Shown in pieces: positions 1 through 64,000 of a stretch of 64,000 nucleotides of DNA. Made by a program: the position numbers and the translations under genes. A model generated the notes under the pieces. The model was not told the origin of the DNA. It was given only the letters and a program-made list of their open reading frames with translations, and searched no databases. Every line of letters begins with the position of its first letter. Positions within the stretch are counted from its first letter, which is position 1. Origin of the DNA: Psychromonas sp. MME1 (GTDB lineage Bacteria > Pseudomonadota > Gammaproteobacteria > Enterobacterales > Psychromonadaceae); contig NZ_CP160906.1 in NCBI RefSeq assembly GCF_041080865.1, positions 372,001 through 436,000 on the forward strand. Direction: 5' to 3'.

Positions 1-1688
1 TTGGTCCATTCAATCGCAATCGCTTCAACGTTAAAACCGGTATTAATCACACATTCACGGGTTTGGTAATCAATAGTACCAACCGCATTACCGTTGTAAG
101 TTAGATTGCCGCTACCATCATCAATAATATGAACTTGAATAAATTCATCTTGAAAATTTTCTCGTCCATCGGTAACAAGATAGCCTGCTGGTGAAACGGG
201 GTAATTTATCTCAACAGAGTTAGGGCTAATGTCTGTGCTGCCATCTAATGTAAAAGTTAATTTATTGTTTGATGGATTCAACGGCAAGTTATAGCTGTTA
301 TTATTCGCCTTATTTGTCCAATCAAATTGATAAGCGGTTCCAACCGGTGGCAAGGCATTGGGTATTAATGAAACTTTTCTCCCTCGAACGACGCCCGCTG
401 CATCGCCGCTAATAATGTTATTGCTCACGGTTGCCATTTTATCATCCCACGTAATTGTTAACGTGTCGGCTTGCGGATAGCTTGGCAGATTAACGTTAAA
501 TCCTGCATCAGCGGCAATATCAGTGATTAGTCTTGTTGTAATACTGGTATTGGCCCACTGGTATAAGATAGGGCTATCTACATCAGGCAATGCGCCAAGT
601 GTGATTGCAATATTACCGAATTCATCGAGCTGTCCAGTCCCATAGCTTTCGTCAAAACCTTCCAAGACTCCGTCCCCGCGGTCGCGTAATTCATACCATT
701 TCCCCTGTACCATGTATGATACTATTACAGTACCTAGGGATGGTGTAGGAACAAGAGTTTGCGTGTAAACATAGCCTTGATTCTCTTTGGTAACTTGTAA
801 TAGCTGCGATTCGAGAGAAACAGGTGCTAAAACGCTGCGCGTCCCTGCCGAATTGCTTTTAATGGTGATCTCCATCGTATCAACAATGGGTTTGTTTACA
901 TGCGCGGTTTCAATTAACGCGCTCGGTACAAGTTGATTATAAACACTCGGCACCGTGACTTCGTTAGCTGCAAATTGGGCATCTTCGCGTAGCGGTTTTA
1001 CGCTGTAGTATTTTGCTGCATCGGCAACCATCGTTTCATAACACGCGCTATTACTGCTAATGGGATCATACGGACTGGGTTCAACACCTTTGAATGTATA
1101 ACGTAGCGGTTCGGATATTTCACAAGTCACAACGCGGCGGGTGAAATCTGGCACACCGGGATAGGAAAAGCTTTGAAGCGCTGATTGCACATTCACTATT
1201 TTAACGAATTGTTCATTACCTGTTTGTTTGTCGGTTGCCACTAACACTTCACCGCTAACAGGTAATTTGATGCCGATGCGCTGAATGAGACGGATAGAGC
1301 GAGAGCCTTTTAATTGATCGTACATCAATTCCCCTTGCCATTTTACGCCGCGCGCAAGATAGCTTTCGATAACGTTGCGGGACTCGTCACGCATAACGTA
1401 AGGTGAATTTTGGCTCATTAACGTGATAGAAACATTGGGATCGTCTGGTTGCTTTAATACGCCAACAGTCGCACCAAAATAAGTCTCAGCCAAGGCACTT
1501 TTAACCGCAGCATGAACGCTACGAATATTGACTACGCCGTAGGCTCTATCGAGGTCGGATACATCAGGAAAGATACTATTATGCTCGCCTGAAATTATCT
1601 CATTGCCCGTCATTTCACCGCCGCCATCACTTTCATCGGTCATGACTTTGGAGGCAAATAGTTTTATATCTGATTTGTATATTGGCAT
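1..1688 (-). CDS. phage tail protein downstream of the tape measure (C-terminus outside window)
   Basis: An open frame runs from ATG at 1686-1688 to the window edge, about 562 residues without a stop. The protein begins MPIYKSDIKLFASKVMTDES. Its start directly abuts the stop codon of the preceding gene, so the two are probably translationally coupled. I recall similar proteins after the tape measure in Mu-like phages with long non-contractile tails, where they are presumed tail-tip or baseplate components; that family link is from memory. No catalytic motif was recognised. The sequence is rich in beta-strand-like, polar segments, as expected for a virion protein. Confidence 0.7.
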   Translation of the reverse strand, partial: MPIYKSDIKLFASKVMTDESDGGGEMTGNEIISGEHNSIFPDVSDLDRAYGVVNIRSVHAAVKSALAETYFGATVGVLKQPDDPNVSITLMSQNSPYVMRDESRNVIESYLARGVKWQGELMYDQLKGSRSIRLIQRIGIKLPVSGEVLVATDKQTGNEQFVKIVNVQSALQSFSYPGVPDFTRRVVTCEISEPLRYTFKGVEPSPYDPISSNSACYETMVADAAKYYSVKPLREDAQFAANEVTVPSVYNQLVPSALIETAHVNKPIVDTMEITIKSNSAGTRSVLAPVSLESQLLQVTKENQGYVYTQTLVPTPSLGTVIVSYMVQGKWYELRDRGDGVLEGFDESYGTGQLDEFGNIAITLGALPDVDSPILYQWANTSITTRLITDIAADAGFNVNLPSYPQADTLTITWDDKMATVSNNIISGDAAGVVRGRKVSLIPNALPPVGTAYQFDWTNKANNNSYNLPLNPSNNKLTFTLDGSTDISPNSVEINYPVSPAGYLVTDGRENFQDEFIQVHIIDDGSGNLTYNGNAVGTIDYQTRECVINTGFNVEAIAIEWT

Positions 1689-2072
1689 TTAATCTAGAAC
1701 CTCAATTAGTTTAATAAGTGGGAGCAGGTAGATATCGTCGTCAGTAGGTTCGTCGGTGTGTTCAACTAAAGGGGTAGCAACAAAATGCTCTGCATCTGCA
1801 TAATCCCAACGCACGTTGTAAATCGTGCCGTGATAGCTGAGTTGCATCATTGTTGGGGTAAGGCGCAATGCACTGAGTAGCTTTATTTTTGAATATGGGG
1901 CCCAGGCGTTGCCACTGGTCAAAACAATCGGGCGTCCATCTTTCATACGCCCACGGTTTAGCACCAGTCGGCCCGTAATAGAGGGCTTGCCTTCTTGTTT
2001 AATGGGGCAGTAATTCAAATCAGCTTGCCATCGCAAACCATCTGGTAGTTCAATGCCATCTAATGAAATCAT
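1689..2072 (-). CDS. small phage tail protein, function unknown
   Basis: A 127-residue protein between the tape measure gene and the large tail protein. It has no recognised domain. The composition (many aromatic and basic residues, an acidic stretch EHTDEPTDDD near the C-terminus) fits a soluble virion or tail-tip component. It is about 90 bases downstream of the tape measure gene and immediately upstream of the next gene, so it belongs to the same late operon. Function is inferred from position only. Confidence 0.6.
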   Translation of the reverse strand: MISLDGIELPDGLRWQADLNYCPIKQEGKPSITGRLVLNRGRMKDGRPIVLTSGNAWAPYSKIKLLSALRLTPTMMQLSYHGTIYNVRWDYADAEHFVATPLVEHTDEPTDDDIYLLPLIKLIEVLD

Positions 2073-2164
2073 GCAATACTAAATCCTATATTGGTGTGGA
2101 ATTAGTATTGCAAAAATGGAGGGGCGAGGGGGATTGAGGCGCTTCGTGATGATGCGTAAAATGA

Positions 2165-5100
2165 TTATATAGTTGTTAATTTACTTTGTTGTAACAAGCG
2201 TAATAAATCATCTTTACCCGCCTCATTGGTTTGAATATTCGCTGACTGAGAGCCAAGCTCTAACTTTACTACCACAGTTTGCTGTGACGCTGAAACAGGT
2301 GATGAAATATTGGCGTTTTGTGCTTGAGTTTGATTTTTATTTTCAGTTTTAATTGCCGTTAGCTTTTGTTTGTATAGCTGTTCTGTTAAACGAATTGCTT
2401 CTTTTAAAGAATTAATCGATTGTGTATCTTGATATAGCTTTGCATCACGTAACTGGTTATTTAATGAAGCTAATTTAGTTTCATACTTACGCTTTTCGAT
2501 AGCTGCTTCATTACCAGCAATCCGATCAACTTCATCCTGAACACTATTTAATGCAGACTCAGCACTGGCTTTTAGTGATTCTAGTTTTTGACGCGCGCTA
2601 TCTAACTGGCTATGAAGCGCAGAAAGCTGACTTGAATCTAAACGGTTTAAGCTACCAATTGCATGCTCAGTATTATTAATCATTGCCAGTGTTGGGTTTT
2701 CAGTCGCCCCGAACGCTTGCTCTAATTCACGTAGTGTTTTTGTTTGGCGTGCAATTTTCAGAGATTGCTGGTCAAGCACAATCTGATCGCGAGCCATATC
2801 ACTAAACCACTCACTGTGAACTTGACGATTCTGGTAAATACGTCCCTCAAGCTCTTCTATTTTATCCGCTAACCCGCCAATACTCAGCTGTGTTAAGTCG
2901 GCTTGGTCAGCGACCGCCATGAATGCGCCAGCCATTGAAACGCTTGCATCAACTGTGCGGTTGGTAACATTAACAATAATGTCACCACCTTCTTTTACCG
3001 CTTCACTGGTATCCTTTGTCGCATTACGCTCTTCAACGGCAGCATCAACAATACTTTTGCTGGCTGCAGCTCGGTTTATATATTTGTCCCTGTTTTTATC
3101 GAGCTGCTTGCCTTGTTCGTTTAGTGCTTTATTTTGCTTATCAATTTCAAGCGTGACGCCTAAAATAGCGGCTTGTTGCACTACTGATTGGTCAACGCTT
3201 CTGCCTTGCGCTGTTGCAGCTTCTATTTCAGCTTCCGCCCAGGCTAACACCGCTAACTTATGATCGTTCGTATTAGCAGAATGGATTTTAATCTGTTCGT
3301 AAGCTTGTTTATGACGCTCCGCGGTCAGGGCTAATTTTTCAGCGGAGGTGATACCCAGTAAGTCATAAGCGCCGGTTAAATCCTGCGCTTTTACTTTGGT
3401 TTCTAATAAACCAAGGGCTAACTCATCGGCTGACAACTTGGCAGATTTTGCGTAATTCTCCCATGAGGTGCTTAATTCGTTTAAATCGGCCTGTGTTGAA
3501 ACCTTATTTAAAGCCGCATTAAAGGCAGTTTTAATAACAGCAGAAGAAGCATTTGCGTTACTAACAATCGCATCAAAGGTATTGACAATATCAACGCCCA
3601 TATCGGTAAATTCACCATTTACCACCTGAGCATCGACAGCGACTTTCTTCAGTGCAGAAGACAAACTAATTGTTAATGTATCGCTTAGTTCGTCCGCACT
3701 TAAATGGCCTTGCTCAAAGGCTTTATGTGCTGATTGCTGAAAAGCAAGTAACTGCGTACCCGTTAGATCCTTTAATTTATCAATTAATTGGCTTTGTAAC
3801 TTATTACCTAACTGGTCACTACGACTGTTTATCTCATCTAGCGTGCCAGTTAATGTTGCTACTTGCTCAATGGATGCAGGGTTAAACTGAATAAAAAATT
3901 GTTCCGCCCATTCGCCTAATTTGTTCGATGATGCGGCGGTTTCTATTGCGCTAACTTGATTGGTGATAGCAGTGCTAATCGCATCAATCTGCGCAAGCAT
4001 TGGGCTAGCATCAAGGATTGCTTGTTTTTCTTCTTGGCGTGCTTTTCTAATCGCGTCTGCTTTCGCTTTGGCTGCGTTCGCTACATTGACGTAAGCATTT
4101 GCAGTGTTATCCCACGCAATCACCCCCTGCTCAATCAACTGGTCAAGCTGATCGATATCTTTGATGGTGATGCCAACTTGTTCACTGAATTCTGCGAATT
4201 TGGCTTTTACTTCTTTATTTGATTCAACTAAACGAGCTTGTGACTCTTTAGCCGCATTGATGGATTTGTCATAATCAATGAGGTATTTAGTCACTTCGGT
4301 GATTGCAAAGTGTCCTGCCGCAATCGCAAGGCCGATACCACCAATTGAAAGGGTAAATGCTTTAGCACTACTCGCAGTTGCCAGTAATCCTGCACTGTAT
4401 CCAGCTAATGCAGTCGTCGCGGTTGCTGCGCTACTAACGAACCCACCGAACATAGAGGCTAATTTGATGCCTAACACCACTTTTGCAAGCGTGGCTAATT
4501 CCTCACGCCACTCATAAACAGTCACTAGCCCATTTTTCAGGGTTTTTAATGTGCCTACAATCGCATCGCTTATCTCTTTGGCATAGGTTTGCAATGAACC
4601 ATCGGCGGCCATCTCATCAATCGCAGTGCTAATGCCAGACAGCTCCGCTTTGAAGGTATCAAGCAGACCCGCTTTAGCGATGGTATTTTTAACTTTATCA
4701 ATGTTGTCATACAAGTTAGAGACAATGCCGTCCCAGGTGGTCATCATCGCTTTAGCACTACCAGCCGATGATTTTGCCATCTCATCAATCAGCAGTTTCA
4801 TCTCTTTACGGCCGATTTGACCTTTTTCGCTCATTTTTTGAAGTTCAGCGGTGGTTTTTCCTAGCGCCGTTTCAAGTAATGACCAAACAGGGATGCCGCG
4901 CTCAACGAGCTGGTTAACTTCTTCAGCTTGTAGCTTTTGTTTGCTCCATGCTTGGCCAACGGCTAATACAACACCTTCAAGCTCTTCTTGACCTCCGCCT
5001 AATTTTGAGACTGAATCGGTTAATGCCTGGAGCGTGCCATCCATCGGATCGAGTCCGTAGGCTTTGGCTTTAATGAATGCTTTAGTCACACCATCTAATT

Positions 5101-5926
5101 GCAGTGGCGTATTTTTAGCAAAGTCTTTCACCCACTCGGTTGCTTTATCACCCGCTTCAATACTGCCCATGATGCCACGCATCTGTGTATCTAATTTTTC
5201 AAACTTACCACCCGTTGCTAATAGGTCTTTAATGCTACCAGTAACGGTATTAATACCCACATAGGCAGCACCTGCAGCAACCAACCCTGTGGTAATTTTA
5301 TTGAGTTGACCGTTAAAGCCTTTACCACCCGTGGTCACTTCTTTGAAACTTTGGTTAGTTTTCTTATTTTTAGTGGTAAGTTTTTCTGTTGAAGTGGCTG
5401 TTTTATCAAGCGTGCGTTTTTGATGTTCAAGCTCATTGCTTAACATCTCTGCCCACTGGTCAGTAGCGCGCAACTGGATAGCTAACTGCTTTTGGGCGTT
5501 ATTAAGCTGATTGGTCTTAATACCAGATTGCTCAAGCTGTCCGCGCATCGCTTGTAATGATTGGGTTTGCTGCTGTTCTGCGGTTTTAAGTGCAGTGAGT
5601 TTTTTCTTGGCATCGTTAAATGATTTGCTAAGCGCTTTAGTGGGTTTATCAGTTTCGCCCATTTCACGGCCTAATGCCGTGGCTTTCGCTTTTGCCTGTT
5701 CAAGCCTAGCGGTGGTTTCACCCAGCTCTTTTTTAAGCGAACGAAAAGAGGCGATTGCCCCTTTTTGTTGCTCAAGTTCATTTATCCTCGCCCCTAACTG
5801 CTTCGCCTCACCGTGGGTGTGCTGTGCCTCTTCACCTAGCTCATCAATCAAACCAGAGAGTTTTTTAAGGCTTTCACTGCCAGTGGTGCGCGTATCAATA
5901 TTAAGGGATAAGGATAAATTACTCAT
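2165..5926 (-). CDS. tail tape measure protein
   Basis: A 1253-residue protein, the longest in the window. Residues 1-200 are coiled coil. Around residues 240-410 lies a typical tape-measure N-terminal domain (segments such as GGGQEELEGVVLAVGQAWSK and RGIPVWSLLETALG), followed by hydrophobic Ala/Gly-rich segments near 480-550 and further coiled coil to the end. In long-tailed phages this protein sets tail length and is ejected with the DNA. It starts only 13 bases after the tail tube gene. No room is left for the usual frameshifted tail assembly chaperone genes between tube and tape measure. Confidence 0.93.
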   Translation of the reverse strand: MSNLSLSLNIDTRTTGSESLKKLSGLIDELGEEAQHTHGEAKQLGARINELEQQKGAIASFRSLKKELGETTARLEQAKAKATALGREMGETDKPTKALSKSFNDAKKKLTALKTAEQQQTQSLQAMRGQLEQSGIKTNQLNNAQKQLAIQLRATDQWAEMLSNELEHQKRTLDKTATSTEKLTTKNKKTNQSFKEVTTGGKGFNGQLNKITTGLVAAGAAYVGINTVTGSIKDLLATGGKFEKLDTQMRGIMGSIEAGDKATEWVKDFAKNTPLQLDGVTKAFIKAKAYGLDPMDGTLQALTDSVSKLGGGQEELEGVVLAVGQAWSKQKLQAEEVNQLVERGIPVWSLLETALGKTTAELQKMSEKGQIGRKEMKLLIDEMAKSSAGSAKAMMTTWDGIVSNLYDNIDKVKNTIAKAGLLDTFKAELSGISTAIDEMAADGSLQTYAKEISDAIVGTLKTLKNGLVTVYEWREELATLAKVVLGIKLASMFGGFVSSAATATTALAGYSAGLLATASSAKAFTLSIGGIGLAIAAGHFAITEVTKYLIDYDKSINAAKESQARLVESNKEVKAKFAEFSEQVGITIKDIDQLDQLIEQGVIAWDNTANAYVNVANAAKAKADAIRKARQEEKQAILDASPMLAQIDAISTAITNQVSAIETAASSNKLGEWAEQFFIQFNPASIEQVATLTGTLDEINSRSDQLGNKLQSQLIDKLKDLTGTQLLAFQQSAHKAFEQGHLSADELSDTLTISLSSALKKVAVDAQVVNGEFTDMGVDIVNTFDAIVSNANASSAVIKTAFNAALNKVSTQADLNELSTSWENYAKSAKLSADELALGLLETKVKAQDLTGAYDLLGITSAEKLALTAERHKQAYEQIKIHSANTNDHKLAVLAWAEAEIEAATAQGRSVDQSVVQQAAILGVTLEIDKQNKALNEQGKQLDKNRDKYINRAAASKSIVDAAVEERNATKDTSEAVKEGGDIIVNVTNRTVDASVSMAGAFMAVADQADLTQLSIGGLADKIEELEGRIYQNRQVHSEWFSDMARDQIVLDQQSLKIARQTKTLRELEQAFGATENPTLAMINNTEHAIGSLNRLDSSQLSALHSQLDSARQKLESLKASAESALNSVQDEVDRIAGNEAAIEKRKYETKLASLNNQLRDAKLYQDTQSINSLKEAIRLTEQLYKQKLTAIKTENKNQTQAQNANISSPVSASQQTVVVKLELGSQSANIQTNEAGKDDLLRLLQQSKLTTI

Positions 5927-5939
5927 GACGACTCTCTAC

Positions 5940-6701
5940 TTATGCATCCGTTTCATCAAAGAAGTACGGAGCCACACCTTGTGCGCTCAATTCGATTTGG
6001 CCCGATAGCTCGGTGCTGACAAAATCACCCGCCATAAAGTCCGTGCCGTTACTAGCTGAAAGCGTACATTTACCCACGGTAAGCTTAACGTTTTTGCCAT
6101 TAGCAAGGTTTTGACCATCTAATAAAACACGGTATTTAGTGCCTAATGCAGCGCCTGCTTTAACACGTGTGCCGGTGATCGCATTTGAGGTGGCAGTGAT
6201 TTTGATGTTACCGCCATCTTCCACTGCGCCGCCTGCAATCGGCTTGACCATGCCCATCTGGTAGTTGATTTCAATGTCGTCACCAACCACTAACGGTGCA
6301 TCGGCATTATCAGTGTCAGTAATAACCAATCCATCAGAAACAACATTGCTCAGTGAAAACTCTGTCCAACGATTTTTTACTAAGACTACCGACTCTTCAG
6401 TGATACTACCTGCGCCAACATTGATCGCTTCACTGGTCCCATTAAGGGCAATTTCAACTACTTCAGTGGGTTGTTCATCGAGGGCAATACTAATTTCTGT
6501 TGCGCCAGGAATCGTTACACTATCCGCTGTTTGCCCAAAATTGGCTTTTTTAGTGGATTTACGAGTTTTATCTTCACTGGTGGGTTTAATTTCAAGTTTA
6601 GTGGTATTAATCGGTCCGATTAAGCCACCGCCGATACCTTGGGCGTTTAGCTTCTCAAGGTAAAAGTTACCTGCACAGAGCAGGCCTGTAGATTCACTCA
6701 T
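5940..6701 (-). CDS. siphovirus-type major tail tube protein
   Basis: A 253-residue beta-rich protein directly upstream of the tape measure. It starts MSESTGLLCAGNFYLEKLNA and has many short Val/Thr/Gly-rich strands, as in tail tube proteins. A contractile Mu-type phage would have a sheath of roughly 490 residues plus a small tube protein here. Instead there is one tube-sized protein, so the virion is predicted to have a long non-contractile tail. It overlaps the upstream gene by 4 bases (ATGA type). Assignment rests on position, size and composition. Confidence 0.7.
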   Translation of the reverse strand: MSESTGLLCAGNFYLEKLNAQGIGGGLIGPINTTKLEIKPTSEDKTRKSTKKANFGQTADSVTIPGATEISIALDEQPTEVVEIALNGTSEAINVGAGSITEESVVLVKNRWTEFSLSNVVSDGLVITDTDNADAPLVVGDDIEINYQMGMVKPIAGGAVEDGGNIKITATSNAITGTRVKAGAALGTKYRVLLDGQNLANGKNVKLTVGKCTLSASNGTDFMAGDFVSTELSGQIELSAQGVAPYFFDETDA

Positions 6702-7123
6702 GTTCGTTTTCCTTTAATGGTCATGTGGGTTGTAAAAAGTAAGGGAAAATAGCCGTAGCCATTTTTGTAAAGGGGTGGCGTGCCTGCGCTTTCACGGTGT
6801 AAATTGGTGAACTCAGGGGCAGGCTTCCAGCCTTGTAATTGCTCAAATACCTTGCCCATTAATTCACCCGCTTCTTGCTGAGCATCACGGCTATCAAAGG
6901 TCTGCACCGCAATGACCACCATCCAGCGTTGTTTGATTTTGCTGATAACACCGCCTTGGGCTGTTTTATCAATCGCATCACCAAGGTACACAACATGCGC
7001 AGCAGGGGTACTAAGGTTCTCTTCCGTGACTTTGCTGAGCTGTTCGCCTGATAGCACATCAATAAACTCGGTGATATCGGTTAAACGCGAGATCAACAAT
7101 TCCCCCAAGGCTAAATAGTTCAT
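6698..7123 (-). CDS. Mu gp37-like protein (DUF1834 type), head-tail connection
   Basis: A 141-residue protein with the expected size and position of Mu gp37-like proteins: after the gp36-like gene and before the tail tube gene. It overlaps both neighbours by 1-4 bases, which indicates tight translational coupling. These small proteins act in head-tail joining or tail completion. The sequence contains WMVVIAVQTFDSRDAQQEAG, in keeping with the minor tail or terminator proteins of this phage group. No enzyme motif. Confidence 0.65.
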   Translation of the reverse strand: MNYLALGELLISRLTDITEFIDVLSGEQLSKVTEENLSTPAAHVVYLGDAIDKTAQGGVISKIKQRWMVVIAVQTFDSRDAQQEAGELMGKVFEQLQGWKPAPEFTNLHRESAGTPPLYKNGYGYFPLLFTTHMTIKGKRT

Positions 7124-7539
7124 CAGATAAACCCTTTTGAGTCAGCACGCCCAAACAAAGTGCCTGCGGATTGTATTTCCGCCAGATCATTACTTTCGGG
7201 AGTGCTGTTATCATCGGTAAGTCCTAATGATGCTTGTCCAGTGCTAACACTTTTCAGAAAGCTAATCGCTTCGTCGTAACGTGTTTTGATTTGCTCTGGC
7301 GCGTTACTGTCATAGAGAAAGTAACGACTCATATCCGCACACAAACGGTTCAGCACGGTGGGAACGCTAATAAACGGCAGTGTATAACGAGAGGCTAAAT
7401 AACCGTCGATACGGTCTGTGGCATCCGTAATGGCTTGCTCAACCTGCGTGGCATCAAAGGAGTTATCATCAGCTCGCGCTAATTTGTCTAGCTCTTTTTG
7501 GCCGAACCGCTTAGCCATCTCGTTCACACTGCAATACAT
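7123..7539 (-). CDS. Mu gp36-like protein (DUF1320), head completion
   Basis: A 138-residue protein beginning MYCSVNEMAKRFGQKELDKL and containing ATDRIDGYLASRYTLPF, the pattern of DUF1320 (Mu gp36-like) proteins. Members are thought to work as head-tail adaptors. It shares single-base overlaps with the genes on both sides. Length and order after the major head protein match Mu-like phages well. Confidence 0.8.
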   Translation of the reverse strand: MYCSVNEMAKRFGQKELDKLARADDNSFDATQVEQAITDATDRIDGYLASRYTLPFISVPTVLNRLCADMSRYFLYDSNAPEQIKTRYDEAISFLKSVSTGQASLGLTDDNSTPESNDLAEIQSAGTLFGRADSKGFI

Positions 7540-8106
7540 TAGGCGTTACCTTCGCTTTCTGAAGTTTCACTTGTCGCAGGCTCAGTTTCAGGCGTTTCAA
7601 CGTCTGTTACTTCGTCTTCTGTCACGTCAACTTCTGGTGATTCCTGCTCTGCCTGATAAGTGGGATTTTCTTTTAACCAATTCCACGCTTCATCACGCAT
7701 TGCTGCACTGATTTGCACATCATCTTCAATCGCATTTTCTAAACACTTTGTAGTAGGTGCGCCTGAGCCTGTCAGCTCTAACGTGCCTGCACGTTGTAAC
7801 CATTGCATGATCGCAACAAGAAACGCGATACTTTCAGGTGGTACAACTACAGGTGGTAATGCGTCACCTGAGCCATCACCTTCTACGCTTTGCTGTAGGC
7901 TGTTATTCCCTGCCACCAAGTCCGCTGACGTAGCGGTGTCTGCTTTATCGGCTCCTTGTAATACCAAGCGCTTATCATTTGTGATCGCGTGTATTTGCGC
8001 ATCCGTTGCATCGTCGATGACGTTATCGCCTTTGTTAAAGACGAGGCCAGCACGACGATAGCCAGAATGGGAAGAATTAAAAACAGTAATACTTTTGTTA
8101 GCCATT
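7539..8106 (-). CDS. Mu gp35 / HI1506-like structural protein with acidic tail
   Basis: About 188 residues when started at ATG 8104-8106 (MANKSITVFNSSHSGYRRAG), which has a GGAG about 10 bases upstream; a longer upstream start is possible but lacks this. The N-terminal part, with its SSHSGYRRAG motif, resembles the HI1506/gp35-type proteins that follow the major head gene in Mu-like prophages. The last 40 residues are almost entirely Glu, Thr, Ser and Val, an acidic unstructured tail. Role in the virion is unproven; probably a minor head or decoration component. Confidence 0.65.
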
Positions 8107-8174
8107 TCATGTTTACTCCATGTTAAGTCTGAATTCCCACGCAAAGCATGGGAACTAAGTTAAAAATGTAAGGG

Positions 8175-9083
8175 TTAAAGGTAATCAGCCACCAGTAACT
8201 CAATTCGACCTTTGAGTTCATTAGAGCTATTTGCATCTAATTCACGCTCAAGCAAACGCGTAGCCACTTTTTCAAGTGAGGTTGGGACCACTAGAATCGT
8301 TGGTTTAATACCCAGTTTTTTACCACCATCGCCTTTAATAGCGCGCATTGCTTCAATCGCTTCCCATAAAGAATCACCGTTCAGTGTTTTCTTCATCGCA
8401 AAGGCCATTTGCCAGAAACCAAAGCCCACCGCACAACGTTTATCCACGCCGTAGCGGAACTCACGCGACATAAACACCGCTTCATCGTCATTCTTGGTCA
8501 TTGAGACTAATGACGGTGCTTTACGATCTTGATAAATCAGTGGTTTAATAGCGCGAGAGGTATCCAAAATAAACCAAGGTGCACCGACATAAGCGCCATC
8601 GACAATCATGTTCGCCACAGACACATCCGCACCACTGCCATCAACGGCATCATTCACGGGGTGATCGGTATCAAAGAAGTTTTGTCCGTCATAACACAGG
8701 GTCGTGAAACCGGCGCTCAACATGCCAAACACTAACTCATCAGGATGAATCGCGGCGGCATTACCCATCTCTTGGAAGAGTGGCGAATAGATACCTAGCT
8801 CATCATCTTCGATATCGTTCTTATCAACACCGACCGTTGACTCGTAATCTTCGTTCACGATTTGGTAGCCGTGTGCTTGCATCGACTTGATTTGACGGTC
8901 GCCGACCCATTTAGCCAATGATGGAAATTTACCCAACCAGCCGTAGGTATTGCTTTTACTGCTTGATTTAATAACAGAGGCGATTTTAGTGTATTGCGTT
9001 TCTACACCCGTTAAGCCACCTTGGAATTCACGATTAAAGCCTGTGAACAGGGCTGAAATTAATGCAGGAGTTACTAACGCCAT
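8175..9083 (-). CDS. major head (capsid) protein, Mu gpT family
   Basis: A 302-residue protein with clear Mu gpT features: N-terminal ALISALFTGFNREFQ, the YGWLGKFPSLAKWVGDRQIK segment, and NFFDTDHPV near residue 140. gpT forms the icosahedral shell. It abuts the protease/scaffold gene with a 1-base overlap, the standard T-after-I/Z order. Length is normal and the gene is intact. Confidence 0.95.
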   Translation of the reverse strand: MALVTPALISALFTGFNREFQGGLTGVETQYTKIASVIKSSSKSNTYGWLGKFPSLAKWVGDRQIKSMQAHGYQIVNEDYESTVGVDKNDIEDDELGIYSPLFQEMGNAAAIHPDELVFGMLSAGFTTLCYDGQNFFDTDHPVNDAVDGSGADVSVANMIVDGAYVGAPWFILDTSRAIKPLIYQDRKAPSLVSMTKNDDEAVFMSREFRYGVDKRCAVGFGFWQMAFAMKKTLNGDSLWEAIEAMRAIKGDGGKKLGIKPTILVVPTSLEKVATRLLERELDANSSNELKGRIELLVADYL

Positions 9084-9631
9084 TATTTTTCACCTTTTGA
9101 TTGAGCAAAGTCTGCATGGCTAATGCCTAATAAATCGGCTGCAATAACATCTTCTGCTGAGAGTTGAGCAAGACCAGCAACTTTATCTGTTGGGGCTTTG
9201 CCATCGGTTTGTGTTGCATTGAGTGCTGCAATCGGTACACGTACATCGAGTGAGGCCGTTAGCGCAGCAATACCGTGTTGATTGCCTAAATCGGTTAAAT
9301 AACCCATTTCACTTTTACGAATTTTGCCTTCATCAAAAGCTTGCTTTACTAAGCCTTCAACCTGCGCTTTACCGCTGTTTGCACTGAGTGCTGCAAATTC
9401 AGTGTTCAAGGCGTTATAGGTTTCAACGGGCACAAACTTTGTTAAATCAACGCCCGTACTTTCTGCCGTTAACGCAACAAGTTGTGTCTTTAAGCCCTCG
9501 ACCTTAGCGGCATCAGTTTGTAAATTATCCAGAGCAGAGAGCGCTGCCGTGGCTTGTTCGGGGGTGACATTGTTCGCATCGGGCAGGTCAATACCCAGTT
9601 TTGCGAGCATATCAATGAGCAGTTTGTTCAT
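9083..9631 (-). CDS. nested in-frame head scaffold protein (Mu gpZ-like)
   Basis: Within the protease gene an in-frame ATG at 9629-9631 (MNKLLIDMLAKLGIDLPDAN) is preceded at ideal spacing by AAGGAAG. This would produce a 182-residue protein identical to the C-terminal part of the protease precursor. In Mu, gene Z is nested in gene I in just this way and encodes the scaffold. The ribosome binding site is visible here; production of the separate protein is inferred. Confidence 0.75.
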   Translation of the reverse strand: MNKLLIDMLAKLGIDLPDANNVTPEQATAALSALDNLQTDAAKVEGLKTQLVALTAESTGVDLTKFVPVETYNALNTEFAALSANSGKAQVEGLVKQAFDEGKIRKSEMGYLTDLGNQHGIAALTASLDVRVPIAALNATQTDGKAPTDKVAGLAQLSAEDVIAADLLGISHADFAQSKGEK

Positions 9632-10165
9632 TGTTGCTTCCTTGTGTTGAGGTGAATTAATTAAAAGTTGTGCTGAGAGTTCAGCAAGGGGGGCCATGCC
9701 ATCCACACCAGGACGATTAGTCAATGCCGCGCTGTGAAGGTAAGTGGGTTTGCCGGTCTCTGTGTCGTATGCAAAAACACAAGAGAGATAGCGGTATTCT
9801 TTGTTTTTGATGAATGCGAGGGCTTTGTCAGTAAAGCGAGGCTTCACAAATAGACCTTCACCTTCACGAAATTCAAGCTCAGTTAAATTGAAGTATCCCG
9901 ATGCAGGGGCTGGGTTGCCATTGCTTTTAGCATTCAAGGTCTGGTGTTCGTAGTCGATAACCAAATCAGAAGCTTGGTGCGGTGTGCGCGCTTTCATCTG
10001 CTCGAAAACCTGCGCATCTAAATACCATTGACCAGTGGCAACATCATGAGGGCGACCATCAACCGCTTTAAAAAAGCCAGCAGGTAGCAGTTGATGCCAA
10101 CCATCATTTACGTCGAGAATTTCAGCAACCAGTGCCGCGATGTTTGTGCTATTTAATTTTTTCAT
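9083..10165 (-). CDS. head maturation protease with C-terminal scaffold (Mu gpI family)
   Basis: A 360-residue protein. The N-terminal half (WYLDAQVFEQMKARTPHQAS, DLVIDYEHQTLNAKS, LSCVFAYDTETGKPTYLHSA) is the Mu gpI-type protease that processes the scaffold during head assembly. The C-terminal half, from residue 179 on, is the helical scaffold. A strong internal ribosome site inside the gene would give the scaffold alone (separate entry). The 224 bases upstream, before the G gene, hold no gene; they contain AT-rich DNA and two CGTTTAAAA-type repeats. Confidence 0.92.
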   Translation of the reverse strand: MKKLNSTNIAALVAEILDVNDGWHQLLPAGFFKAVDGRPHDVATGQWYLDAQVFEQMKARTPHQASDLVIDYEHQTLNAKSNGNPAPASGYFNLTELEFREGEGLFVKPRFTDKALAFIKNKEYRYLSCVFAYDTETGKPTYLHSAALTNRPGVDGMAPLAELSAQLLINSPQHKEATMNKLLIDMLAKLGIDLPDANNVTPEQATAALSALDNLQTDAAKVEGLKTQLVALTAESTGVDLTKFVPVETYNALNTEFAALSANSGKAQVEGLVKQAFDEGKIRKSEMGYLTDLGNQHGIAALTASLDVRVPIAALNATQTDGKAPTDKVAGLAQLSAEDVIAADLLGISHADFAQSKGEK

Positions 10166-10389
10166 GAGGCTAGATTAGCGAGATTGCCAATCGAGTTGTG
10201 ATTGAAGTGATTCAGGAAGTGCTATAAGGCTTTTTTGCGTAAAAATGGAAACAGAGGATTTTGCAAATACAATTTATATTAGAACCGCGTTTAAAACCCG
10301 TTTAAAAACGCTCAGATTTGTTTAACTATTTTTAAAGCGCTCGTTGTGTGGTTTTGTTGTTTGCGACGCTTAGCGTGCGATTTTGAGCT

Positions 10390-10827
10390 TTAAGCCGTTT
10401 GAATATAACCCACCAAGATATCGAGTACAGATTGCTCCTGTTCACTATTCAACCCCAACCATTCACGCGCAACGATATTGGCATCTTCTCGACCAAATTG
10501 GTGTGTCGCACCATAAACCATATTAGTACCAAAGCTGAGTTGTTGATCGCCAATCTGGTAAGTCAGCAAATCGGCAAGCGTTCCCTCTTCACGTAATATA
10601 CGATCGGGTCGTTTTTTGTTTTTTAAGGTTTCAGCTCTCACCGCTTGCCAAGGTGTGCCATCGGGAGCTACTTGGTCTTTGAAGCGTTGCGCGTGAATCT
10701 CTTTAAGGTATTCACCCACTTCACTGAGTGCAGGGGTGAGGTTGTTGGTGCGGTTGGCGAGTTGTTGCAATGTATCAGCAATCGATTGTTGACCGACTAA
10801 ATCAACTGAGAGGAATGCGCCTGCCAT
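10390..10827 (-). CDS. phage virion morphogenesis protein (Mu gpG family)
   Basis: A 145-residue protein with the typical gpG pattern: an N-terminal helix, RFKDQVAPDGTPWQAVRAET with the DGTPW motif, LTYQIGDQQLSFGTNMVYGA and HQFGRE. gpG acts in tail or head-tail completion. It lies between MuF and the protease as in Mu. It overlaps the small upstream gene by one base. Confidence 0.9.
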   Translation of the reverse strand: MAGAFLSVDLVGQQSIADTLQQLANRTNNLTPALSEVGEYLKEIHAQRFKDQVAPDGTPWQAVRAETLKNKKRPDRILREEGTLADLLTYQIGDQQLSFGTNMVYGATHQFGREDANIVAREWLGLNSEQEQSVLDILVGYIQTA

Positions 10828-11060
10828 TATACGTTAAGCCCTAATGCTTCCATCTCTTCAATCGTGGGCGCTGGGCTCCAACGCTCAAACTGTTCAGGTG
10901 TGGCGCTGGCAATCAGTGCTTCAAAGCTCAGAGAAATGTACTCTTTTTCTTTACCTGTCGCTTGCGCTTCTAATGCTTCAAGCTGTTGCCATGCATCATC
11001 AGCTAAAGGATCTTGTTTAAAAATTAACTCTGACTGCTGTAAAAGAGAAAGCTTATTCAT
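10827..11060 (-). CDS. small acidic protein directly after the MuF gene; possible immunity or head component
   Basis: A 77-residue acidic helical protein (MNKLSLLQQSELIFKQDPLA) overlapping the end of the MuF gene by 8 bases and the start of gpG by one base. Classical Mu has no gene here. Because the MuF protein carries a metallopeptidase-like C-terminal domain, a small gene immediately downstream is in the place where an immunity protein would be expected. That role is inferred from position only. It could equally be a minor head or connector protein. Confidence 0.55.
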   Translation of the reverse strand: MNKLSLLQQSELIFKQDPLADDAWQQLEALEAQATGKEKEYISLSFEALIASATPEQFERWSPAPTIEEMEALGLNV

Positions 11061-12480
11061 TTAATTTTTCCATCATATTATCAAACCATGCCACGATATC
11101 AGGCCAGTGATTGTTTAACTCATTACGATCTAAGACGTAAGCAGTAAAATGCTCTGCAAACCACTCTTTGCTGTCTTTGTTGGCGTAGCGTGTTAAGTAT
11201 AAATCAGTTGGGCGCTCAGGAACGCCTAACTTGTAATGCACTTGATGCCCCATCTCATGTAGCCAAGTAAGAAAAACAGCCTCATTGTCATAGAGGTCAC
11301 CGCCAGCCTCTGCAAAAGCATACCAACGTTCATCTCCATCATCAAAATGGTGACGACCTTTTTTCATAATACCTTGCTGAATAATCAGCTTAACATCATC
11401 AAGTATAGCTTGTGTATTCACCTTTTTAAGATCTGCGTTTAAAAAAGTGTTGATCACAATATGCTGAAAATCAGCACGGGTAAAGCCTAATGGTTTATTT
11501 GCTCTTCTCACAGTAAACAGTTTTAAAGCATCCATAGGTTCAACATCAAGGTACTTAGCAACGTCATTAGCAATCAAAGCCGCCTGTGCATTCAACGTCA
11601 TTTCAGACTCTTTAATAAATAGCGTTTTGCGATTATTCTTTTTAATAAATGCACTTAACAGCTGAATTTGAGGGGCTGCATCCGTTAACATTAATTTATC
11701 TAACACATCATTTAAACGATGAATATCCACCTTTTCAACACTACTAAATGCCGTGGGCACAATCCGCTCTGGTGTTTGATAAGGTACGGCAGAATCGATC
11801 AGCTTTTGTTTTTGACGCGTTAATTGTTCGCTTGCATGAGGCGCATAGTCAAAACTTGGATCAATCCCTTTGGGCACTTTAATCACTTCGCCCGTTTTCT
11901 TGTCGATGTAATCAACCAGTTCAATATCAGGTGCTTTGTCATCTGTGCCTTTGCGTTTACCAGACACTTTACATTTACACCCCCAACCATTTGATGGGAA
12001 ATGCGTTTGCCAAAAAGAATCATCTCTGGGCAGGGTCAGACCATGCCACGCTTTGTGCTGAATACGTGGATTAAAGCTATCGCCATGTTGGTACTGCCAA
12101 AATTCAAACTGTTGCAACTGTGCCCATCGGCCTGCGTTGTAGCTTTGGCGTAGGTTGGTATTGTAAATGATACGCGCACGCCAATCTTTATTACCCGTAT
12201 GTTGCCAACCGTTCTTCTTTACGATTTCGTTAAACTCAGACTTAAACCAGCCAATGCCTTTGCCTTCACTAATGGCAATATCCACCGCTTTACGAAAACT
12301 ATTAAGCAGATCGTTTTCCATTGCGCCAGCCACCATAAATGCGCTGTTATGGGCGTTGCCCCAAATATCGTCCCACGCTTCTGTGCTGATATTGAGCTTG
12401 GCCCGAAAGAAGTCTATCTGCTCTTTAAAGGGTAACGAGCCATAACGGGCGCTACTCATTGGCTTCGCTCTCTGCTTCAT
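11053..12480 (-). CDS. MuF head morphogenesis protein fused to a C-terminal HExxH metallopeptidase-like domain
   Basis: A 475-residue protein. Residues 1-190 are the MuF minor head domain (SFRKAVDIAISEGKGIGWFK, LRQSYNAGRWAQL, HLPRDDSFW-type segment, and the CKCK motif near the end of the domain). The C-terminal region has HEMGH at residues 408-412 and a downstream EWFAEHFTAYVLDR with Glu443, an arrangement like a zinc-binding HExxH...E site. MuF proteins of temperate phages are known carriers of polymorphic toxin domains. This protein may therefore deliver a protease with the DNA or act on host or competitor proteins. The protease activity is inferred. Confidence 0.85.
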   Translation of the reverse strand: MKQRAKPMSSARYGSLPFKEQIDFFRAKLNISTEAWDDIWGNAHNSAFMVAGAMENDLLNSFRKAVDIAISEGKGIGWFKSEFNEIVKKNGWQHTGNKDWRARIIYNTNLRQSYNAGRWAQLQQFEFWQYQHGDSFNPRIQHKAWHGLTLPRDDSFWQTHFPSNGWGCKCKVSGKRKGTDDKAPDIELVDYIDKKTGEVIKVPKGIDPSFDYAPHASEQLTRQKQKLIDSAVPYQTPERIVPTAFSSVEKVDIHRLNDVLDKLMLTDAAPQIQLLSAFIKKNNRKTLFIKESEMTLNAQAALIANDVAKYLDVEPMDALKLFTVRRANKPLGFTRADFQHIVINTFLNADLKKVNTQAILDDVKLIIQQGIMKKGRHHFDDGDERWYAFAEAGGDLYDNEAVFLTWLHEMGHQVHYKLGVPERPTDLYLTRYANKDSKEWFAEHFTAYVLDRNELNNHWPDIVAWFDNMMEKLNE

Positions 12481-14059
12481 TTGCTACATCAGCACGACCC
12501 GCTAATTCACTGGTTGCCATCGCTTGCGCCATCAACTCCGTGACATCATCCAGTGATAAATGGGTATCTGCCAATAAGGTTTGTAACTCATCTAAGCTAT
12601 TGGCTTGCTCAACAAGCTGGTAAATCGCTTGGTTCATCGCGTCTAGGTTATCACTCATCTGTGCGCCTAATTGTTTAGCGAACTGACTAGGGGCATCGTG
12701 CTCATCACTGAGTTGTTTAATTTTGTGAAGGGTTGCCTTGGCACTTAATGCCACTAACTCTGCTTGTTTTGGTTTAGCCGGCTCGACAGTTGGCGTGCCT
12801 AATATCGCCTCGTCTTTATCGGCAATCGGAATTTGTAATCTATCGTGTAACCAATTTACGGGAATACGTGCGCCTAAGCCAACCAATGCAGGTAATGAGT
12901 CAGCGACACTTTTCATATCATCAGGCTCAACCAGATTGAATTCAAAGCGTGGTAATCGGCGCTCTGATTGATACGTTGAGCCATTCATTACGTATAACGG
13001 GTAAACAATGTCACGGGTAATAGTGGCGGCTATCTGCTTTAAGTCGGAGTTACGAAACTCTAAGCGCACTTCGTTATGTACGTTACCTAATGCATTGGTT
13101 GATGATTTCCCATCGGCCTGTGAGGTCAGCGTTCCACCAATGATCGCTTTAGATTGTGACTTCTCACACCAGCTTATCATCGCTTCAAAGGGCTCAGCAC
13201 CACCCACGGCAGCACTGTGAAAGTCCAGCTCCATGCCTTTGGGAATAATGCCACCCGCGTTATGCCCGATACTCATCACTGCGCGTAACAACGTGGCTTT
13301 TTCTTCTTTACTTGCTCCACTTGGGTACTTACCTAATCGCAGTGGCAAGCCATAAATCTCTAAAAACTCCGCTAAGTCACGCACCGATAAGTTTTTAAAC
13401 AGAAACGGCCATGCGATTTGACGCACTAAACCCGCACGCCCTAAGTAGCCTGATTTTGCTTTATGTTGATGCACCACCCAACCGAACGGTTGTAATGCAG
13501 CACCCAATAGCGAGTTATCTCGAAGCATGATTTGCTCACGGTTTTCAGGGTTTAGCTGAAACCAAGACTGTGGGCGAAACAGCAAATCGTCAATTACCCA
13601 TTGGTTATTGTCTTTACGCCATTTAATTTCAAGGCATGAAAACCCTTTAAAGATACCATCTGCCATGTCTAAAATGGCATCATCCATCAGCATCGAGTCA
13701 TCTAGCGACTGCTTAATCATCTGCGCATCTTCAATTTCAGCAGGCGTTGCATCGCGTGGTGGGGTGATATCCCATTCAACACATAACAAAGCTTTGCGAC
13801 GTTTTTCAACTTCACAGTACACATGCGCATCTTTTTCAAGAATGTCTTCAGCGAGTTCCATTTGTGAGATTAAATGACCGCTCTCCGCTTCTTTTAGAAT
13901 GGTCGCCAGTCGCGTAGGTGTTAGCCCACTGGTTGGGTGCTCATCAATATGTTGATGCAAGTGTGCAAGCTGTGATTCATCGCTTTGTTGCTGCTCAAGC
14001 TGTTTGGTCGATTTAATCGGGTTACCGTGAATATCTATTAGCATTGTTTTTCCTACCAA
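12452..14059 (-). CDS. portal protein, Mu gp29 family (DUF935)
   Basis: A 535-residue protein with hallmarks of the DUF935 portal: HLISQMELAEDILEKDAHVY, RRKALLCVEWDITPPRD, LEIKWRKDNNQWVIDDLLFR, WPFLFKNLSVRDLAEFLEIYG and GIIPKGMELDFHSA. It forms the ring at the head vertex through which DNA passes. It overlaps the terminase gene upstream by 7 bases and the MuF gene downstream by 29 bases, consistent with a coupled late operon. Length is typical. Confidence 0.93.
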   Translation of the reverse strand: MVGKTMLIDIHGNPIKSTKQLEQQQSDESQLAHLHQHIDEHPTSGLTPTRLATILKEAESGHLISQMELAEDILEKDAHVYCEVEKRRKALLCVEWDITPPRDATPAEIEDAQMIKQSLDDSMLMDDAILDMADGIFKGFSCLEIKWRKDNNQWVIDDLLFRPQSWFQLNPENREQIMLRDNSLLGAALQPFGWVVHQHKAKSGYLGRAGLVRQIAWPFLFKNLSVRDLAEFLEIYGLPLRLGKYPSGASKEEKATLLRAVMSIGHNAGGIIPKGMELDFHSAAVGGAEPFEAMISWCEKSQSKAIIGGTLTSQADGKSSTNALGNVHNEVRLEFRNSDLKQIAATITRDIVYPLYVMNGSTYQSERRLPRFEFNLVEPDDMKSVADSLPALVGLGARIPVNWLHDRLQIPIADKDEAILGTPTVEPAKPKQAELVALSAKATLHKIKQLSDEHDAPSQFAKQLGAQMSDNLDAMNQAIYQLVEQANSLDELQTLLADTHLSLDDVTELMAQAMATSELAGRADVANEAESEANE

Positions 14060-15627
14060 CCTCTAGGCTGAAATTCGTTAAAATCATCGTCATCGTTTGA
14101 CGGGTCAAAGCGTGAAGCGCTTTCGGGAATCGCTTCAAACTCAATGGCGCTACCTTCCATCTCACTGGCACGATTTGCCATTGCCAGCCCAACGGCCATA
14201 TCACCATGACGCTGTTTGCCGTCTTCACCTTTGCTTTTGCCTTTCTCTATTTTCGGTACACCGTTGATCACTTTGATATGGCGTAAATCATCAAGATTGT
14301 CGGCATGTTTAGGTAGCTGAATATTGCCATCTTCAAACTCGGCTTTAAGTTTGGGCATCCATTCGCGATACCATTTTTCATTGAGCATGATGCACTCGAC
14401 CATCTCCGCGCCGTATTTCAGTAACGCTTGCTCGGCTAAATAACCGCCATTACCCGTTGCATCAAAGGCCATGCCCACTAAGCGAGGGATAGAATCGAGC
14501 ATATAAAACAGTACTTGTCGCTGTTGGTCGTAGGTCAGGTTGCGCAGCTCTACTTGAAACGGCACGTGTTTGCTTAAATCTTTGCGGATTTCCATCGGAA
14601 TCAAAACGGTTAAATCGCCTTTACGGGCGAAATCTTCCCCAAAGGAATGGCTATGGTCATCATTCAAGGTTTCAAGCAAGGGCGCTAAAACTTCATCGCA
14701 CCATGTTTCAATTTCTAACTCGCGACGGTGCTTGCTCCACGTAATAAACTCATCGCCTGCTTCATATTTAACAATGGGGTAATCGGCGTTCATTGCCTGT
14801 TCAATGTGGCTTCGCAACAGGTAAGCGCCACCGCCTTGCTTGGGCACACAGTAATACTCTTCTAGCGCATCTTCTTTACTGGCTGTGGCTTTGAGTAGCC
14901 CTGCAATCCAATCGTCTTGCGCTTGTTGCGACCAGGGCTTTTTAGTGATTTGGCAGATACGTTTATAAAGCCCATCCGCGCAGGCATCATCAAGGGTGAT
15001 GGTATGCACGCTGTAATCTTTTTTACCTGCTCGACTATCTTGAATCAGTTGGTTGAAGAGGTTATCAACGCTGTTGTGGGTACTGATTAAGCGAATTTTA
15101 CTGCCCCACATAGTCAGGGCTAAGGCGGCTTTTAATACTTCCGCGAGTCTGTCATGAAAGGCGGCTTCATCAATGGTCACGTTACCTTGCATACCCCGTA
15201 GGTTTGATGGGTTACTTGATAGCGCTTGAATTTTAAAGCCACTGGCAAAGTAGATAACAAAGGTTAATATCTCCTTGTCTCCGCTTTTACCATCACCTGC
15301 ATCGATGAATACTTCTTCTTGAATTTCGCCTGCGGCTTTATTGAATACCTTGGCCCACATAGCGGCTGCATCAATAAATTCACGCGCCATCTCTTTGTTT
15401 GAGCCAACGTAAAAATGATGACAACCACCGTGCGCTTTTTGTGCTGAGGCGGTCAATACTCCATCAGCTGCTTCCGCCCAAGTTAAACCGGTTCTACGTG
15501 ATTTCTCGGCAATCTTTAAAGGTGATTCATCAGCAATCCAACGCTTTTGATAACCTAATAGCACTTCCTTTTCATCAAAAGAGGTGCCATCAAATATATT
15601 GGGTTTGGTAAGATCTGGTTGTGCCAT
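14053..15627 (-). CDS. terminase large subunit, Mu gp28 family
   Basis: A 524-residue packaging ATPase/nuclease. The ATPase site is visible near residues 38-50 (EKSRRTGLTWAEA, a Walker A variant) and NVTIDEAAFHD near residue 150 is the Walker B/Glu motif. Further on, GEDFARKGDLTVLIPME and MAFDATGNGGYLAEQ match the nuclease domain with its conserved Asp residues. It packages phage DNA by the headful mechanism. It abuts the small subunit gene with a 1-base overlap. Confidence 0.94.
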   Translation of the reverse strand: MAQPDLTKPNIFDGTSFDEKEVLLGYQKRWIADESPLKIAEKSRRTGLTWAEAADGVLTASAQKAHGGCHHFYVGSNKEMAREFIDAAAMWAKVFNKAAGEIQEEVFIDAGDGKSGDKEILTFVIYFASGFKIQALSSNPSNLRGMQGNVTIDEAAFHDRLAEVLKAALALTMWGSKIRLISTHNSVDNLFNQLIQDSRAGKKDYSVHTITLDDACADGLYKRICQITKKPWSQQAQDDWIAGLLKATASKEDALEEYYCVPKQGGGAYLLRSHIEQAMNADYPIVKYEAGDEFITWSKHRRELEIETWCDEVLAPLLETLNDDHSHSFGEDFARKGDLTVLIPMEIRKDLSKHVPFQVELRNLTYDQQRQVLFYMLDSIPRLVGMAFDATGNGGYLAEQALLKYGAEMVECIMLNEKWYREWMPKLKAEFEDGNIQLPKHADNLDDLRHIKVINGVPKIEKGKSKGEDGKQRHGDMAVGLAMANRASEMEGSAIEFEAIPESASRFDPSNDDDDFNEFQPRGW

Positions 15628-16196
15628 TAGGCAATCCCTAATATTTCAGCTTTCAGCTGGTCAACGGCTTCTTTGGTTAAGCCAGCTGCTTTCACTACTT
15701 TATCAGCCACCGCGGCAGCTTCTTCTGCAAAAGCTTTGCGGATCTCTTTTTCACGCTTATGAGAGAGCATGGCGGTTTGCTCTAAGCGCTGACATGCAAG
15801 CATCACATCTTTAATCATGCCAACATCAACGTCAGTATCACCATCGCTGTTCATCATCGCTTTAAATAACTGAGAACGGCCCATTTCAAGCACTAACTTA
15901 GTGACTTCACCCGTTGGTTTGTCGCCCAATTCAGCGACCCATACTTGTGATATTTCACGCATTTCACGTAGGTTTTTACCTACTTTTTCCATCTTCGATG
16001 AATAGCGGTTAACGCCCGATGTTGAAGGTTTAATGCTTTCGTCATAACCTTGTTCGTCAATGTAGCTATGCACCGCCTCGACGATCTCTTTTTGTGAATG
16101 CTTACTGTTACGCAATAAGCTATCTAACAGTTTTTTAACGTCATCAGGAAGCAAATCAATTTTAGAGCGCTTTCCACGCGTGGCTTTATCGCTCAT
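15627..16196 (-). CDS. terminase small subunit, Mu gp27-like (DUF3486)
   Basis: Starting at ATG 16194-16196 (MSDKATRGKRSKIDLLPDDV), with GGGGGA just upstream, the protein is 189 residues. A longer reading exists but would run into the upstream gene. The RGKRSKIDLLP opening and helical content are typical of DUF3486 proteins, which bind DNA and recruit the large terminase subunit. Position immediately before the terminase ATPase supports the call. Confidence 0.88.
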   Translation of the reverse strand: MSDKATRGKRSKIDLLPDDVKKLLDSLLRNSKHSQKEIVEAVHSYIDEQGYDESIKPSTSGVNRYSSKMEKVGKNLREMREISQVWVAELGDKPTGEVTKLVLEMGRSQLFKAMMNSDGDTDVDVGMIKDVMLACQRLEQTAMLSHKREKEIRKAFAEEAAAVADKVVKAAGLTKEAVDQLKAEILGIA

Positions 16197-16197
16197 A

Positions 16198-16497
16198 TTA
16201 TTCCCCCGGACGTGGACGCTTAATGCCTGGTTGAATTGCCAATCCTTTTGCAACATCCAAACCACGAGAGGTTAATTTGGCTAAATGAGTGCCGTTTTGT
16301 AATACCGTCAACTCAATGCAATCTTGCTCTTCAAGCCATGCTAACTGTGTTCTCAGTGCGTCGCGACTAATAGAAAGGCTATAAACACCAAGGCCATCTT
16401 GTAAAATTGACTCATTTAAGTCATAACCTAAGTCTTCACTTAATAAGCGCAAAACCACCAAGCGTTGATGCTCTTGCATGATCTGTTTCATCGACAT
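16198..16497 (-). CDS. Mu gp26-like late protein with winged-helix appearance
   Basis: A 99-residue protein between the DUF2730 and DUF3486 genes, the position of Mu gp26. The pattern MSMKQIMQEHQRLVVLRLLS, then SISRDALRTQLAWLEEQDCI and LTSRGLDVAKG looks like a winged-helix DNA-binding fold. Homologues are common in Mu-like prophages of Vibrio-type bacteria. Function is unknown; a link to packaging is suggested by position. It overlaps its upstream neighbour by one base. Confidence 0.75.
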   Translation of the reverse strand: MSMKQIMQEHQRLVVLRLLSEDLGYDLNESILQDGLGVYSLSISRDALRTQLAWLEEQDCIELTVLQNGTHLAKLTSRGLDVAKGLAIQPGIKRPRPGE

Positions 16498-16802
16498 TAT
16501 CTTTTTTCTCCCTGTATTTCGTTTTCAACCAACATTTCGGTAGTGCGCTGTAGTTTTGATAACTGCACTGACACACCATCCATTTTTCCGCCTATTTCAA
16601 CTATTTTTAGTGCGAGTTGGTGCATGTCTTTATCTGTTGGCAACTGCTTGACATCATTGACAACTTGGGTAATTCGTCGCTCTAAATCATCAACATGTGT
16701 TTTGCTAGCGTAAGTTTTTCTCATCGCCCACGTTGTGCCATAAAAAATAACAGACAAAAGCGCATAGATTTGTACCCAGTATTTCCCAATAAATTCAAAC
16801 AA
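16497..16802 (-). CDS. Mu gp25-like membrane-anchored coiled-coil protein (DUF2730)
   Basis: A 101-residue protein with one N-terminal membrane segment (residues 8-26, VQIYALLSVIFYGTTWA) followed by a coiled coil with heptads through residue 95. This is the DUF2730/gp25 layout. In this group the protein lies in the lysis region and may act as a spanin-like or accessory lysis factor. It overlaps the zinc-finger gene by 8 bases. Confidence 0.75.
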   Translation of the reverse strand: MFEFIGKYWVQIYALLSVIFYGTTWAMRKTYASKTHVDDLERRITQVVNDVKQLPTDKDMHQLALKIVEIGGKMDGVSVQLSKLQRTTEMLVENEIQGEKR

Positions 16803-17025
16803 AGTGCTTTTCCTTTTTCTCTATTGCGCTTTGACAGTCAACACAACGAGATGCGGATGGCATTTTTGCAACGCGTTCAGGATTAATCGGCTCGTTACAA
16901 TCAATGCAATAATGTGTGTTACCAATCACATGTACTGGCTCGTTTTTATGCGCTCTTTGTGCAGCGATATGACTTTCTAACCACACTTCATTCTGTTGAT
17001 TGGCGTTATCAATGATGTCGCTCAT
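16795..17025 (-). CDS. TraR/DksA-type C4 zinc-finger protein
   Basis: A 76-residue protein with a C-x2-C...C-x2-C zinc finger (YCIDCNEPINPERV...RCVDCQSA), as in phage TraR/DksA homologues. Such short proteins bind the RNA polymerase secondary channel and can change host transcription without ppGpp. It is embedded in the lysis region, as in many Mu-like phages. Overlaps with genes on both sides show operon membership. Confidence 0.88.
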   Translation of the reverse strand: MSDIIDNANQQNEVWLESHIAAQRAHKNEPVHVIGNTHYCIDCNEPINPERVAKMPSASRCVDCQSAIEKKEKHFV

Positions 17026-17630
17026 TTGCTTATATCTCCCTGTGTGCCAGTTTTCACAATGGCCTGCTTTATCCCTTGTAAAATGCCGACTGGTTGAATA
17101 CCTGCTGCAACTTGTTTATCAAGCGAGCGCTTATGAATGCTAATGCCCAACACAGACAGCGCGATACCAAACAGGGGCGTAAGCGCAACCACGCTATTCA
17201 CTAAATCAGCTGCTTTTTCTGGATGAAAGACCATGGCATAGGTCAACCCAAAAAAAACCAAGCACCACGCGAGGCACATTGCATAACCAAAGGTCGGTCG
17301 CCAGCGTCTGACATAGGCATCGTGACTGGCGAGTTCAGCTTGCATAGTGACGTGTTGCTGTTGCAGTGCATGTTTGCGTTCATCGCTTTCAAGCTCTGCA
17401 TGTTTAAAGGCGAGGTTTTTCAACTGAATTTGATTATCCAATTCTAATTTTTTAAGGATGATTAACGCATCAGGATTGCTTTTAAGCGATTGCTCTATCG
17501 CTTCGGGCGTATTGTCACAACCCAGTGCAGAAGCAACCATCCCCCCAACGGCAGCGCCAGCAGGACCACCAATTAAGGTGCCGATTAATGGTGCGCTACT
17601 GCCGATAATATTTTTGATGTTATCCCACAT
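17022..17630 (-). CDS. holin-like membrane protein (3TM type)
   Basis: A protein of about 202 residues when started at ATG 17628-17630 (MWDNIKNIIGSSAPLIGTLI), just after GGGGAAG; a GTG start ten codons earlier lacks a ribosome site. A Gly/Ala-rich membrane segment lies at the N-terminus, then a charged coiled coil (HKHALQQQHVTMQAELASH region), then two membrane segments (FGYAMCLAWCLVFFGLTYAM; LVNSVVALTPLFGIALSVLG). This matches the 3TM holin family next to endolysin genes. It overlaps the endolysin gene by 11 bases. Confidence 0.78.
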   Translation of the reverse strand: MWDNIKNIIGSSAPLIGTLIGGPAGAAVGGMVASALGCDNTPEAIEQSLKSNPDALIILKKLELDNQIQLKNLAFKHAELESDERKHALQQQHVTMQAELASHDAYVRRWRPTFGYAMCLAWCLVFFGLTYAMVFHPEKAADLVNSVVALTPLFGIALSVLGISIHKRSLDKQVAAGIQPVGILQGIKQAIVKTGTQGDISK

Positions 17631-17985
17631 TAACTTCCCCCCAACGGGCTTTGGTGCCACGCAAATCTACATGGGTGAACGTTGCGTAAAACCCTAACCC
17701 TAAAAGATTGGCATAAGGTGCATCTTCTAAATAGGCATAAACATGACGAGGTGAAACACCGCGCATCACAATATCAACGGCATTACCTTTAACGTGTTGG
17801 CTATTTTCAGCACCTCCCACTGCTTTATTGTGTTTTTCACAACGGTAGGCGCTGTTGATGTAAACGGGGGCATTGAAGTGAGCGCGTAGGTCTTCAAGGA
17901 TGATAACTAAGCCTAAATTTATCTTTTGCTCCCCACAGCAGGCGCATTGAAACTCTGTTTTTGAGAAGTGTTTTGTAATTTTCAT
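17620..17985 (-). CDS. endolysin, peptidase M15 (D-Ala-D-Ala / L-Ala-D-Glu type)
   Basis: A 121-residue peptidase M15A domain. Zinc ligands are visible in SQHVKGNAVDIV (His and Asp) and FTHVDLRG (His). The opening KHFSKTEFQCACCGEQKINL is typical of phage M15 lysins, with a small Cys cluster. It cuts peptide cross-links of the cell wall to release phage. It is the first gene of the lysis block. No signal peptide, so it depends on a holin. Confidence 0.88.
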   Translation of the reverse strand: MKITKHFSKTEFQCACCGEQKINLGLVIILEDLRAHFNAPVYINSAYRCEKHNKAVGGAENSQHVKGNAVDIVMRGVSPRHVYAYLEDAPYANLLGLGFYATFTHVDLRGTKARWGEVNVG

Positions 17986-18127
17986 TGTTAATCCCGAATG
18001 ACCTCAATCCCAATTAGGTAATGGTTCGAGTATGCTGAACTTGGGGATTTATTGGATTTGAAGTGATTCGGGATATATAACTTGCTGTAGGTGTTCTTAA
18101 AATATTGTAGGTGATTAATTCTTCTAA

Positions 18128-18571
18128 TTATTCTTCATGGTCGATAATGATAAGGACACTTTTTGCAGTATCATAAAGCACAAGTAGCGAGTAGGCAAAA
18201 ACTCCAATAATCAAAACATTTAAAAGCAATGGTAAGTTTTCAATTGAAGATATATGAATAGAACCTTTTACGCTTAAAACTATGATAGAAATAACAATTA
18301 AAGAGATCTGCTCTTTTATGGAAAGAAGCATTTGATCCCTAGTTCTTTTAAAACAACTAGCTCCACCTTTCGCATCAACCATTTCTCTAACTTTGGTTAA
18401 AACAATTCCCATTGTTGTTGCGTTTATTGCCAACAATGCAATAAGAATTGTTATTAAATTTTCACTAAGAAACTTATGTAGAAACTCAGAACAAAGCCAC
18501 AGGTTTAGAATTTCAGCGATAAAGCCGATACCTAATGCTAAGAATGAAGTTTTTACAATATGCGAAATCAT
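18128..18571 (-). CDS. four-helix membrane protein of an accessory two-gene module
   Basis: A 147-residue protein with about four membrane helices (near residues 8-27, 38-60, 86-104, 112-135) and a charged loop KVREMVDAKGGASCFKRTRD between helices 2 and 3. It overlaps the upstream 283-residue gene by 4 bases, so the pair is a unit. The DNA is visibly richer in A/T than the flanking phage genes. It has no counterpart in the Mu core set. Likely a cargo gene affecting host or competing phages; the function is not known. Confidence 0.65.
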   Translation of the reverse strand: MISHIVKTSFLALGIGFIAEILNLWLCSEFLHKFLSENLITILIALLAINATTMGIVLTKVREMVDAKGGASCFKRTRDQMLLSIKEQISLIVISIIVLSVKGSIHISSIENLPLLLNVLIIGVFAYSLLVLYDTAKSVLIIIDHEE

Positions 18572-19419
18572 TTGAGTAACTCTTTTAAAATTGAGGCTAG
18601 TTGTTCTGCACCGCCAGTCATCTCTATTTCTCCTAATGTTAACTCTTTAACTGTGCGAGAGGTTTGATGATGCTTTTTAATTCCATCTATTTTAACTGAA
18701 ATGTTGCCACCTCCTTCACTGCTATAGTCAACTAAACCCTTAAGGGCTGCATTATCTTCTTCTAAGTAAAGCGCTGCATCTGGTTCCGATTCAATTTTCA
18801 AATGGTTTCGAGTTGAATTGGTGCATTTTGCGAATAGTTTTAAATCATCAGGTAATGTGCCTGATATATTTGCCATGTTAGGGGTTATTATTTCAAAATC
18901 AACTGATTTTATTTTCCCTCTATGCCGCCTTAAGAGTGTCCAAAATTGCTGTTTCTCAAATAAAGGCTCATAGATTGCACGGAGGTGAAAGTGTGTTAAT
19001 TGAGGTTCAAGTTTTTCAAGGATTAACTTCGCCACCGTTTCACATTTTGCAAACGCAGTTGTACGTTTCTGTACAGCAATGTATTGCTTTTCTGGATGGT
19101 TCCAGATTGCAACCATGATTGATGGCCAACTATCAACAGCTTCGTTTTTAAAATCCCGAGTTTCAAGATGTAGTGTTTTGTTATGTGCTAGTCTATATAA
19201 GAAGAAATCTTCTTCCTGATGTAAAAGCTTAACCGCAGTTTTACAGGTCTGATTTGAAAAATCTTTTTGTCCTACAAGAGCGTCTTTAAAGAAAGAGTTC
19301 TTACGAGCAATGATATCTTCAATGTTATTAGCTCCACTAAATAAATCGCCTTGAAAATATCTATCTACGGGTAGAATTTGATATCTGAATAATTCAAAAG
19401 TATTAGTTTTGCTGATCAT
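18568..19419 (-). CDS. soluble 283-residue protein of an accessory two-gene module, unknown function
   Basis: Start chosen at ATG 19417-19419 (MISKTNTFELFRYQILPVDR), with AAGGA six bases upstream. The soluble protein has no membrane segment and no motif I recognise. It contains HLRAIYEPLFEKQQFWTLLR and LKGLVDYSSEGGGNISVKID. It sits between the small-gene region and the lysis block, outside the normal Mu gene set, and is AT-rich. Paired with a membrane protein through a 4-base overlap, it looks like the sensor half of a sensor/membrane-effector pair, but that is inference. Confidence 0.65.
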   Translation of the reverse strand: MISKTNTFELFRYQILPVDRYFQGDLFSGANNIEDIIARKNSFFKDALVGQKDFSNQTCKTAVKLLHQEEDFFLYRLAHNKTLHLETRDFKNEAVDSWPSIMVAIWNHPEKQYIAVQKRTTAFAKCETVAKLILEKLEPQLTHFHLRAIYEPLFEKQQFWTLLRRHRGKIKSVDFEIITPNMANISGTLPDDLKLFAKCTNSTRNHLKIESEPDAALYLEEDNAALKGLVDYSSEGGGNISVKIDGIKKHHQTSRTVKELTLGEIEMTGGAEQLASILKELLK

Positions 19420-19529
19420 ATATATCCTTGTATGGAACAAGCAGACTGTTTTTATTCATAATGAATCTAATCATACATAGATTAATTATTTAATAAATTA
19501 AATGACACGTAAAACAGAATTTAATACAT

Positions 19530-19551
19530 AAAAAAGCCCCAATGAAGGGGC
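19530..19551 (-). terminator. intrinsic terminator (copy 1 of the GCCCC..GGGGC set)
   Basis: On the minus strand GCCCCTTCATTGGGGC is followed by TTTTTT: a 5-bp GC stem plus a T-run. It lies just after the 105-residue gene. Two nearly identical hairpins occur at 19936-19956 and 20194-20214, so three small transcription units in a row end with the same structure. Confidence 0.85.
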
Positions 19552-19579
19552 GAGGGTTAATCTGTTTAGTTAGATTTCG

Positions 19580-19897
19580 TCATTCGACGCAGGGAGAGCC
19601 AACAAGTTCAAGTGCAGTAGACATTCCAAATTTAAATATATCAGCATGAACTCCTTCTAATGTTAATTCGCCTGCTTTTATCGTTTTAAGATCCATCATT
19701 TTAACGAGTGATAGCTTTAACTGTGCATACTCTGCGACAATTTCATTCATGAACGCAAGGTTTGCAGCTGATACGCTGACGGTTTCATCTACTGGAATAG
19801 TCGCGCCAAATCGGTCTTCTAAATTAGCCTGGATGGCTTTGGACTCTATTAGTTGTGCCTCTGCTTGTTTAGCAATTAATTCATGTTTCATATTCAT
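19580..19897 (-). CDS. small phage protein of the middle region, unknown function
   Basis: A 105-residue mostly helical protein (MNMKHELIAKQAEAQLIESK) without recognised motifs. It is preceded by AGGAAATGA-type ribosome site and by the repeated terminator-leader module, and followed by a matching terminator. It therefore forms a single-gene unit. A start two codons later (second Met) is possible. Function unknown. Confidence 0.6.
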   Translation of the reverse strand: MNMKHELIAKQAEAQLIESKAIQANLEDRFGATIPVDETVSVSAANLAFMNEIVAEYAQLKLSLVKMMDLKTIKAGELTLEGVHADIFKFGMSTALELVGSPCVE

Positions 19898-19956
19898 TTC
19901 CTGTTTTCACCCATCAAAAGTGGTGGGTTTGCACCAAAAAGCCCCAATGAAGGGGC
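19898..19956 (-). repeat. terminator-leader repeat, copy 1
   Basis: A 59-base segment almost identical to 20156-20214 (one clear mismatch). On the minus strand it begins with the GCCCC..GGGGC terminator and T-run, continues with GGTGCAAACCCACCAC and GATGGGTGAAAA (a second short hairpin, ACCCA/TGGGT) and ends in AGGAA, the ribosome site of the following gene. Confidence 0.85.
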
Positions 19957-19972
19957 TGAAATATTTGGTTAA

Positions 19973-20149
19973 TTAAATCAACTTAATATTTTCACACCTC
20001 ACCCAATCGCGGTCATCTTCATCACACTCATTTACAAGGCCAATTAATCGCTCTTCAAATTCAACTCCTCCAATTAATCTTTCCTTTCCCTTATAAATGC
20101 ACTTCATTGATGCACCAAAACTAGTTTTATCAAATTGCTCTAATGTCAT
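19973..20149 (-). CDS. small phage protein (58 residues), unknown function
   Basis: A short gene between the two terminator-leader repeats: ATG at 20147-20149, TAA at 19973-19975, ribosome site AGGAA seven bases upstream. It encodes MTLEQFDKTSFGASMKCIYK and ends in an acidic segment with NECDEDDRDWVRCENI. The placement in its own terminator-bounded unit, with the same leader as the neighbouring 105-residue gene, supports that it is real. No family recognised. Confidence 0.65.
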   Translation of the reverse strand: MTLEQFDKTSFGASMKCIYKGKERLIGGVEFEERLIGLVNECDEDDRDWVRCENIKLI

Positions 20150-20155
20150 ATAAAT

Positions 20156-20214
20156 TTCCTATTTTCACCCATCAAAAGTGGTGGGTTTGCACCAAAAAGC
20201 CCCAATGAAGGGGC
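20156..20214 (-). repeat. terminator-leader repeat, copy 2
   Basis: Second copy of the 59-base module, between the mor-like gene and the 58-residue gene. It supplies the terminator for the mor transcript (20194-20214) and the leader and ribosome site of the next gene. Near-identity with copy 1 indicates a recent duplication or recombination at this place. Confidence 0.85.
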
Positions 20215-20251
20215 GGTGGTTTAACTAACAACTAACGGCTAACCGCTTTCT

Positions 20252-20689
20252 TCAAAACAAACTCTTCTGTCTGCGGTTAAGTTGAATTTTGCGTTGTTTA
20301 GCAAGAATGTCGTAAATAGTGCGTTCCGTGAGATCATGCTCTCGGGCTAGCTGGCTAATGTTATTGCCTCTAAAACGATTGAATATGTGCAAGTCGCGTA
20401 ACGCTTCTTTTAAGGTTTTGTTGGTTGGCAGGTATAATTCGCGCCCCCCTAAATAGTGTGATTGCGCAGTGATGATGCTGACCGCTAAACGATGTTTGCT
20501 GTTATCGTCAAATGTTAAGCTTTGTAGCTCACGCAATACCACGGCATATAAGGTTTGTAGTCGTTCTGGCCAGCGCAATACCGACCATTGATGATCGTCG
20601 TCGCTCAGCGCTTCAAGCTGTTTATTGAGGGCGTTCAACTCGGTTTCGTCAATCTCACCCAATAGGCTTAATTGGTTCTCTTCAGGCAT
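20252..20689 (-). CDS. Mor/C-type activator of middle/late transcription
   Basis: A 145-residue protein with a C-terminal helix-turn-helix (NISQLAREHDLTERTIYDIL) and the RELYLPTNKTLKEALRDLHI segment typical of the Mor family. In Mu, Mor and C switch on middle and late genes. Here it closes the early/middle operon, ahead of three small units and the lysis genes, the expected place. It overlaps the upstream gene by 8 bases and is followed by a strong terminator. Confidence 0.88.
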   Translation of the reverse strand: MPEENQLSLLGEIDETELNALNKQLEALSDDDHQWSVLRWPERLQTLYAVVLRELQSLTFDDNSKHRLAVSIITAQSHYLGGRELYLPTNKTLKEALRDLHIFNRFRGNNISQLAREHDLTERTIYDILAKQRKIQLNRRQKSLF

Positions 20690-21197
20690 TGGTTTTCACT
20701 CCTACTTTTGCGTTGAATTTCTTAAACAAAGCATCTCTCTTTGCATCGTTTTCGGCATCGGTCACTGCACCACCAAACTCTTTAATCTCGATACTTGAGC
20801 CTTGTTTAACCGGCGTTGAACTGGCAGTAAACTCACCTTGAATGGTGTTTAACACTTGCTTGAGGTAGTTATGATTAGCCAACGGTTTAGGCACTTGGTT
20901 ATAACTAAGCTGTTGCTGACGTTTTGCATGTAAACTTTGCACTGTGTCATTGAGTGCTTTAGCCAAACACGCTGGGTTTTTATGTAAATCCAGCGTTTCG
21001 GTCATTAATTTATGAGCGCGGGCATTGCTTAAATCGCTTTTTTCAGGACGAAACAGGCTGATATAACTCACCACGGCTTGCCCTAAACGCTTATCAAGTT
21101 TGCTGATTGCACCCAATAATTCACGACCTGCATCATCGCTGATTAACGCATCTAAATGCAGGTGGGTGCGACAAATCGGGCAACGACCTAGCTTCAT
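20682..21197 (-). CDS. early-region phage protein with N-terminal Cys pair, unknown function
   Basis: A 171-residue protein. It starts MKLGRCPICRTHLHLDALIS, a CPIC motif followed by His residues that suggests a small zinc site. The remainder is helical (LLGAISKLDKRLGQAVVSYI). Such proteins commonly lie between GemA and Mor in Mu-like phages. It overlaps GemA by one base. Biochemical role unknown. Confidence 0.65.
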   Translation of the reverse strand: MKLGRCPICRTHLHLDALISDDAGRELLGAISKLDKRLGQAVVSYISLFRPEKSDLSNARAHKLMTETLDLHKNPACLAKALNDTVQSLHAKRQQQLSYNQVPKPLANHNYLKQVLNTIQGEFTASSTPVKQGSSIEIKEFGGAVTDAENDAKRDALFKKFNAKVGVKTNA

Positions 21198-21793
21198 TAT
21201 TTTTCATCCTCTGCATCTATATCATGCCTTGGGTGGGTACTATCACGCCCAGGGAACATATTATTGAAATGATTAACTAAATCTGCATAAGGCATGACTC
21301 CCACTACTTCGTGTGGCGTTAATGCTTTTGTCATTTCTCTGATATGCCATTTTTTTAGCGTTTCGATGATTTTACTTGCCTGTTGTGGGCTTAAAAAACG
21401 TAAGCTAGTAACGGCAAACATGCCCGTTTGACGGGTTTGATTGTTGATAAACTTATCAAGCGCCGTTTCGCTACCATCTTTCACAAACCCATGACGTTGC
21501 ATGGTTATCCAAATTGCCACAATTTTATCCTGTGGTTTACGGCTATAAGCGGTTTGGTCGCTTGGGCGAGAGAAACGTTTACCGTTTTTATTCGTTGGGG
21601 CTTTCGCTTTGAACCCGCGTTTTTCCATAGAATGCAATACCATCATCAGTTCAGCAAAGTTCATCTCAGAGCAGCTTGTTTTGTCTGTTGCTTCTTTTAA
21701 AATTGCACGGTAAAGGTCGTCATCTAATCCCAACTGACCTTTTGCTATGTGGATTTTGGTGATTAATGTTTTGATTGATACGGGGTAAGCCAT
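21197..21793 (-). CDS. gemA: GemA / gp16-like early regulatory protein (DUF1018)
   Basis: Start taken at ATG 21791-21793 (MAYPVSIKTLITKIHIAKGQ), which has AAGGAG at good spacing; 198 residues. The segment KIHIAKGQLGLDDDLYRAIL and the later KPQDKIVAIWITMQRHGFVK are characteristic of the gp16/GemA family. In Mu, GemA modulates host gene expression and DNA supercoiling-related functions. Part of the early operon. Confidence 0.85.
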   Translation of the reverse strand: MAYPVSIKTLITKIHIAKGQLGLDDDLYRAILKEATDKTSCSEMNFAELMMVLHSMEKRGFKAKAPTNKNGKRFSRPSDQTAYSRKPQDKIVAIWITMQRHGFVKDGSETALDKFINNQTRQTGMFAVTSLRFLSPQQASKIIETLKKWHIREMTKALTPHEVVGVMPYADLVNHFNNMFPGRDSTHPRHDIDAEDEK

Positions 21794-21795
21794 GT

Positions 21796-22110
21796 TCACA
21801 CTCCTTGAGAGGCATTCATGCCAAGTGCTAAATCCCAACAACGTTTGCGTAATTTTGCTAATGCGTCGCGGCTATTAGCTGCGTCATATTGAACGCTTGG
21901 CGCCGCTGCAGATATTTTCAGCACTTTGATTGAGTAGGGAGATGCCTGAATGCGTATAATATAAATAGGGTTTTCTTCCAGCTCTTTAAATATTTTTGCC
22001 GAATACTGGTATTGGATACCCATATCTGTTGCTAACCCTCTACGGGTATAAAATTTTCTATTACGCTGCATTTCATATGCAATCTGCAATGCTGTTATCT
22101 TAAAGCTCAT
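21796..22110 (-). CDS. small early phage protein, possible DNA-binding
   Basis: With ATG at 22108-22110 (MSFKITALQIAYEMQRNRKF) and AAGGAG about seven bases upstream, the protein has 104 residues. A helix-turn-helix-like stretch is visible (FYTRRGLATDMGIQYQYSAK). It ends 3 bases before the GemA start. No named family recognised. Confidence 0.6.
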   Translation of the reverse strand: MSFKITALQIAYEMQRNRKFYTRRGLATDMGIQYQYSAKIFKELEENPIYIIRIQASPYSIKVLKISAAAPSVQYDAANSRDALAKLRKRCWDLALGMNASQGV

Positions 22111-22194
22111 AAAATTCTCCTTGCTGCTCATCAGTACCCAGCCACAACGCTAGGCAGACACGACCACTAAATTAAGTGAGCGTGTTTCGCTCGG

Positions 22195-22815
22195 TTAAAG
22201 TTTGGAATATTCAAGCACCACAGGGCGGTACTCTTCGTTTTTGTCACGTCGATAAATACGCAGGTAAGGTATTGAAGCCGTGACCTGAATCGCATCACGT
22301 GCGGCTTTCATTGCCTGTTCCCATTTATCGTCTTGAATATCTAAGCGACCTAATGCCAGCACTTGGTTAACATCAATATTGCCCTGTTTATCTACCTTAA
22401 AGGCCATATCAACCATGGTCATTAAGTTCGGGTTTGCACCATCTGACCAACTATGAATACATTCATCGATAAGCTCTTTTGCTATTTGAATACGTTCATC
22501 AAAATGACGTACATCGGCTTTTGAACGGTTAATGCGAAACTCACCATCGAAGCTATGCAACGTCACATTGCCTTTTTTGCCACCCAATGTTTTGTCGTAC
22601 TCGTTGGCGCTCAACTCAACAAAGGCGTTAATTTCACCCATCGCCCAGGCTTTATGCTCGGCAATAAGGGTTTGTAAACCTTGTGCTTTTTCAGCGATTT
22701 TCAGGACTAACTCATCACGTAACAGGTCAATCTGTTTAATGTTTTCGATACGAACGAGGTTGCCGTGAGCGTTGCGACGGTATCCCTCTGGGATGTTGTT
22801 TTTTTCATCTTTCAT
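22195..22815 (-). CDS. DUF3164 family early phage protein
   Basis: Start at ATG 22813-22815 (MKDEKNNIPEGYRRNAHGNL) with an AAGGAAAA ribosome site; 206 residues. The pattern IPEGYRRNAHGNLVRIENIK, then GKKGNVTLHSFDGEFRINRS, matches DUF3164 proteins, which follow the transposition genes in most Mu-like phages. Function is undefined, perhaps in DNA modification or host takeover. Confidence 0.85.
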   Translation of the reverse strand: MKDEKNNIPEGYRRNAHGNLVRIENIKQIDLLRDELVLKIAEKAQGLQTLIAEHKAWAMGEINAFVELSANEYDKTLGGKKGNVTLHSFDGEFRINRSKADVRHFDERIQIAKELIDECIHSWSDGANPNLMTMVDMAFKVDKQGNIDVNQVLALGRLDIQDDKWEQAMKAARDAIQVTASIPYLRIYRRDKNEEYRPVVLEYSKL

Positions 22816-22842
22816 GCTGTTTTCCTTTGATTGCACTATTGG

Positions 22843-23046
22843 TTATTGGATAACGGCAACATGGCAACCAAGCCACATGCCAAGACGGTATTGAATGCCT
22901 GACTCATCAGTACAGTGAGAGGCTGTTTTTTTAATTCGGTAGTGATGAGGAATGCCTCGCACTAAAACCATTGGGCGTTTACCTGTACGGCTCACGTTGA
23001 CCACTTCAAAACCTTGCTGAGTAAAAAGTTTGTTAACTAGGCACAT
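22843..23046 (-). CDS. small early phage protein, unknown function
   Basis: A 67-residue basic protein (MCLVNKLFTQQGFEVVNVSR) overlapping its upstream neighbour by 10 bases. No motif recognised beyond a few Cys/His residues (CLV...SHCTDESG...GCHV). Operon context supports it being a real early gene. Confidence 0.6.
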   Translation of the reverse strand: MCLVNKLFTQQGFEVVNVSRTGKRPMVLVRGIPHHYRIKKTASHCTDESGIQYRLGMWLGCHVAVIQ

Positions 23047-23390
23047 GGTGTGGCTCCTTGTTTAATGCCGTGAAACTGCTCAAGCATTTTTTTATGACGT
23101 AAACGTGTTGCTAATGTAGGTGGTACGCGCTTGTCAAAGCACTGAATACGTCCTTTAAACTGTTGACGTAAACGGCGGTACGCTTTTTTCCAACCTGCAC
23201 GGTTCGGGCGGAAGGTGACCACTAATTTTTCACACACGTTAAAATCTTCATCAAGATCAATATCAAGGTCAAACTCGGTTTCTGTTGATACAGATATTTC
23301 ATACTGCAAGCCATCATCAAGCAGGTATTGATCGTTGCTTGTGGTGACGATAAACTCACCACGAATTTTAGGTAAACGGCGGTTAAACAT
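23037..23390 (-). CDS. early phage protein, unknown function
   Basis: A 117-residue protein with a strongly acidic central stretch (EFDLDIDLDEDFNVCEK) and a basic C-terminal half (FRPNRAGWKKAYRRLRQQFK). It overlaps the B ATPase gene by 8 bases. It lies where Mu has small early genes after B, such as kil/gam-region genes, but no similarity to those was recognised. Confidence 0.6.
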   Translation of the reverse strand: MFNRRLPKIRGEFIVTTSNDQYLLDDGLQYEISVSTETEFDLDIDLDEDFNVCEKLVVTFRPNRAGWKKAYRRLRQQFKGRIQCFDKRVPPTLATRLRHKKMLEQFHGIKQGATPCA

Positions 23391-24348
23391 GGTCGGCTCC
23401 CTCTTGTTTTAGGTCGTTAAAAGCAGATCGAATATGTGATTCATTCATACGCTGGTTACTACCTTGGGCAATCATTGAAGCAAGGCGTAATGTGTGACTT
23501 AACTTTCTTAACTGCCCACGTTTTCCTGCAATGTTATTAATAAGATCAAGCTCTACATCACTGGTTAGTCCCCATGCAGTGGCGATAGAGGTAATATCAC
23601 TTTGCTTTACTTTTGGAATAGAAAGGCGTTTTGCAATGCGTGATTCAAGGCGTGAAAGGTCAACTTTGCGAGAGTCGCCAACCATCTTGCCGTACACCGT
23701 TGGGTTGCCTACTAACGCAAGACCAACACCCACTTTTTGTTGCATCACGCGCAATTCTTCAATCACTTCTAGCTGCAGGTGGTCGGCTTCGTCAATCACG
23801 ATCAGACCATTAGTGCCCTCTAAACGATGGCGGATAACATGACAAAGTGAGTTAGCACGACGCGGTGGGTTCTCAATGCCTAGCTCCATTGCAAGTTCAT
23901 AGAAAAAACCTACAAGGCTAGAAAGACTTGGTGAAGCAACGACTAGCCAGCAGTTTGGTGCATTGTCGGCGTAATATTTAGCGGCTGCGCTTTTACCAAC
24001 ACCAGGAGCCCCCATTACGACACTCATACCATCACCACGGCTCGCTTGTGCATAACGCAGTGTTGAAATAACTTGCTTTGCAGTCGTTGTTTTTACAAAG
24101 TCAGGTGCACTGGGCATGACGCTTTGTTTGTTAGTGTGAAGCTCAAGCCATTGACTTAATGTGCTAATAATCGGCGCGTTATCACCGGTATAACTGTTAG
24201 ATAAAAACTGCGACAAGCGTGTTTTACCAATCGATGTTTCACGTGATATCTGTGCCTGTGTGTAGCTTGAGCTATTAATAAGCGTGTTAATTGACTCACG
24301 CAGTGAATTGGCATTACTGTTAATTGAAATTACATTTTCTTCTGTCAT
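23383..24348 (-). CDS. transposition target ATPase, Mu B family
   Basis: A 321-residue AAA+ ATPase. The N-terminal helix-turn-helix lies at residues 28-50 (YTQAQISRETSIGKTRLSQF). Walker A is GAPGVGKS at 113-120 and Walker B is LIVIDEAD at 181-188. MuB binds DNA non-specifically, selects the target and activates the transposase. It lies immediately after the transposase gene, as in Mu. All key residues are present. Confidence 0.94.
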   Translation of the reverse strand: MTEENVISINSNANSLRESINTLINSSSYTQAQISRETSIGKTRLSQFLSNSYTGDNAPIISTLSQWLELHTNKQSVMPSAPDFVKTTTAKQVISTLRYAQASRGDGMSVVMGAPGVGKSAAAKYYADNAPNCWLVVASPSLSSLVGFFYELAMELGIENPPRRANSLCHVIRHRLEGTNGLIVIDEADHLQLEVIEELRVMQQKVGVGLALVGNPTVYGKMVGDSRKVDLSRLESRIAKRLSIPKVKQSDITSIATAWGLTSDVELDLINNIAGKRGQLRKLSHTLRLASMIAQGSNQRMNESHIRSAFNDLKQEGADHV

Positions 24349-24418
24349 AATATTGTCCTTAATTGAAAGTTAATTGTTATTTAAAGCCTGTTTATATTTG
24401 CCCTATAAGCAGGCTTTT

Positions 24419-26380
24419 TTATATCTCATCGCCTAGCTGGATTAAGTCCATCGCTCTGCAAAATGCATCTTCCCGCTCATCTACTTCTACTTGCTGCTTA
24501 CGTAGGGTGTTACCCACCTGTTGGAACATTTCTACAATTTTTGTTTCTGGCGGTGGCGGTGGTTCAATAGCAGGCATTTGTGCAGCCACTTCTGCTATAT
24601 CCATTTTTTGCTGTGCTTGCGCTGCTTTCTTGGTCGCTTTGGTGTATTGGGTGCGGTGTCTATGTTGTTCACGCGCAGCGCTAGTATCATTAAAGCCAGC
24701 CATATCAATACATTCAGCTTCACAGATAAAACGACCATCAAGGCTGTAGCAAAGCACGCTTTTATGTAGGTTTCTTGGGTCGAAGCGGATCTCTAATTTA
24801 TTGCTTTTAAGTTGCATTCCAATCAACTCAAGGTTGCTATAACGGTTTTTACGATTAGCTATCGTGCCACCGGATTGCAGAGTAAATGAGCCATCTTTTT
24901 GTAGCGTGACGCTCTCAGCTGTCAGCATTAACAAACGTAACTGTTCTTTGGTTGCTTTTTTGATTTGTGAAGCTTGATAACTCACATCAAACACTTCATT
25001 AAAAGAGGAAAGCCCCATACAGACTTCAGTTTCACGCTTAGCACGTGCGTTAAATTGAGCAACACCTGCTTCAACTGATTGCAAAAAAGCATCAACTGCA
25101 ATCGCTTTAGAGCCGTAATTGTCAGGCTTAGCCATTGGGTTAGCGCCTGTATAACCACCCGCATTTAATGGGTGCTTATCGATCATCTCTTCAAGACCTC
25201 CCACACCAAAAGCACGCTCAATCGGTTTTGCTTGGCCGTGACCTTTGCCATAGTTGATGCTTGTCCAATGCAATTTAATGCCAAGTAACGGAATGATCCC
25301 TTTTGGGTCATCCTCTTTGACTTTGAAGCGGTAACGGTTTTTAACGCCACCTGTCATTTTTTTATTGGCGGCAGCACGGGTGTTATCTATCGTGACTTCT
25401 TTCGGGATGCCGTACTGTTCAATCACACTCATTAAAGCAAGGCGGATAGAGTCGGTGTTTTCTGATATATCGGTGTAGTAACCCACAATTTTACGGCTGT
25501 AAATGTCCTGCCAAAACCATGTTTTAGGGCGAACAATTTCACCATTGTGCCAACGAACAAACACATTGTGTTGGTAACCATCACCGTTGATATGCTCCAT
25601 TGCATGCATGTTTAAAACCGTTCTGCGTTGCGATGGGTAAAGGCTCATCAGTGCATGCTCGCCTTCACGAAGTAGCACGATTTCATCTTTGGTGATTTCA
25701 CGCTTTATTTTGCGAATAATGGAAGATTCCGATGGTACAACCCAACCTTTATCTTCACCTGCAATAATGGTGCGTTCGATACTTGTTGTTAAACAAGGTT
25801 GCTCAAGGCGCAAATAATCAGCCTTTAAAAACTCCCATGCTTCAGGTGTAAATTCTGCATCTAATGCTGCTTTACGCGCTTTATATTTGGGAACAAATAA
25901 GGTGATCCAATCGCAACGTTCATAACCATCAACGGTATAGAAAGTACGACGAACGGTCCCCACACTAGATTCAAACTTTTCAGCCACCATCTCTAATGCA
26001 TTTTTAATAGGAATGTTTTGGCTACGTAAGTCTGCGACTGCACAGGCAATAGTAAACTTATGCTGTGCTTTTTCTTTATGCTTACTGGTTGCTTTTTCAT
26101 AGCTATACCAGAGCGCTTCAGGGCAGTAACTTAATTCGCTACTGTCTTTTTTCGGTAGGTCAAACACAGTGCCATTCACTTCAATTTGTGATGCTTGAAG
26201 CATTAAATGAGCGCGTGTTTCGGTTGGTAATGAGTCGATGTGAAACTCTTTACCACCACCTTGACCAGAGCGAGGACGAGATTGCCATTGCTCTTTGTTG
26301 GCTTTTGCATTTATGTTCTGCACAGTGCTAGGCAGGTTAGGCACCTCACATAACTCTGTTGCTGAAAACCAATATTTCAT
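24419..26380 (-). CDS. DDE transposase, Mu A family
   Basis: A 653-residue transposase. The N-terminal domain (MKYWFSATELCEVPNLPSTV, WQSRPRSGQGGGKEF) is the winged-helix Mu-type DNA-binding domain. The catalytic triad is visible: Asp267 (INGDGY), Asp332 (TIDNTRAA) and Glu388 (PIERAFG), close to the spacing in Mu A. It cuts and joins phage ends during integration and replicative transposition. The extreme C-terminus (RKQQVEVDEREDAFCRAMDL) is where MuB and ClpX contact Mu A. The gene is intact. Confidence 0.95.
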   Translation of the reverse strand: MKYWFSATELCEVPNLPSTVQNINAKANKEQWQSRPRSGQGGGKEFHIDSLPTETRAHLMLQASQIEVNGTVFDLPKKDSSELSYCPEALWYSYEKATSKHKEKAQHKFTIACAVADLRSQNIPIKNALEMVAEKFESSVGTVRRTFYTVDGYERCDWITLFVPKYKARKAALDAEFTPEAWEFLKADYLRLEQPCLTTSIERTIIAGEDKGWVVPSESSIIRKIKREITKDEIVLLREGEHALMSLYPSQRRTVLNMHAMEHINGDGYQHNVFVRWHNGEIVRPKTWFWQDIYSRKIVGYYTDISENTDSIRLALMSVIEQYGIPKEVTIDNTRAAANKKMTGGVKNRYRFKVKEDDPKGIIPLLGIKLHWTSINYGKGHGQAKPIERAFGVGGLEEMIDKHPLNAGGYTGANPMAKPDNYGSKAIAVDAFLQSVEAGVAQFNARAKRETEVCMGLSSFNEVFDVSYQASQIKKATKEQLRLLMLTAESVTLQKDGSFTLQSGGTIANRKNRYSNLELIGMQLKSNKLEIRFDPRNLHKSVLCYSLDGRFICEAECIDMAGFNDTSAAREQHRHRTQYTKATKKAAQAQQKMDIAEVAAQMPAIEPPPPPETKIVEMFQQVGNTLRKQQVEVDEREDAFCRAMDLIQLGDEI

Positions 26381-26392
26381 TTTACTAATCCC

Positions 26393-26440
26393 TTTAACTG
26401 TTTCGTTAACATCTTTCGCTATAACACTTAACTGTTATAT
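26393..26440. promoter_or_regulatory. early control region with a TTTAACTGTTTCGTTAAC motif
   Basis: The DNA between the A gene and the plus-strand 148-residue gene holds TTTAACTGTTTCGTTAAC (26393-26410) and a related CTTAACTGTTATAT (about 26427-26440). A near copy, TTTAACTGTTTTCGTGAAC, occurs upstream of ner at 27208-27226. Recurrence only in front of early genes suggests a binding site for Ner or another early regulator. Inference from the repeats. Confidence 0.45.
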
Positions 26441-26475
26441 ACTTCTAGGCACACCTATAACCAAGGAAGTTAAAA

Positions 26476-26922
26476 ATGAAACCACCTGTAACCAGATCAA
26501 TGCCTTTACCAAGAGAAGAAACCCTCTCACTATTTTTTGCTGGCGAAATAGAGATCGAATTACAACGTTTCATTGATGGAATCGACATGCCACCTAACAG
26601 CAAACATGATCTTTCTGAATTAGAGTGGTCAAATTTCATGTATGAAATCACAACGCGTCTTGGTACGGCTGCACCCGAAAGCGATAGCGTGAGGCAGTTG
26701 ATGCGCGATGTAGATTACCGATTGGTTCAAACGCTTCATGCAAGGTTGAGCAGCGCAATCCAGCGGATGAATGAGATTGTGAATTATGAGTTTGAGGCTC
26801 AAGGCGGTCGTCGTGACATTGTGTGTCTGTTACCAACAACGTTTCCAGCTCGCTTTGGTGTGCTGATTGGAGAGGGACGATTGCAACTTGCAAAGGTCGA
26901 ACAATACGATTTATTGCAGTAA
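26476..26922 (+). CDS. 148-residue protein on the opposite strand between ner and the transposase gene
   Basis: Starts MKPPVTRSMPLPREETLSLF with AAGGAAG six bases upstream. It is a soluble helical protein without recognised motifs. It is read against the early operon, directly between the ner-like gene and the transposase gene, so a leftward early transcript must cross it. In classical Mu ner and A are adjacent on one strand. It could be a lysogeny-expressed cargo gene or a regulator of the early operon. A competing minus-strand frame over the same DNA (26648-27088) lacks a ribosome site and looks spurious. Confidence 0.6.
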   Translation: MKPPVTRSMPLPREETLSLFFAGEIEIELQRFIDGIDMPPNSKHDLSELEWSNFMYEITTRLGTAAPESDSVRQLMRDVDYRLVQTLHARLSSAIQRMNEIVNYEFEAQGGRRDIVCLLPTTFPARFGVLIGEGRLQLAKVEQYDLLQ

Positions 26923-26933
26923 GAACTTGAATT

Positions 26934-27191
26934 TTAAGCATGGCAACCTCCGAAAGCAGGTTTGTTATAACGGCTTGGCCAAATTTCAGCTGGTTCAAGG
27001 CCAAGGGCGTTGGCAATAATCCGCTCGCCTTTAGGCCACTTGCTGTTAAGTGCATTTTGCAAAGTAGATGAAGAATAACCCTGTGCACGAGCTAGGGCTG
27101 CGAGGCTGGTGCCACGTTTTTTTAGACCAGCGATAATGTCGGCACGATGCATATCCTGCTTTGTATTTTGATGTGAGTTTAATGCTTGCAT
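26934..27191 (-). CDS. ner: Ner/Nlp family DNA-binding regulator
   Basis: Start chosen at ATG 27189-27191 (MQALNSHQNTKQDMHRADII) with AAGGAG eight bases upstream; 85 residues. The helix-turn-helix GTSLAALARAQGYSSSTLQN and the tail LGLEPAEIWPSRY are diagnostic of Ner/Nlp proteins. Ner represses the early and repressor promoters during lytic growth. It is the first gene of the leftward early operon, divergent from the repressor. Confidence 0.92.
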   Translation of the reverse strand: MQALNSHQNTKQDMHRADIIAGLKKRGTSLAALARAQGYSSSTLQNALNSKWPKGERIIANALGLEPAEIWPSRYNKPAFGGCHA

Positions 27192-27286
27192 TTTTTTTGC
27201 TCCTTGATTTAACTGTTTTCGTGAACTCATTTGCTTACGATTTCAATTAAGATAAACCTGTATGGGTTTAATTGCAAGTTGTTTTT

Positions 27287-27444
27287 GAACTTGAATGCGA
27301 GATTCACGAACCCATTCAAGTTAGTAACTGTCTCTTTTGCTCTTAAATAAGGCAAAAAAGCATATTTATCAATGGATTAAAAGAATATGACTGATAAAAA
27401 AGAACTTGAATGCACTCGTTCAAGTAAACCTGGTGAACTTGAAT
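27287..27444. promoter_or_regulatory. operator array of GAACTTGAATG repeats across the ner/repressor control region
   Basis: GAACTTGAATG occurs at 27287-27297, 27402-27412 and 27434-27444; its reverse complement CATTCAAGTT occurs at 27313-27322, and a partial inverted copy TTCAAGT at 27419-27425. A further near copy, GAACTTGAATT, is at 26923-26933 at the end of ner. The copies at 27402 and 27434 lie inside the first 20 codons of the repressor gene. The likely ligand is the repressor itself. Confidence 0.65.
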
Positions 27445-28109
27445 GTTTCCAGTCGCGCTTAAATAAAATCATTGGCACAAACAGCGCTCGCTCTTTAGCC
27501 TTGAAAGCTGGAGTATCTCCAACAGCTTTGCGAAAATATATAGATGGTGAATCAACACCAAATCTTGAAAGGTTGATTGCAATCGCTAATGCAGGTGGTG
27601 TATCTGTTCAGTGGCTAGCAACAGGTGAAGAAGTAGCTGAAAGGGTTGAATACCTTGAAGCGCCAACGGTAGGTGAACCATCTGATTTTGATGATTTTGT
27701 ACTAATACCTGGGTATAGCGTGCAAGTTTCAGCTGGATTTGGTTCAGTAGGTAATGATGAAAAAATTCCTACTCGACATTTGGCGTTTCGTAAGAAGTGG
27801 TTGCAGTACAAGGGGTTCAAGCCACAAGACCTAATTGCCTTATGGGCGAAAGGTGATTCGATGGAGCCAAGTATTGGTGATAACAATACGTTAATCGTCC
27901 ATACAGCAGAAAACAAACCTGTAGATGGCAATATCTATATATTTAGGCTTGAAGATCAACTGGTAGTCAAAAGAGTGCAGGTAAATTTATTCGGTAGTTA
28001 CCTGTTAATCAGCGATAACTCTCACTACCCACCAATGGAAATAAAAAAAGCAGACATGGAACAATTTGATGTAATCGGCAAGGTAGTACACATCGCAAAA
28101 GATGTGTAA
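27387..28109 (+). CDS. LexA/CI-type phage repressor with self-cleavage domain
   Basis: A 240-residue protein. A helix-turn-helix lies at about residues 33-62 (SARSLALKAGVSPTALRKYI). The C-terminal S24 domain has Ser158 (KGDSMEPS), Lys195 (LVVKRVQ) and an Ala116-Gly117 cleavage site (VSAGFGS). This predicts RecA-stimulated self-cleavage and SOS induction. Mu itself instead uses a repressor degraded by ClpXP. The N-terminal 20 residues contain two ELEC repeats, which are encoded by the operator-like DNA repeats. Start ATG 27387 lacks a strong ribosome site; no later in-frame ATG precedes the helix-turn-helix. Confidence 0.92.
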   Translation: MTDKKELECTRSSKPGELECFQSRLNKIIGTNSARSLALKAGVSPTALRKYIDGESTPNLERLIAIANAGGVSVQWLATGEEVAERVEYLEAPTVGEPSDFDDFVLIPGYSVQVSAGFGSVGNDEKIPTRHLAFRKKWLQYKGFKPQDLIALWAKGDSMEPSIGDNNTLIVHTAENKPVDGNIYIFRLEDQLVVKRVQVNLFGSYLLISDNSHYPPMEIKKADMEQFDVIGKVVHIAKDV

Positions 28110-28147
28110 GAACAGCGTTTAAACATTCATTAAATTTGTTTAACAGA

Positions 28148-28179
28148 AAAATGCCGTTTCTCATTTTAAACGGCATTTT
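28148..28179 (+). terminator. intrinsic terminator after the repressor gene
   Basis: AAAATGCCGTTT and AAACGGCATTTT form a 12-bp perfect stem with an 8-base loop, 38 bases after the repressor stop. T-runs occur on both sides, so it may work in both directions and also close the leftward accessory pair from 28.5 kb. Confidence 0.85.
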
Positions 28180-28450
28180 CCCCAAATCAGATTAAAAGAT
28201 CTCATTTTTACAAGATCACGATCTAACCAAATAACCATATTACAAAAAGGAAGATTAAAGCGCACCAGGACAGCACGCAATCAAACAGAAGAGACCCCCT
28301 CTAAACTAAGCCACAACAGGCTTTACAGCCGTTAGAACACCACAATAAAACTATCGCCAAAATCATCACCACACTTACTTATTCAACCACATACCACCGT
28401 AAAATTTCACCAAATTCCATATCTCTCTTTAGATCTCATTCTTTATGACC
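28180..28450. other. non-coding stretch, poor in G on the plus strand
   Basis: No gene seen. The plus strand has few G residues. CCACA recurs at 28311, 28340, 28369 and 28387, partly with 29-base spacing. The phage left end or transposase binding sites could lie here, but no convincing end sequence was found. Confidence 0.4.
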
Positions 28451-28723
28451 CTATACAGTTATCAAAAAATACGTGTAATATTTTAGAGCTTTAGTACAAA
28501 AAAAAGAACCTCGAATTACCCTGAAATTTATTATGGAAAAAATAATAATGACAGGAAAGCCGACTCCAAATAACCATGAGGGGTGCATGTTAAAGTATTC
28601 AAAAAAAATCATAACAGCTGAAAGAGCTGTCCCGATAATAATTAGCATAGTAACTAAAAGAAACCTACTCATCAGTTTCCAAGGCGGAAATAGAAAATTT
28701 GTTTTTCCTTCTTGATTTGTCAT
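28451..28723 (-). CDS. small membrane protein paired with the 304-residue protein; possible immunity partner
   Basis: A 90-residue protein with three hydrophobic segments (around residues 17-37, 46-66, 75-89). It follows the larger gene with a 1-base overlap. A small multi-helix membrane protein directly after a protein with an Ala/Gly-rich membrane hairpin is a pattern seen in membrane-active toxin/immunity pairs and superinfection exclusion modules. That assignment is inference. AT-rich, outside the Mu core gene set. Confidence 0.6.
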   Translation of the reverse strand: MTNQEGKTNFLFPPWKLMSRFLLVTMLIIIGTALSAVMIFFEYFNMHPSWLFGVGFPVIIIFSIINFRVIRGSFFCTKALKYYTYFLITV

Positions 28724-29637
28724 TATTGAGCTAACTCCTCATATATCCCTATAGCGATAGAGTTAACATTACCAGATAATCCACTACCTGAAAAACTCAT
28801 TGCAGCACCAATGGTATCTTTTAACTGCAATTTAAGAGACTGTGTTATTTGTATGCCTGAATAGCGCTTAGGAAAACTCCCACTGTTCACCATACTTTTT
28901 AATAGCTTGTTCGATACACCAGGGTTATTTAAACGAATAACTTCTTGAGTTAATCGTTTTCTTTCAGAACGAGATAACCCTTTTAAAATTGATGAAGCGC
29001 TTTTTCCACTATTAGCCATTAAAAGCTTTACGGTTTTTAATGTAGCGGCACCAGCAGCTACAGCTCCTGCTAGTGAGATAATATCTAAGGCAGTAGTCAT
29101 ATTTTGATACCACTCTTGTGAATCAAGAAAATCATTAACTTGAGGGGCTGCTACTTCTAGACCACTTCGCGCAATACCATTGAAGCATTGTGCAGAACTA
29201 GCTGCACTTGCGGCTACAGCAAGATAAGTAATTGCAGAGCTTGTTCCGCCCGACAAAGGAATCGCAGCACTACTGCCAAGCACAACGATCCAACCTAAAA
29301 AAGCTGCGCCACAACTCAAAACAGTACCAGCAACCTCTTCTACAAGTTTTGACTCTCTAATATTCCCTTGACCACCTTTTAAATGTGCGGCAAATTCACT
29401 TTGACTCATCATTTTTGGAGGTTCTCGCAATACAACTTTAATAGGGTGTAAACTACAAGTAGGAATAAATGGTCTCAATTCTACGATGGTATAACTGCTA
29501 TCAATATAAATCACAGCCGCGCCATTAAGTTCGGGTATGCTGTCTATATTTTTAAATAGTTTATTTTGATTTAAATCATATAAAAGTTTAGTTTTAAGCT
29601 GATTTTCATTAAATCGAAATGTGTCATGCATGCTCAT
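28723..29637 (-). CDS. 304-residue protein with central Ala/Gly-rich hydrophobic region, unknown function
   Basis: Begins MSMHDTFRFNENQLKTKLLY. Residues about 105-155 are hydrophobic and rich in Ala, Gly and Ser (VLSCGAAFLGWIVVLGSSAA; AITYLAVAASAASS), resembling a membrane-inserting hairpin, with a further such stretch near residues 185-205. Flanks are charged and soluble. It is paired with a small membrane protein and lies beyond the repressor at the phage left end, a usual place for lysogenic conversion genes. No family recognised. Confidence 0.65.
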   Translation of the reverse strand: MSMHDTFRFNENQLKTKLLYDLNQNKLFKNIDSIPELNGAAVIYIDSSYTIVELRPFIPTCSLHPIKVVLREPPKMMSQSEFAAHLKGGQGNIRESKLVEEVAGTVLSCGAAFLGWIVVLGSSAAIPLSGGTSSAITYLAVAASAASSAQCFNGIARSGLEVAAPQVNDFLDSQEWYQNMTTALDIISLAGAVAAGAATLKTVKLLMANSGKSASSILKGLSRSERKRLTQEVIRLNNPGVSNKLLKSMVNSGSFPKRYSGIQITQSLKLQLKDTIGAAMSFSGSGLSGNVNSIAIGIYEELAQ

Positions 29638-30259
29638 TTTAATTCCATATAGAGGACGTTAATTAAATAACAAATATATCACATAAAAATAAAGTTGATA
29701 ATTACTTTATTTTTATGATTATTTTTTTTGTTGGTTATGGGTGCCTACATTTCAAGTGTCTGAGTGGCTAACTAGGCTGTATAATTTTTCATTTTTACCT
29801 GATTATTTTAAATAAAAAATACAATAACTCACAGGTCGTGATCTTTGCTTGATTAATTGTTCTTATTAATTAGTTGGTTAAATGGAGTGATAGTTCGCTG
29901 AATTAGCTTAATTAGGTTGGATTATGGGGGGGGAGGGCGTCGCCCTTGGCTTAATGCGTGATTATTTTGGGGAGGGGATTGCCTTTTCTTTTTAGGTAAA
30001 AAGCAATATTTGACCCCAGACGCACACGTTAGATATAAATGCACAAAATGACTGTTATGTTAAATGTGGGCTTTTTGATGCATAAATAATGTTTTTTCGT
30101 TGTATTTAATATGTGAAATTGATTGTATATATTGCGTTGTAGCGCTCTATCAATCTAGCTCACTAAGGGGCGTCATACGCCCGATAAATAAGGGGCTAAT
30201 TGGCAATACCCCCCGAGCATAGGTGAGTTTGATTTGGTTACAGTCCAGTAAAGTGTAGT
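29638..30259. other. non-coding region between prophage cargo and satellite-like module
   Basis: No gene seen. It includes an eight-G run at about 29926-29933, a GGGCG/CGCCC hairpin just after it, the motif AAGCAATATTTGACCCCAGA (30001-30020; a relative is at 40611-40630), and GC hairpins at about 30167-30220 (GGGCGTCATACGCCC). The left end of the Mu-like prophage probably lies in this stretch or in 28180-28450. The hairpins before the next gene may terminate its leftward transcript. Confidence 0.5.
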
Positions 30260-31072
30260 TTACTTATTATTGTTTTTGGCTGAACAGTTAATGCAATAGT
30301 CCATATTATTCATCATACCATCATTATCCATCGCTAGAATCTCATTATAAATATCTTGAAGGGGGGTGTTCCCATTACTTGATTCTGCACGTAATTTATC
30401 AGCTTCTAATTGCGCTTTTTCTGTTAAAACAATGGTTTTTTGTATATCAACTTTCATTTTTTCGTTGCGAATAATTGAATTTTCTAATGATTCTATGCGA
30501 GCAACTTTAACGCTGGCAGCTGTTTGGTATTTTTCATAGGATTCATGTAATGGTATTTTTTGATCAACGGAGGCATTACTATGTAGCTCTTCTTCAACCA
30601 TTTTGATGGCAACCATTAAATTAGATAGCTGCATACGCATTAACTTCAGTTCGTCATTTAATTTCGTCGTTGCGGCTGAAGCATATCGTACAGCATCTTC
30701 GCTTGTCGTAATGAATTCACTGTAATGACCAAAAGTACGTGCATTCTGATTAGCCAATGATGCAACTCGTTTCTTGGCGCTGGCTTCTTTATCTGTGGTT
30801 TTGTGTGTAGAAGTGTCAATGTTAATTTCGTTAACTAATTGATTTTTGATCTTATTCGATTCTGTAATAAGCGGTAAATGCGTAGTTTTTACATTTTCAT
30901 CACTGCGCATTGTGCGCACCGTAGGGGGCATAATCTGCGCATTTATTTTTATATGTCTTCGGGCTGTTGCATAATTTATTTGCTCCTTTTTACACCATGC
31001 TTTTACTGATATTCCTGAGTAAGCATACTCCGTTAAAAACTGTTGATGTAGTTTGTGCCATTGTGTTGCCAT
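30260..31072 (-). CDS. terminase-small-subunit-like protein of a satellite module
   Basis: A 270-residue protein. The N-terminus (WHKLHQQFLTEYAYSGISVK followed by AWCKKEQINYATARRHIK) is a helix-turn-helix like those of phage terminase small subunits. The rest is basic, then a long coiled coil, and the extreme C-terminus has a Cys pair (DYCINCSAKNNNK). TerS-like genes are typical of phage satellites, which use them to redirect packaging. Assignment is moderate, based on the N-terminal pattern and the neighbours (Gp2-like replication protein, AlpA). Confidence 0.6.
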   Translation of the reverse strand: MATQWHKLHQQFLTEYAYSGISVKAWCKKEQINYATARRHIKINAQIMPPTVRTMRSDENVKTTHLPLITESNKIKNQLVNEINIDTSTHKTTDKEASAKKRVASLANQNARTFGHYSEFITTSEDAVRYASAATTKLNDELKLMRMQLSNLMVAIKMVEEELHSNASVDQKIPLHESYEKYQTAASVKVARIESLENSIIRNEKMKVDIQKTIVLTEKAQLEADKLRAESSNGNTPLQDIYNEILAMDNDGMMNNMDYCINCSAKNNNK

Positions 31073-31146
31073 AAGGACTCCTATTATTTATCTACTCTAT
31101 AATGTGTATTTATTTGTTTAGTGCATACCATGAAGCTATCTAGCTG

Positions 31147-31734
31147 TTACTTGTTTTGCTTCAATTGACTCGTGCCATAGTCATTTGTACTTGCTGTGTT
31201 TTTTTCTTTTGTTTTTACTTTTGCTTGATACGATAATCGATAAATTGCTTCGGCTTTAGTTTCTTCAAATGATGGATCTCCTCTTTTTATCATGTAGTAA
31301 CAATTTTTTGGGGTATATAAATGACCGCCATCTGTTATGTCATGCCACATACTGCTTATTGTTTTAAGTAGTTTGTGGGGGTATTGTATTTTTGAACCAT
31401 CAAGCATTAATGCCATATGATAATGTTGCTTCGATGATTTATATTGTTCTCGACACCATGTGTAACCTAGTCTTTTTATGTTGTAATAGCGTCTTAAGTA
31501 AAAGCGCAGTTTACTCAATAATATTTTTAGACCGTTGTTATCAGACGAAAAAGTGGCAACTCGTAAATCAAATACGACAATAAATGTTCGACTATGCTTA
31601 GTGATAGTATTTTCCATTTGCTCAATAATCTTCCTCATTTGATGTGTAAAAATAGGCTTGTTCTTACCGCTATTTACTCTAAACACTTTGTTTTTGGTTC
31701 TGTATATGGGGTTTTCACTTTTATATTTTGACAT
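31147..31734 (-). CDS. inovirus Gp2 / YagK-YfjJ-type replication protein
   Basis: A 195-residue protein with the pattern of the Gp2/YagK_YfjJ family: MRKIIEQMENTITKHSRTFI, FLRRYY-type segment, LGYTWCREQYKSSKQHYHMA. The HYH motif is HUH-like, and YRLSYQAKVKTKEK closes the domain. These proteins occur in P4-like satellites and filamentous phage relatives and are presumed replication initiators. It follows alpA in the same direction. Length is normal and the gene looks intact. Confidence 0.8.
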   Translation of the reverse strand: MSKYKSENPIYRTKNKVFRVNSGKNKPIFTHQMRKIIEQMENTITKHSRTFIVVFDLRVATFSSDNNGLKILLSKLRFYLRRYYNIKRLGYTWCREQYKSSKQHYHMALMLDGSKIQYPHKLLKTISSMWHDITDGGHLYTPKNCYYMIKRGDPSFEETKAEAIYRLSYQAKVKTKEKNTASTNDYGTSQLKQNK

Positions 31735-31921
31735 TTCAGGAATCGATCAAGACCATAGATATTATTAAATACCCAGTTGTTTTCATTGTATTAATAGCTT
31801 TATGCATAGTGTTCATAGGCATTAGTTAATCAATAGCTGATTAATAGAACTGGGTATAAACATAGCAAACTAGATTAAAGTATTTCATTTGCGTTCATTC
31901 GTTTTCACAGTCATTGCTGAG

Positions 31922-32101
31922 TTAACGCATAGGTTGTTTACCTCGCATCCATTCTGCAACATCCTCTTGACGCCACCCAACAGCTCGCTCGTGGTGTAAT
32001 ATTGGTTTTGGGAAAACCTTCTTAATTTTCCACCATCGATATATCGTGCTGTATGGACGGCCTGTTATTTGACAGACTTCTGCCGTTGATAATACTTTCA
32101 T
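31922..32101 (-). CDS. alpA: AlpA-type excisionase/regulator (59 residues)
   Basis: Too short for standard gene lists but clear: ATG at 32099-32101, stop at 31922-31924. The protein starts MKVLSTAEVCQITGRPYSTI, continues YRWWKIKKVFPKPI and ends VGWRQEDVAEWMRGKQPMR, the MerR-like winged helix of AlpA. AlpA proteins control integrase expression and excision of P4-type islands. No integrase gene is present in the window. Confidence 0.9.
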   Translation of the reverse strand: MKVLSTAEVCQITGRPYSTIYRWWKIKKVFPKPILHHERAVGWRQEDVAEWMRGKQPMR

Positions 32102-32232
32102 TTATTTTTCCTTGTTCATTGTTGCGTATTAGCTAAACTTTTTACGTGTGATTGCTGGCCTTCAATATTTGTTTCATTTTGCTATCTAAAATAATGTTGT
32201 ATTTATAGTTTCTCCCTTCAAATTACCCCCTA

Positions 32233-32251
32233 TTTACGCCTCGTTTACGCC
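32233..32251 (-). repeat. paired GGCGTAAA repeats, 11-base spacing
   Basis: TTTACGCC at 32233-32240 and 32244-32251, that is GGCGTAAA twice on the minus strand at 11-base steps. The same pair in the other orientation, with the same 11-base step, is at 41683-41704 beside the tRNA-Leu fragment. Arm-type integrase or AlpA sites are likely; inference. Confidence 0.6.
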
Positions 32252-32313
32252 TAATATCTTGGCAGGCCTTGTAAATAGGGAGGTAGTGTCGGATTTTTTA
32301 TCCGTTGCGTGGT

Positions 32314-32544
32314 TTATTCTGGTAATTTTCCAGCTAGCCATAAGCCAAATAATGGCAAGCAAACATAACCACGTTTACCCACTTGTTTGTAACAAGTCGA
32401 TAATCCTTGGTGTAGTTGTCTTTGCCAAAACAGGCGTTTTAATTGCGTGTGAGTAAATTGAGGGAAAACCTCGGCAACCTTAGTCATGGGTTGCCAGTTA
32501 TTGAGGTTTGTTGCGTGTGTATTAAAGTCATTTAAATCAGTCAT
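32314..32544 (-). CDS. small protein upstream of alpA in the satellite-like module
   Basis: A 76-residue protein (MTDLNDFNTHATNLNNWQPM) whose middle, VFPQFTHTQLKRLFWQRQLH, looks like a helix-turn-helix. Such genes often precede alpA in P4-like islands. It probably is a regulatory protein; no named family recognised. A plus-strand frame over the same DNA has no support. Confidence 0.55.
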   Translation of the reverse strand: MTDLNDFNTHATNLNNWQPMTKVAEVFPQFTHTQLKRLFWQRQLHQGLSTCYKQVGKRGYVCLPLFGLWLAGKLPE

Positions 32545-33294
32545 AGTTTTGTTTCCTTATACTGCGGTTCGCTGCAGTTCGGGAGTGACTATAAATATTT
32601 ATTTTTGGTGTAATAGAACGGTTTACACCACCAAAATGTGACGTGGTTAGTATTATTTGATTTTAATCTGCATATATAGTTAGGTTAGCTGAAAATACTT
32701 TGTTGATATACCTGATTGATGGTTGTTGATCTCTTTCTTATGCTTAGCAACATCAGCCTTTTCACGCAGTAATACGAGGCAGCTGAATTCTGTGGAAACT
32801 TTTTAGTCGGTAGGCTGGAACTTAGGTAAGTTGGTTATATGCAGCAATTGCCTAACGGAACATTTACTCGTTTTTCTAATGATATTTTGATGGAGCTAAT
32901 GTTTCATTTTGAGTAACCAGTTATAGTGATAACTTTAATTTTCGTTAGTCAGTGCACTTTAGGATACTTCGCGATTTAGCTTCCTGAGGCGTTTAGGGGC
33001 ACAGAGCGAGATAGATTTAATAGTCAATTAGTTAGATATCTTTCTATAAATAGGCTTAGTGAAATCTGGGAAGTCTAACCTGAATACTCAGCTTCCTACG
33101 TTGGTGTGGGCTTTAAAGGCTATCAAGTCAACGAAATCCTCTTAATTACATGTGTTTGTAAGTGATCTACAAAGTGTTACTATGCTCATTTAAAGTCTTA
33201 TAATAAGCCGTTTTGAAATAGGGCTAAAAGCTATACCTAACTCCTCTGATAATACCGATAGAGCAGGAATATACCGTTGGAAACTATTTGAAAT
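32545..33294. other. 750-base non-coding stretch before the biosynthesis cluster
   Basis: No gene found. It contains the first copy of the 20-bp repeat (32996-33015) and presumably the promoter of the seven-gene cluster. AT content is high in the last 150 bases, and no operator was recognised. The ribosome site of the first cluster gene is weak. Confidence 0.6.
32996..33015 (+). repeat. 20-bp direct repeat, left copy
   Basis: GGGGCACAGAGCGAGATAGA, identical to 40520-40539. The two copies are about 7.5 kb apart and bracket the seven-gene cluster with nothing else between them and the cluster except non-coding DNA. Confidence 0.85.
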
Positions 33295-34290
33295 ATGCGT
33301 ACTTTTAAAATTTTAGGCAGTGGAGTCTATCTACCTCCTTTACAAGTTTCGTCCGAAGAACTCGATAAAAAACATGGTTTAAAAAAGGGCACCATTGTTA
33401 AAAGAACAGGGGTTTCCTATCGACACTTTGCACAGATAGAAACCGCTTCTGTTATGGCTGTTGAGGCACTGAATCAAGCCTCAATTGATGCCAATATAAG
33501 CCTTAGTGATATTGACTGCTTAATTGCTGCCTCAGGTACTATGGAGCGAGCTATTCCCTGTAATGCTGCTAATATTCTTGCCGAGTTAAATTTACTTGAA
33601 CCGATTACTGGTTTTGATGTAAATGCCACCTGCCTTAGTGGCTTGTTAGCTATGGACTTAGCATCATCTTTATTGCTCACTAAACAATACAAATGCATTG
33701 CTGTTGTTTCGAGTGACTTGGCTTCGCCAGCTCTTAATTGGGAAGATATTGAATGTGCTGGTTTATTTGGTGACGGTGCCGCTGCATTGATTTTGACCAG
33801 TCCCTCACTAGAATCTGAAACCAATCAAACAATTCTTGCATCTCAATTTAAAACATACCCCGTTGGTCTTAATCTTTGCCAGGTTCGAGGAGGCGGTAGT
33901 TTAAATCATCCTAGCAAAATTAATGAAGATTACACTCCTTACTGTTATTTTGAAATGCAGGGTAAGGAGCTTTACCGTACTGTTGTTAGCGTTATAGGGC
34001 CTTTTTTGGATGAGTTGTTTGCCAAAACAGAGCTGACGTTGGCGGATATTGATTGGCTTATTCCTCATCAGGCTAGTGGTCTAGCAATGAAACATCTTTT
34101 CAAAAAGTTGGGAATTAAGCCAGAAAAAGTGATAAACCTGCTCCACGATCGAGGCAATCAAATTTCCGTCTCTCTTCCATCTGGTTTACATGAGTTGCGA
34201 CAATCAGGTAAAGCTAAATTTGGAGATAAAGTACTAATGCTTGGAACCTCTGCGGGTTTAAGCATTGGCGGAGTTATTCTAACGCTATGA
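33295..34290 (+). CDS. beta-ketoacyl-ACP synthase III-like condensing enzyme
   Basis: A 331-residue thiolase-fold enzyme. The catalytic triad is visible: Cys113 (NATCLSG), His258 (WLIPHQAS) and Asn288 (DRGNQIS). The family joins an acyl-CoA or acyl group to malonyl-ACP or to a second acyl chain. It differs from housekeeping FabH in context: it is the first gene of a cluster with an adenylate-forming enzyme, a reductase/epimerase and two glycosyltransferases. This suggests a dedicated lipid or polyketide-like product. Its stop overlaps the next start (ATGA). No ACP gene is nearby. Confidence 0.9.
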   Translation: MRTFKILGSGVYLPPLQVSSEELDKKHGLKKGTIVKRTGVSYRHFAQIETASVMAVEALNQASIDANISLSDIDCLIAASGTMERAIPCNAANILAELNLLEPITGFDVNATCLSGLLAMDLASSLLLTKQYKCIAVVSSDLASPALNWEDIECAGLFGDGAAALILTSPSLESETNQTILASQFKTYPVGLNLCQVRGGGSLNHPSKINEDYTPYCYFEMQGKELYRTVVSVIGPFLDELFAKTELTLADIDWLIPHQASGLAMKHLFKKLGIKPEKVINLLHDRGNQISVSLPSGLHELRQSGKAKFGDKVLMLGTSAGLSIGGVILTL

Positions 34291-35120
34291 GGTTAGAGTT
34301 ATTAAAAGTAGGTCACTGCTTTCATCCAGAAAGGATGGTGTTAAAAGGGGCGAGTTGGAAACCAACGGAGTTTCCTTCGATTGTCAGCTTAATAAAGCAT
34401 CCGAGTAAGGGCTATATTATATTTGATACAGGATATGCCGACCACTTTACGACTGCTACTCAGCCGTTTCCAGAGCGTTTTTATCGCTGGATAACGCCGA
34501 TGTGTCTTCCTGATTCAGAGCGCCTTGTGAATCAGTTAGCAAAGAAGAATATTGCAGCACAAGATATTAAGTATATTTATATATCGCACTTTCATGCAGA
34601 CCATATTGCTGGTTTGAAAGACTTTCCTAACGCTCGTTTTATATGTTCTAAATTGGCTTTACAAACCATAATGCAGGGATCTCGTTTGGGTAATCTATTG
34701 CAAGGTAGCTTGTTGAGTTTATTACCTGATGACTTTTCTAAACGTACTATTTTTATCGAAGAGTGTAAAACCATAAAAATATCAGGTAAGTTATCGCCAT
34801 TTCAATATGGCTATGATGTATTTAATGACGGCTCTCTAATAGCAATAGCTTTACCTGGGCATGCCCATGGACATTATGGTTTGATGGTCTATCGCAATAA
34901 ACAACCCGTTTTTTTGATTGGTGATGCATGCTGGTCCATTGAATCGATCAAAGAGCAGAGATATCCTCACCCGATCAGTCAGATAATTCTTAGTAATACG
35001 AGAGAGTACTACGACACACTAGACAAGCTGAGTCGGTTACATAGTCAAAATTCAGAGTTAACGCTTTTACCTTCACATTGCACCCAAAGTTATAAGGCCT
35101 TTTATGCTGGGGAAAGTTAA
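34287..35120 (+). CDS. MBL-fold metallo-hydrolase
   Basis: A 277-residue protein with the metallo-beta-lactamase motif HFHADH at residues 101-106, a later His in LPGHAHGHYG and Asp in IGDACW: a complete two-metal site. The closest style is the lactonase/thioesterase branch (long N-terminal segment, IIFDTGYADHF). In this cluster it may release or hydrolyse a thioester or lactone intermediate. It overlaps the KAS III gene by 4 bases and the next gene by 17. Confidence 0.88.
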   Translation: MRLELLKVGHCFHPERMVLKGASWKPTEFPSIVSLIKHPSKGYIIFDTGYADHFTTATQPFPERFYRWITPMCLPDSERLVNQLAKKNIAAQDIKYIYISHFHADHIAGLKDFPNARFICSKLALQTIMQGSRLGNLLQGSLLSLLPDDFSKRTIFIEECKTIKISGKLSPFQYGYDVFNDGSLIAIALPGHAHGHYGLMVYRNKQPVFLIGDACWSIESIKEQRYPHPISQIILSNTREYYDTLDKLSRLHSQNSELTLLPSHCTQSYKAFYAGES

Positions 35121-36404
35121 GCAGGCCTGCTACTTTATTTATGGCTATATGATTGCTATCAAGTGTAGGACTGCCTCGCAAGAACGAACGGCTAATCGAC
35201 AGCAGCAACGCTTTCAAAAATTAATTAATCATGTTGCAGATAAATCTCATTTTTACAGTAGATTTAAAAATCAAACCTTAAGTAAATTTCCAATAATCGA
35301 TAAACCGTTATTTTTAGCTCATTTTGATGAAATTAATACTGTAGGGTTAGATCTCAAACAGTGCGAAGAGCACGGACTTAAAGCTGAAAGTGACCGTGAT
35401 TTTAACGCTGTTCTTAAGGGGGTTTCAGTTGGTCTTTCATCTGGTACTAGTAATCAGAGAGGTGTTTTTCTCGTCTCGCCTTGTGAACAAGCTTTGTGGG
35501 CAGGGTATATTATTGCTAAAAACATCCCATTTAGTTTTCGCAAAAAGAAGGTTGCATTATTTCTAAGGGCTAACAGTAACCTCTATGAGTCGACGAACGG
35601 ACTATTTATGGACTTTCGTTTTTTTGATCTTACCAAATCGTTTGATGATTTAATCGCAGAGCTTGAAGCGTATAACCCTCATATTTTGATGCCCCAGCTC
35701 ATGTGCTTGATATTATTGCCAAACACCAGAGCACTATTAAACCGGATAAAATAATATCTGTTGCCGAAGTATTGGAAAATTCGATGAGAGACAGAGTAGA
35801 AGATCGTTTTCCTTGTAAATTGCACGAGATATATCAAGCAACTGAGGGCTATATTGCCTCTAGTTGCTCTCATGGTAACTTACATATTAATGAAGATATA
35901 TTGATTGTCGAAAAGGAATGGATAGATAAAGAGAGTGGTCGCTTTGCTCCCATTATCACTGACTTAAATCGACGCACTTTACCTATTATTCGATACCGTT
36001 TAAATGATATTTTGATCGAAGAAAAAGCGTCTTGTCCTTGTGGTTCGCATTTTACTCGATTACAAAAAATTGAGGGGCGAGAGGATGATATGTTGTGGTT
36101 ACCTCATTCGACTAACGGGTCACTAGTTGCTATTTTTCCTGATTTGATACGCCGAGCAATGTATATATGTCAAACCCAGGTATCTGACTACCGTATCGCA
36201 CAACACGGTGGCGTTATTTCTTTTACTTATAAAAGTGATGACGCAGCTAAGGCTGAGCAAGATATTACGGCTACATTGACAGAATTATTTACCGGCTTGA
36301 ATGTTGATAAGCCTGAAATAAACTTTAACGTGGGCATTAAACAAGATCTTATGAAGAAGCAGCGCCGGATTGCCTGTTATCAAAAACCAAGTTTTGTGGA
36401 CTAA
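35104..36404 (+). pseudogene. adenylate-forming enzyme (F390 synthetase / phenylacetate-CoA ligase-like) with one frameshift
   Basis: Two frames, 35104 to about 35695 and from there to 36404, together encode one protein of about 430 residues. The first contains SVGLSSGTSNQRGVFLVSP, the phosphate-binding loop of adenylate-forming enzymes. The second continues with AHVLDIIAKHQ, HEIYQATEGYIASSC and RRTLPIIRYRLNDI. One base is missing near the CCCC at 35692-35695. The shift is either a real mutation or a sequencing error. Intact relatives activate carboxylic acids as acyl-adenylates, and here the substrate would be the fatty product of the upstream enzymes. Confidence 0.82.
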
Positions 36405-36408
36405 AACA

Positions 36409-37359
36409 ATGATGAAAATTTTAATTACGGGTGCCTCTGGTTTTGTCGGTGGTAGCTTTTTGAAACGCTTCTCTGATCAAGAAGGCATTGAGATTCACGG
36501 GATATCTAGACGCCCTATGCCTTGGGATAATTATTCACAGGTGGATTTATCTAAAGGTATTGATATCGACTTTAAACCCGATGTTGTGATTCATGCTGCA
36601 GCACATGTATCTCCATGGGGAAGTAAGAAAACTTTTTTTGAAGGCAATATTTTGTCTACTGAAAATGTTATTGATTTTTGTGAAAAAAATGGCCATCCCA
36701 AACTTATTTATATATCATCCAGTTCGGTTTTTTATCACGATAAACCGCAGTTTGATATTACCGAAAATAGTCCAATTGGCCCTGATTTTATTAACGATTA
36801 TGCGGCGACTAAATATGCTGGTGAACAGTGTATTCAAAAGTATTCTGGAAAAAAAGTTATATTAAGGCCTCGGGCAATCTTTGGTCCTGGTGATGAAGTA
36901 TTATTTCCTCGTATTCTAAAAGCAGCTGAAAAAGGAAAATTGCCACTATTTACGACACAAGAGCCTGTGATAGGTGATTTAATTTATATTGATTGCTTAA
37001 CAGACTACATGTTGTTTGCTGCGCAGTCTGACTCTATTCAGGGAGACTACAATCTCACCAATGATAAACCGATAGAAATACAAGCCGTTTTGCTTTCGGT
37101 ACTTTCTCGTCTTGGATATCCTCAACCGAAGAAAAAAGTCAGTATGAAAACTGCAATGAGGTTGGCTGGGATTGTTGAATGGTGCTATCGCGCTTTCAAC
37201 ATTAAAAATGAGCCGCCAATCACTCGTTACGGAGTGAGTGTTTTGGCTAATTCAAAAACATTTGATGTTACTAAAATGCTAACTGATTTCGGTCCACCGT
37301 CAATGACCATTGAGCAAGGCATTGAAAACTTTATTCAGTGGGAATTAGAAAATGTTTAA
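36409..37359 (+). CDS. NAD(P)-dependent epimerase/reductase (extended SDR, 3-beta-HSD-like)
   Basis: Start at ATG 36409 or 36412 (MKILITGASGFVGGSFLKRF); about 316 residues. The Rossmann motif GASGFVGG, the Ser in ISSSSVFY and the YxxxK pair (DYAATKYAGEQ) are present. PRAIFGPGDEVLFPRIL is typical of the 3-beta-HSD/OleD-like branch, which reduces beta-keto lipids. This agrees with a reduction step on the ketoacyl product. The gene follows the ligase after 4 bases and overlaps the glycosyltransferase by 8. Confidence 0.9.
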   Translation: MMKILITGASGFVGGSFLKRFSDQEGIEIHGISRRPMPWDNYSQVDLSKGIDIDFKPDVVIHAAAHVSPWGSKKTFFEGNILSTENVIDFCEKNGHPKLIYISSSSVFYHDKPQFDITENSPIGPDFINDYAATKYAGEQCIQKYSGKKVILRPRAIFGPGDEVLFPRILKAAEKGKLPLFTTQEPVIGDLIYIDCLTDYMLFAAQSDSIQGDYNLTNDKPIEIQAVLLSVLSRLGYPQPKKKVSMKTAMRLAGIVEWCYRAFNIKNEPPITRYGVSVLANSKTFDVTKMLTDFGPPSMTIEQGIENFIQWELENV

Positions 37360-38473
37360 TATTTTGATCGCTTGTCTTTATCTATCACTACAACTGTTTA
37401 AAAAGCTTAGCGCACGATCTTATTGTAAAACAGTCATTTTGCCCCAAAAGCCTGTTTTATTAGAGAACGTCGCCATTTTTCAACCCATACTTAGTGGTGA
37501 TGCTAGCTTGTCATGGACACTAGAAAGCAATCTTCTTATTCTGAAAGAGGCCTGCTTTTACTGGTTGGTTGATGACGAAGATCCCGTAGGGCATGAAATA
37601 GTTGATGAGCTTATTAAGCGACATCATGATAAAAATATCGTTAAATTATCTTTCCCCGAAGCACCTGAAAGTATTAATCCCAAGCTGTTTAAGTTAAATG
37701 CAGTGTTATCGCAGTGTCAGCAAGACTATTGCATAGTGCTTGATGACGATACCACTTTACCTGAGCCATCATTACAGATGATGTTAGCCGACTTAGCACA
37801 CTGTGAATTAGTCACTGGCTTGCCACAATACCGTGAACAAGGTGATTTCTATTCACGCTTACTTGCGGCTTTTGTTAATAATAATGCTTCATTTACCTAT
37901 TTATCTTTGCTTCCTTATATGAAACCAATAACGATTAATGGCATGTGTTATGGATTTAAACGAGAACAGTTAAATACAATAGGTGGCTTTGAACCCATTC
38001 TTGGTTGTTTGACGGATGATCTTGCGATGGCAGAACATGTTTTATCCCATGGTGGTACGATACGTCAAACTACGTTTATTCAGCTAATAGCAACCTCGGT
38101 TGATGACGCAAAGCATTATTTTAGGCAAATGCACCGTTGGTATGTGTTTGCTAATATTTTATTCTTTAAACAGAACAATAAAACTAAAGCCATTATTTTC
38201 TCACTGCACGGGTTACCGTCCTTATTATTGTTAAGCTTATGGTTTACGTTATTTTTTAACTTTTCAGTTATTAGTGCTTCGACACTACTCATAACGCTGA
38301 TAGTACGACAGTGGATTATTGCCGGGAGTATGAAAGGTCTGTTGTTATCTGTTTTATCAGAAAGTTTACAAACACTTCATTTAGTACATGCATTTATGAG
38401 TAAAAAAATACGCTGGAGAAATCGTTTTTATCGTGTGGATTCCAATAGCCAATTTACCAGTATTAAAAAGTAA
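37352..38473 (+). CDS. membrane glycosyltransferase, ceramide glucosyltransferase-like (GT21)
   Basis: A 373-residue protein with an N-terminal anchor (residues 2-17), DDD at 131-133 (YCIVLDDDTTLP), TDD at 221-223 and QMHRW at 259-263, the D, D, D, Q-x-x-R-W signature of GT21/GT2 lipid glycosyltransferases. Two or three membrane helices follow residue 270. It would transfer a sugar from a nucleotide sugar to a lipid at the inner membrane. Overlaps neighbours by 8 bases and by one base (TAATG). Confidence 0.88.
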   Translation: MFNILIACLYLSLQLFKKLSARSYCKTVILPQKPVLLENVAIFQPILSGDASLSWTLESNLLILKEACFYWLVDDEDPVGHEIVDELIKRHHDKNIVKLSFPEAPESINPKLFKLNAVLSQCQQDYCIVLDDDTTLPEPSLQMMLADLAHCELVTGLPQYREQGDFYSRLLAAFVNNNASFTYLSLLPYMKPITINGMCYGFKREQLNTIGGFEPILGCLTDDLAMAEHVLSHGGTIRQTTFIQLIATSVDDAKHYFRQMHRWYVFANILFFKQNNKTKAIIFSLHGLPSLLLLSLWFTLFFNFSVISASTLLITLIVRQWIIAGSMKGLLLSVLSESLQTLHLVHAFMSKKIRWRNRFYRVDSNSQFTSIKK

Positions 38474-39060
38474 TGATTTTGATGAAAGCTATTTTTATAA
38501 CAGGGCAAAGCAACCGGCGTTGCTGCCAGTTAAGCCCCAAACAGAAAAAGATTGCTGATTTTCTTGAGGAAGAAGGTGTTAGTGTTGCGCCTTTTAATTT
38601 TCCGTATGATAGTCAAATGAATGTTTATCATGAAACTAACTTATTGAATGCTAGTTTATCAAATACTTTACAGTACTTTTTATCGAGAAAGCCTCATTTT
38701 GAAAAACAATACCGAGCACAGGTTATTAAACAATTTGAGCAATATGGTTACTGTATTGTAATGGCTGGAAGTTGTGGGCTTGAGTTGTTAAATAATTTAC
38801 ATTTACCAGTTAAACTACTTAAAAATATGCATGTTATTGCTTATGGACCTGTAGCTAGAACTCTACCTAAAACACAAGTTACAATGATTCAAGGGAGAAA
38901 TGACTGGCTTTCAAAATTATTCTTCAAAGAGGTAGACTATCTCGTTGACTGTGGTCATATGGACTATCTCGAGAGTACAGAGATATTAAACGTTTTGCAG
39001 CAAGTCATCTGTTCTATAAAGAAAAATCAAATGAATAATATACATGAAAAGTGCACGTGA
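38473..39060 (+). CDS. 195-residue protein, possible alpha/beta-hydrolase-like enzyme
   Basis: Start ATG 38473 or 38482 (MKAIFITGQSNRRCCQLSPK). Not a recognised family. Features that suggest an alpha/beta-hydrolase fold: CIVMAGSCGLELL near residues 93-105 (a nucleophile-elbow-like A-G-S-C-G), and IQGRNDWLSK with CGHMDYL near the end, where the acid and His would lie. It might be a lipase, thioesterase or acyltransferase of the pathway. It overlaps both neighbouring genes, so it belongs to the operon. Confidence 0.6.
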   Translation: MILMKAIFITGQSNRRCCQLSPKQKKIADFLEEEGVSVAPFNFPYDSQMNVYHETNLLNASLSNTLQYFLSRKPHFEKQYRAQVIKQFEQYGYCIVMAGSCGLELLNNLHLPVKLLKNMHVIAYGPVARTLPKTQVTMIQGRNDWLSKLFFKEVDYLVDCGHMDYLESTEILNVLQQVICSIKKNQMNNIHEKCT

Positions 39061-40369
39061 AAAAAATTAGTATTGATCTCTTAGCCCCCCCTTTCAAAGG
39101 TCACTTGCACCCCATTTTGTCGATGGGCAAGCAACTGTTAGCGCATGGCTTTGACGTTACCGTATTATCATCGGAAACGGCCAAAGTTGATATTGAAGCG
39201 GCAGGTCTTAGACCATTATTGCTTACATCCATTGACGATAAAATCTTGATTGAGTGTGTTAACCCTGCCTATGCGGTACGAAGTTCACCAACAAAATTGA
39301 TTGCTCAATTTAAGCAAGTCATAAGTTTTTTCAGACTATTGAAAACAGAGCTAGAAACTATTTACGCTGAACGTTCATGTGACTTAATGATTGCCGATTT
39401 CACATTACCTGTTGCGGGTATTGTCGCGGATCAAAATGACATTGTTTGGTGGACAAGTATGCCTTCGCCCTGTGTTATTGAATCTAGTACAGGAATCCGA
39501 GTTATTTAGGTGGCTGGAAAGAAAGTGACAGTCTGCCGTTAAAGGCTAGAGATTGGTTAGGCCGTAAATTGGTGAGGCTATTTAAACGAAGTGCTTTTTA
39601 TTTATGCAAAAAAACTATTCGTTCTTTAGGTCTAGATAATATTTACCGAGAAGATGGCACAGAAGTTATCTATTCAAAACATTGTATTTTATGCCTTGGC
39701 TATCAAGATTTTGAGTTTTCAAAAAACTGGCCAAAGGCGGCTAAATTTGTTGGTCCTATGCTTTATACTCCTGAAATCACAGATGAACCTGCACATGAAG
39801 CCCCTATGTTTCAGGAAAATAAACGCTATGTGCTAGTAACTCTTGGAACGCACCTCGATTGGTGTAAAAAAGGTATATATCAGGAAGTTGAAAAACTATC
39901 GATACAATTTCCCGATGTGGTATTTCATTTTACCGATGGGAATGCCAATAACGATAGTTATGCCAAAAGTCATAATCAATGCTTTAGGTTTTCTTACATC
40001 AATTATGAATGTTACTTACCAAAATACGATTTTGTGATCCATCATGGTGGCGCTGGCATTTTGTATTATTGTCTTCAGTTCGAGAAGCCCTGCATCGTCA
40101 TTCCTCAAGACTATGATCAATTCGACCATGCAGCTCGTTTAGAAGCCTTAAACCTTTCTATCTGGGTTAAAAATGTTAAAGAGATATCAATAGCACTTCA
40201 GACCTTACTAATGGGTAGCTGTGTTGCTCAAAGTATAAAAAGTTTTAATGAGCGGTACGCTAACAAGAACCATAATTTAGCACTATTAGGCTTGGTTGAA
40301 TCGGAGATAAAGAGACGTGATATTGAAAATTCTGGAGAACAATTATATCCAGTTAACACTTTCTTCTAA
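39057..40369 (+). pseudogene. UDP-glycosyltransferase-like enzyme (UGT/MGT family) with one frameshift
   Basis: Starting at GTG 39057, coupled through GTGA to the upstream stop, the protein begins MKKISIDLLAPPFKGHLHPI. The frame breaks near 39497, where one C appears missing, and continues (SYLGGWKESDSLPLKARDW...) to 40369. The C-terminal half has IHHGGAGILYYCLQFEKPCI and PQDYDQFDHAARLE, the sugar-donor signature of the UGT/MGT family. The total length of about 437 residues is normal. It would add a second sugar or glycosylate the finished lipid. Confidence 0.82.
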
Positions 40370-40780
40370 TAACTCTAACCTCCTTATATATAGTATTTTT
40401 AATGACAATTGGTTTGCATTTATATAGTTGATAATTGTTGTGGATTGGTAATTCTGGTCGCTTTTTATAGCTTCTAACTCGCTTGGGGTCGTTTGCAATT
40501 TAGTTTTCTATCTCGGTTTGGGGCACAGAGCGAGATAGAACTTTTGCTCTATTATCGGTTGAGATACCCAATTTATCCTGATTTTCTCTCAACAAAATAG
40601 TAATAGCAAAAGGCAAGATCTGACCCCAGAAATGATGCTCCTGTGAAGTACTTTCCAAATTTTGATATTTAACCTAACTGTGACACCGTATAATTTGATG
40701 TGAAATAACGCTTTCAAGTGGTGTTTTCATCACAAAAAAATCACTTTCTTACAAATAATTGATTTTGAATAATGGTACTC
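40370..40780. other. non-coding region after the biosynthesis cluster
   Basis: No gene. It holds the right copy of the 20-bp repeat (40520-40539), which forms a CTATCTCG/CGAGATAG hairpin with sequence just before it, and GGCAAGATCTGACCCCAGA (40612-40630), a relative of the motif at 30001-30020. TGACCCCAGA-type sequences are often found around REP-associated (RAYT) transposase genes; none is present here. Confidence 0.55.
40520..40539 (+). repeat. 20-bp direct repeat, right copy
   Basis: Identical to 32996-33015. Here CTATCTCG just upstream pairs with CGAGATAG at the end of the repeat, forming an 8-bp stem. It may be the transcription end of the cluster as well as a recombination scar. Confidence 0.85.
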
Positions 40781-41525
40781 ATGCTTAATAGGGTATGCTG
40801 TTTCTCATTTGCTTCAGAGGATTTTTCATCGTTTATGGATATCACCTTACAGTCCCAATTAACAAATGTAGATGAAATAAAAAGCATACTAAAAGAGGTG
40901 CTAGTTTCATTTAAGTTAGCAGATGATTGAGATGTCAACACTCTACTAGTATATCTCCCATGTACTGAAGATGGGAAAAGTGACTATACAGATTTTTTTG
41001 AATGTGTAAAAAATAGTATTCTCCAAAATTTTGTATTCTCTTGTCTGAAGTTGAAAAAAACTAGGAATAAAAAGTGTAACGGCTTCGGAAGATCTTTTTC
41101 AAAAAGCACTTAGAAAAATTAGCAGACATACAGCCAAAGGAGAATTGGGAGAACTGATATTGTTTACCTTACTTGACGTATATCTATTAGCTCCTAAGTT
41201 ATTGAGTAAAGTATCAATGAAAACCAACCCTAGAATGCCTGTATACGGAGCGGATGCTGTTCATGGTCAGATTGTTGATGGAGAGTTGAGGGGGTATTTG
41301 GGAGAGTCGAAGCTTTATAAAAATTTTAAATCAGCAGCCTCAGAAGCAACTAAATCAATTAAGAGTGCTAAAGATAAATATGAGGATGAATTTGACTTGC
41401 TTGACAGTCATATGGACTTTCCGAATTTAGATGAAAAATTAGAAAGTCAGATTTTACAGCTTTTGAATCCATATACGGCTACACAAGCCATTGATAAAAT
41501 TCACTATGACGTTATCTTTTGCTAG
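40781..41525 (+). pseudogene. decayed hamA-like gene (DUF1837; Hachiman defence nuclease), broken and truncated
   Basis: The frame from ATG 40781 (MLNRVCCFSFASEDFSSFMD) is interrupted by TGA at 40928-40930, reads on to about 41070, shifts frame, then continues as ALRKISRHTAKGELGELILF to 41525. The core matches DUF1837/HamA: GELGELILF, LLSKVSMKTNPRMPVYGADA and the nuclease-like GESKLYK (ExK). It stops before the C-terminal part of HamA, and no hamB helicase follows. At least one nonsense change and one frameshift plus loss of the partner indicate a dead remnant. Confidence 0.7.
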
Positions 41526-41682
41526 TTCACTATTAAATAACCATTTTTAATGGTTACATCATAGAGACTATTTGTTCCTGTACCTGATGCACTTAAAAAT
41601 AGATAGCCTATTTTTTAGTTAAAATTAAATAATAAATAAATCTTATTTAACTTAAATTGAATATGCCTCTGTGGGTATGAAA

Positions 41683-41704
41683 TTTGGCGTAAATTTGGCG
41701 TAAA
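41683..41704 (+). repeat. tandem TTTGGCGTAAA repeats near the attachment site
   Basis: TTTGGCGTAAA occurs twice without a gap (41683-41693, 41694-41704), 90 bases before the tRNA-Leu fragment. The GGCGTAAA core with 11-base step also occurs inverted at 32233-32251. This position and phasing suit integrase arm sites. Confidence 0.65.
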
Positions 41705-41793
41705 CCTGTCTAAGTTGTATTAAACCGAAAAGAACCTAAGTCATTTGAAACAATATGTTAAGTATCCTATACTACTACGGTAACCTGTAATAT

Positions 41794-41851
41794 CAGGATT
41801 CAAAATCCGTTTTCGAAAGAAGTGCCGGTTCAAGTCCGGCCTCGGGCACCA
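41794..41851 (+). pseudogene. 3' fragment of tRNA-Leu(CAA): probable island attachment site
   Basis: The sequence from CAGGATTCAAAATCCG onward through the variable arm, the T-arm (GGTTCAAGTCC) to CTCGGGCACCA is the 3' part of a tRNA-Leu with CAA anticodon. The 5' half (acceptor strand, D-arm) is absent: upstream DNA is unrelated. Integrases that use tRNA 3' ends leave such a copy at the far end of their island. The full tRNA-Leu(CAA) would lie outside the window to the left. Confidence 0.8.
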
Positions 41852-41974
41852 TATTCAAACAATAAAGCCTCAACTTACGTTGGGGCTTTATTGTTTCTAG
41901 GTCAATCAAATAGCCATTATTTCTTAGGTATAAATTACTATTTAAATTAATTGTTTACTGACAATAGCTGCGCT

Positions 41975-42027
41975 ATGATTTACGACGCCAGGTATCAAAA
42001 AAATTGATACTTGGCGTCGTAAATCAT
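41975..42027. promoter_or_regulatory. long palindrome upstream of the LysR-type gene
   Basis: ATGATTTACGACGCCAGGTA (41975 on) and its complement ending at 42027 form 24-base arms with a single G-T type mismatch and a loop of five A residues. There is no T-run after it, so it is not a plain terminator. It sits 15 bases before the regulator start and could be an operator or a structured leader. Confidence 0.6.
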
Positions 42028-42042
42028 TCAGGAATCGTGTTC

Positions 42043-42954
42043 ATGAAGTATTCATTAAAACAATTAGCGGTGTTTGATGCCGTTGCTATGCATGAAAGTG
42101 TTAGTGCAGCTGCGCGGCAGTTATCAATGACTCAGTCTGCTGTTAGTATGTCCCTTTCTCAATTAGAGCACGTACTTGATAGACCATTATTTATTAGGCA
42201 AGGGAACCGACTTGCTTTAAGTCATTGGGGGCGTTGGTTAAGGCCAAAGGCAAAACATTTATTACAAGAGGCAATGCAAATTGAACTCGGGTTACACGAC
42301 CAACAGATTATTAGTGGTAATTTAACAATTTGTTCTAGTCAAACACCTGCCAAACATATATTACCTAAATTAATTAGTAAAATTGATGAAGATTTTCCTG
42401 AACTGCATTTAGATTTAATGGTGGAGAATACTGATTCTGTTATTCAATGCCTATTAAATTATGAATGTGATTTGGGAATGGTTGAGGGGCGTATTGACCA
42501 TACAGGTCTTCATCAGCAAAAATTGCTTGATGACCACTTAGTTATCTTTTGCAACCCTAATCATCCTTATGCCAAATTAAATAAAGTGAATAGTGCGCAA
42601 TTAGAGCAAGCGAAATGGGTGATGCGTGAGATAGGGGCGGGTACTCGACGTATTTTTGATGGCGCTATCCACGGTATAATTGAACATATTGATGTATGTA
42701 AAATTTATGAAAGTGTTCAAGTATTAAAAGCGTTAGTGGAAAATGGTGTGTATTTAAGTTGCTTACCTTATCTAGATGTTGCACAGGAGGTTGAAAAGGG
42801 GGATTTAGTTATATTGTCAACACCTCAATTGAATATGGATAGAAGTATTTCATTTATATGGCGAAAAAATACGGGTGAAAATCCATTAAGGGATTGTGTT
42901 CTAAGAGAAGCACAACGTTTAGTGTCAAATTCTAAAAAAGCAAAAACAAGGTAA
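42043..42954 (+). CDS. LysR-family transcription regulator (YeiE/CysB-like branch)
   Basis: Start at ATG 42043 (MKYSLKQLAVFDAVAMHESV) with AGGA nine bases upstream; 303 residues. The N-terminal helix-turn-helix (SVSAAARQLSMTQSAVSMSL) is typical LysR, and the C-terminal effector domain starts near residue 90 (LTICSSQTPAKHILPKLISK). The overall style is like YeiE, which controls anion or sulfite-related genes. The gene is convergent with the FNT-CBS gene. The long palindrome just upstream may be its own operator. Confidence 0.85.
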   Translation: MKYSLKQLAVFDAVAMHESVSAAARQLSMTQSAVSMSLSQLEHVLDRPLFIRQGNRLALSHWGRWLRPKAKHLLQEAMQIELGLHDQQIISGNLTICSSQTPAKHILPKLISKIDEDFPELHLDLMVENTDSVIQCLLNYECDLGMVEGRIDHTGLHQQKLLDDHLVIFCNPNHPYAKLNKVNSAQLEQAKWVMREIGAGTRRIFDGAIHGIIEHIDVCKIYESVQVLKALVENGVYLSCLPYLDVAQEVEKGDLVILSTPQLNMDRSISFIWRKNTGENPLRDCVLREAQRLVSNSKKAKTR

Positions 42955-42971
42955 GTGCACACTTACCTTGT
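42946..42971. terminator. hairpin between convergent genes
   Basis: ACAAGGTAAGT and ACTTACCTTGT form an 11-bp stem with loop GCAC, overlapping the regulator stop codon. T-runs are weak on both sides. Probably a bidirectional terminator for the LysR gene and the gene at 43 kb. Confidence 0.65.
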
Positions 42972-43047
42972 TAAGTTTATTAACTAGTCTTCTTTATTTA
43001 ATCACCCGATAATTTCGTTGATATGAGCAATTAGTAAGATTATAAAA

Positions 43048-44515
43048 CTAAGCCGCTTCAATTTTACATTGGTCATTAGGTGTATACTGCTTAACTACGA
43101 ATTTTGCGAGTTCACTGCGAGAAATAACTCCAACTAATCGGCCTTGCTCTGTTACAGGATATATAGAAGGTCGTTGTGCTGATGCTGATTTCAAACGTTG
43201 ATCATAACTTTGATATTGATTGCTGATTAACATGCCTGAGCCACTCACTGGGAATAATTTATCTTTGTCGACTACCATGAACTCAAGCAGAGTCGTGATG
43301 GGTTGTGCGGCATCAACAGTTAGGATCTCTGTTTGCATAATATCACTAATTTGGCATTCTAGTTTTATTGAATATTCTTCAGACCAGAGGTGTCTTAAAA
43401 GATCTTGTTTTGAGATAAAACCAAGCAGTTGTTGTGCTTTATCGACTACTGGGGCAGCGCTAAGATCATTTTCGGTTAATAAAGCGAGTGCTTGGTAAAT
43501 ATCTTGAGTTTGTGTTAGCAGTAAAGGTGTTTTATTCATGATATCTTTTACTGTTATGTGCTGTAATGTTGTTTTCATAATGTCTATATCTCCTAAAGGG
43601 GTTAATTGTTTATTATTTGTTGTTTTTTTGTTTGTTGGTGTGGTTTTTTCTCTGTCTATCAACCAATATCCGATACCTACGAATAAGCCACCCCCAACAA
43701 TATTGCCCAGCGTTACTGGAATAAGGTTGTGTAAAATGAAGTTAGACCATGTGAGATGAGCAAAATCAGTTATCAATAGACCGTGATTAATATAAAAAGC
43801 GGGATCGCTGATCGATTTAATCGTAAGACCAAGGGGCACCATAAACATGTTGGCAATACTGTGTTCAAAACCACTGCTAACAAACATGGCAACTGGCAAT
43901 ATCAGTAACATGGACTTAGCTAAAGTATCTTTGCTGCTAAACGTCATCCATGTACCTAAACAAACGAGTAGATTACATAAAATGCCGAGAGCGAAAGCCT
44001 GTGCCCAAGTATGTTCAAGTTTATGTTGTGCTATTTGTAATGCATTGATCCCCCACTGCCCACCATCTAAAAGGTGCATGCGAGCAGTGATGACCAACGC
44101 TAACATTATCGCCGCTCCGACTAGATTACCTAAATAGACGCGTCCCCAGCATTTCAAGAGCTGTCCTGTTGAACATAATCCCTGAGCCCACGCTACACAG
44201 CTTAATACCGTACTGGTAAATAATTCTCCGCCACAGACTACAACAAGGATTAAACCTAAGCTGAATGCTATGCCACCTGCTAATCGAATCAGTCCCCATG
44301 GGGTATTGCTCGCACCAGTGGTAACTGTGATATAAAAAACAAATGCAATAGCGATGAATGCGCCTGGCAAAAATGGCTAATGCAAAGGATTTCGCTAAGG
44401 ATTTTTGCACCTTTGAAATACCATATTGCTCAACTTGTTTTAATACACTATTTTGAGCGGACGGCTGTTGATGGCTGTTGATTAACTTAATGGGATAATT
44501 TCTGTTAGTATTCAT
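43048..44515 (-). pseudogene. formate/nitrite channel (FNT, FocA-like) fused to a CBS domain pair, one frameshift near the N-terminus
   Basis: The N-terminal part (44515 to about 44368, ending SLAKSFALAIFA) and the main part (from about 44368 to 43048, starting PGAFIAIAFVFYITVTTGAS) are in different frames; one extra base lies in the GCCAGG at 44363-44368. Six FNT membrane helices follow, with GSSGFEHSIANM-like VSSGFEHSIANMFMVPLGL. After residue ~255 two CBS domains appear (TVKDIMNKTPLLLTQTQDIY; QISDIMQTEILTVDA). CBS pairs bind adenine nucleotides, so transport of small anions could be gated by energy state. No pflB is next to it. Confidence 0.85.
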
Positions 44516-44978
44516 CGTTTATCCCTGCGATAACTTACGCTCTGTTGTTGGTATTTATTTTTTATTTTTCTGTTGAACATGCTTTTCTCCTTGTAAAAAT
44601 ATATCGATTAAATTAATGCACTTGAGTTTTTTGGTGCTTAAAAACAATAAGATAAAACGAAGGGTAATGATATTTGATAGTTGTGATAAATTGATTCAAT
44701 ATTATTGATGGTTAAAAATGGCATGGGTATATAGCTATTTTGCTAAAGCGTTAACTCAGCAAGATACTGCAGAATGCATTGGTCAGGTAAAACAGTGGGT
44801 GTTCCGTGGGGGGGAGGTTGTTTTCATTTATATAATCATAAATTTTAGTTACCTTAGGGGCTGTTGACCTTGCATTTTAGCAGTAATTTTATTCGCAAGG
44901 TCAACAGCCTCAGGAATGCCCTTTATAGGCATTAAAGTATTACCAATAAGCAGTAATAACTATTTATCAAAGTATTAT
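44516..44978. other. non-coding region with a 15-bp inverted repeat
   Basis: No gene. GGCTGTTGACCTTGC (44859-44873) and GCAAGGTCAACAGCC (44895-44909) are perfect inverted arms around 21 bases. There is no T-run adjacent. It resembles ends of a small mobile element or a protein-binding palindrome. The 5' control region of the FNT-CBS gene lies at the left of this stretch. Confidence 0.6.
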
Positions 44979-45410
44979 TCATTTTAGTGAAAGTTGTTTG
45001 GTGATATCACTATCTTGCTCTTTAATGACGACTTTTGTTTTTTTATCTAGGGATTTTTTGTATTTATAGTTATTTAGCACAATCGTTTTTATGACATTAT
45101 ATAAATCGCCTTTATTATCAGGCGTTACATTATTAATCCTTGCGGTATGGCAATTGAACGTTTTAGTTTTAATATCAAATAATCCTTCGACCTTATAATT
45201 ATTTTCATTGTCGATAGCGTTCAATGAATGATGGCCATTACCATCAAGTGTAACAGGTAATAAGCACCCACTGTCGCGATCAAAATAGAAACATATCGGT
45301 GTTTCTAGATGGAAATTAAAATAGATGATATTATCATATTTACTGACATTCATTATTAGAGCAATAAAATTGTTGTCTGTGTTTGGCGTTAATGCTGGCG
45401 CTTTACTCAT
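44979..45410 (-). CDS. 143-residue protein, unknown function
   Basis: Begins MSKAPALTPNTDNNFIALIM. A soluble, Asn/Asp/Lys-rich protein with beta-strand-like segments (YDNIIYFNFHLETPICFYFD; RDSGCLLPVTLDGNGHHSLN) and a basic C-terminus. No signal peptide, membrane segment or known motif. It stands alone between non-coding stretches. A moderately confident orphan gene. Confidence 0.55.
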   Translation of the reverse strand: MSKAPALTPNTDNNFIALIMNVSKYDNIIYFNFHLETPICFYFDRDSGCLLPVTLDGNGHHSLNAIDNENNYKVEGLFDIKTKTFNCHTARINNVTPDNKGDLYNVIKTIVLNNYKYKKSLDKKTKVVIKEQDSDITKQLSLK

Positions 45411-45860
45411 TTTACATTCCTTCGCTATGGATCTTGATGATCTTTGATTCGTTATTGCTGATGGTTGTCTATATAACCTAATAATTATGACAAAAAGATG
45501 ACACTGTTTATGCCATATTGATACTTATGCTATTTCAAGATGCAAAATCTGCAAGGACAATAGTGCCGAAATACCTGATATGTATATTGAGATATATTGC
45601 CGATAGAAGTGGCTTATGTTGCATATTTTTTTGTATGTTACATCTATCTCATGCTCATCTTTCTTTATCTCGCTGGCAATTTTATTTATTGGCAGTAAGT
45701 TATTAGCACGATTGATTTACATTATTGTTAAGTGGCGCAAAGCGTGATATTTTTTAATTTTGTAAAAGATTATTTATTGGTTACTATCAATTAACGCAAG
45801 TTACTGCGCTTTATATTCGATATCTAAAACCCTTTTAGGTATTAACGGAGAAAATTTTTT
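45411..45860. other. non-coding upstream region of uvrY
   Basis: No convincing gene; a 62-codon open frame at 45518-45706 lacks a ribosome site and shows no protein-like character. The last 100 bases are AT-rich and probably contain the uvrY promoter. ACGGAG at 45845-45850 is the uvrY ribosome site. Confidence 0.6.
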
Positions 45861-46505
45861 GTGATAAATATCCTGTTGGTCGATGACCATGAGTTAGTTC
45901 GTACAGGGATTCGCCGTATCATTGATGATGTTCGAGGCATGAAAGTAATTGGAGAAGCAGATAGTGGTGAGGCAGCTGTAAAATGGTGTCGTAATAATCA
46001 TCCTGATGTTGTGTTGATGGATATGAATATGCCCGGTATAGGCGGCTTAGATGCGATGAGTAAAATTCTACGCATTAATGAAGATATTAAAATTATCATG
46101 CTTACCATGCATACTGAAAATCCATTTCCAGCTAAGGTCATGCAAGCAGGGGCCGCTGGGTATTTAAGTAAAGCCGCCTGTCCAGATGAAGTGCTTAATG
46201 CTATTCGAGCGGTCAATTCAGGACAGCGCTACTTAGCACCAGAAATAGCACAACAAATGGCGCTTTCGCAGATTGTTCCTGATAATGAAGATCCGTTTAG
46301 AGTGCTTTCTGAGCGAGAGTTGCAAATTATGATGATGATAACTAAGGGACAGCGTGTTGTGGATATATCTGAGCAACTTAGCCTCAGTTCAAAAACCATT
46401 AACAGCTATCGTTATCGACTATTTGAGAAGCTTGGTGTTAACGGCGATGTTGAATTAACCCATTTAGCTATTCGATATGGCATGCTTGATGCTGACAAAC
46501 TTTAA
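45861..46505 (+). CDS. uvrY: response regulator UvrY/GacA (VarA)
   Basis: A 214-residue NarL-type regulator from a GTG start. Receiver residues: Asp8/Asp9 (LVDDH), phospho-acceptor Asp54 (VLMDMNMPG), and Lys near 104 (YLSKAAC). The LuxR-type helix-turn-helix is LSERELQIMMMITKGQRVVD. With the BarA sensor it drives CsrB/C-type small RNAs and carbon-flux control. uvrC follows 63 bases downstream, as in enterobacteria and vibrios. Confidence 0.96.
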   Translation: MINILLVDDHELVRTGIRRIIDDVRGMKVIGEADSGEAAVKWCRNNHPDVVLMDMNMPGIGGLDAMSKILRINEDIKIIMLTMHTENPFPAKVMQAGAAGYLSKAACPDEVLNAIRAVNSGQRYLAPEIAQQMALSQIVPDNEDPFRVLSERELQIMMMITKGQRVVDISEQLSLSSKTINSYRYRLFEKLGVNGDVELTHLAIRYGMLDADKL

Positions 46506-46568
46506 CATTATTGACGATAGTCATTTGTTAAAAACTTATATAATGACACCTAAGGGTGTCTTTTTTTT

Positions 46569-48401
46569 ATGACTCTATTTTCTGCAGAAGATTTTTTAGC
46601 GACAGTTACCACTCAACCGGGCGTTTATCGTATGTTTAACCGTCAGCATGAGGTTATCTACGTCGGCAAAGCAAAAAATTTACAAAAACGTTTGAGTAGT
46701 TATTTTAGCCTGACTCAAAAACACCCAAAAACCCTCGCCTTGGTTAGCCATATTGCTAATATTGAAGTGACCGTTACCCATACAGAGACGGAAGCGTTAA
46801 TATTAGAGCATAATTTTATTAAGCAATATAAGCCTAAATATAATGTGTTATTGCGCGATGATAAATCTTACCCGTACCTTTTTCTCAGCGCTCATAAGCA
46901 TCCTCAATTGACGCTCGTTAGAGCCCAAAACCGTAAGCGAAAAGGAACTTATTTTGGCCCCTACCCCAGTGGTGGTGCGGTAAGGGAAAGCTTACATCTA
47001 ATGCAAAAATTATTTCCAATTCGCCAATGCGAAGATAGTTATTATAGTAATCGCTCTCGCCCTTGCTTACAGTATCAGTTAAAACGTTGCCTTGGACCAT
47101 GTGTAAAGGCGATGACAGAGCAGGAGTATAGCCATCAGGTAAAGCTGGCAACGGAGTTTTTACAGGGTAAAAGTCAGCAGGTTATTGAGCAGCTGGTGGA
47201 GGAAATGGAGCAGGCCAGTCACTCATTAGAGTTTGAAAAGGCGGCTCAACGCCGTGATCAAATTCAATCCTTGAAAAAGGTTCAAGAACAACAATGGGTA
47301 AGTGGTGATATTGAGCAACTTGATATTATTGGATTTGTTTACCAACATGGCGTGGCGAGTCTGCATCTGTTATTTGTTCGCCAAGGACGTATTTTAGGAA
47401 GTCGTAATTATTTTCCAAAAACCCCTAAAAACTCGAGCAAAGATGAAATACTGAGCTCTTTTTTGAGTCAATTTTATCTTTCCGGGCAGAATGGACGAGC
47501 CATTCCCAAGGAAATTATATTGAGTGATGATTTCTCTGAACGGGCTGTTTTTACTGAACTCTTTAGTGATTATTGTGGTTATAAATGTCAATTGAAAATC
47601 GATGTGCGTGGTCAACGCAGTCAGTTTGTTAAGCTCGCAATCACCAATGCTCAAATTGCATTAACTACTCACTTTAATCAAAAAAATAGTATTCAAAAGC
47701 GTTATCTATTGTTAGAAGAGAAATTAGAGTTGACCACCTCTATAGAGCGTATGGAGTGTTATGATATTTCTCATATGATGGGAGAAAAAACGGTCGCTTC
47801 CTGTGTCGTATTTAACCGAGAGGGGGCGGCTAAGTCAGCATACCGACGTTTCAATATTAGTGGTATAACGCCTGGTGATGATTATGCGGCAATGGCTCAA
47901 GTATTAGGCCGTCGTTTTAAAGCGTTGCAGACAGTGGAAAATACGCCTGATATTATTTTCATTGATGGTGGGCTTGGGCAACTTAGCCAAGCTGAAAATA
48001 TTATTAGTTCATTAGCGCATAATTTTCCAGATAAAGTCCCTTTATTGATTGGTATTGCGAAGGGAGTGACGCGTAAGGCGGGATTAGAGACTTTAATTAT
48101 TGGTTATAGCCATGATATTTTAGAAATTCCCGAGGATTCCCCTGCGTTACATTTAATACAGCAAATTCGTGATGAGTCACATCGCTTTGCGATAATGGGG
48201 CACCGTCAACAGCGTGATAAAAAAAGGCGCACCAGTAGCTTAGAAGGGATCGCTGGCGTCGGAGTAAAACGCAGGCAATTATTACTTAACCATTTTGGTG
48301 GGATACAGGGGATTAAATCTGCCAGTATTGATGAATTAGCCAAAATTCCAGGCATTAGTCTACCACTGGCAGAAAATATTTATGAAGCGTTACATTCATA
48401 A
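46569..48401 (+). CDS. uvrC: excinuclease ABC subunit C
   Basis: A 610-residue protein, normal length. The GIY-YIG nuclease lies at residues 16-95 ([20 protein letters not shown]), the UvrB-binding UVR motif near 205-240, the RNase H-like second nuclease from about 380 ([34 protein letters not shown]), and helix-hairpin-helix motifs at the C-terminus ([20 protein letters not shown]). It makes both incisions in nucleotide excision repair. The gene is intact. Confidence 0.98.
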
Positions 48402-48605
48402 CTTTTGATTGATAGTAAGGATGTTTTTTGTGTATTGCGCTTTTATTATATCCATGTTGCCTCGTTGATTTACTTCTTTAGTGATTTTAGCGCGTTATCT
48501 ATTTGCATTGTGAAACAATAAAATGCCAAAATAGAGGTAAGCGCAAATCGTAGAAATAAGGGTACGTTCAAGCGTTACGTGTATCGTTATTTAAAGGACA
48601 TCTTA

Positions 48606-49154
48606 ATGCTAAACATTCCAAATATTTTAACCGCTTTTCGAATTTTTCTGATCCCCATTTTTGTGTTGCTATATTATCTACCTTTTCATTGGTCTGCCCC
48701 AGCGGCCGCTTTTATTTTTTGGTTAGCTGGTATCACAGATGTATTGGATGGTTATCTTGCGCGTCGTCTTAATCAACAAACCTCTTTTGGTGCTTTTTTG
48801 GATCCCGTTGCCGATAAAATAATGGTGGCGGTTTCCTTAGTGATGATTGTTGAGCATTATGCGGTTATCTGGATCACCATTCCGGCGATGATTATGATAT
48901 GTCGTGAAATTATTATATCCGCATTAAGAGAGTGGATGGCTGAGTTAGGACAACGTGCCAGTGTTGCTGTTTCTTGGGTTGGGAAAATTAAAACAGCCGC
49001 ACAGATGCTCGCGTTATTCCTACTTATTTGGCAACATTCCATTGAAATGGAGTGGGTTGGCTTCTTCTGTTTATATATTGCAACGGTCTTGACGCTTTGG
49101 TCAATGGTGGTTTATCTAAAGGCTGCATGGCCATCATTGAAATCAAGTCGATGA
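48606..49154 (+). CDS. pgsA: CDP-diacylglycerol--glycerol-3-phosphate 3-phosphatidyltransferase
   Basis: Start at ATG 48606 ([20 protein letters not shown]), 182 residues. The CDP-alcohol phosphatidyltransferase motif D-G-x2-A-R-x8-G-x3-D-x3-D is visible in [20 protein letters not shown] followed by LDPVADK. Four to five membrane helices. It makes phosphatidylglycerol phosphate. The uvrY-uvrC-pgsA-tRNA order is conserved in gammaproteobacteria. Confidence 0.97.
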
Positions 49155-49231
49155 CTTTGTCCGATAAATGATTGCTTAGTGTAAAAAAACAGCGAACAAT
49201 TGCTTAGGTCGAAAAAAGTTGTAGAAGAGTG

Positions 49232-49259
49232 TTGACTCAATCTTAATAATCATTAGAAT
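49232..49259 (+). promoter_or_regulatory. sigma-70 promoter of the tRNA operon
   Basis: TTGACT (49232-49237) and TAGAAT (49254-49259) with a 16-base spacer, followed by a GC-rich discriminator GCGCC as is usual for stable-RNA promoters. The first tRNA begins 72 bases downstream. Confidence 0.8.
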
Positions 49260-49330
49260 GCGCCACATCGATAGGGAAACATGTTGTTAGTAACTTATCG
49301 ACATAATTAGTTTTAATTATGAAATGTGAT

Positions 49331-49406
<76 letters not shown>

Positions 49407-49413
49407 AAATTTT

Positions 49414-49487
49414 GGCGGAATGGCAGAATGGCCATGCAGTGGATTGCAAATCCATCCATCTCGGTTCGACTCCGGGTTCCGCCTCCA
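49414..49487 (+). tRNA. tRNA-Cys(GCA)
   Basis: 74 bases with CCA encoded: acceptor GGCGGAA/TTCCGCC, anticodon loop TTGCAAA (GCA), T-loop GTTCGACTC. Seven bases after the glycine tRNA. Confidence 0.98.
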
Positions 49488-49502
49488 AATTTTAAAAGTT
49501 TT

Positions 49503-49588
49503 GCCCGGATGGTGGAATCGGTAGACACAAGGGATTTAAAATCCCTCGCCTTATGGGTGTGCGAGTTCAAGTCTCGCTCCGGGCACCA
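49503..49588 (+). tRNA. tRNA-Leu(TAA)
   Basis: 86 bases with a long variable arm and encoded CCA; acceptor GCCCGGA/TCCGGGC, anticodon loop TTTAAAA (TAA). It differs in anticodon and sequence from the tRNA-Leu(CAA) fragment at 41.8 kb, so it is not the origin of that fragment. Confidence 0.98.
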
Positions 49589-49596
49589 GTTTTAAA

Positions 49597-49627
49597 AACC
49601 TCAGTATTTATACTGAGGTTTTTTTTT
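49597..49627 (+). terminator. intrinsic terminator of the tRNA operon
   Basis: AACCTCAGTA, loop TTTA, TACTGAGGTT, then a run of T: a 10-bp stem with a long T-tract directly after tRNA-Leu. Confidence 0.93.
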
Positions 49628-49693
49628 GCTTAAAATTAAGCAAATGAATACACTTGTCGCATAAATTAGATGGTTATATTACATTGATTCTTT

Positions 49694-49870
49694 ATACCAA
49701 TCGGATTAATACCAATTCCGGTAAGTATATGAACTAAATTTTGTGCAGGAAAAATGGCTTAATTTGAGGCGCAAGTTGGCGCGATTGGTTGTTCTCTTTG
49801 CGAAACTTACAACAAAAAAGTAAGTTATTTTAACCAGTAAAATAGATCAGCTATTTATTACGATTGGTAT
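49694..49870. repeat. 177-bp MITE-like element with ATACCAATCG ends
   Basis: The segment begins ATACCAATCG and ends with the exact inverse CGATTGGTAT. It has no coding capacity. Elements with ATACCAAT...ATTGGTAT ends are common in Psychromonas/Shewanella-type genomes (from memory). It occupies the gap between the tRNA terminator and the alpha-galactosidase gene, ending 22 bases before its start, and so may affect that gene's promoter. Confidence 0.75.
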
Positions 49871-49892
49871 TAAATGAATGAGGAGTTAAGAT

Positions 49893-51653
49893 ATGAGTAC
49901 CAAAGCAGCGCTAACTTTTCCCTGTGGAGTTTCAGTCAATCTCACATCCGAGCTCCTTGATTACCGTTTAAATGGTAATGAACTATTAACGACATTTGCA
50001 TCCTCACAAGGCAATACTTTCCATTTCGAACAGTTTAATTTTGCTGAATTTGAGTTATCTGTTAATGGTGATGCTGCGATCCAAGGTGATGGTTTACAAA
50101 TGTTATGTCAAACTATCGGCACGTTAAACCATCCTATTGACCTTGGACGTTGTCCTGATAACAATGAAAATTATCGCGTCTATGCTAACCATTTAGCAAA
50201 AAGATATTATAGTTACTTGATTATTGCAGACGGTAAGCAGTTCACTTTATTCGGTTTTACCTCCTGCCATTGTTTTTCAGGCTACTTTGAATTTACGAAT
50301 AATAGTGTTAAGGCTTTTATTGATGGTGAAAGTGTACACCTCTTGCAACAAGCCCAAGAGAACAATCGTGCTTTAGAGTCGATTACTGTTTTACAGGGAG
50401 GAGATATCAATCAGTTGTATCATGATTTTACACAATTGATTAATGTCAATCATCCACCAAGAGCGGGGGTGAACCAACCATCGCCGATTGGCTGGTGTTC
50501 TTGGTATGCCTATTATGCTAGTGTTTCAGAAGAAAATATTTTGCAAAATGTTACAGCTATGTCTGGACCACTCGATGAATTGCAATGGGTGCTACTCGAT
50601 GATGGCTATCAAGCATATATGGGGGACTGGTTAACTCCTTCCGCACATTTTAGTGGGGGGGTAAAAGAAGTAATTGCGAAGATCAAAGCAAAAGGTAAAA
50701 CACCGGCTATTTGGTTAGCCCCCTTTATTGCACAACCAGAGTCGACGTTATTTAAAGAACATCCCGAGTGGTTTGTTCGTCATGAAAATGGCGATTTATT
50801 GAAAGCTGAAGATGTTACCTATGGCGGATGGCGTTGTACACCTTGGTATATTCTGGACTGCAGTCAATCTGAGGTCTGCGCTCATTTAACGCATGTGGTT
50901 CGCACCATGCGTGAAGAGTGGGGCGTGGAGTTATTTAAACTCGATGCCAATTATTGGGGAATATTAAAAGGACGTCGTTTTGATACGGCGATGACTGGTG
51001 TTCAGGCTTATCGCCTGGGTATGCAGGCTATTGCTAAGGGCGCAGGTGATGCCTGGCTATTAGGATGCAACGCTGCCATGTGGCCCTCTCTTGGCTTAGT
51101 CGATGCGATGCGTGTTTCCGATGATGTTGAACGACAGGGATATCGTTTTGAACAAATAGCGAAACAAACATTTCTACGAAGTTGGCAGCATAAAGGTTTA
51201 TGGCACATCGATCCCGATTGTGCGACATTAATCTCTATCGAAGGGCAAGAAACTTGCGCTGAGAACTATCATTTTCATCGTGATGTATTACTCGCTAGTG
51301 GAGGTTTATTATTATCCGGTGATCCCTTATATAAATTAAATGATTTTGCAGAGCAAAGCTTATCAGTATTAATAGCTAGACAGGCTATAACGCAAGGCAC
51401 TACTGTCTTTGATGATTTATCGTTAACGCATGGTAAACTTGATTTGGGACCGCTTGGGAAATTGCACCTTTTATTTAATTATCAAAGTGATGATAGTAAA
51501 AAATTTATTTTAGAAGAGCAAGGAAACGGGGAGTGGGTAGACTTTTGGACACAACAAAAGTTATCTTCTGGCGCTAGTAAGTCATGCGAAATCGAGCTAC
51601 ATGCCGGCCTCAATAGCCGCGCGGTATTATACCAATTGCACTTGAGGAGATAA
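49893..51653 (+). CDS. alpha-galactosidase, GH36 family
   Basis: A 586-residue glycosidase. The GH36/GH27 (clan D) core contains IGWCSWYAYYASVSEENI, VLLDDGYQAYMGDWL and WLAPFIAQPESTLF. The nucleophile is Asp351 (LFKLDAN) and the acid/base Asp410 or Asp411 (RVSDDVE). No signal peptide, so it acts in the cytoplasm on raffinose- or melibiose-type sugars. It stands alone, without transporter or regulator genes. The ribosome site GAGGAG lies close before ATG 49893. Confidence 0.9.
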   Translation: MSTKAALTFPCGVSVNLTSELLDYRLNGNELLTTFASSQGNTFHFEQFNFAEFELSVNGDAAIQGDGLQMLCQTIGTLNHPIDLGRCPDNNENYRVYANHLAKRYYSYLIIADGKQFTLFGFTSCHCFSGYFEFTNNSVKAFIDGESVHLLQQAQENNRALESITVLQGGDINQLYHDFTQLINVNHPPRAGVNQPSPIGWCSWYAYYASVSEENILQNVTAMSGPLDELQWVLLDDGYQAYMGDWLTPSAHFSGGVKEVIAKIKAKGKTPAIWLAPFIAQPESTLFKEHPEWFVRHENGDLLKAEDVTYGGWRCTPWYILDCSQSEVCAHLTHVVRTMREEWGVELFKLDANYWGILKGRRFDTAMTGVQAYRLGMQAIAKGAGDAWLLGCNAAMWPSLGLVDAMRVSDDVERQGYRFEQIAKQTFLRSWQHKGLWHIDPDCATLISIEGQETCAENYHFHRDVLLASGGLLLSGDPLYKLNDFAEQSLSVLIARQAITQGTTVFDDLSLTHGKLDLGPLGKLHLLFNYQSDDSKKFILEEQGNGEWVDFWTQQKLSSGASKSCEIELHAGLNSRAVLYQLHLRR

Positions 51654-51702
51654 AATTCGGTGCATGAGTGCACCGGATTTTCTATTTGCCAATTACTGTT
51701 AT

Positions 51703-52419
51703 TTATTCAAGTTTTCCGCAAAAACGATAACCTTCGCCATGAATGGTGGCAATAATTTCACCGCCTTCAGGCACGCTTTCAAAGTGTTTGCGGATACGAC
51801 GAATCGTGACATCAACGGTGCGATCGTGTGACTTTAATTCGCGCCCAGTCATTTTCATGAGTAATTCTGCACGCGTTTGTATTTTTCCTGGGTTTTCAAT
51901 AAAGTGCAAAATAGCTCTAAATTCACTGCGCGGTAATTTAAATACATCGCCATTAGGGCTGATTAATGAGCGACTTTCAATTTCCAGGGTCCAACCATTA
52001 AATTTATAATTTTCTACTTTTTGACGTACTTCCTCAAAGTAAAGGTTATCTTGCATGGTGCGTGTTAATAGATTGCGAGCTCGTATAGTTAGCTCTCTTG
52101 GATTAAATGGTTTAGTAATGTAATCATCCGCACCAATTTCTAAGCCGAGAATTTTATCGACTTCATTATCTCGCCCGGTTAAAAATATAAGTGCAATATT
52201 CTGAATTTCTCTTAATTCTCTAGCAAGTAATAACCCATTTTTACCGGGTAAATTAATATCCATGATAATTAAGTTTATATTGTGTTCTTTAATTATTTGA
52301 TGCATTTCATTGCCATCAGTTGCTTCTAAAACATTATAACCTTCTGCTTCAAAAACACTTTTTAAGGTTTTTCTTGTAACTAGCTCATCTTCTACTATGA
52401 GTATATTTGCTGTGGACAT
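51703..52419 (-). CDS. arcA: aerobic respiration control response regulator ArcA
   Basis: A 238-residue OmpR-type regulator. Receiver: Asp11 (VEDEL), phospho-acceptor Asp54 ([12 protein letters not shown]) and Lys near 104 ([20 protein letters not shown]). The winged helix ends [20 protein letters not shown] and the C-terminus [13 protein letters not shown], as in ArcA. With ArcB it represses respiratory genes without oxygen. Convergent with the alpha-galactosidase gene. Confidence 0.96.
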
Positions 52420-53076
52420 GCTGACTCCTATTTTTCAATCTTGTCTATTCGTTACACTCAAAACGCAGGTTTACATGCTAGCTGATAAGCGTTGGCTAGT
52501 TATCTAAATAATCATTTTGCTGATTATTGGACTGGGTCATAGTCTCGATTTTTGATATTTTAGCTCTGTTTTGGAGGTGTTAACGTTTTGTTGTTTTTTT
52601 ATTCTTTTTCACTGCAAGGGTATTGATAAAGGAAGTATTAGAAAACGCCTATGTTGAAGGACTTTTAATCGTTACTCACACCCTTGTAATTATGCAAATA
52701 ACTATAATTACTTAACATTAAGATAACAACTAAATTGTATTAAATAATTACATATATAGATTTAATATTGATATGTATCAACTGTAAATTAATATTTGAT
52801 GAGCTTTTCAAAAAAAAGGTTAAAGCGAGGAACAAATTTAAAAAATAAAAATGCTCATTTCTAGCAATATTATGAATAAAAGTGAGTTTAGCAAACACTC
52901 ACAGGTTTCAGTCACGATAAAGCTTTGTTATGATATAGCGCTTAAAGTTTCAATTATCACCTAGAGTAAAATATTCAATGATCGCTTATATAACTTATTA
53001 TGTGCTGAACGCCCTTTTGTTAGGTTATTATAAGTCACTGGCAAGTTTTGAATTATTTTAATAAATCATTTTTAGA
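52420..53076. other. non-coding region between arcA and the threonine operon
   Basis: No clear gene. A 27-codon frame starts at ATG 52978 (MIAYITYYVLNALLLGYYKS) and ends at 53061, 15 bases before the thr terminator hairpin. It contains five Tyr and many Leu but only one Thr codon, unlike the Thr/Ile-rich leader of E. coli thrL. The rest is AT-rich, and probable promoters for both flanking genes lie here. Confidence 0.5.
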
Positions 53077-53101
53077 GCCCGCGATTATTTGCGGGTTTTT
53101 T
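53077..53101 (+). terminator. attenuator-like terminator before thrA
   Basis: AGCCCGC, loop GATTATTT, GCGGG and then TTTTTT, ending 24 bases before the thrA start. A terminator in this place fits transcription attenuation of the threonine operon. The antiterminator and a Thr-rich leader peptide are not obvious. Confidence 0.75.
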
Positions 53102-53124
53102 GTGTTACAGCAGGGATTGTTCAA

Positions 53125-55588
53125 ATGCGTGTACTTAAATTTGGCGGCACATCATTAGCAAATGCCGAACGTTTTAATCAAGTTGCAGATATTGTTATTA
53201 ATAACCATCAGCAGTCACAAATCGCCTTAGTTTTATCAGCACCAGCGGGGGTGACTAATAATTTAGTTGCCGTTGTCGATAAAACCAGTAAAGGGCTCTC
53301 TGCAGAAGCTCATTTAACAGATATTCAACGTATTTTTGCCGATTTAATTAACGGTTTAAAAAGTACTTATGCAGAGTTTGCCGATGATTTGCTAAAAACT
53401 ATTTTTGAGCAAGAGCTTTTACATTTAAGTGAATTACTTGAAGGTGTTCGTTTATTGTCTCAATGCCCTGAAAATATTGAAGCAAAAATATTAAGTAAAG
53501 GTGAGCTGTTAAGTGTTGCCTGTATGAAACAATTGTTGATAGCTAAAGGGCATCCGGTTGAGGTGATTAAGCCTCAAGAAAAATTGATGTCCTATAAAGG
53601 TGGTTATTTAGAAGCTCAAATTGATATAGATGCATCACGAGCATTGTTTGCTAAAGATGCCATTGTTCAAGGCGCTATTTATCTTATGCCTGGTTTTACG
53701 GCTGGTAATGAGCAAGGGGAAACGCTGGTGTTGGGGCGTAATGGCTCTGATTATTCAGCTGCTGTTTTAGCAGCCTGTTTAAGGGCTGAGTGTTGTGAGA
53801 TATGGACCGATGTTGATGGGGTATATAGTTGTGACCCAAGGTTAGTAAAAGATGCAAAATTATTACGCTCACTGAGTTACGCTGAGGCGATGGAGCTATC
53901 TTACTTTGGTGCAAAAGTATTGCATCCCAAAACCATTGCGCCTATTGCACAACATGCTATCCCTTGTTTAATAAAAAACACCCACAATCCTCAAGCAGAT
54001 GGGACGCTGATAGGTCAAGTACAAGGAGATGATTCGTTGCAAGTCAAAGGTATTTCAGATTTGAAAGACTTAACCATGTTAAGTATTTCAGGTCCCGGCA
54101 TGAAAGGTATTGTTGGCATGGCTGGGCGTATATTCACGACTATATCACGTGCCAGGTGTGTCAATTATTTTGATTACACAATCATCATCTGAATATAGTT
54201 TAAGTTTCTGTATTGGTGCCGCTGATACACCTAAAGCATTGCGGGTTTTAAGCGAAGAATTTGCTTTAGAATTTAAAAACAATCTATTAGAGCCTATTGA
54301 GTTGGTGGAAAATCAAGCAATTATCTCCTTGGTTGGGGATGGGATGAAAAAAGCGAATGGGGTTGCTGCTCGTTTCTTGACTGCGCTATCCGAGGCATCT
54401 ATTAATATCAGTGCTATTGCACAGGGCTCTTCGGAACGTTCAATTTCAGTGGTTATTGGTGAAGATAAAGCCAAAGATGCGGTTATCGCTTGCCATCAAT
54501 CATTTTTTGGCAGTGTGCAATATATTGATATGTTTTTAATTGGCTGCGGTGGTGTTGGTGGGGCGCTTGTCGATCAAGTTTATCGTCAACAGGATCGTTT
54601 AGCCGAGCGTAATATTCAAATCAGGGTTTGTGGTATTGCTAATAGTCGTGTGATGTTAATGAATGAACAAGGCATTGATTTAGCCAATTGGCGAGAGCTA
54701 CTAAAAAATGGCAAACAAGCGCTTTCTTTATCCAATATGCAGTCTTTGGTGCAAGAGTCACATATTATTAATCCGGTTATTGTTGATTGTACAAGTAATG
54801 ATGCCATTGCAGCCCGTTACGTTGACTTTTTAGGTGCTGGATTTCATGTGGTAACTGCTAATAAAAAAGCGAATACCAGCAGCATGGAATATTACAAACA
54901 GTTACGTTTATCTGCGCTGATGAAACGCCGTAAATTTTTATATGATACGAATGTTGGTGCAGGCTTACCCGTTATTGAAAATATGCAAAACCTCTTTAAC
55001 GCAGGTGATCAATTGATTAAGTTTAATGGTATTCTGTCTGGTTCTTTATCTTTCATTTTTGGTAAGTTAGATGAAGGACTTAGCTTTTCAGAAGTGACTA
55101 AAGAAGCGCGTAAAATGGGCTTTACCGAGCCAGATCCGCGTGATGATTTAAGTGGGATGGACGTGGCGCGTAAACTGCTTATTTTAGCGCGTGAAGCAGG
55201 CATGGAACTTTCGCTTGAGGATGTTGAAATCGAACAAGCTTTACCACCTGGTTTTGATGATAGCGGTAGCGTTGAAGAGTTCATCGAACGCCTGAGCGAT
55301 GCCGATGCTTACTTTAGTGAATTACAGAAAAAAGCCAATGAAAATGGTCAAGTATTACGATATATAGGCAGTATCGAAAACGGTAAATGCGTGTGTAGTA
55401 TCAAAGCAGTGGGGGCCGATGATCCTCTTAATAAAGTGAAAGATGGTGAGAATGCACTCGCCTTTTACAGTCAATATTATCAACCAATTCCTTTGGTTTT
55501 ACGTGGTTATGGTGCCGGTACGGAAGTAACCGCTGCGGGTGTATTTGCCGACGTATTACGTACACTGAATTGGAAACAGGAGTTTTAA
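53125..55588 (+). pseudogene. thrA: bifunctional aspartokinase I / homoserine dehydrogenase I, one frameshift
   Basis: Start ATG 53125 ([20 protein letters not shown]). The kinase ([22 protein letters not shown]), the ACT domains and homoserine dehydrogenase ([46 protein letters not shown]) are all present, about 820 residues. The frame breaks near 54155: the upstream frame ends soon after [11 protein letters not shown], the downstream frame resumes with [14 protein letters not shown]. One extra base in GTGTG explains this. Loss would cause threonine auxotrophy, so an assembly error is plausible. Confidence 0.93.
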
Positions 55589-55591
55589 TTT

Positions 55592-56548
55592 ATGAGTGTC
55601 GTAGCATACGCACCAGCCTCGACAGCCAATGTTAGCGTTGGTTTTGATGTATTGGGGGGCGCCTTAGCACCTATAAGTGGTGAATTATTCGGTGACAGGG
55701 TAAAAGTATCAAAGGGTGATTTTGGTTTTTCTTTGGAGTGTGTTGGCCGTTATGCAGATAAGCTGCCTAAAGACGCTGACAGTAATATTGTTTATCAATG
55801 TTATTTAAACTACCAGGCAGCATTAAAAAAAATAAATAAAGAGATATTGCCTGTCAAAATGATTTTGGAAAAGAACTTGCCCGTTGGTAGTGGTTTAGGG
55901 TCAAGTTCAAGCTCAATTGTCGCCGCATTAGAAGCGCTTAATGCATGGCATGACCACCTGCTTGATGAAAATACAATGTTGACATTAATGGGGGAAATGG
56001 AAGGGCAGATCAGCGGCAGTATTCACTATGATAATGTCGCCCCCTGCTATTTAGGTGGTATGCAGTTAATGATTAATGAAGGTGGAATAATCAGTCAAAT
56101 GATCCCTTCATTTAAAGAGTGGTATTGGGTCGTTGCTTATCCGGGGATCTCTATTTCGACATCTGCTGCACGTAATATCTTACCTGCACAATACCGTTTA
56201 AGCGAAACATTAACTTATGGGCGTCGCTTAGCTGCATTTGTACATGCTTGTTACAGCGACCAAGCAGATTTAGCGGCTAAGATGCTTAAGGATGTAATTG
56301 CTGAACCGTATCGTTCACAATTGATTCCTGGCTTTAAAGAGGCCAGAGTTTTTGCTGAGCAAAGTGGTGCATTGGCGATGGGGATTTCAGGGTCTGGGCC
56401 GACGGTTTTTGCCGTCATGACTGACCTTCAGCAAGCACAATTATTACAACAATGGTTAACGGAAAATTTTCTTCAAAATGATGAAGGATTTTGTCATATA
56501 TGTCGTCTTGATGAAAAAGGCGCACGCGTGTTAGGAACAGAACTATGA
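55592..56548 (+). CDS. thrB: homoserine kinase
   Basis: A 318-residue GHMP kinase. The ATP loop [20 protein letters not shown] lies near residues 93-112, and N-terminal [19 protein letters not shown] and C-terminal [12 protein letters not shown] are typical. It phosphorylates homoserine in threonine synthesis. AGGAG precedes the start, 3 bases after thrA. It overlaps thrC by 4 bases (ATGA). Confidence 0.97.
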
Positions 56549-57822
56549 ATTTATACAATATTAAAGATAACAGTGAACAAGTTGATTTTCAGCAAGCCGT
56601 TAAGCAAGGCTTAGGGCGTGGTCAAGGTCTATTTTTTCCTGAAAAAATTATTCCACTTGATAATATTGACGCATTATTGGAAATGAATTTAGTTGATCGC
56701 TCTAGTGCAATTTTATCGCATTTAATCGGTGATGAATTAAGCGCAGATGTTGTGCATAGTATTGTTGAAAAAGCCTTCACATTTCCAGCACCCGTAAAAA
56801 GTGTAACAGAAAATATTAATGCCTTAGAGCTTTTCCATGGACCAACATTAGCCTTTAAAGATTTCGGCGGACGTTTCATGGCGCAATGCTTAGGGCAATT
56901 TAAAGGTGATAATAAAATCACTATTTTAACAGCGACTTCCGGCGATACCGGGGCGGCAGTTGCTCATGCCTTTTATGGTATGGAAAATATTAATGTCGTC
57001 ATTTTATATCCAAAGGGTAAGATCAGCCCATTGCAAGAGAAATTATTTTGTACATTAGGTGGCAATATTACAACGGTCGCTATCGAAGGTGATTTTGATG
57101 ATTGTCAAGCAATGGTGAAACAAGCGTTTGATGATCAAGAACTTAAAGAAGCAATTGGACTTAACTCTGCAAATTCTATTAATATCAGTCGTTTAGTCGC
57201 TCAAATTTGTTATTATTTTGAAGCCTTCGCGCAACTTTCAGTGGAGCAGCGTAAAGAATTAGTCGTTTCTGTGCCAAGTGGTAATTTTGGTGATTTAACC
57301 GCTGGATTATTAGCTAAAGCATTAGGCTTACCTATTAAACGCTTTATTGCTGCAACAAATGAAAATGATACTGTGCCACGTTATCTTGCCCAAGGTAACT
57401 GGGAGCCTAAAAAAACAGTGGTAACATTATCGAATGCGATGGACGTTAGTGCGCCAAATAACTGGCCACGTATTGAAGAATTATTTAAAGTAAAAAACTG
57501 GTCTTTAGCGGAGCTAGGCTATGGCAAAGTGAGCGACGCCCAGACTAAAACAACGCTATTAGAATTAGATCAATTAGGCTATTTATGTGAGCCTCATGGT
57601 GCGATTGCATACCATGAATTAAGCAAACAGTTAAATGATGGAGAAACTGGTCTATTCTTATGCACAGCGCATCCGGCTAAATTTAAAGAGAGTGTTGAAG
57701 ATATTTTAGGGCATGAAATATTTATTCCTGAAGAACTCGCTTCTCGTGCAGATTTAGCTTTATTGTCAAAGGAGTTTAATGCTGATTTTGCAAAAGTTCG
57801 CGCATTATTAATGGCTTTATAA
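56545..57822 (+). CDS. thrC: threonine synthase
   Basis: A 425-residue PLP enzyme. The PLP lysine is in [20 protein letters not shown] (near residue 106) and phosphate-binding residues in [17 protein letters not shown]. It converts O-phosphohomoserine to threonine. Last gene of thrABC; a terminator follows. Intact. Confidence 0.97.
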
Positions 57823-57854
57823 TTGCTTGTGCTTTAATGATATCTGCAAATAAT

Positions 57855-57879
57855 AAAGAGCGTGTGACACGCTCTTTTT
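57855..57879 (+). terminator. terminator of the thrABC operon
   Basis: AAAGAGCGTG, loop TGA, CACGCTCTTTTT: a 9-bp stem with T-tract 33 bases after thrC and 15 before tesB. Confidence 0.92.
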
Positions 57880-57893
57880 AAGGGAAGCTTAGG

Positions 57894-58763
57894 ATGGGGA
57901 AAGTATTAAAGGATCTTTTAGATCAGCTTAGTTTAGAAAAATTAGAAGAAAATCTATTTCGTGGAAAGAGCCAAGATCTGGGTTTAGGGGTTGTTTTTGG
58001 TGGGCAAGTGATGGGACAGGCGCTTTCTGCTGCCAAAGAGACGGTACTTCCAGAACAGCACATTCACTCCTTCCATTCGTATTTTCTGCGCCTTGGTAAT
58101 GTCAATCAGCCTATTGTTTATGATGTAGAGCGTATTCGTGATGGTAATACGTTATCAGCAAGACGTATCAAAGCGATTCAAAACGGTCAGGCTATTTTTT
58201 ATATGACCGCATCCTTTAAAGCCGTAGAAGCCGGTTTTGAACATCAAAATAGCATGCCCGATGCACCGCCACCTGAAGATCTTATTTCTGAACAAGAGAT
58301 GGCATTGATCCATTGTGATATGTTACCGGAATCTATTCGCGATAAACTTGTTTGTGAAAAACCTATTGAGATGCGACCCGTTCTTTTTATTAATCCAGTG
58401 GAGCCCGAAATAGAAGCACCTAAGCGATTAATTTGGATGAAGGCAAATGGTAAAATGCCGAGTGATTTACGTGTACACCGTTATTTACTTGCCTATGCTT
58501 CCGATTTTAATTTTTTGCCAACAGCGCTACTACCACACGGTGTCTCTTTTATATCAGAGGGAATGCAAGTTGTTACCATTGACCACTCAATGTGGTTCCA
58601 TAATGACTTTCATCTTGATGATTGGTTATTATATGAAATCGAAAGTACGGTTGCAGCCGATGGCCGAGGCTTAGTGAGTGGACGTTTCTTTACTCGTGAA
58701 GGTAAGTTGGTTGCCAGTTCGATTCAAGAGGGATTAATTCGCCAACGACGTAAAAAATCATAG
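57894..58763 (+). CDS. tesB: acyl-CoA thioesterase II
   Basis: A 289-residue double hot-dog protein. Typical TesB segments: FRGKSQDLGLGVVFGGQVMG near the N-terminus, HSFHSYFLRLGNVNQPIVYD, and DHSMWFHNDFHLDDWLLYEI near residue 225, followed by GRGLVSGRFFTREGKLVAS. It cleaves medium- and long-chain acyl-CoA. It follows the thr terminator and has its own terminator. Confidence 0.95.
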   Translation: MGKVLKDLLDQLSLEKLEENLFRGKSQDLGLGVVFGGQVMGQALSAAKETVLPEQHIHSFHSYFLRLGNVNQPIVYDVERIRDGNTLSARRIKAIQNGQAIFYMTASFKAVEAGFEHQNSMPDAPPPEDLISEQEMALIHCDMLPESIRDKLVCEKPIEMRPVLFINPVEPEIEAPKRLIWMKANGKMPSDLRVHRYLLAYASDFNFLPTALLPHGVSFISEGMQVVTIDHSMWFHNDFHLDDWLLYEIESTVAADGRGLVSGRFFTREGKLVASSIQEGLIRQRRKKS

Positions 58764-58767
58764 CAAT

Positions 58768-58796
58768 AAAAAAGGGAAGCAATAGCTTCCCTTTTT
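58768..58796. terminator. bidirectional terminator between tesB and grcA
   Basis: AAAAAGGGAAGC, loop AATA, GCTTCCCTTTTT: a stem with A-run and T-run so that it serves both convergent genes. Confidence 0.92.
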
Positions 58797-58811
58797 ATTA
58801 TCTAGCCTCTC

Positions 58812-59192
58812 TTATAGAGATTCTGTAAATGTACGTGTTAATACATCTTGTTGTTGCTCAGGTGTTAAAGAGTTAAAGCGAACAGCATAACCTGAAACAC
58901 GAATAGTCAATTGTGGGTAGTTTTCAGGGTGTTTAATCGCATCTTCTAATGTTTCACGACGTAATACATTTACATTTAAATGTTGACCGCCTTCCTGTGC
59001 TGCTGGAGCTTGAACAGCAACTTCTTTGTATTGAATGTCGCCTAACTCTGCAAGTGAAACAACTTGATCTTCAGCATATGCATTATCTTTTACACATAAA
59101 CAACGTGCTTGTGCATTTGCTTCATCTAATAGCCAGAATGAGTTAAGTAGAGATTTGTTTTCAGATTGAGTAATTTGGATACCAAAAGCCAT
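58812..59192 (-). CDS. grcA: autonomous glycyl radical cofactor GrcA (YfiD)
   Basis: Start ATG 59190-59192 ([20 protein letters not shown]) with GGAG upstream; 126 residues. The C-terminal glycyl radical motif RVSGYAVRF is near residue 102. GrcA replaces the damaged C-terminus of pyruvate formate-lyase after oxygen exposure. The region upstream has two perfect FNR boxes, consistent with anaerobic induction. Next to ung, as in E. coli. Confidence 0.96.
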
Positions 59193-59314
59193 GTTAAGCT
59201 CCTTATTCATATGTTTAATAAAAATAATTAGTAATAAAATTACAACTTAGTAAATTTATTACTATATTTGCGTGGTTCTTAATAATTCTGAATTTATTAT
59301 ATGGGTAACTTTGC

Positions 59315-59328
59315 TTGATGTAAATCAA
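59315..59328. promoter_or_regulatory. FNR box 1 upstream of grcA
   Basis: TTGATGTAAATCAA: a perfect match to TTGAT-N4-ATCAA, about 125 bases before the grcA start codon. Confidence 0.85.
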
Positions 59329-59365
59329 TAATCACGTATTTTTAATGCGGTTTATTAAAATAAAA

Positions 59366-59379
59366 TTGATAAAAATCAA
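59366..59379. promoter_or_regulatory. FNR box 2 upstream of grcA
   Basis: TTGATAAAAATCAA: a second perfect FNR consensus, centred 51 bases from the first. The paired spacing suggests two FNR dimers, with ArcA sites (GATCAATTTAATAAA-type) possible further upstream. The rest of 59200-59910 contains no gene apart from the repeat at 59815. Confidence 0.85.
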
Positions 59380-59814
59380 TAAACCCATACAGTACAATTA
59401 GTTATCGGTTATTTAATTGTTTTAGATCAATTTAATAAATAACGGTTTTATACAACGTCATTGTTAAGTAATTGTTAGTAATTAACTTTTATTTAACAAT
59501 TGCTTATCTGTTTATCAAGGTAAGAAATTAAAATTAAAATGGTAATGGAGGAAAATAGGATAAATGGTCTTTATCTGCTTCTTTTATTGCTAGAAAATTT
59601 CACCTTTGCTGTAAGGCGTTCTTTTTTCTTTTACTATTCTTTTTCTGAGCATTATTCCAAGTTGTAATTTTAAAACGTTTTTTAAATAACCTCAGCTTGG
59701 AATAATGTAAGCGCAAAAATTTTTAATATCATAAAGTTAATGCTTCATCGCGGAGCATGCCGCTCTCTATTATTTTAAGCAACCAGGTTGAGTAGAAAGT
59801 AATGCGGATTGGTA

Positions 59815-59876
59815 TGACCTCAATATTTTTTATCCGTCGCTAGCTCGGATACCAGAGCAAGACGTAACATGAGGTA
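59815..59876. repeat. TGACCTCA...TGAGGTA element, copy A
   Basis: A 62-base stretch starting TGACCTCA and ending TGAGGTA, between grcA and ung. It is nested inside GATTGGTAT (59808) and ATACCAATC (59901), another inverted pair. The interior differs from copy B. Confidence 0.5.
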
Positions 59877-59913
59877 ATTGTTATTCACTTTTAGAGTGTG
59901 ATACCAATCTCTA

Positions 59914-60647
59914 TTACTCTATTTGCCATTTTATTGGGGGCTGATTTTGCATTTTTAAAAAATCATTGGCTTTTAAGAAGCACTTTGAGCCTAGAAATGC
60001 ATCAAAATCTAGTCCTGATTTTCTTGCTCCTAGGGGGCTGGGATGTGAGGTTTTAATGACATAGTGGTGTGTATTTTCTGCGCGTGCGGTAATTTTATGG
60101 GCGTGCTTACCCCATGACAGGAATACTAAAGGCTTTTGTCTTTGAATTAATGCGTTAACGATCTCCTCGGTAAATTTATTCCACCCTGTTTTTGCATGAG
60201 CTGCGGGTTTGCTGTGCGCTACGGTTAAGGATGAATTAAGTAACAGCACTTGAGATGTCCAAGCGGTTAAATTGCCGTGTGTTGGTCGCGTAAAATGGCT
60301 AAAACTATTTTCAAGCTCCTTATGTATATTTGTTAATGAAGGAGGGATTTAACCCCTTCGGGGACAGAAAAGGCGAGTCCCATTGCTTGATTGACGGTAT
60401 GGCCGTTCATATCAACGGTTTGGTGATAGGGGTCTTGCCCTATTATTACCGCTGAAATATCTTCGTAAGTGGAATGTTTAAATGCATTAAATATCATATT
60501 GCTGCTAGGCAAAATAAGGTTATCCGCCGTAATATCCCTAACATTTTTTTCAATATTATCTAATAGAGCCGTCATGCAAGGTAAGCTCTTTTGCCATCCT
60601 TTAATGCTATTAAATTCTTGACTGAATGTGTTCACAATGATCACCAA
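59914..60647 (-). pseudogene. ung: uracil-DNA glycosylase, one frameshift
   Basis: The N-terminal part (60647 to about 60343) has the catalytic GQDPYH motif, followed by an unusual insertion (QTVDMNGHTVN) and AMGLAFSVPEGVKS. The C-terminal part (from there to 59914) has LLLNSSLTVAHSKPAAH and the DNA-binding loop HPSPLGARKSG. One base is missing in the GGGA at 60344-60347; restoring it gives VKSPPSLTNIHKELE. Together about 237 residues, the normal Ung length. It removes uracil from DNA. Error versus true inactivation is undecided. Confidence 0.88.
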
Positions 60648-61123
60648 ATTTGATTAATGTTGCTATATTTAAAATGCAAAGCTAGCAAGCGTTCCAACGG
60701 GGGGCCTGCTCGAAAAGCAGTCCTAGCTTGCCACATTCTAAAAGTGAAGAACAATGACCTCACGTTGGGGCTGCTCTGCTATTTGAGCTCGTGGCTGACA
60801 AAACATTGTGAGGTAACTCGAGTATAAATGATACGAGAAAATGTTGCCGTGGGCTAATTGTTTCATAGCAATCAGCATAAGTATCTGATCTATCTTATCG
60901 ATTAAAAAAATAGATAACAGCGTTGCATTAAATTGTAATAGACAGATATTACTTAATCATACTCTTGCTCTCCATCATTTTTCCTCAACATGCTATGACT
61001 ATAATATTATGCGAATTGGTATTACGCTGTTATAAAATAATGCGTAATGTGATTTACTTCTGCGGATTATTTCTAATGAATGGTTATACTCTTGGTTATA
61101 TATCACTTGATGAGTCATCTATT
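60648..61123. other. non-coding region between ung and the hemerythrin-like gene
   Basis: No gene seen. It contains a G-run hairpin region (GCAAGC...GCTTGCC around 60685-60732) and the TGACCTCA...TGAGGTA element copy B at 60755-60815. An upstream extension of the hemerythrin frame to 60965 is unlikely to be translated, because the family starts at MLKIIHNDHV. Confidence 0.55.
60755..60815. repeat. TGACCTCA...TGAGGTA element, copy B
   Basis: A 61-base stretch with the same ends as copy A (TGACCTCA, TGAGGTA) but a different interior, on the other side of ung. The similar length and ends suggest two members of a small mobile or regulatory repeat family. Confidence 0.5.
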
Positions 61124-61663
61124 ATGCTAAAAATTATCCATAATGATCATGTTAATATGAGTCTGCTTTTAAAGTTATTACGCAAAAATATACGTTTGTT
61201 AGAGGCTGATGAAAAGGTCGATTATCGCCTGATTAAAGCCATTATCACCTATTTACGCCAATATGCGGATCAATACCATCATCCAATGGAAGATCTTATT
61301 TACGATTACTATATTAAGTACCGAGACGTACCAGACGAGATCATTAATCGCTTATCGCAAGAGCACCAAACCATAAAAAAAGTGACAATAGAGTTTGATG
61401 AGCTATTAGATATTATTTTACTTGATGCAATCGTCCCTAAGGATCTTTTTATTGTTAAACTGCAGGAGTTTGTGGATCTGCAATCCTCTCATTTAAACTA
61501 TGAAGAGAAAGAAATATTACCGCTTATTGAAAAGAGTTTAACTGCCGATGATTGGAAAAATTTAGAGCAGCAGTGGCAGCATAAAGATTACATGGATCCT
61601 CTCTTTGGCAGCAATGTTACAACGCAATATAGCGCGCTTGCTAAACATATCAAAGAAGAATAA
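61124..61663 (+). CDS. hemerythrin-like HHE-domain protein
   Basis: Start ATG 61124 (MLKIIHNDHVNMSLLLKLLR); 179 residues. Iron-ligand pattern: HNDH near residue 6, YHHPMED near 53, SQEH near 80, and HLNYEEKE near 130, typical of HHE hemerythrin domains. Such proteins sense or detoxify oxygen or nitric oxide. Longer upstream reading frames lack support. Independent transcription unit. Confidence 0.85.
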   Translation: MLKIIHNDHVNMSLLLKLLRKNIRLLEADEKVDYRLIKAIITYLRQYADQYHHPMEDLIYDYYIKYRDVPDEIINRLSQEHQTIKKVTIEFDELLDIILLDAIVPKDLFIVKLQEFVDLQSSHLNYEEKEILPLIEKSLTADDWKNLEQQWQHKDYMDPLFGSNVTTQYSALAKHIKEE

Positions 61664-61707
61664 TGTGGTGAGATAAGTCTCGTTTTAAGATAAATGAGGC
61701 TTATCTA

Positions 61708-62145
61708 TTATTGGTAATAACCTTCCATCCAGCTTTCTAAAATTAATGCGGCAGAGACACTGTCTATTTTACCTTTTTCTAATGCTTTATAACCACCGTG
61801 AGAAAAGATAAATTCCTTAGCACTAGCCGTGGTAAGCCGTTCATCTTGTAGCGCAATATTTACCCCAAAACGTCCATTCAATCGGTTAGCGAATTTTTTA
61901 GCTCGTTGAGTGATAGGCTGCTCCGTGCCATCCATGTTCAAAGGGAGACCGATAATGACTAGGTCTGGTTGCCAATCACGAATGACTTTCTCAACGATAT
62001 TCCAATCGGGAATACCGTCATTTGCTTTAATTGCCGCAAGAGGCTGTGCGGTGGCTGTCACCATCTGCCCAGTGGCAACCCCGATACTTTTAGTGCCAAA
62101 ATCAAAACCTAACACGGTTTTTGGTGTTTCTTTAATTGCAGTCAT
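61708..62145 (-). CDS. ruvX: Holliday junction resolvase-like RuvX (YqgF)
   Basis: A 145-residue RNase H-fold protein: [17 protein letters not shown] with the first Asp, [20 protein letters not shown], and [13 protein letters not shown] with the Glu. The family is implicated in 16S rRNA 5' end processing. Downstream of yqgE, 24 bases apart, in a conserved order. Confidence 0.95.
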
Positions 62146-62169
62146 ATTTATCGCTTTTTTGGCTCGCTT

Positions 62170-62787
62170 TTAGGCATGGCCAGCTGTTGTTGATAATTGT
62201 TCCGGGTTAATACCAAGTCGATGTAAAGATTCACTCCAACGATCGGCGGCGGGAGTATTAAAGATAATATCGTTTTCACTTTTTATGGTGATCCAATTAT
62301 TGTCATTAATCTCTTGTTCTAACTGGCCGGGATCCCAGCTCGCATAGCCTAAGGTAACCATATATTTTTCGGGTGCTTTATCGGTACCTAATATTGATAA
62401 AACGGCATTCGAGTTAGACATCATCAGCTGTTCATTTAACTGTGTGCTTTGTGAGTTATCTGTTAATGGCGAATGCAATACAAAACCACGCTCTAATTCT
62501 AATGGCCCACCTAGAAAAACAGGATCGAGCAGTGGTGGCTCTGGTTGATGAGAAATGGTTTCTACGTTTTTTAATAATTCTTGTAGCGTTAACTTTACCG
62601 GAAAATTAATAATAAATCCCATCGCTCCTTTTTCATCATGCTCACAAATATAGACCACTGATTTTTTAAAATAAGGATCGGTGAGTGAGGGCATTGCAAT
62701 TAAAAAATGGTTCTTTAGCGTGTCAATTATTTCCGTTTCAGTACTGCTATAGGTACTGTTAGGGTTATCATTGATGATATTTTCCAT
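62170..62787 (-). CDS. yqgE: YqgE/AlgH family protein
   Basis: Start ATG 62785-62787 (MENIINDNPNSTYSSTETEI) with GGAG upstream; 205 residues. NHFLIAMPSLTDPYFKKSVV and EHDEKGAMGFIINFP, and later GYASWDPGQLEQEINDN, are the YqgE signatures. The family function is not settled (AlgH is linked to regulation of alginate). Operon member between gshB and ruvX. Confidence 0.94.
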   Translation of the reverse strand: MENIINDNPNSTYSSTETEIIDTLKNHFLIAMPSLTDPYFKKSVVYICEHDEKGAMGFIINFPVKLTLQELLKNVETISHQPEPPLLDPVFLGGPLELERGFVLHSPLTDNSQSTQLNEQLMMSNSNAVLSILGTDKAPEKYMVTLGYASWDPGQLEQEINDNNWITIKSENDIIFNTPAADRWSESLHRLGINPEQLSTTAGHA

Positions 62788-62856
62788 GTGATACTCCCCG
62801 TTAAATTTGTGCTTGCCACACGTTAAGTATGGCAAAAATTAGGTATATTATTTTTT

Positions 62857-63810
62857 TTATTTATTATTAATGCGTTTTTCAATGGCATCCATCAACTTTC
62901 CACTGATATTGGTGCCATAGGCATTATCAATTTCTTGGATGCAGGTTGGACTGGTAACATTAATTTCAGTAACTTTATCACCGATAATATCGAGCCCGAC
63001 AAAAATTAAGCCCTTCTCTTTTAATTTTGGTCCAATCGTATTCGCGATGTGCCAATCACTTTCCGATAAAGGTTGTGCAACACCACTTCCACCCGCTGCT
63101 AAATTACCTCGTGTTTCTCCCTTAGCTGGAATACGTGCAAGCGCATAGGGCATCGGCTCCCCATCTACTATTAAGATACGTTTATCGCCATCTTTAATTT
63201 CGGGTATAAATGTTTGCGCCATGCAGTAACGCTGTTGGTGTTCGGTTAATGTCTCGATGATAACGCCTATGTTGGCATCGTTTTCTTTAATACGAAAAAT
63301 TGAAGCGCCGCCCATCCCATCGAGGGGTTTTAAAATAACATCTTTATGCTTGTTATGAAAATCTCGAATTCTTTGGCTGCTGCGTGTTACTAAAGTTGTG
63401 GGAGTAAATTCACTAAACCATGCGGTAAATAATTTTTCGTTGGCATCACGTAGACTTTGTGGTTTATTTACGATTAAACATCCTTCATCTTCTGCTCGTT
63501 CGAGTAAATAGGTGGCATAGATATATTCGGTATCAAATGGTGGATCTTTACGCATTAATACAGCATCTAAATCGGCGAGAGGATGGTCGATACTCTCTTC
63601 GAGTTGATACCAATGTTGAGGATCGCGTTGCACGGTTAATTTTTTGCTGCTGGCAAAAGTACGGCCATTCTCTAAATAGAGATCCTGCATTTCTAAGTAA
63701 TAAAGCTCCCATCCGCGCGCTTGCGCTTCCAATAACATAGCGAAACTTGAATCTTTATGGATTTTAATCTTAGAGATTGGATCCATGACGATACCAATTT
63801 TAATGGACAT
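62857..63810 (-). CDS. gshB: glutathione synthetase
   Basis: A 317-residue ATP-grasp enzyme. N-terminal MSIKIGIVMDPISKIKIHKD, the ATP-grasp loop VILKPLDGMGGASIFRI, and GLDIIGDKVTEINVTSPTCI near residue 275. It joins gamma-glutamylcysteine and glycine. The gene order rsmE-gshB-yqgE-ruvX is conserved in gammaproteobacteria. Confidence 0.98.
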   Translation of the reverse strand: MSIKIGIVMDPISKIKIHKDSSFAMLLEAQARGWELYYLEMQDLYLENGRTFASSKKLTVQRDPQHWYQLEESIDHPLADLDAVLMRKDPPFDTEYIYATYLLERAEDEGCLIVNKPQSLRDANEKLFTAWFSEFTPTTLVTRSSQRIRDFHNKHKDVILKPLDGMGGASIFRIKENDANIGVIIETLTEHQQRYCMAQTFIPEIKDGDKRILIVDGEPMPYALARIPAKGETRGNLAAGGSGVAQPLSESDWHIANTIGPKLKEKGLIFVGLDIIGDKVTEINVTSPTCIQEIDNAYGTNISGKLMDAIEKRINNK

Positions 63811-63836
63811 ATTATTTCCTTAGTCGTGGCAATAGA

Positions 63837-64000
63837 TTATGCAAGGTCACCAAAACGACATTGTAATGCGGTGATTGCTGTTAAGGCCGCTGTTTCAGTA
63901 CGTAAAACGCGCGGTCCGAGTAATGTTTCTGTAAAGTTTAGTTTTTCTGTTAGGTTAATTTCATCGTCGGTTAATCCACCCTCGGGGCCAATTAACAAAC
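63837..64000 (-). CDS. rsmE: 16S rRNA m3U1498 methyltransferase RsmE (C-terminal part)
   Basis: The frame enters from the right edge and ends with TAA at 63837-63839. It reads [16 protein letters not shown], then [20 protein letters not shown] and RFGDLA: the SAM-binding knot region and C-terminus of RsmE. It methylates U1498 of 16S rRNA. It lies directly upstream of gshB. Confidence 0.95.

Follow-up and report, generated by a model that had tools for sequence, protein, structure and literature searches.

The window analysed here, a 64,000-nucleotide stretch of Psychromonas sp. MME1 DNA, contains a compact operon of seven gene families, A to G, on the plus strand at positions 33295–40369. The question raised by this locus is what product the seven enzymes make together. 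A preliminary description had read it as seven coupled genes for an acyl-derived glycolipid, the roles of the first four being parallel to those of OleABCD.

Layout of the operon

The families, the common strand and the tight spacing given in the preliminary description were borne out, with adjacent genes overlapping by 1–17 nt or lying 4 nt apart; however, C and G each proved to be two ORFs (Table 1). Pfam and NCBIfam upheld the family assignments of the operon genes, including the earlier calls of a metallo-beta-lactamase (MBL) hydrolase, an F390/PaaK-like ligase and a 3-beta-HSD-like SDR, with several scores falling below the curated cut-offs. Both frame breaks had been overlooked in the preliminary description, as had the free-standing, widespread four-gene core and its varying neighbours.

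Table 1. Features of the operon and its flanks (positions in the window)
Feature	Position	Strand	Remarks
A: KAS III, 331 aa	33295..34290	+	Pfam ACP_syn_III + C-terminal domain; core condensing enzyme
B: metallo-beta-lactamase-fold hydrolase, 277 aa	34287..35120	+	Lactamase_B 56.8 bits
C: adenylate-forming, F390-synthetase-related ligase (TIGR02304)	35104..36404	+	two frames: 35104-35754, 35703-36404
D: 3-beta-HSD/OleD-like SDR, 316 aa from ATG at 36409	36409..37359	+	Epimerase/3Beta_HSD
E: GT21-type membrane glycosyltransferase, 373 aa	37352..38473	+	Glyco_transf_21 108.8 bits
F: 195-aa minimal alpha/beta hydrolase, predicted Ser100-Asp144-His162	38473..39060	+	predicted model + conservation
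G: GT1/MGT-like glycosyltransferase	39051..40369	+	two frames: 39051-39509, 39569-40369
Left copy, 72-nt imperfect direct repeat (71%) flanking the operon	32959..33030	+	
Right copy, 72-nt flanking repeat	40483..40554	+	hairpin folding possible

Among the 37 ORFs of at least 40 aa between 33000 and 42000, inspection by eye revealed neither an ACP DSL motif nor a further operon-like gene (exporter, regulator), in line with the earlier account; the closest regulator is a LysR gene at 42004–42954. The flanking repeat has a 19-nt core with exactly two copies in the genome, both at the operon, and a one-mismatch copy at C1:995511. At 0.378, compared with 0.399 across 400 kb of genome sequence, the GC content of the operon is unremarkable, since 13% of 7-kb windows are lower, and a promoter/terminator scan returned sites not above those of shuffles (28 vs 31.3; 7 vs 6.4).

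The condensing enzyme

Protein A contains both Pfam domains and the full Cys-His-Asn triad reported earlier (C113, H258 and N288), which places it in the KASIII superfamily. Its best NCBIfam model, PRK07204 (NF005541), scored 344 bits, below the cut-off of 402. Identification as FabH was rejected, because A reached 192 bits with model TIGR00747 (cut-off 292), compared with 462 for another KASIII of the genome. A PDB search gave the highest scores for 4v2p, which we take to be MxnB (187 bits), and CorB (183), followed by FabH (148) and PqsD-type chains (65), while entries that presumably represent OleA scored up to 58. The preliminary description had suggested comparing A with OleA and FabH; the closest relatives of solved structure turned out to be MxnB and CorB (36% identity to each), ahead of Aquifex FabH (32%) and the genome's own OleA (23%).

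OleA and PpyS are reported to carry a catalytic Glu (PMC4578411). Protein A has Ile87 at this position, which lies at the dimer interface of OleA, and Ile or Leu was found there in all 32 core KASIIIs examined, vs Glu in the genome's own OleA. The same paper describes MxnB and CorB, the stand-alone ketosynthases of myxopyronin and corallopyronin, as joining two polyketide chains to form the pyrone ring (PMC4578411). Since these closest solved relatives join two chains into pyrones, A need not use malonyl. They share with A the triad and the missing Glu, but the operon has no PKS. In the KASIII tree, the KASIII of genome G748 clusters with MxnB and CorB (support 96/94). Phages yielded 16 distant matches to A (23–31% identity), 15 of which lie in unannotated records.

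Genes B, C and D

Protein B carries the metal-ligand motifs HFHADH at 101, GHAHGH at 191, GDA at 212 and PSH at 262, and shares 54% identity with the MBL from a Shewanella core. Although HxHxDH is present, B was rejected as an AHL lactonase (AttM/AiiA): its scores with AttM/AiiA-type lactonases and pyridoxolactonase lie far below cut-off (86 bits vs 390 for AttM), and its PDB relatives are of like kind. Protein C sits on the PaaK/F390 side of the adenylate-forming enzymes, with no OleC-type model among its NCBIfam matches. Its two pieces match TIGR02304 in separate frames with 170 and 217 bits (positions 16–196 and 209–425), the one-protein cut-off being 251.9, and the homologue in the cyanobacterium-class genome G696 reaches 314 bits. 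The homologues of C in other genomes are single ORFs, 82 of 87 measuring 420–490 aa. Protein D contains TGASGFVGG at 7 and YAATK at 131 and scored 145 and 163 bits with the OleD models, not reaching the cut-off of 580. It is 50% identical to D of G696, and these two branch separately from the remaining core D proteins, so that the substrate of D may differ.

The glycosyl module

E belongs to the GT21 family (PF13506; 108.8 bits vs a gathering score of 21.7) and contains its D and QxxRW motifs (DDEDP, LDDDT, LTDD and QMHRW), with hydrophobic stretches near 280 and 300. The GT21 family is known for lipid acceptors. Family and motifs are shared with HpnI and the GT21 ceramide glucosyltransferases, but E scores 66 bits with HpnI (cut-off 310) and the operon has no hopanoid or ceramide gene. 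The pieces of G match the MGT model TIGR01426, below cut-off, and Glyco_tran_28_C. Both G pieces align to one 429-aa protein, and they correspond, one after the other, to consecutive portions of single-ORF homologues of 402–444 aa adjoining F.

F had no match in Pfam or NCBIfam. Its AlphaFold model (6-row alignment; pLDDT 81, pTM 0.81) found small lipases and other alpha/beta hydrolases as the best Foldseek hits, with E of 1.6e-5 and weaker and TM of about 0.5. The putative triad lies in AGSCG at 98, D144 and H162; S100, D144 and H162 are invariant in all six rows and are also present in a Fusobacterium row. Based on the model and the conserved triad, F is a minimal alpha/beta hydrolase with a predicted Ser-Asp-His triad, and the structure prediction proposed earlier thus lends support to what had been called a possible alpha/beta hydrolase. 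A profile of F matched in five genomes besides that of the window, with E-F-G adjacent in all five; F alone as the query in the search of genome contigs gave no confirmed relative, and it had no match among plasmids.

Frame breaks in C and G

As sequenced, C and G are each divided between two reading frames, and two breaks within 7 kb could mean that the operon is decayed and non-functional in Psychromonas sp. MME1, as could the existence of a deletion relic of a similar operon in genome G1119. We consider decay improbable. The sole valS and the sole ThrA-type AK-HSD of the genome are split in like manner, which makes assembly indels the likelier cause, and the remaining five operon genes have full frames and motifs. 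Frame changes were detected in 3 of 32 testable genes of the genome, whereas the reverse test detected one in 32; small as this sample is, it likewise counts against decay. The breaks in C and G are probably assembly indels.

A four-gene core with varying neighbours

Our analysis revealed that the KASIII, the SDR, the MBL hydrolase and the F390-synthetase-related ligase constitute a free-standing core with varying neighbours. The core also occurs in Legionella, Shewanella, Bacilli, gut clostridia, Fusobacterium and Rhodobacterales plasmids, and with its neighbours in 671 of 5,426 complete E. coli genomes (about one in eight); in the one E. coli chromosome inspected it lies between narI and two tyrosine tRNAs. 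In 78 loci selected by ligase match (the 80 best of 343 being retained; Legionella contributed 16 loci), D was present in 76, B in 73, A in 72 and all three in 69, and D-B-C were consecutive with gaps below 200 nt in 72. On the stretches fetched for Planktothrix/Oscillatoriales loci and for pMPPla107, the ligase was present but A, B and D were absent.

The neighbours of the core vary. The E. coli version adds PAP2, FA_hydroxylase and FA_desaturase, and other variants contain a sulfotransferase, Rieske with DUF3419, or ATP-grasp, which a GNAT gene accompanies in some loci. A GT1-like gene precedes D in all seven D-B-C-A loci of clostridia, and the Fusobacterium core is accompanied by GT21 and F, with no G recognised on the stretch. 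Within the window's genus, the ligase exceeded its cut-off in 4 of 23 other genomes, two with ATP-grasp/GNAT and two with Rieske/DUF3419, which makes three core versions in all. The glycosyl module is uncommon, E being present in two, F in one and G in one of the 78 ligase-fetched loci.

All seven families occur in G696, in the same order as in the window, and in G748, another cyanobacterium-class genome, in the order D-B-C-E-F-G-A. Genome G425 combines D-B-C with E-F-G, with no A on the available stretch, and in G705 the contig breaks off after A, E-F-G and D. The G1119 locus is a deletion relic of a seven-gene-type operon: a 579-aa ORF runs there from a KASIII start through an internal segment of D into E, and F and G come next. 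A chance neighbourhood of the seven genes was rejected, since the families recur together in other genomes; co-occurrence, which the preliminary description had named as a check and whose absence would have refuted it, extends over several phyla. In the KASIII tree, one E-F-G clade was rejected (p-AU 9e-56, the test being made with the tree already known) and a clade with the same-genus KASIIIs was not (p 0.161), while the D tree did not reject one E-F-G clade (p 0.149). Swapping of modules is supported by the KASIII tree but not by the D tree.

Proposed pathway and alternatives

The reading that we favour, at about an even chance, is that the operon joins the exchangeable acyl core (A-B-C-D) to the glycosyl module (E-F-G) in a pathway to a hydroxy-acyl lipid with one or two sugars. 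In the sequence of steps that we infer, A would condense a malonyl unit with a fatty-acyl thioester supplied by primary metabolism, B would hydrolyse the resulting beta-ketoacyl thioester to the beta-keto acid, D would reduce the 3-keto group to a hydroxyl, and C would adenylate the carboxylate, re-activating it as acyl-AMP or acyl-CoA for transfer. One or two sugars would be placed onto the hydroxyl by E, in the membrane, and G, and F may carry out an ester- or acyl-transfer step. Other bacteria would finish the same core with different polar groups. The lipid reading draws on the PAP2, FA_hydroxylase and FA_desaturase genes adjoining the E. coli core, and the polar-head reading on the sulfotransferase, Rieske with DUF3419, ATP-grasp with or without GNAT, GT1-like, and GT21 with F genes that vary beside it. 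The acyl-derived glycosylated product of the preliminary description is kept as the best reading, its sugars and lipid nature being presumed. More tentatively, and with the balance somewhat against it, the core may define an undescribed lipid class that crosses phyla, the core making the tail and swappable neighbours choosing the head or the chain finish (sugar, sulfate, homoserine-like, aminoacyl, or a desaturating/hydroxylating set). Among the titles and abstract beginnings listed by a search of the open literature, none gives an account of the gene set.

Several observations weigh against the favoured reading: the nearest solved relatives of A are pyrone-formers, aromatic acids are frequent substrates of PaaK-like ligases, few loci have the glycosyl module, D stands on a branch apart, C and G are not open, and the stretches fetched for the Planktothrix/Oscillatoriales and pMPPla107 ligases lack A, B and D. 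In a PQS-/pyrone-like route, which we regard as rather unlikely, C would activate an aromatic or short acid, A would join it to malonyl-CoA or a second beta-keto chain, B would act as a PqsE-type thioesterase and D would reduce, giving a small glycoside and not a glycolipid. The pqsABCDE alkylquinolone pathway comprises a ligase, a KASIII-like enzyme and an MBL-fold thioesterase, and the operon has such a set too; the position of C on the PaaK/F390 side, the proximity of A to MxnB and CorB, all without the OleA/PpyS Glu, and the grouping of the G748 KASIII with these enzymes point the same way. However, the E. coli core adjoins a fatty-acid desaturase and hydroxylase, E is of the lipid-associated GT21 type, PqsD-type chains reach at most 65 bits with A, and the operon shows no PqsBC pair and adds an SDR and glycosyltransferases.

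The parallel with OleABCD drawn earlier survives as a logic of roles, with condensation, reduction and adenylation in common, a low-score resemblance of D to OleD, and in F the alpha/beta-hydrolase fold that OleB has. Membership in OleABCD was nevertheless rejected on Ile87 in place of Glu and on the score of D, and an OleABCD-like route appears very unlikely: none of the 32 core KASIIIs examined has Glu at the OleA base position, the ligase is of the TIGR02304/PaaK-F390 kind, MBL and glycosyltransferase genes are added, and the genome has a separate OleA-like KASIII at C1:1423274 and an OleD that clears the cut-off with 614 bits at C1:1426793. In rhamnolipid synthesis by rhlABC, beta-hydroxy acids are acted on by an alpha/beta-hydrolase-fold acyltransferase, a GT1 and a GT2-type transferase; E-F-G represent the same three enzyme classes, by analogy only, and no Rhl-named model was among the Pfam/NCBIfam matches.

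Because the core and its neighbours are carried by so many complete E. coli genomes, the product could be traced by comparing the lipids of carrier and non-carrier strains. If the hydroxy-acyl lipid reading is true, it would assign a function to TIGR02304, so far named by resemblance only, and exchange of the neighbouring genes would show which part of the molecule varies. One small conserved gene set would then account for a family of as yet unknown lipids, or metabolites resembling lipids, across E. coli, Legionella, gut clostridia, bacilli, cyanobacteria and marine bacteria.

Organization of the operon and its surroundings

The genome of Psychromonas sp. MME1 (3.59 Mb) is a single contig (C1), in which the seven genes, here A to G, lie together on one strand and are joined by overlaps or one 4-nt gap. 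Pfam and NCBIfam assigned A to KASIII, B to the MBL-fold hydrolases, C to the TIGR02304 adenylate-forming enzymes (the ligase), D to OleD/3-beta-HSD-like SDRs, E to GT21 and G to GT1/MGT glycosyltransferases, while no family in either collection matched F (195 aa). Families and tight coupling agree with the seven-gene operon of the preliminary description, which had missed that C and G each span two frames. Its statement that an ACP is lacking held, as no ACP motif was seen by eye among ORFs of at least 40 aa between 33000 and 42000.

A 72-nt imperfect direct repeat is found on both sides of the operon. Its 19-nt core has exactly two copies in the genome, both at the operon, besides one copy with a single mismatch; the right copy of the repeat forms a strong hairpin (z -5.1) and the left copy none. 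The repeats may bound an acquired unit, or they may represent a small dispersed element. A Mu-like prophage occupies the left part of the window, and the YagK/YfjJ-family protein encoded between its repressor and the operon possibly comes from another integrated element.

Coordinates of the operon, its surroundings and the compared loci
Feature	Sequence	Position	Remarks
Window	C1	372001-436000	
Mu-like prophage	window	1-28109	right end approximate; Mu transposase, MuB, Mu portal, tape measure, CI-like S24 repressor
YagK/YfjJ-family protein	window	31147-31734	
Direct repeat, left copy	window	32959-33030	
Operon A to G	window	33295-40369	+ strand
Direct repeat, right copy	window	40483-40554	
ThrA-type AK-HSD	window	53089-54192 and 54110-55588	two frames
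valS	C1	352388-355218	two pieces
Repeat core, one mismatch	C1	995511	
579-aa ORF, genome G1119	L116	10397-12133	
Locus with the core, Legionella steelei	L032	10738-14891	
E. coli block	L205	6209-13090	
E. coli block	L215	4001-10882	
Core with sulfotransferase and TetR regulator, Rhodobacterales plasmid	L207	3534-9251	
Core with sulfotransferase and TetR regulator, Rhodobacterales plasmid	L208	3512-9239	

Frame breaks in C and G

The two pieces of C align to successive parts of TIGR02304, and those of G to successive parts of one 429-aa homologue. When 40 stretches of 20 kb from a genome of the same genus (G011) were compared with the window and 20 stretches of the window genome, frame changes were detected in 3 of 32 testable genes in the window genome and in 1 of 32 when the test was reversed. 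Among the three is the genome's only valS. Because valS is essential, assembly indels are the simplest cause of its split. Together with the likewise split ThrA-type AK-HSD, the sole copy of its type in the genome, it points to indel errors in the assembly, and the breaks in C and G, judged from this small sample, probably share that cause.

Enzymes and proposed chemistry

The best solved relatives of A are MxnB and CorB (36% identical), followed by FabH; OleA structures score far lower. According to PMC4578411, E117 of OleA and E105 of PpyS are the deprotonating bases, and MxnB and CorB have Val there. At this position A carries Ile, and Ile or Leu occurs in all 32 core KASIIIs examined; the genome's own OleA, encoded in a separate OleA/OleD locus, has Glu. 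The parallel with OleABCD drawn earlier (condense, hydrolyse, activate, reduce) thus survives in the logic of its roles alone: A is without the OleA Glu, and OleA and OleD are encoded at another locus.

In the proposed route, A would condense, B would hydrolyse the product, D would then reduce and C activate, with E and G glycosylating last and F serving an ester step; we infer both the step order and the substrates. B has the metal-ligand motifs, and no NCBIfam lactonase model came near its cut-off. F, suspected earlier to be an alpha/beta hydrolase, is predicted to be a minimal one, since its structural model matches the fold moderately (TM about 0.5) and Ser-Asp-His is invariant.

Distribution of the four-gene core

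The ligase is rare among the genomes searched. With the family cut-off as threshold, it was scored in 5 of the 60 genomes taken as relatives, counting the window genome, whose ligase falls below the threshold because of the split; within this set, the other genomes of the genus account for 4 of 23. In the class, the figure is 1 of 369 genomes. Named genomes fetched by the ligase yielded 78 distinct loci, kept as the best of 343, which contained D in 76, B in 73, A in 72 and all three in 69, with D-B-C consecutive in 72; since these loci were picked via the ligase and 16 are from Legionella, the counts are not independent. The hosts range over Legionella, Shewanella, Alphaproteobacteria, Bacilli, Lachnospiraceae, cyanobacteria and Sericytochromatia. 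At two loci (Planktothrix and Oscillatoriales), the ligase is the only core gene on the fetched stretch. The co-occurrence check that had been proposed therefore found the families together elsewhere, both as this core and, in genome G696, as all seven in order.

Among 17 plasmid records with the ligase, 10 were inspected, and 8 carry A, D, B and C compactly, ordered A-D-B-C, A-P-D-B-C or D-B-C-A; core genes are scattered on the Leaf58 plasmid, and pMPPla107 has nothing but an ATP-grasp-like gene near the ligase. In E. coli, the core is accompanied by PAP2, a fatty acid (FA) hydroxylase and an FA desaturase, a block matched across 80% or more of its length in 671 of 5,426 complete genomes. On the one chromosome inspected, its neighbours are narI on one side and two tyrosine tRNAs on the other, and on the one plasmid inspected it comes after narI. 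The block is not known to have an assigned function.

Neighbouring modules and their probable exchange

Of the modules beside the core, that of E. coli points most clearly to a lipid product, and most of the rest are routes for putting a polar group on a hydroxyl or carboxyl. Across the ligase-fetched loci, an ATP-grasp gene accompanies the core in 46 of 78, together with a GNAT-type gene in 32, and Rieske oxygenases do so in 6; such a gene is annotated as GNAT, and of four of these proteins compared with Pfam, one matched FemAB below the cut-off and three matched nothing. Psychromonas RZ5 has DUF3419, the BtaA-type family, beside the core, and on two Rhodobacterales plasmids the core adjoins a divergent sulfotransferase and a divergent TetR regulator. 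One genus has three versions of the core's surroundings.

Downstream of the core, Legionella steelei encodes an outer-membrane efflux protein, an HlyD-type protein and an MFS transporter. A downstream 511-aa ORF, equal in length to this MFS gene, is present in 8 of 16 Legionella loci, and the transporter set is possibly the exporter absent from the window's operon.

The complete A-B-C-D-E-F-G order recurs in G696, with D 50% identical. Other genomes have D-B-C-E-F-G-A (G748), D-B-C with divergent E-F-G and A absent from the stretch read (G425), or A, E-F-G and D up to the contig end (G705). A two-row profile for F matched once in 20 genomes, four times in 388 of a cyanobacterial class (one repeated from the 20) and twice in 394 of the window's order, one being the window's own; E-F-G are adjacent at all five foreign matches. 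G1119, also of the window's taxonomic order, carries F and G beside a 579-aa ORF. In this ORF, NCBIfam recognised the first ~70 KASIII residues, the middle of D and the GT21 glycosyltransferase of E; this ORF is a relic of such an operon after deletions. Fusobacterium vincentii has E-F-D-B-C-A, with G not recognised, and a GT1-like gene directly precedes D in 7 of 7 D-B-C-A loci (Lachnospiraceae, Ruminococcus and Clostridiales MAGs). The exact version seen in the window is uncommon, since profiles found E in two and F and G in one of the 78 ligase-fetched loci (best of 343).

In the KASIII tree, the window groups with Shewanella (89/84, not starred). A single clade of KASIIIs accompanied by E-F-G was rejected, in a test chosen after tree inspection, and a clade of the window with same-genus KASIIIs was not (p 0.161). 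In the D tree, a single E-F-G clade was not rejected (p 0.149), and the D proteins of the window and G696 were joined (100/99). Exchange of whole modules is thus likely, short of proof for each gene.

No description of the core or the seven-gene operon was found in the open-access literature searched, as far as its texts were accessible. Because all of its enzymes come from known superfamilies, we place the operon among the small acyl-derived biosynthetic operons.
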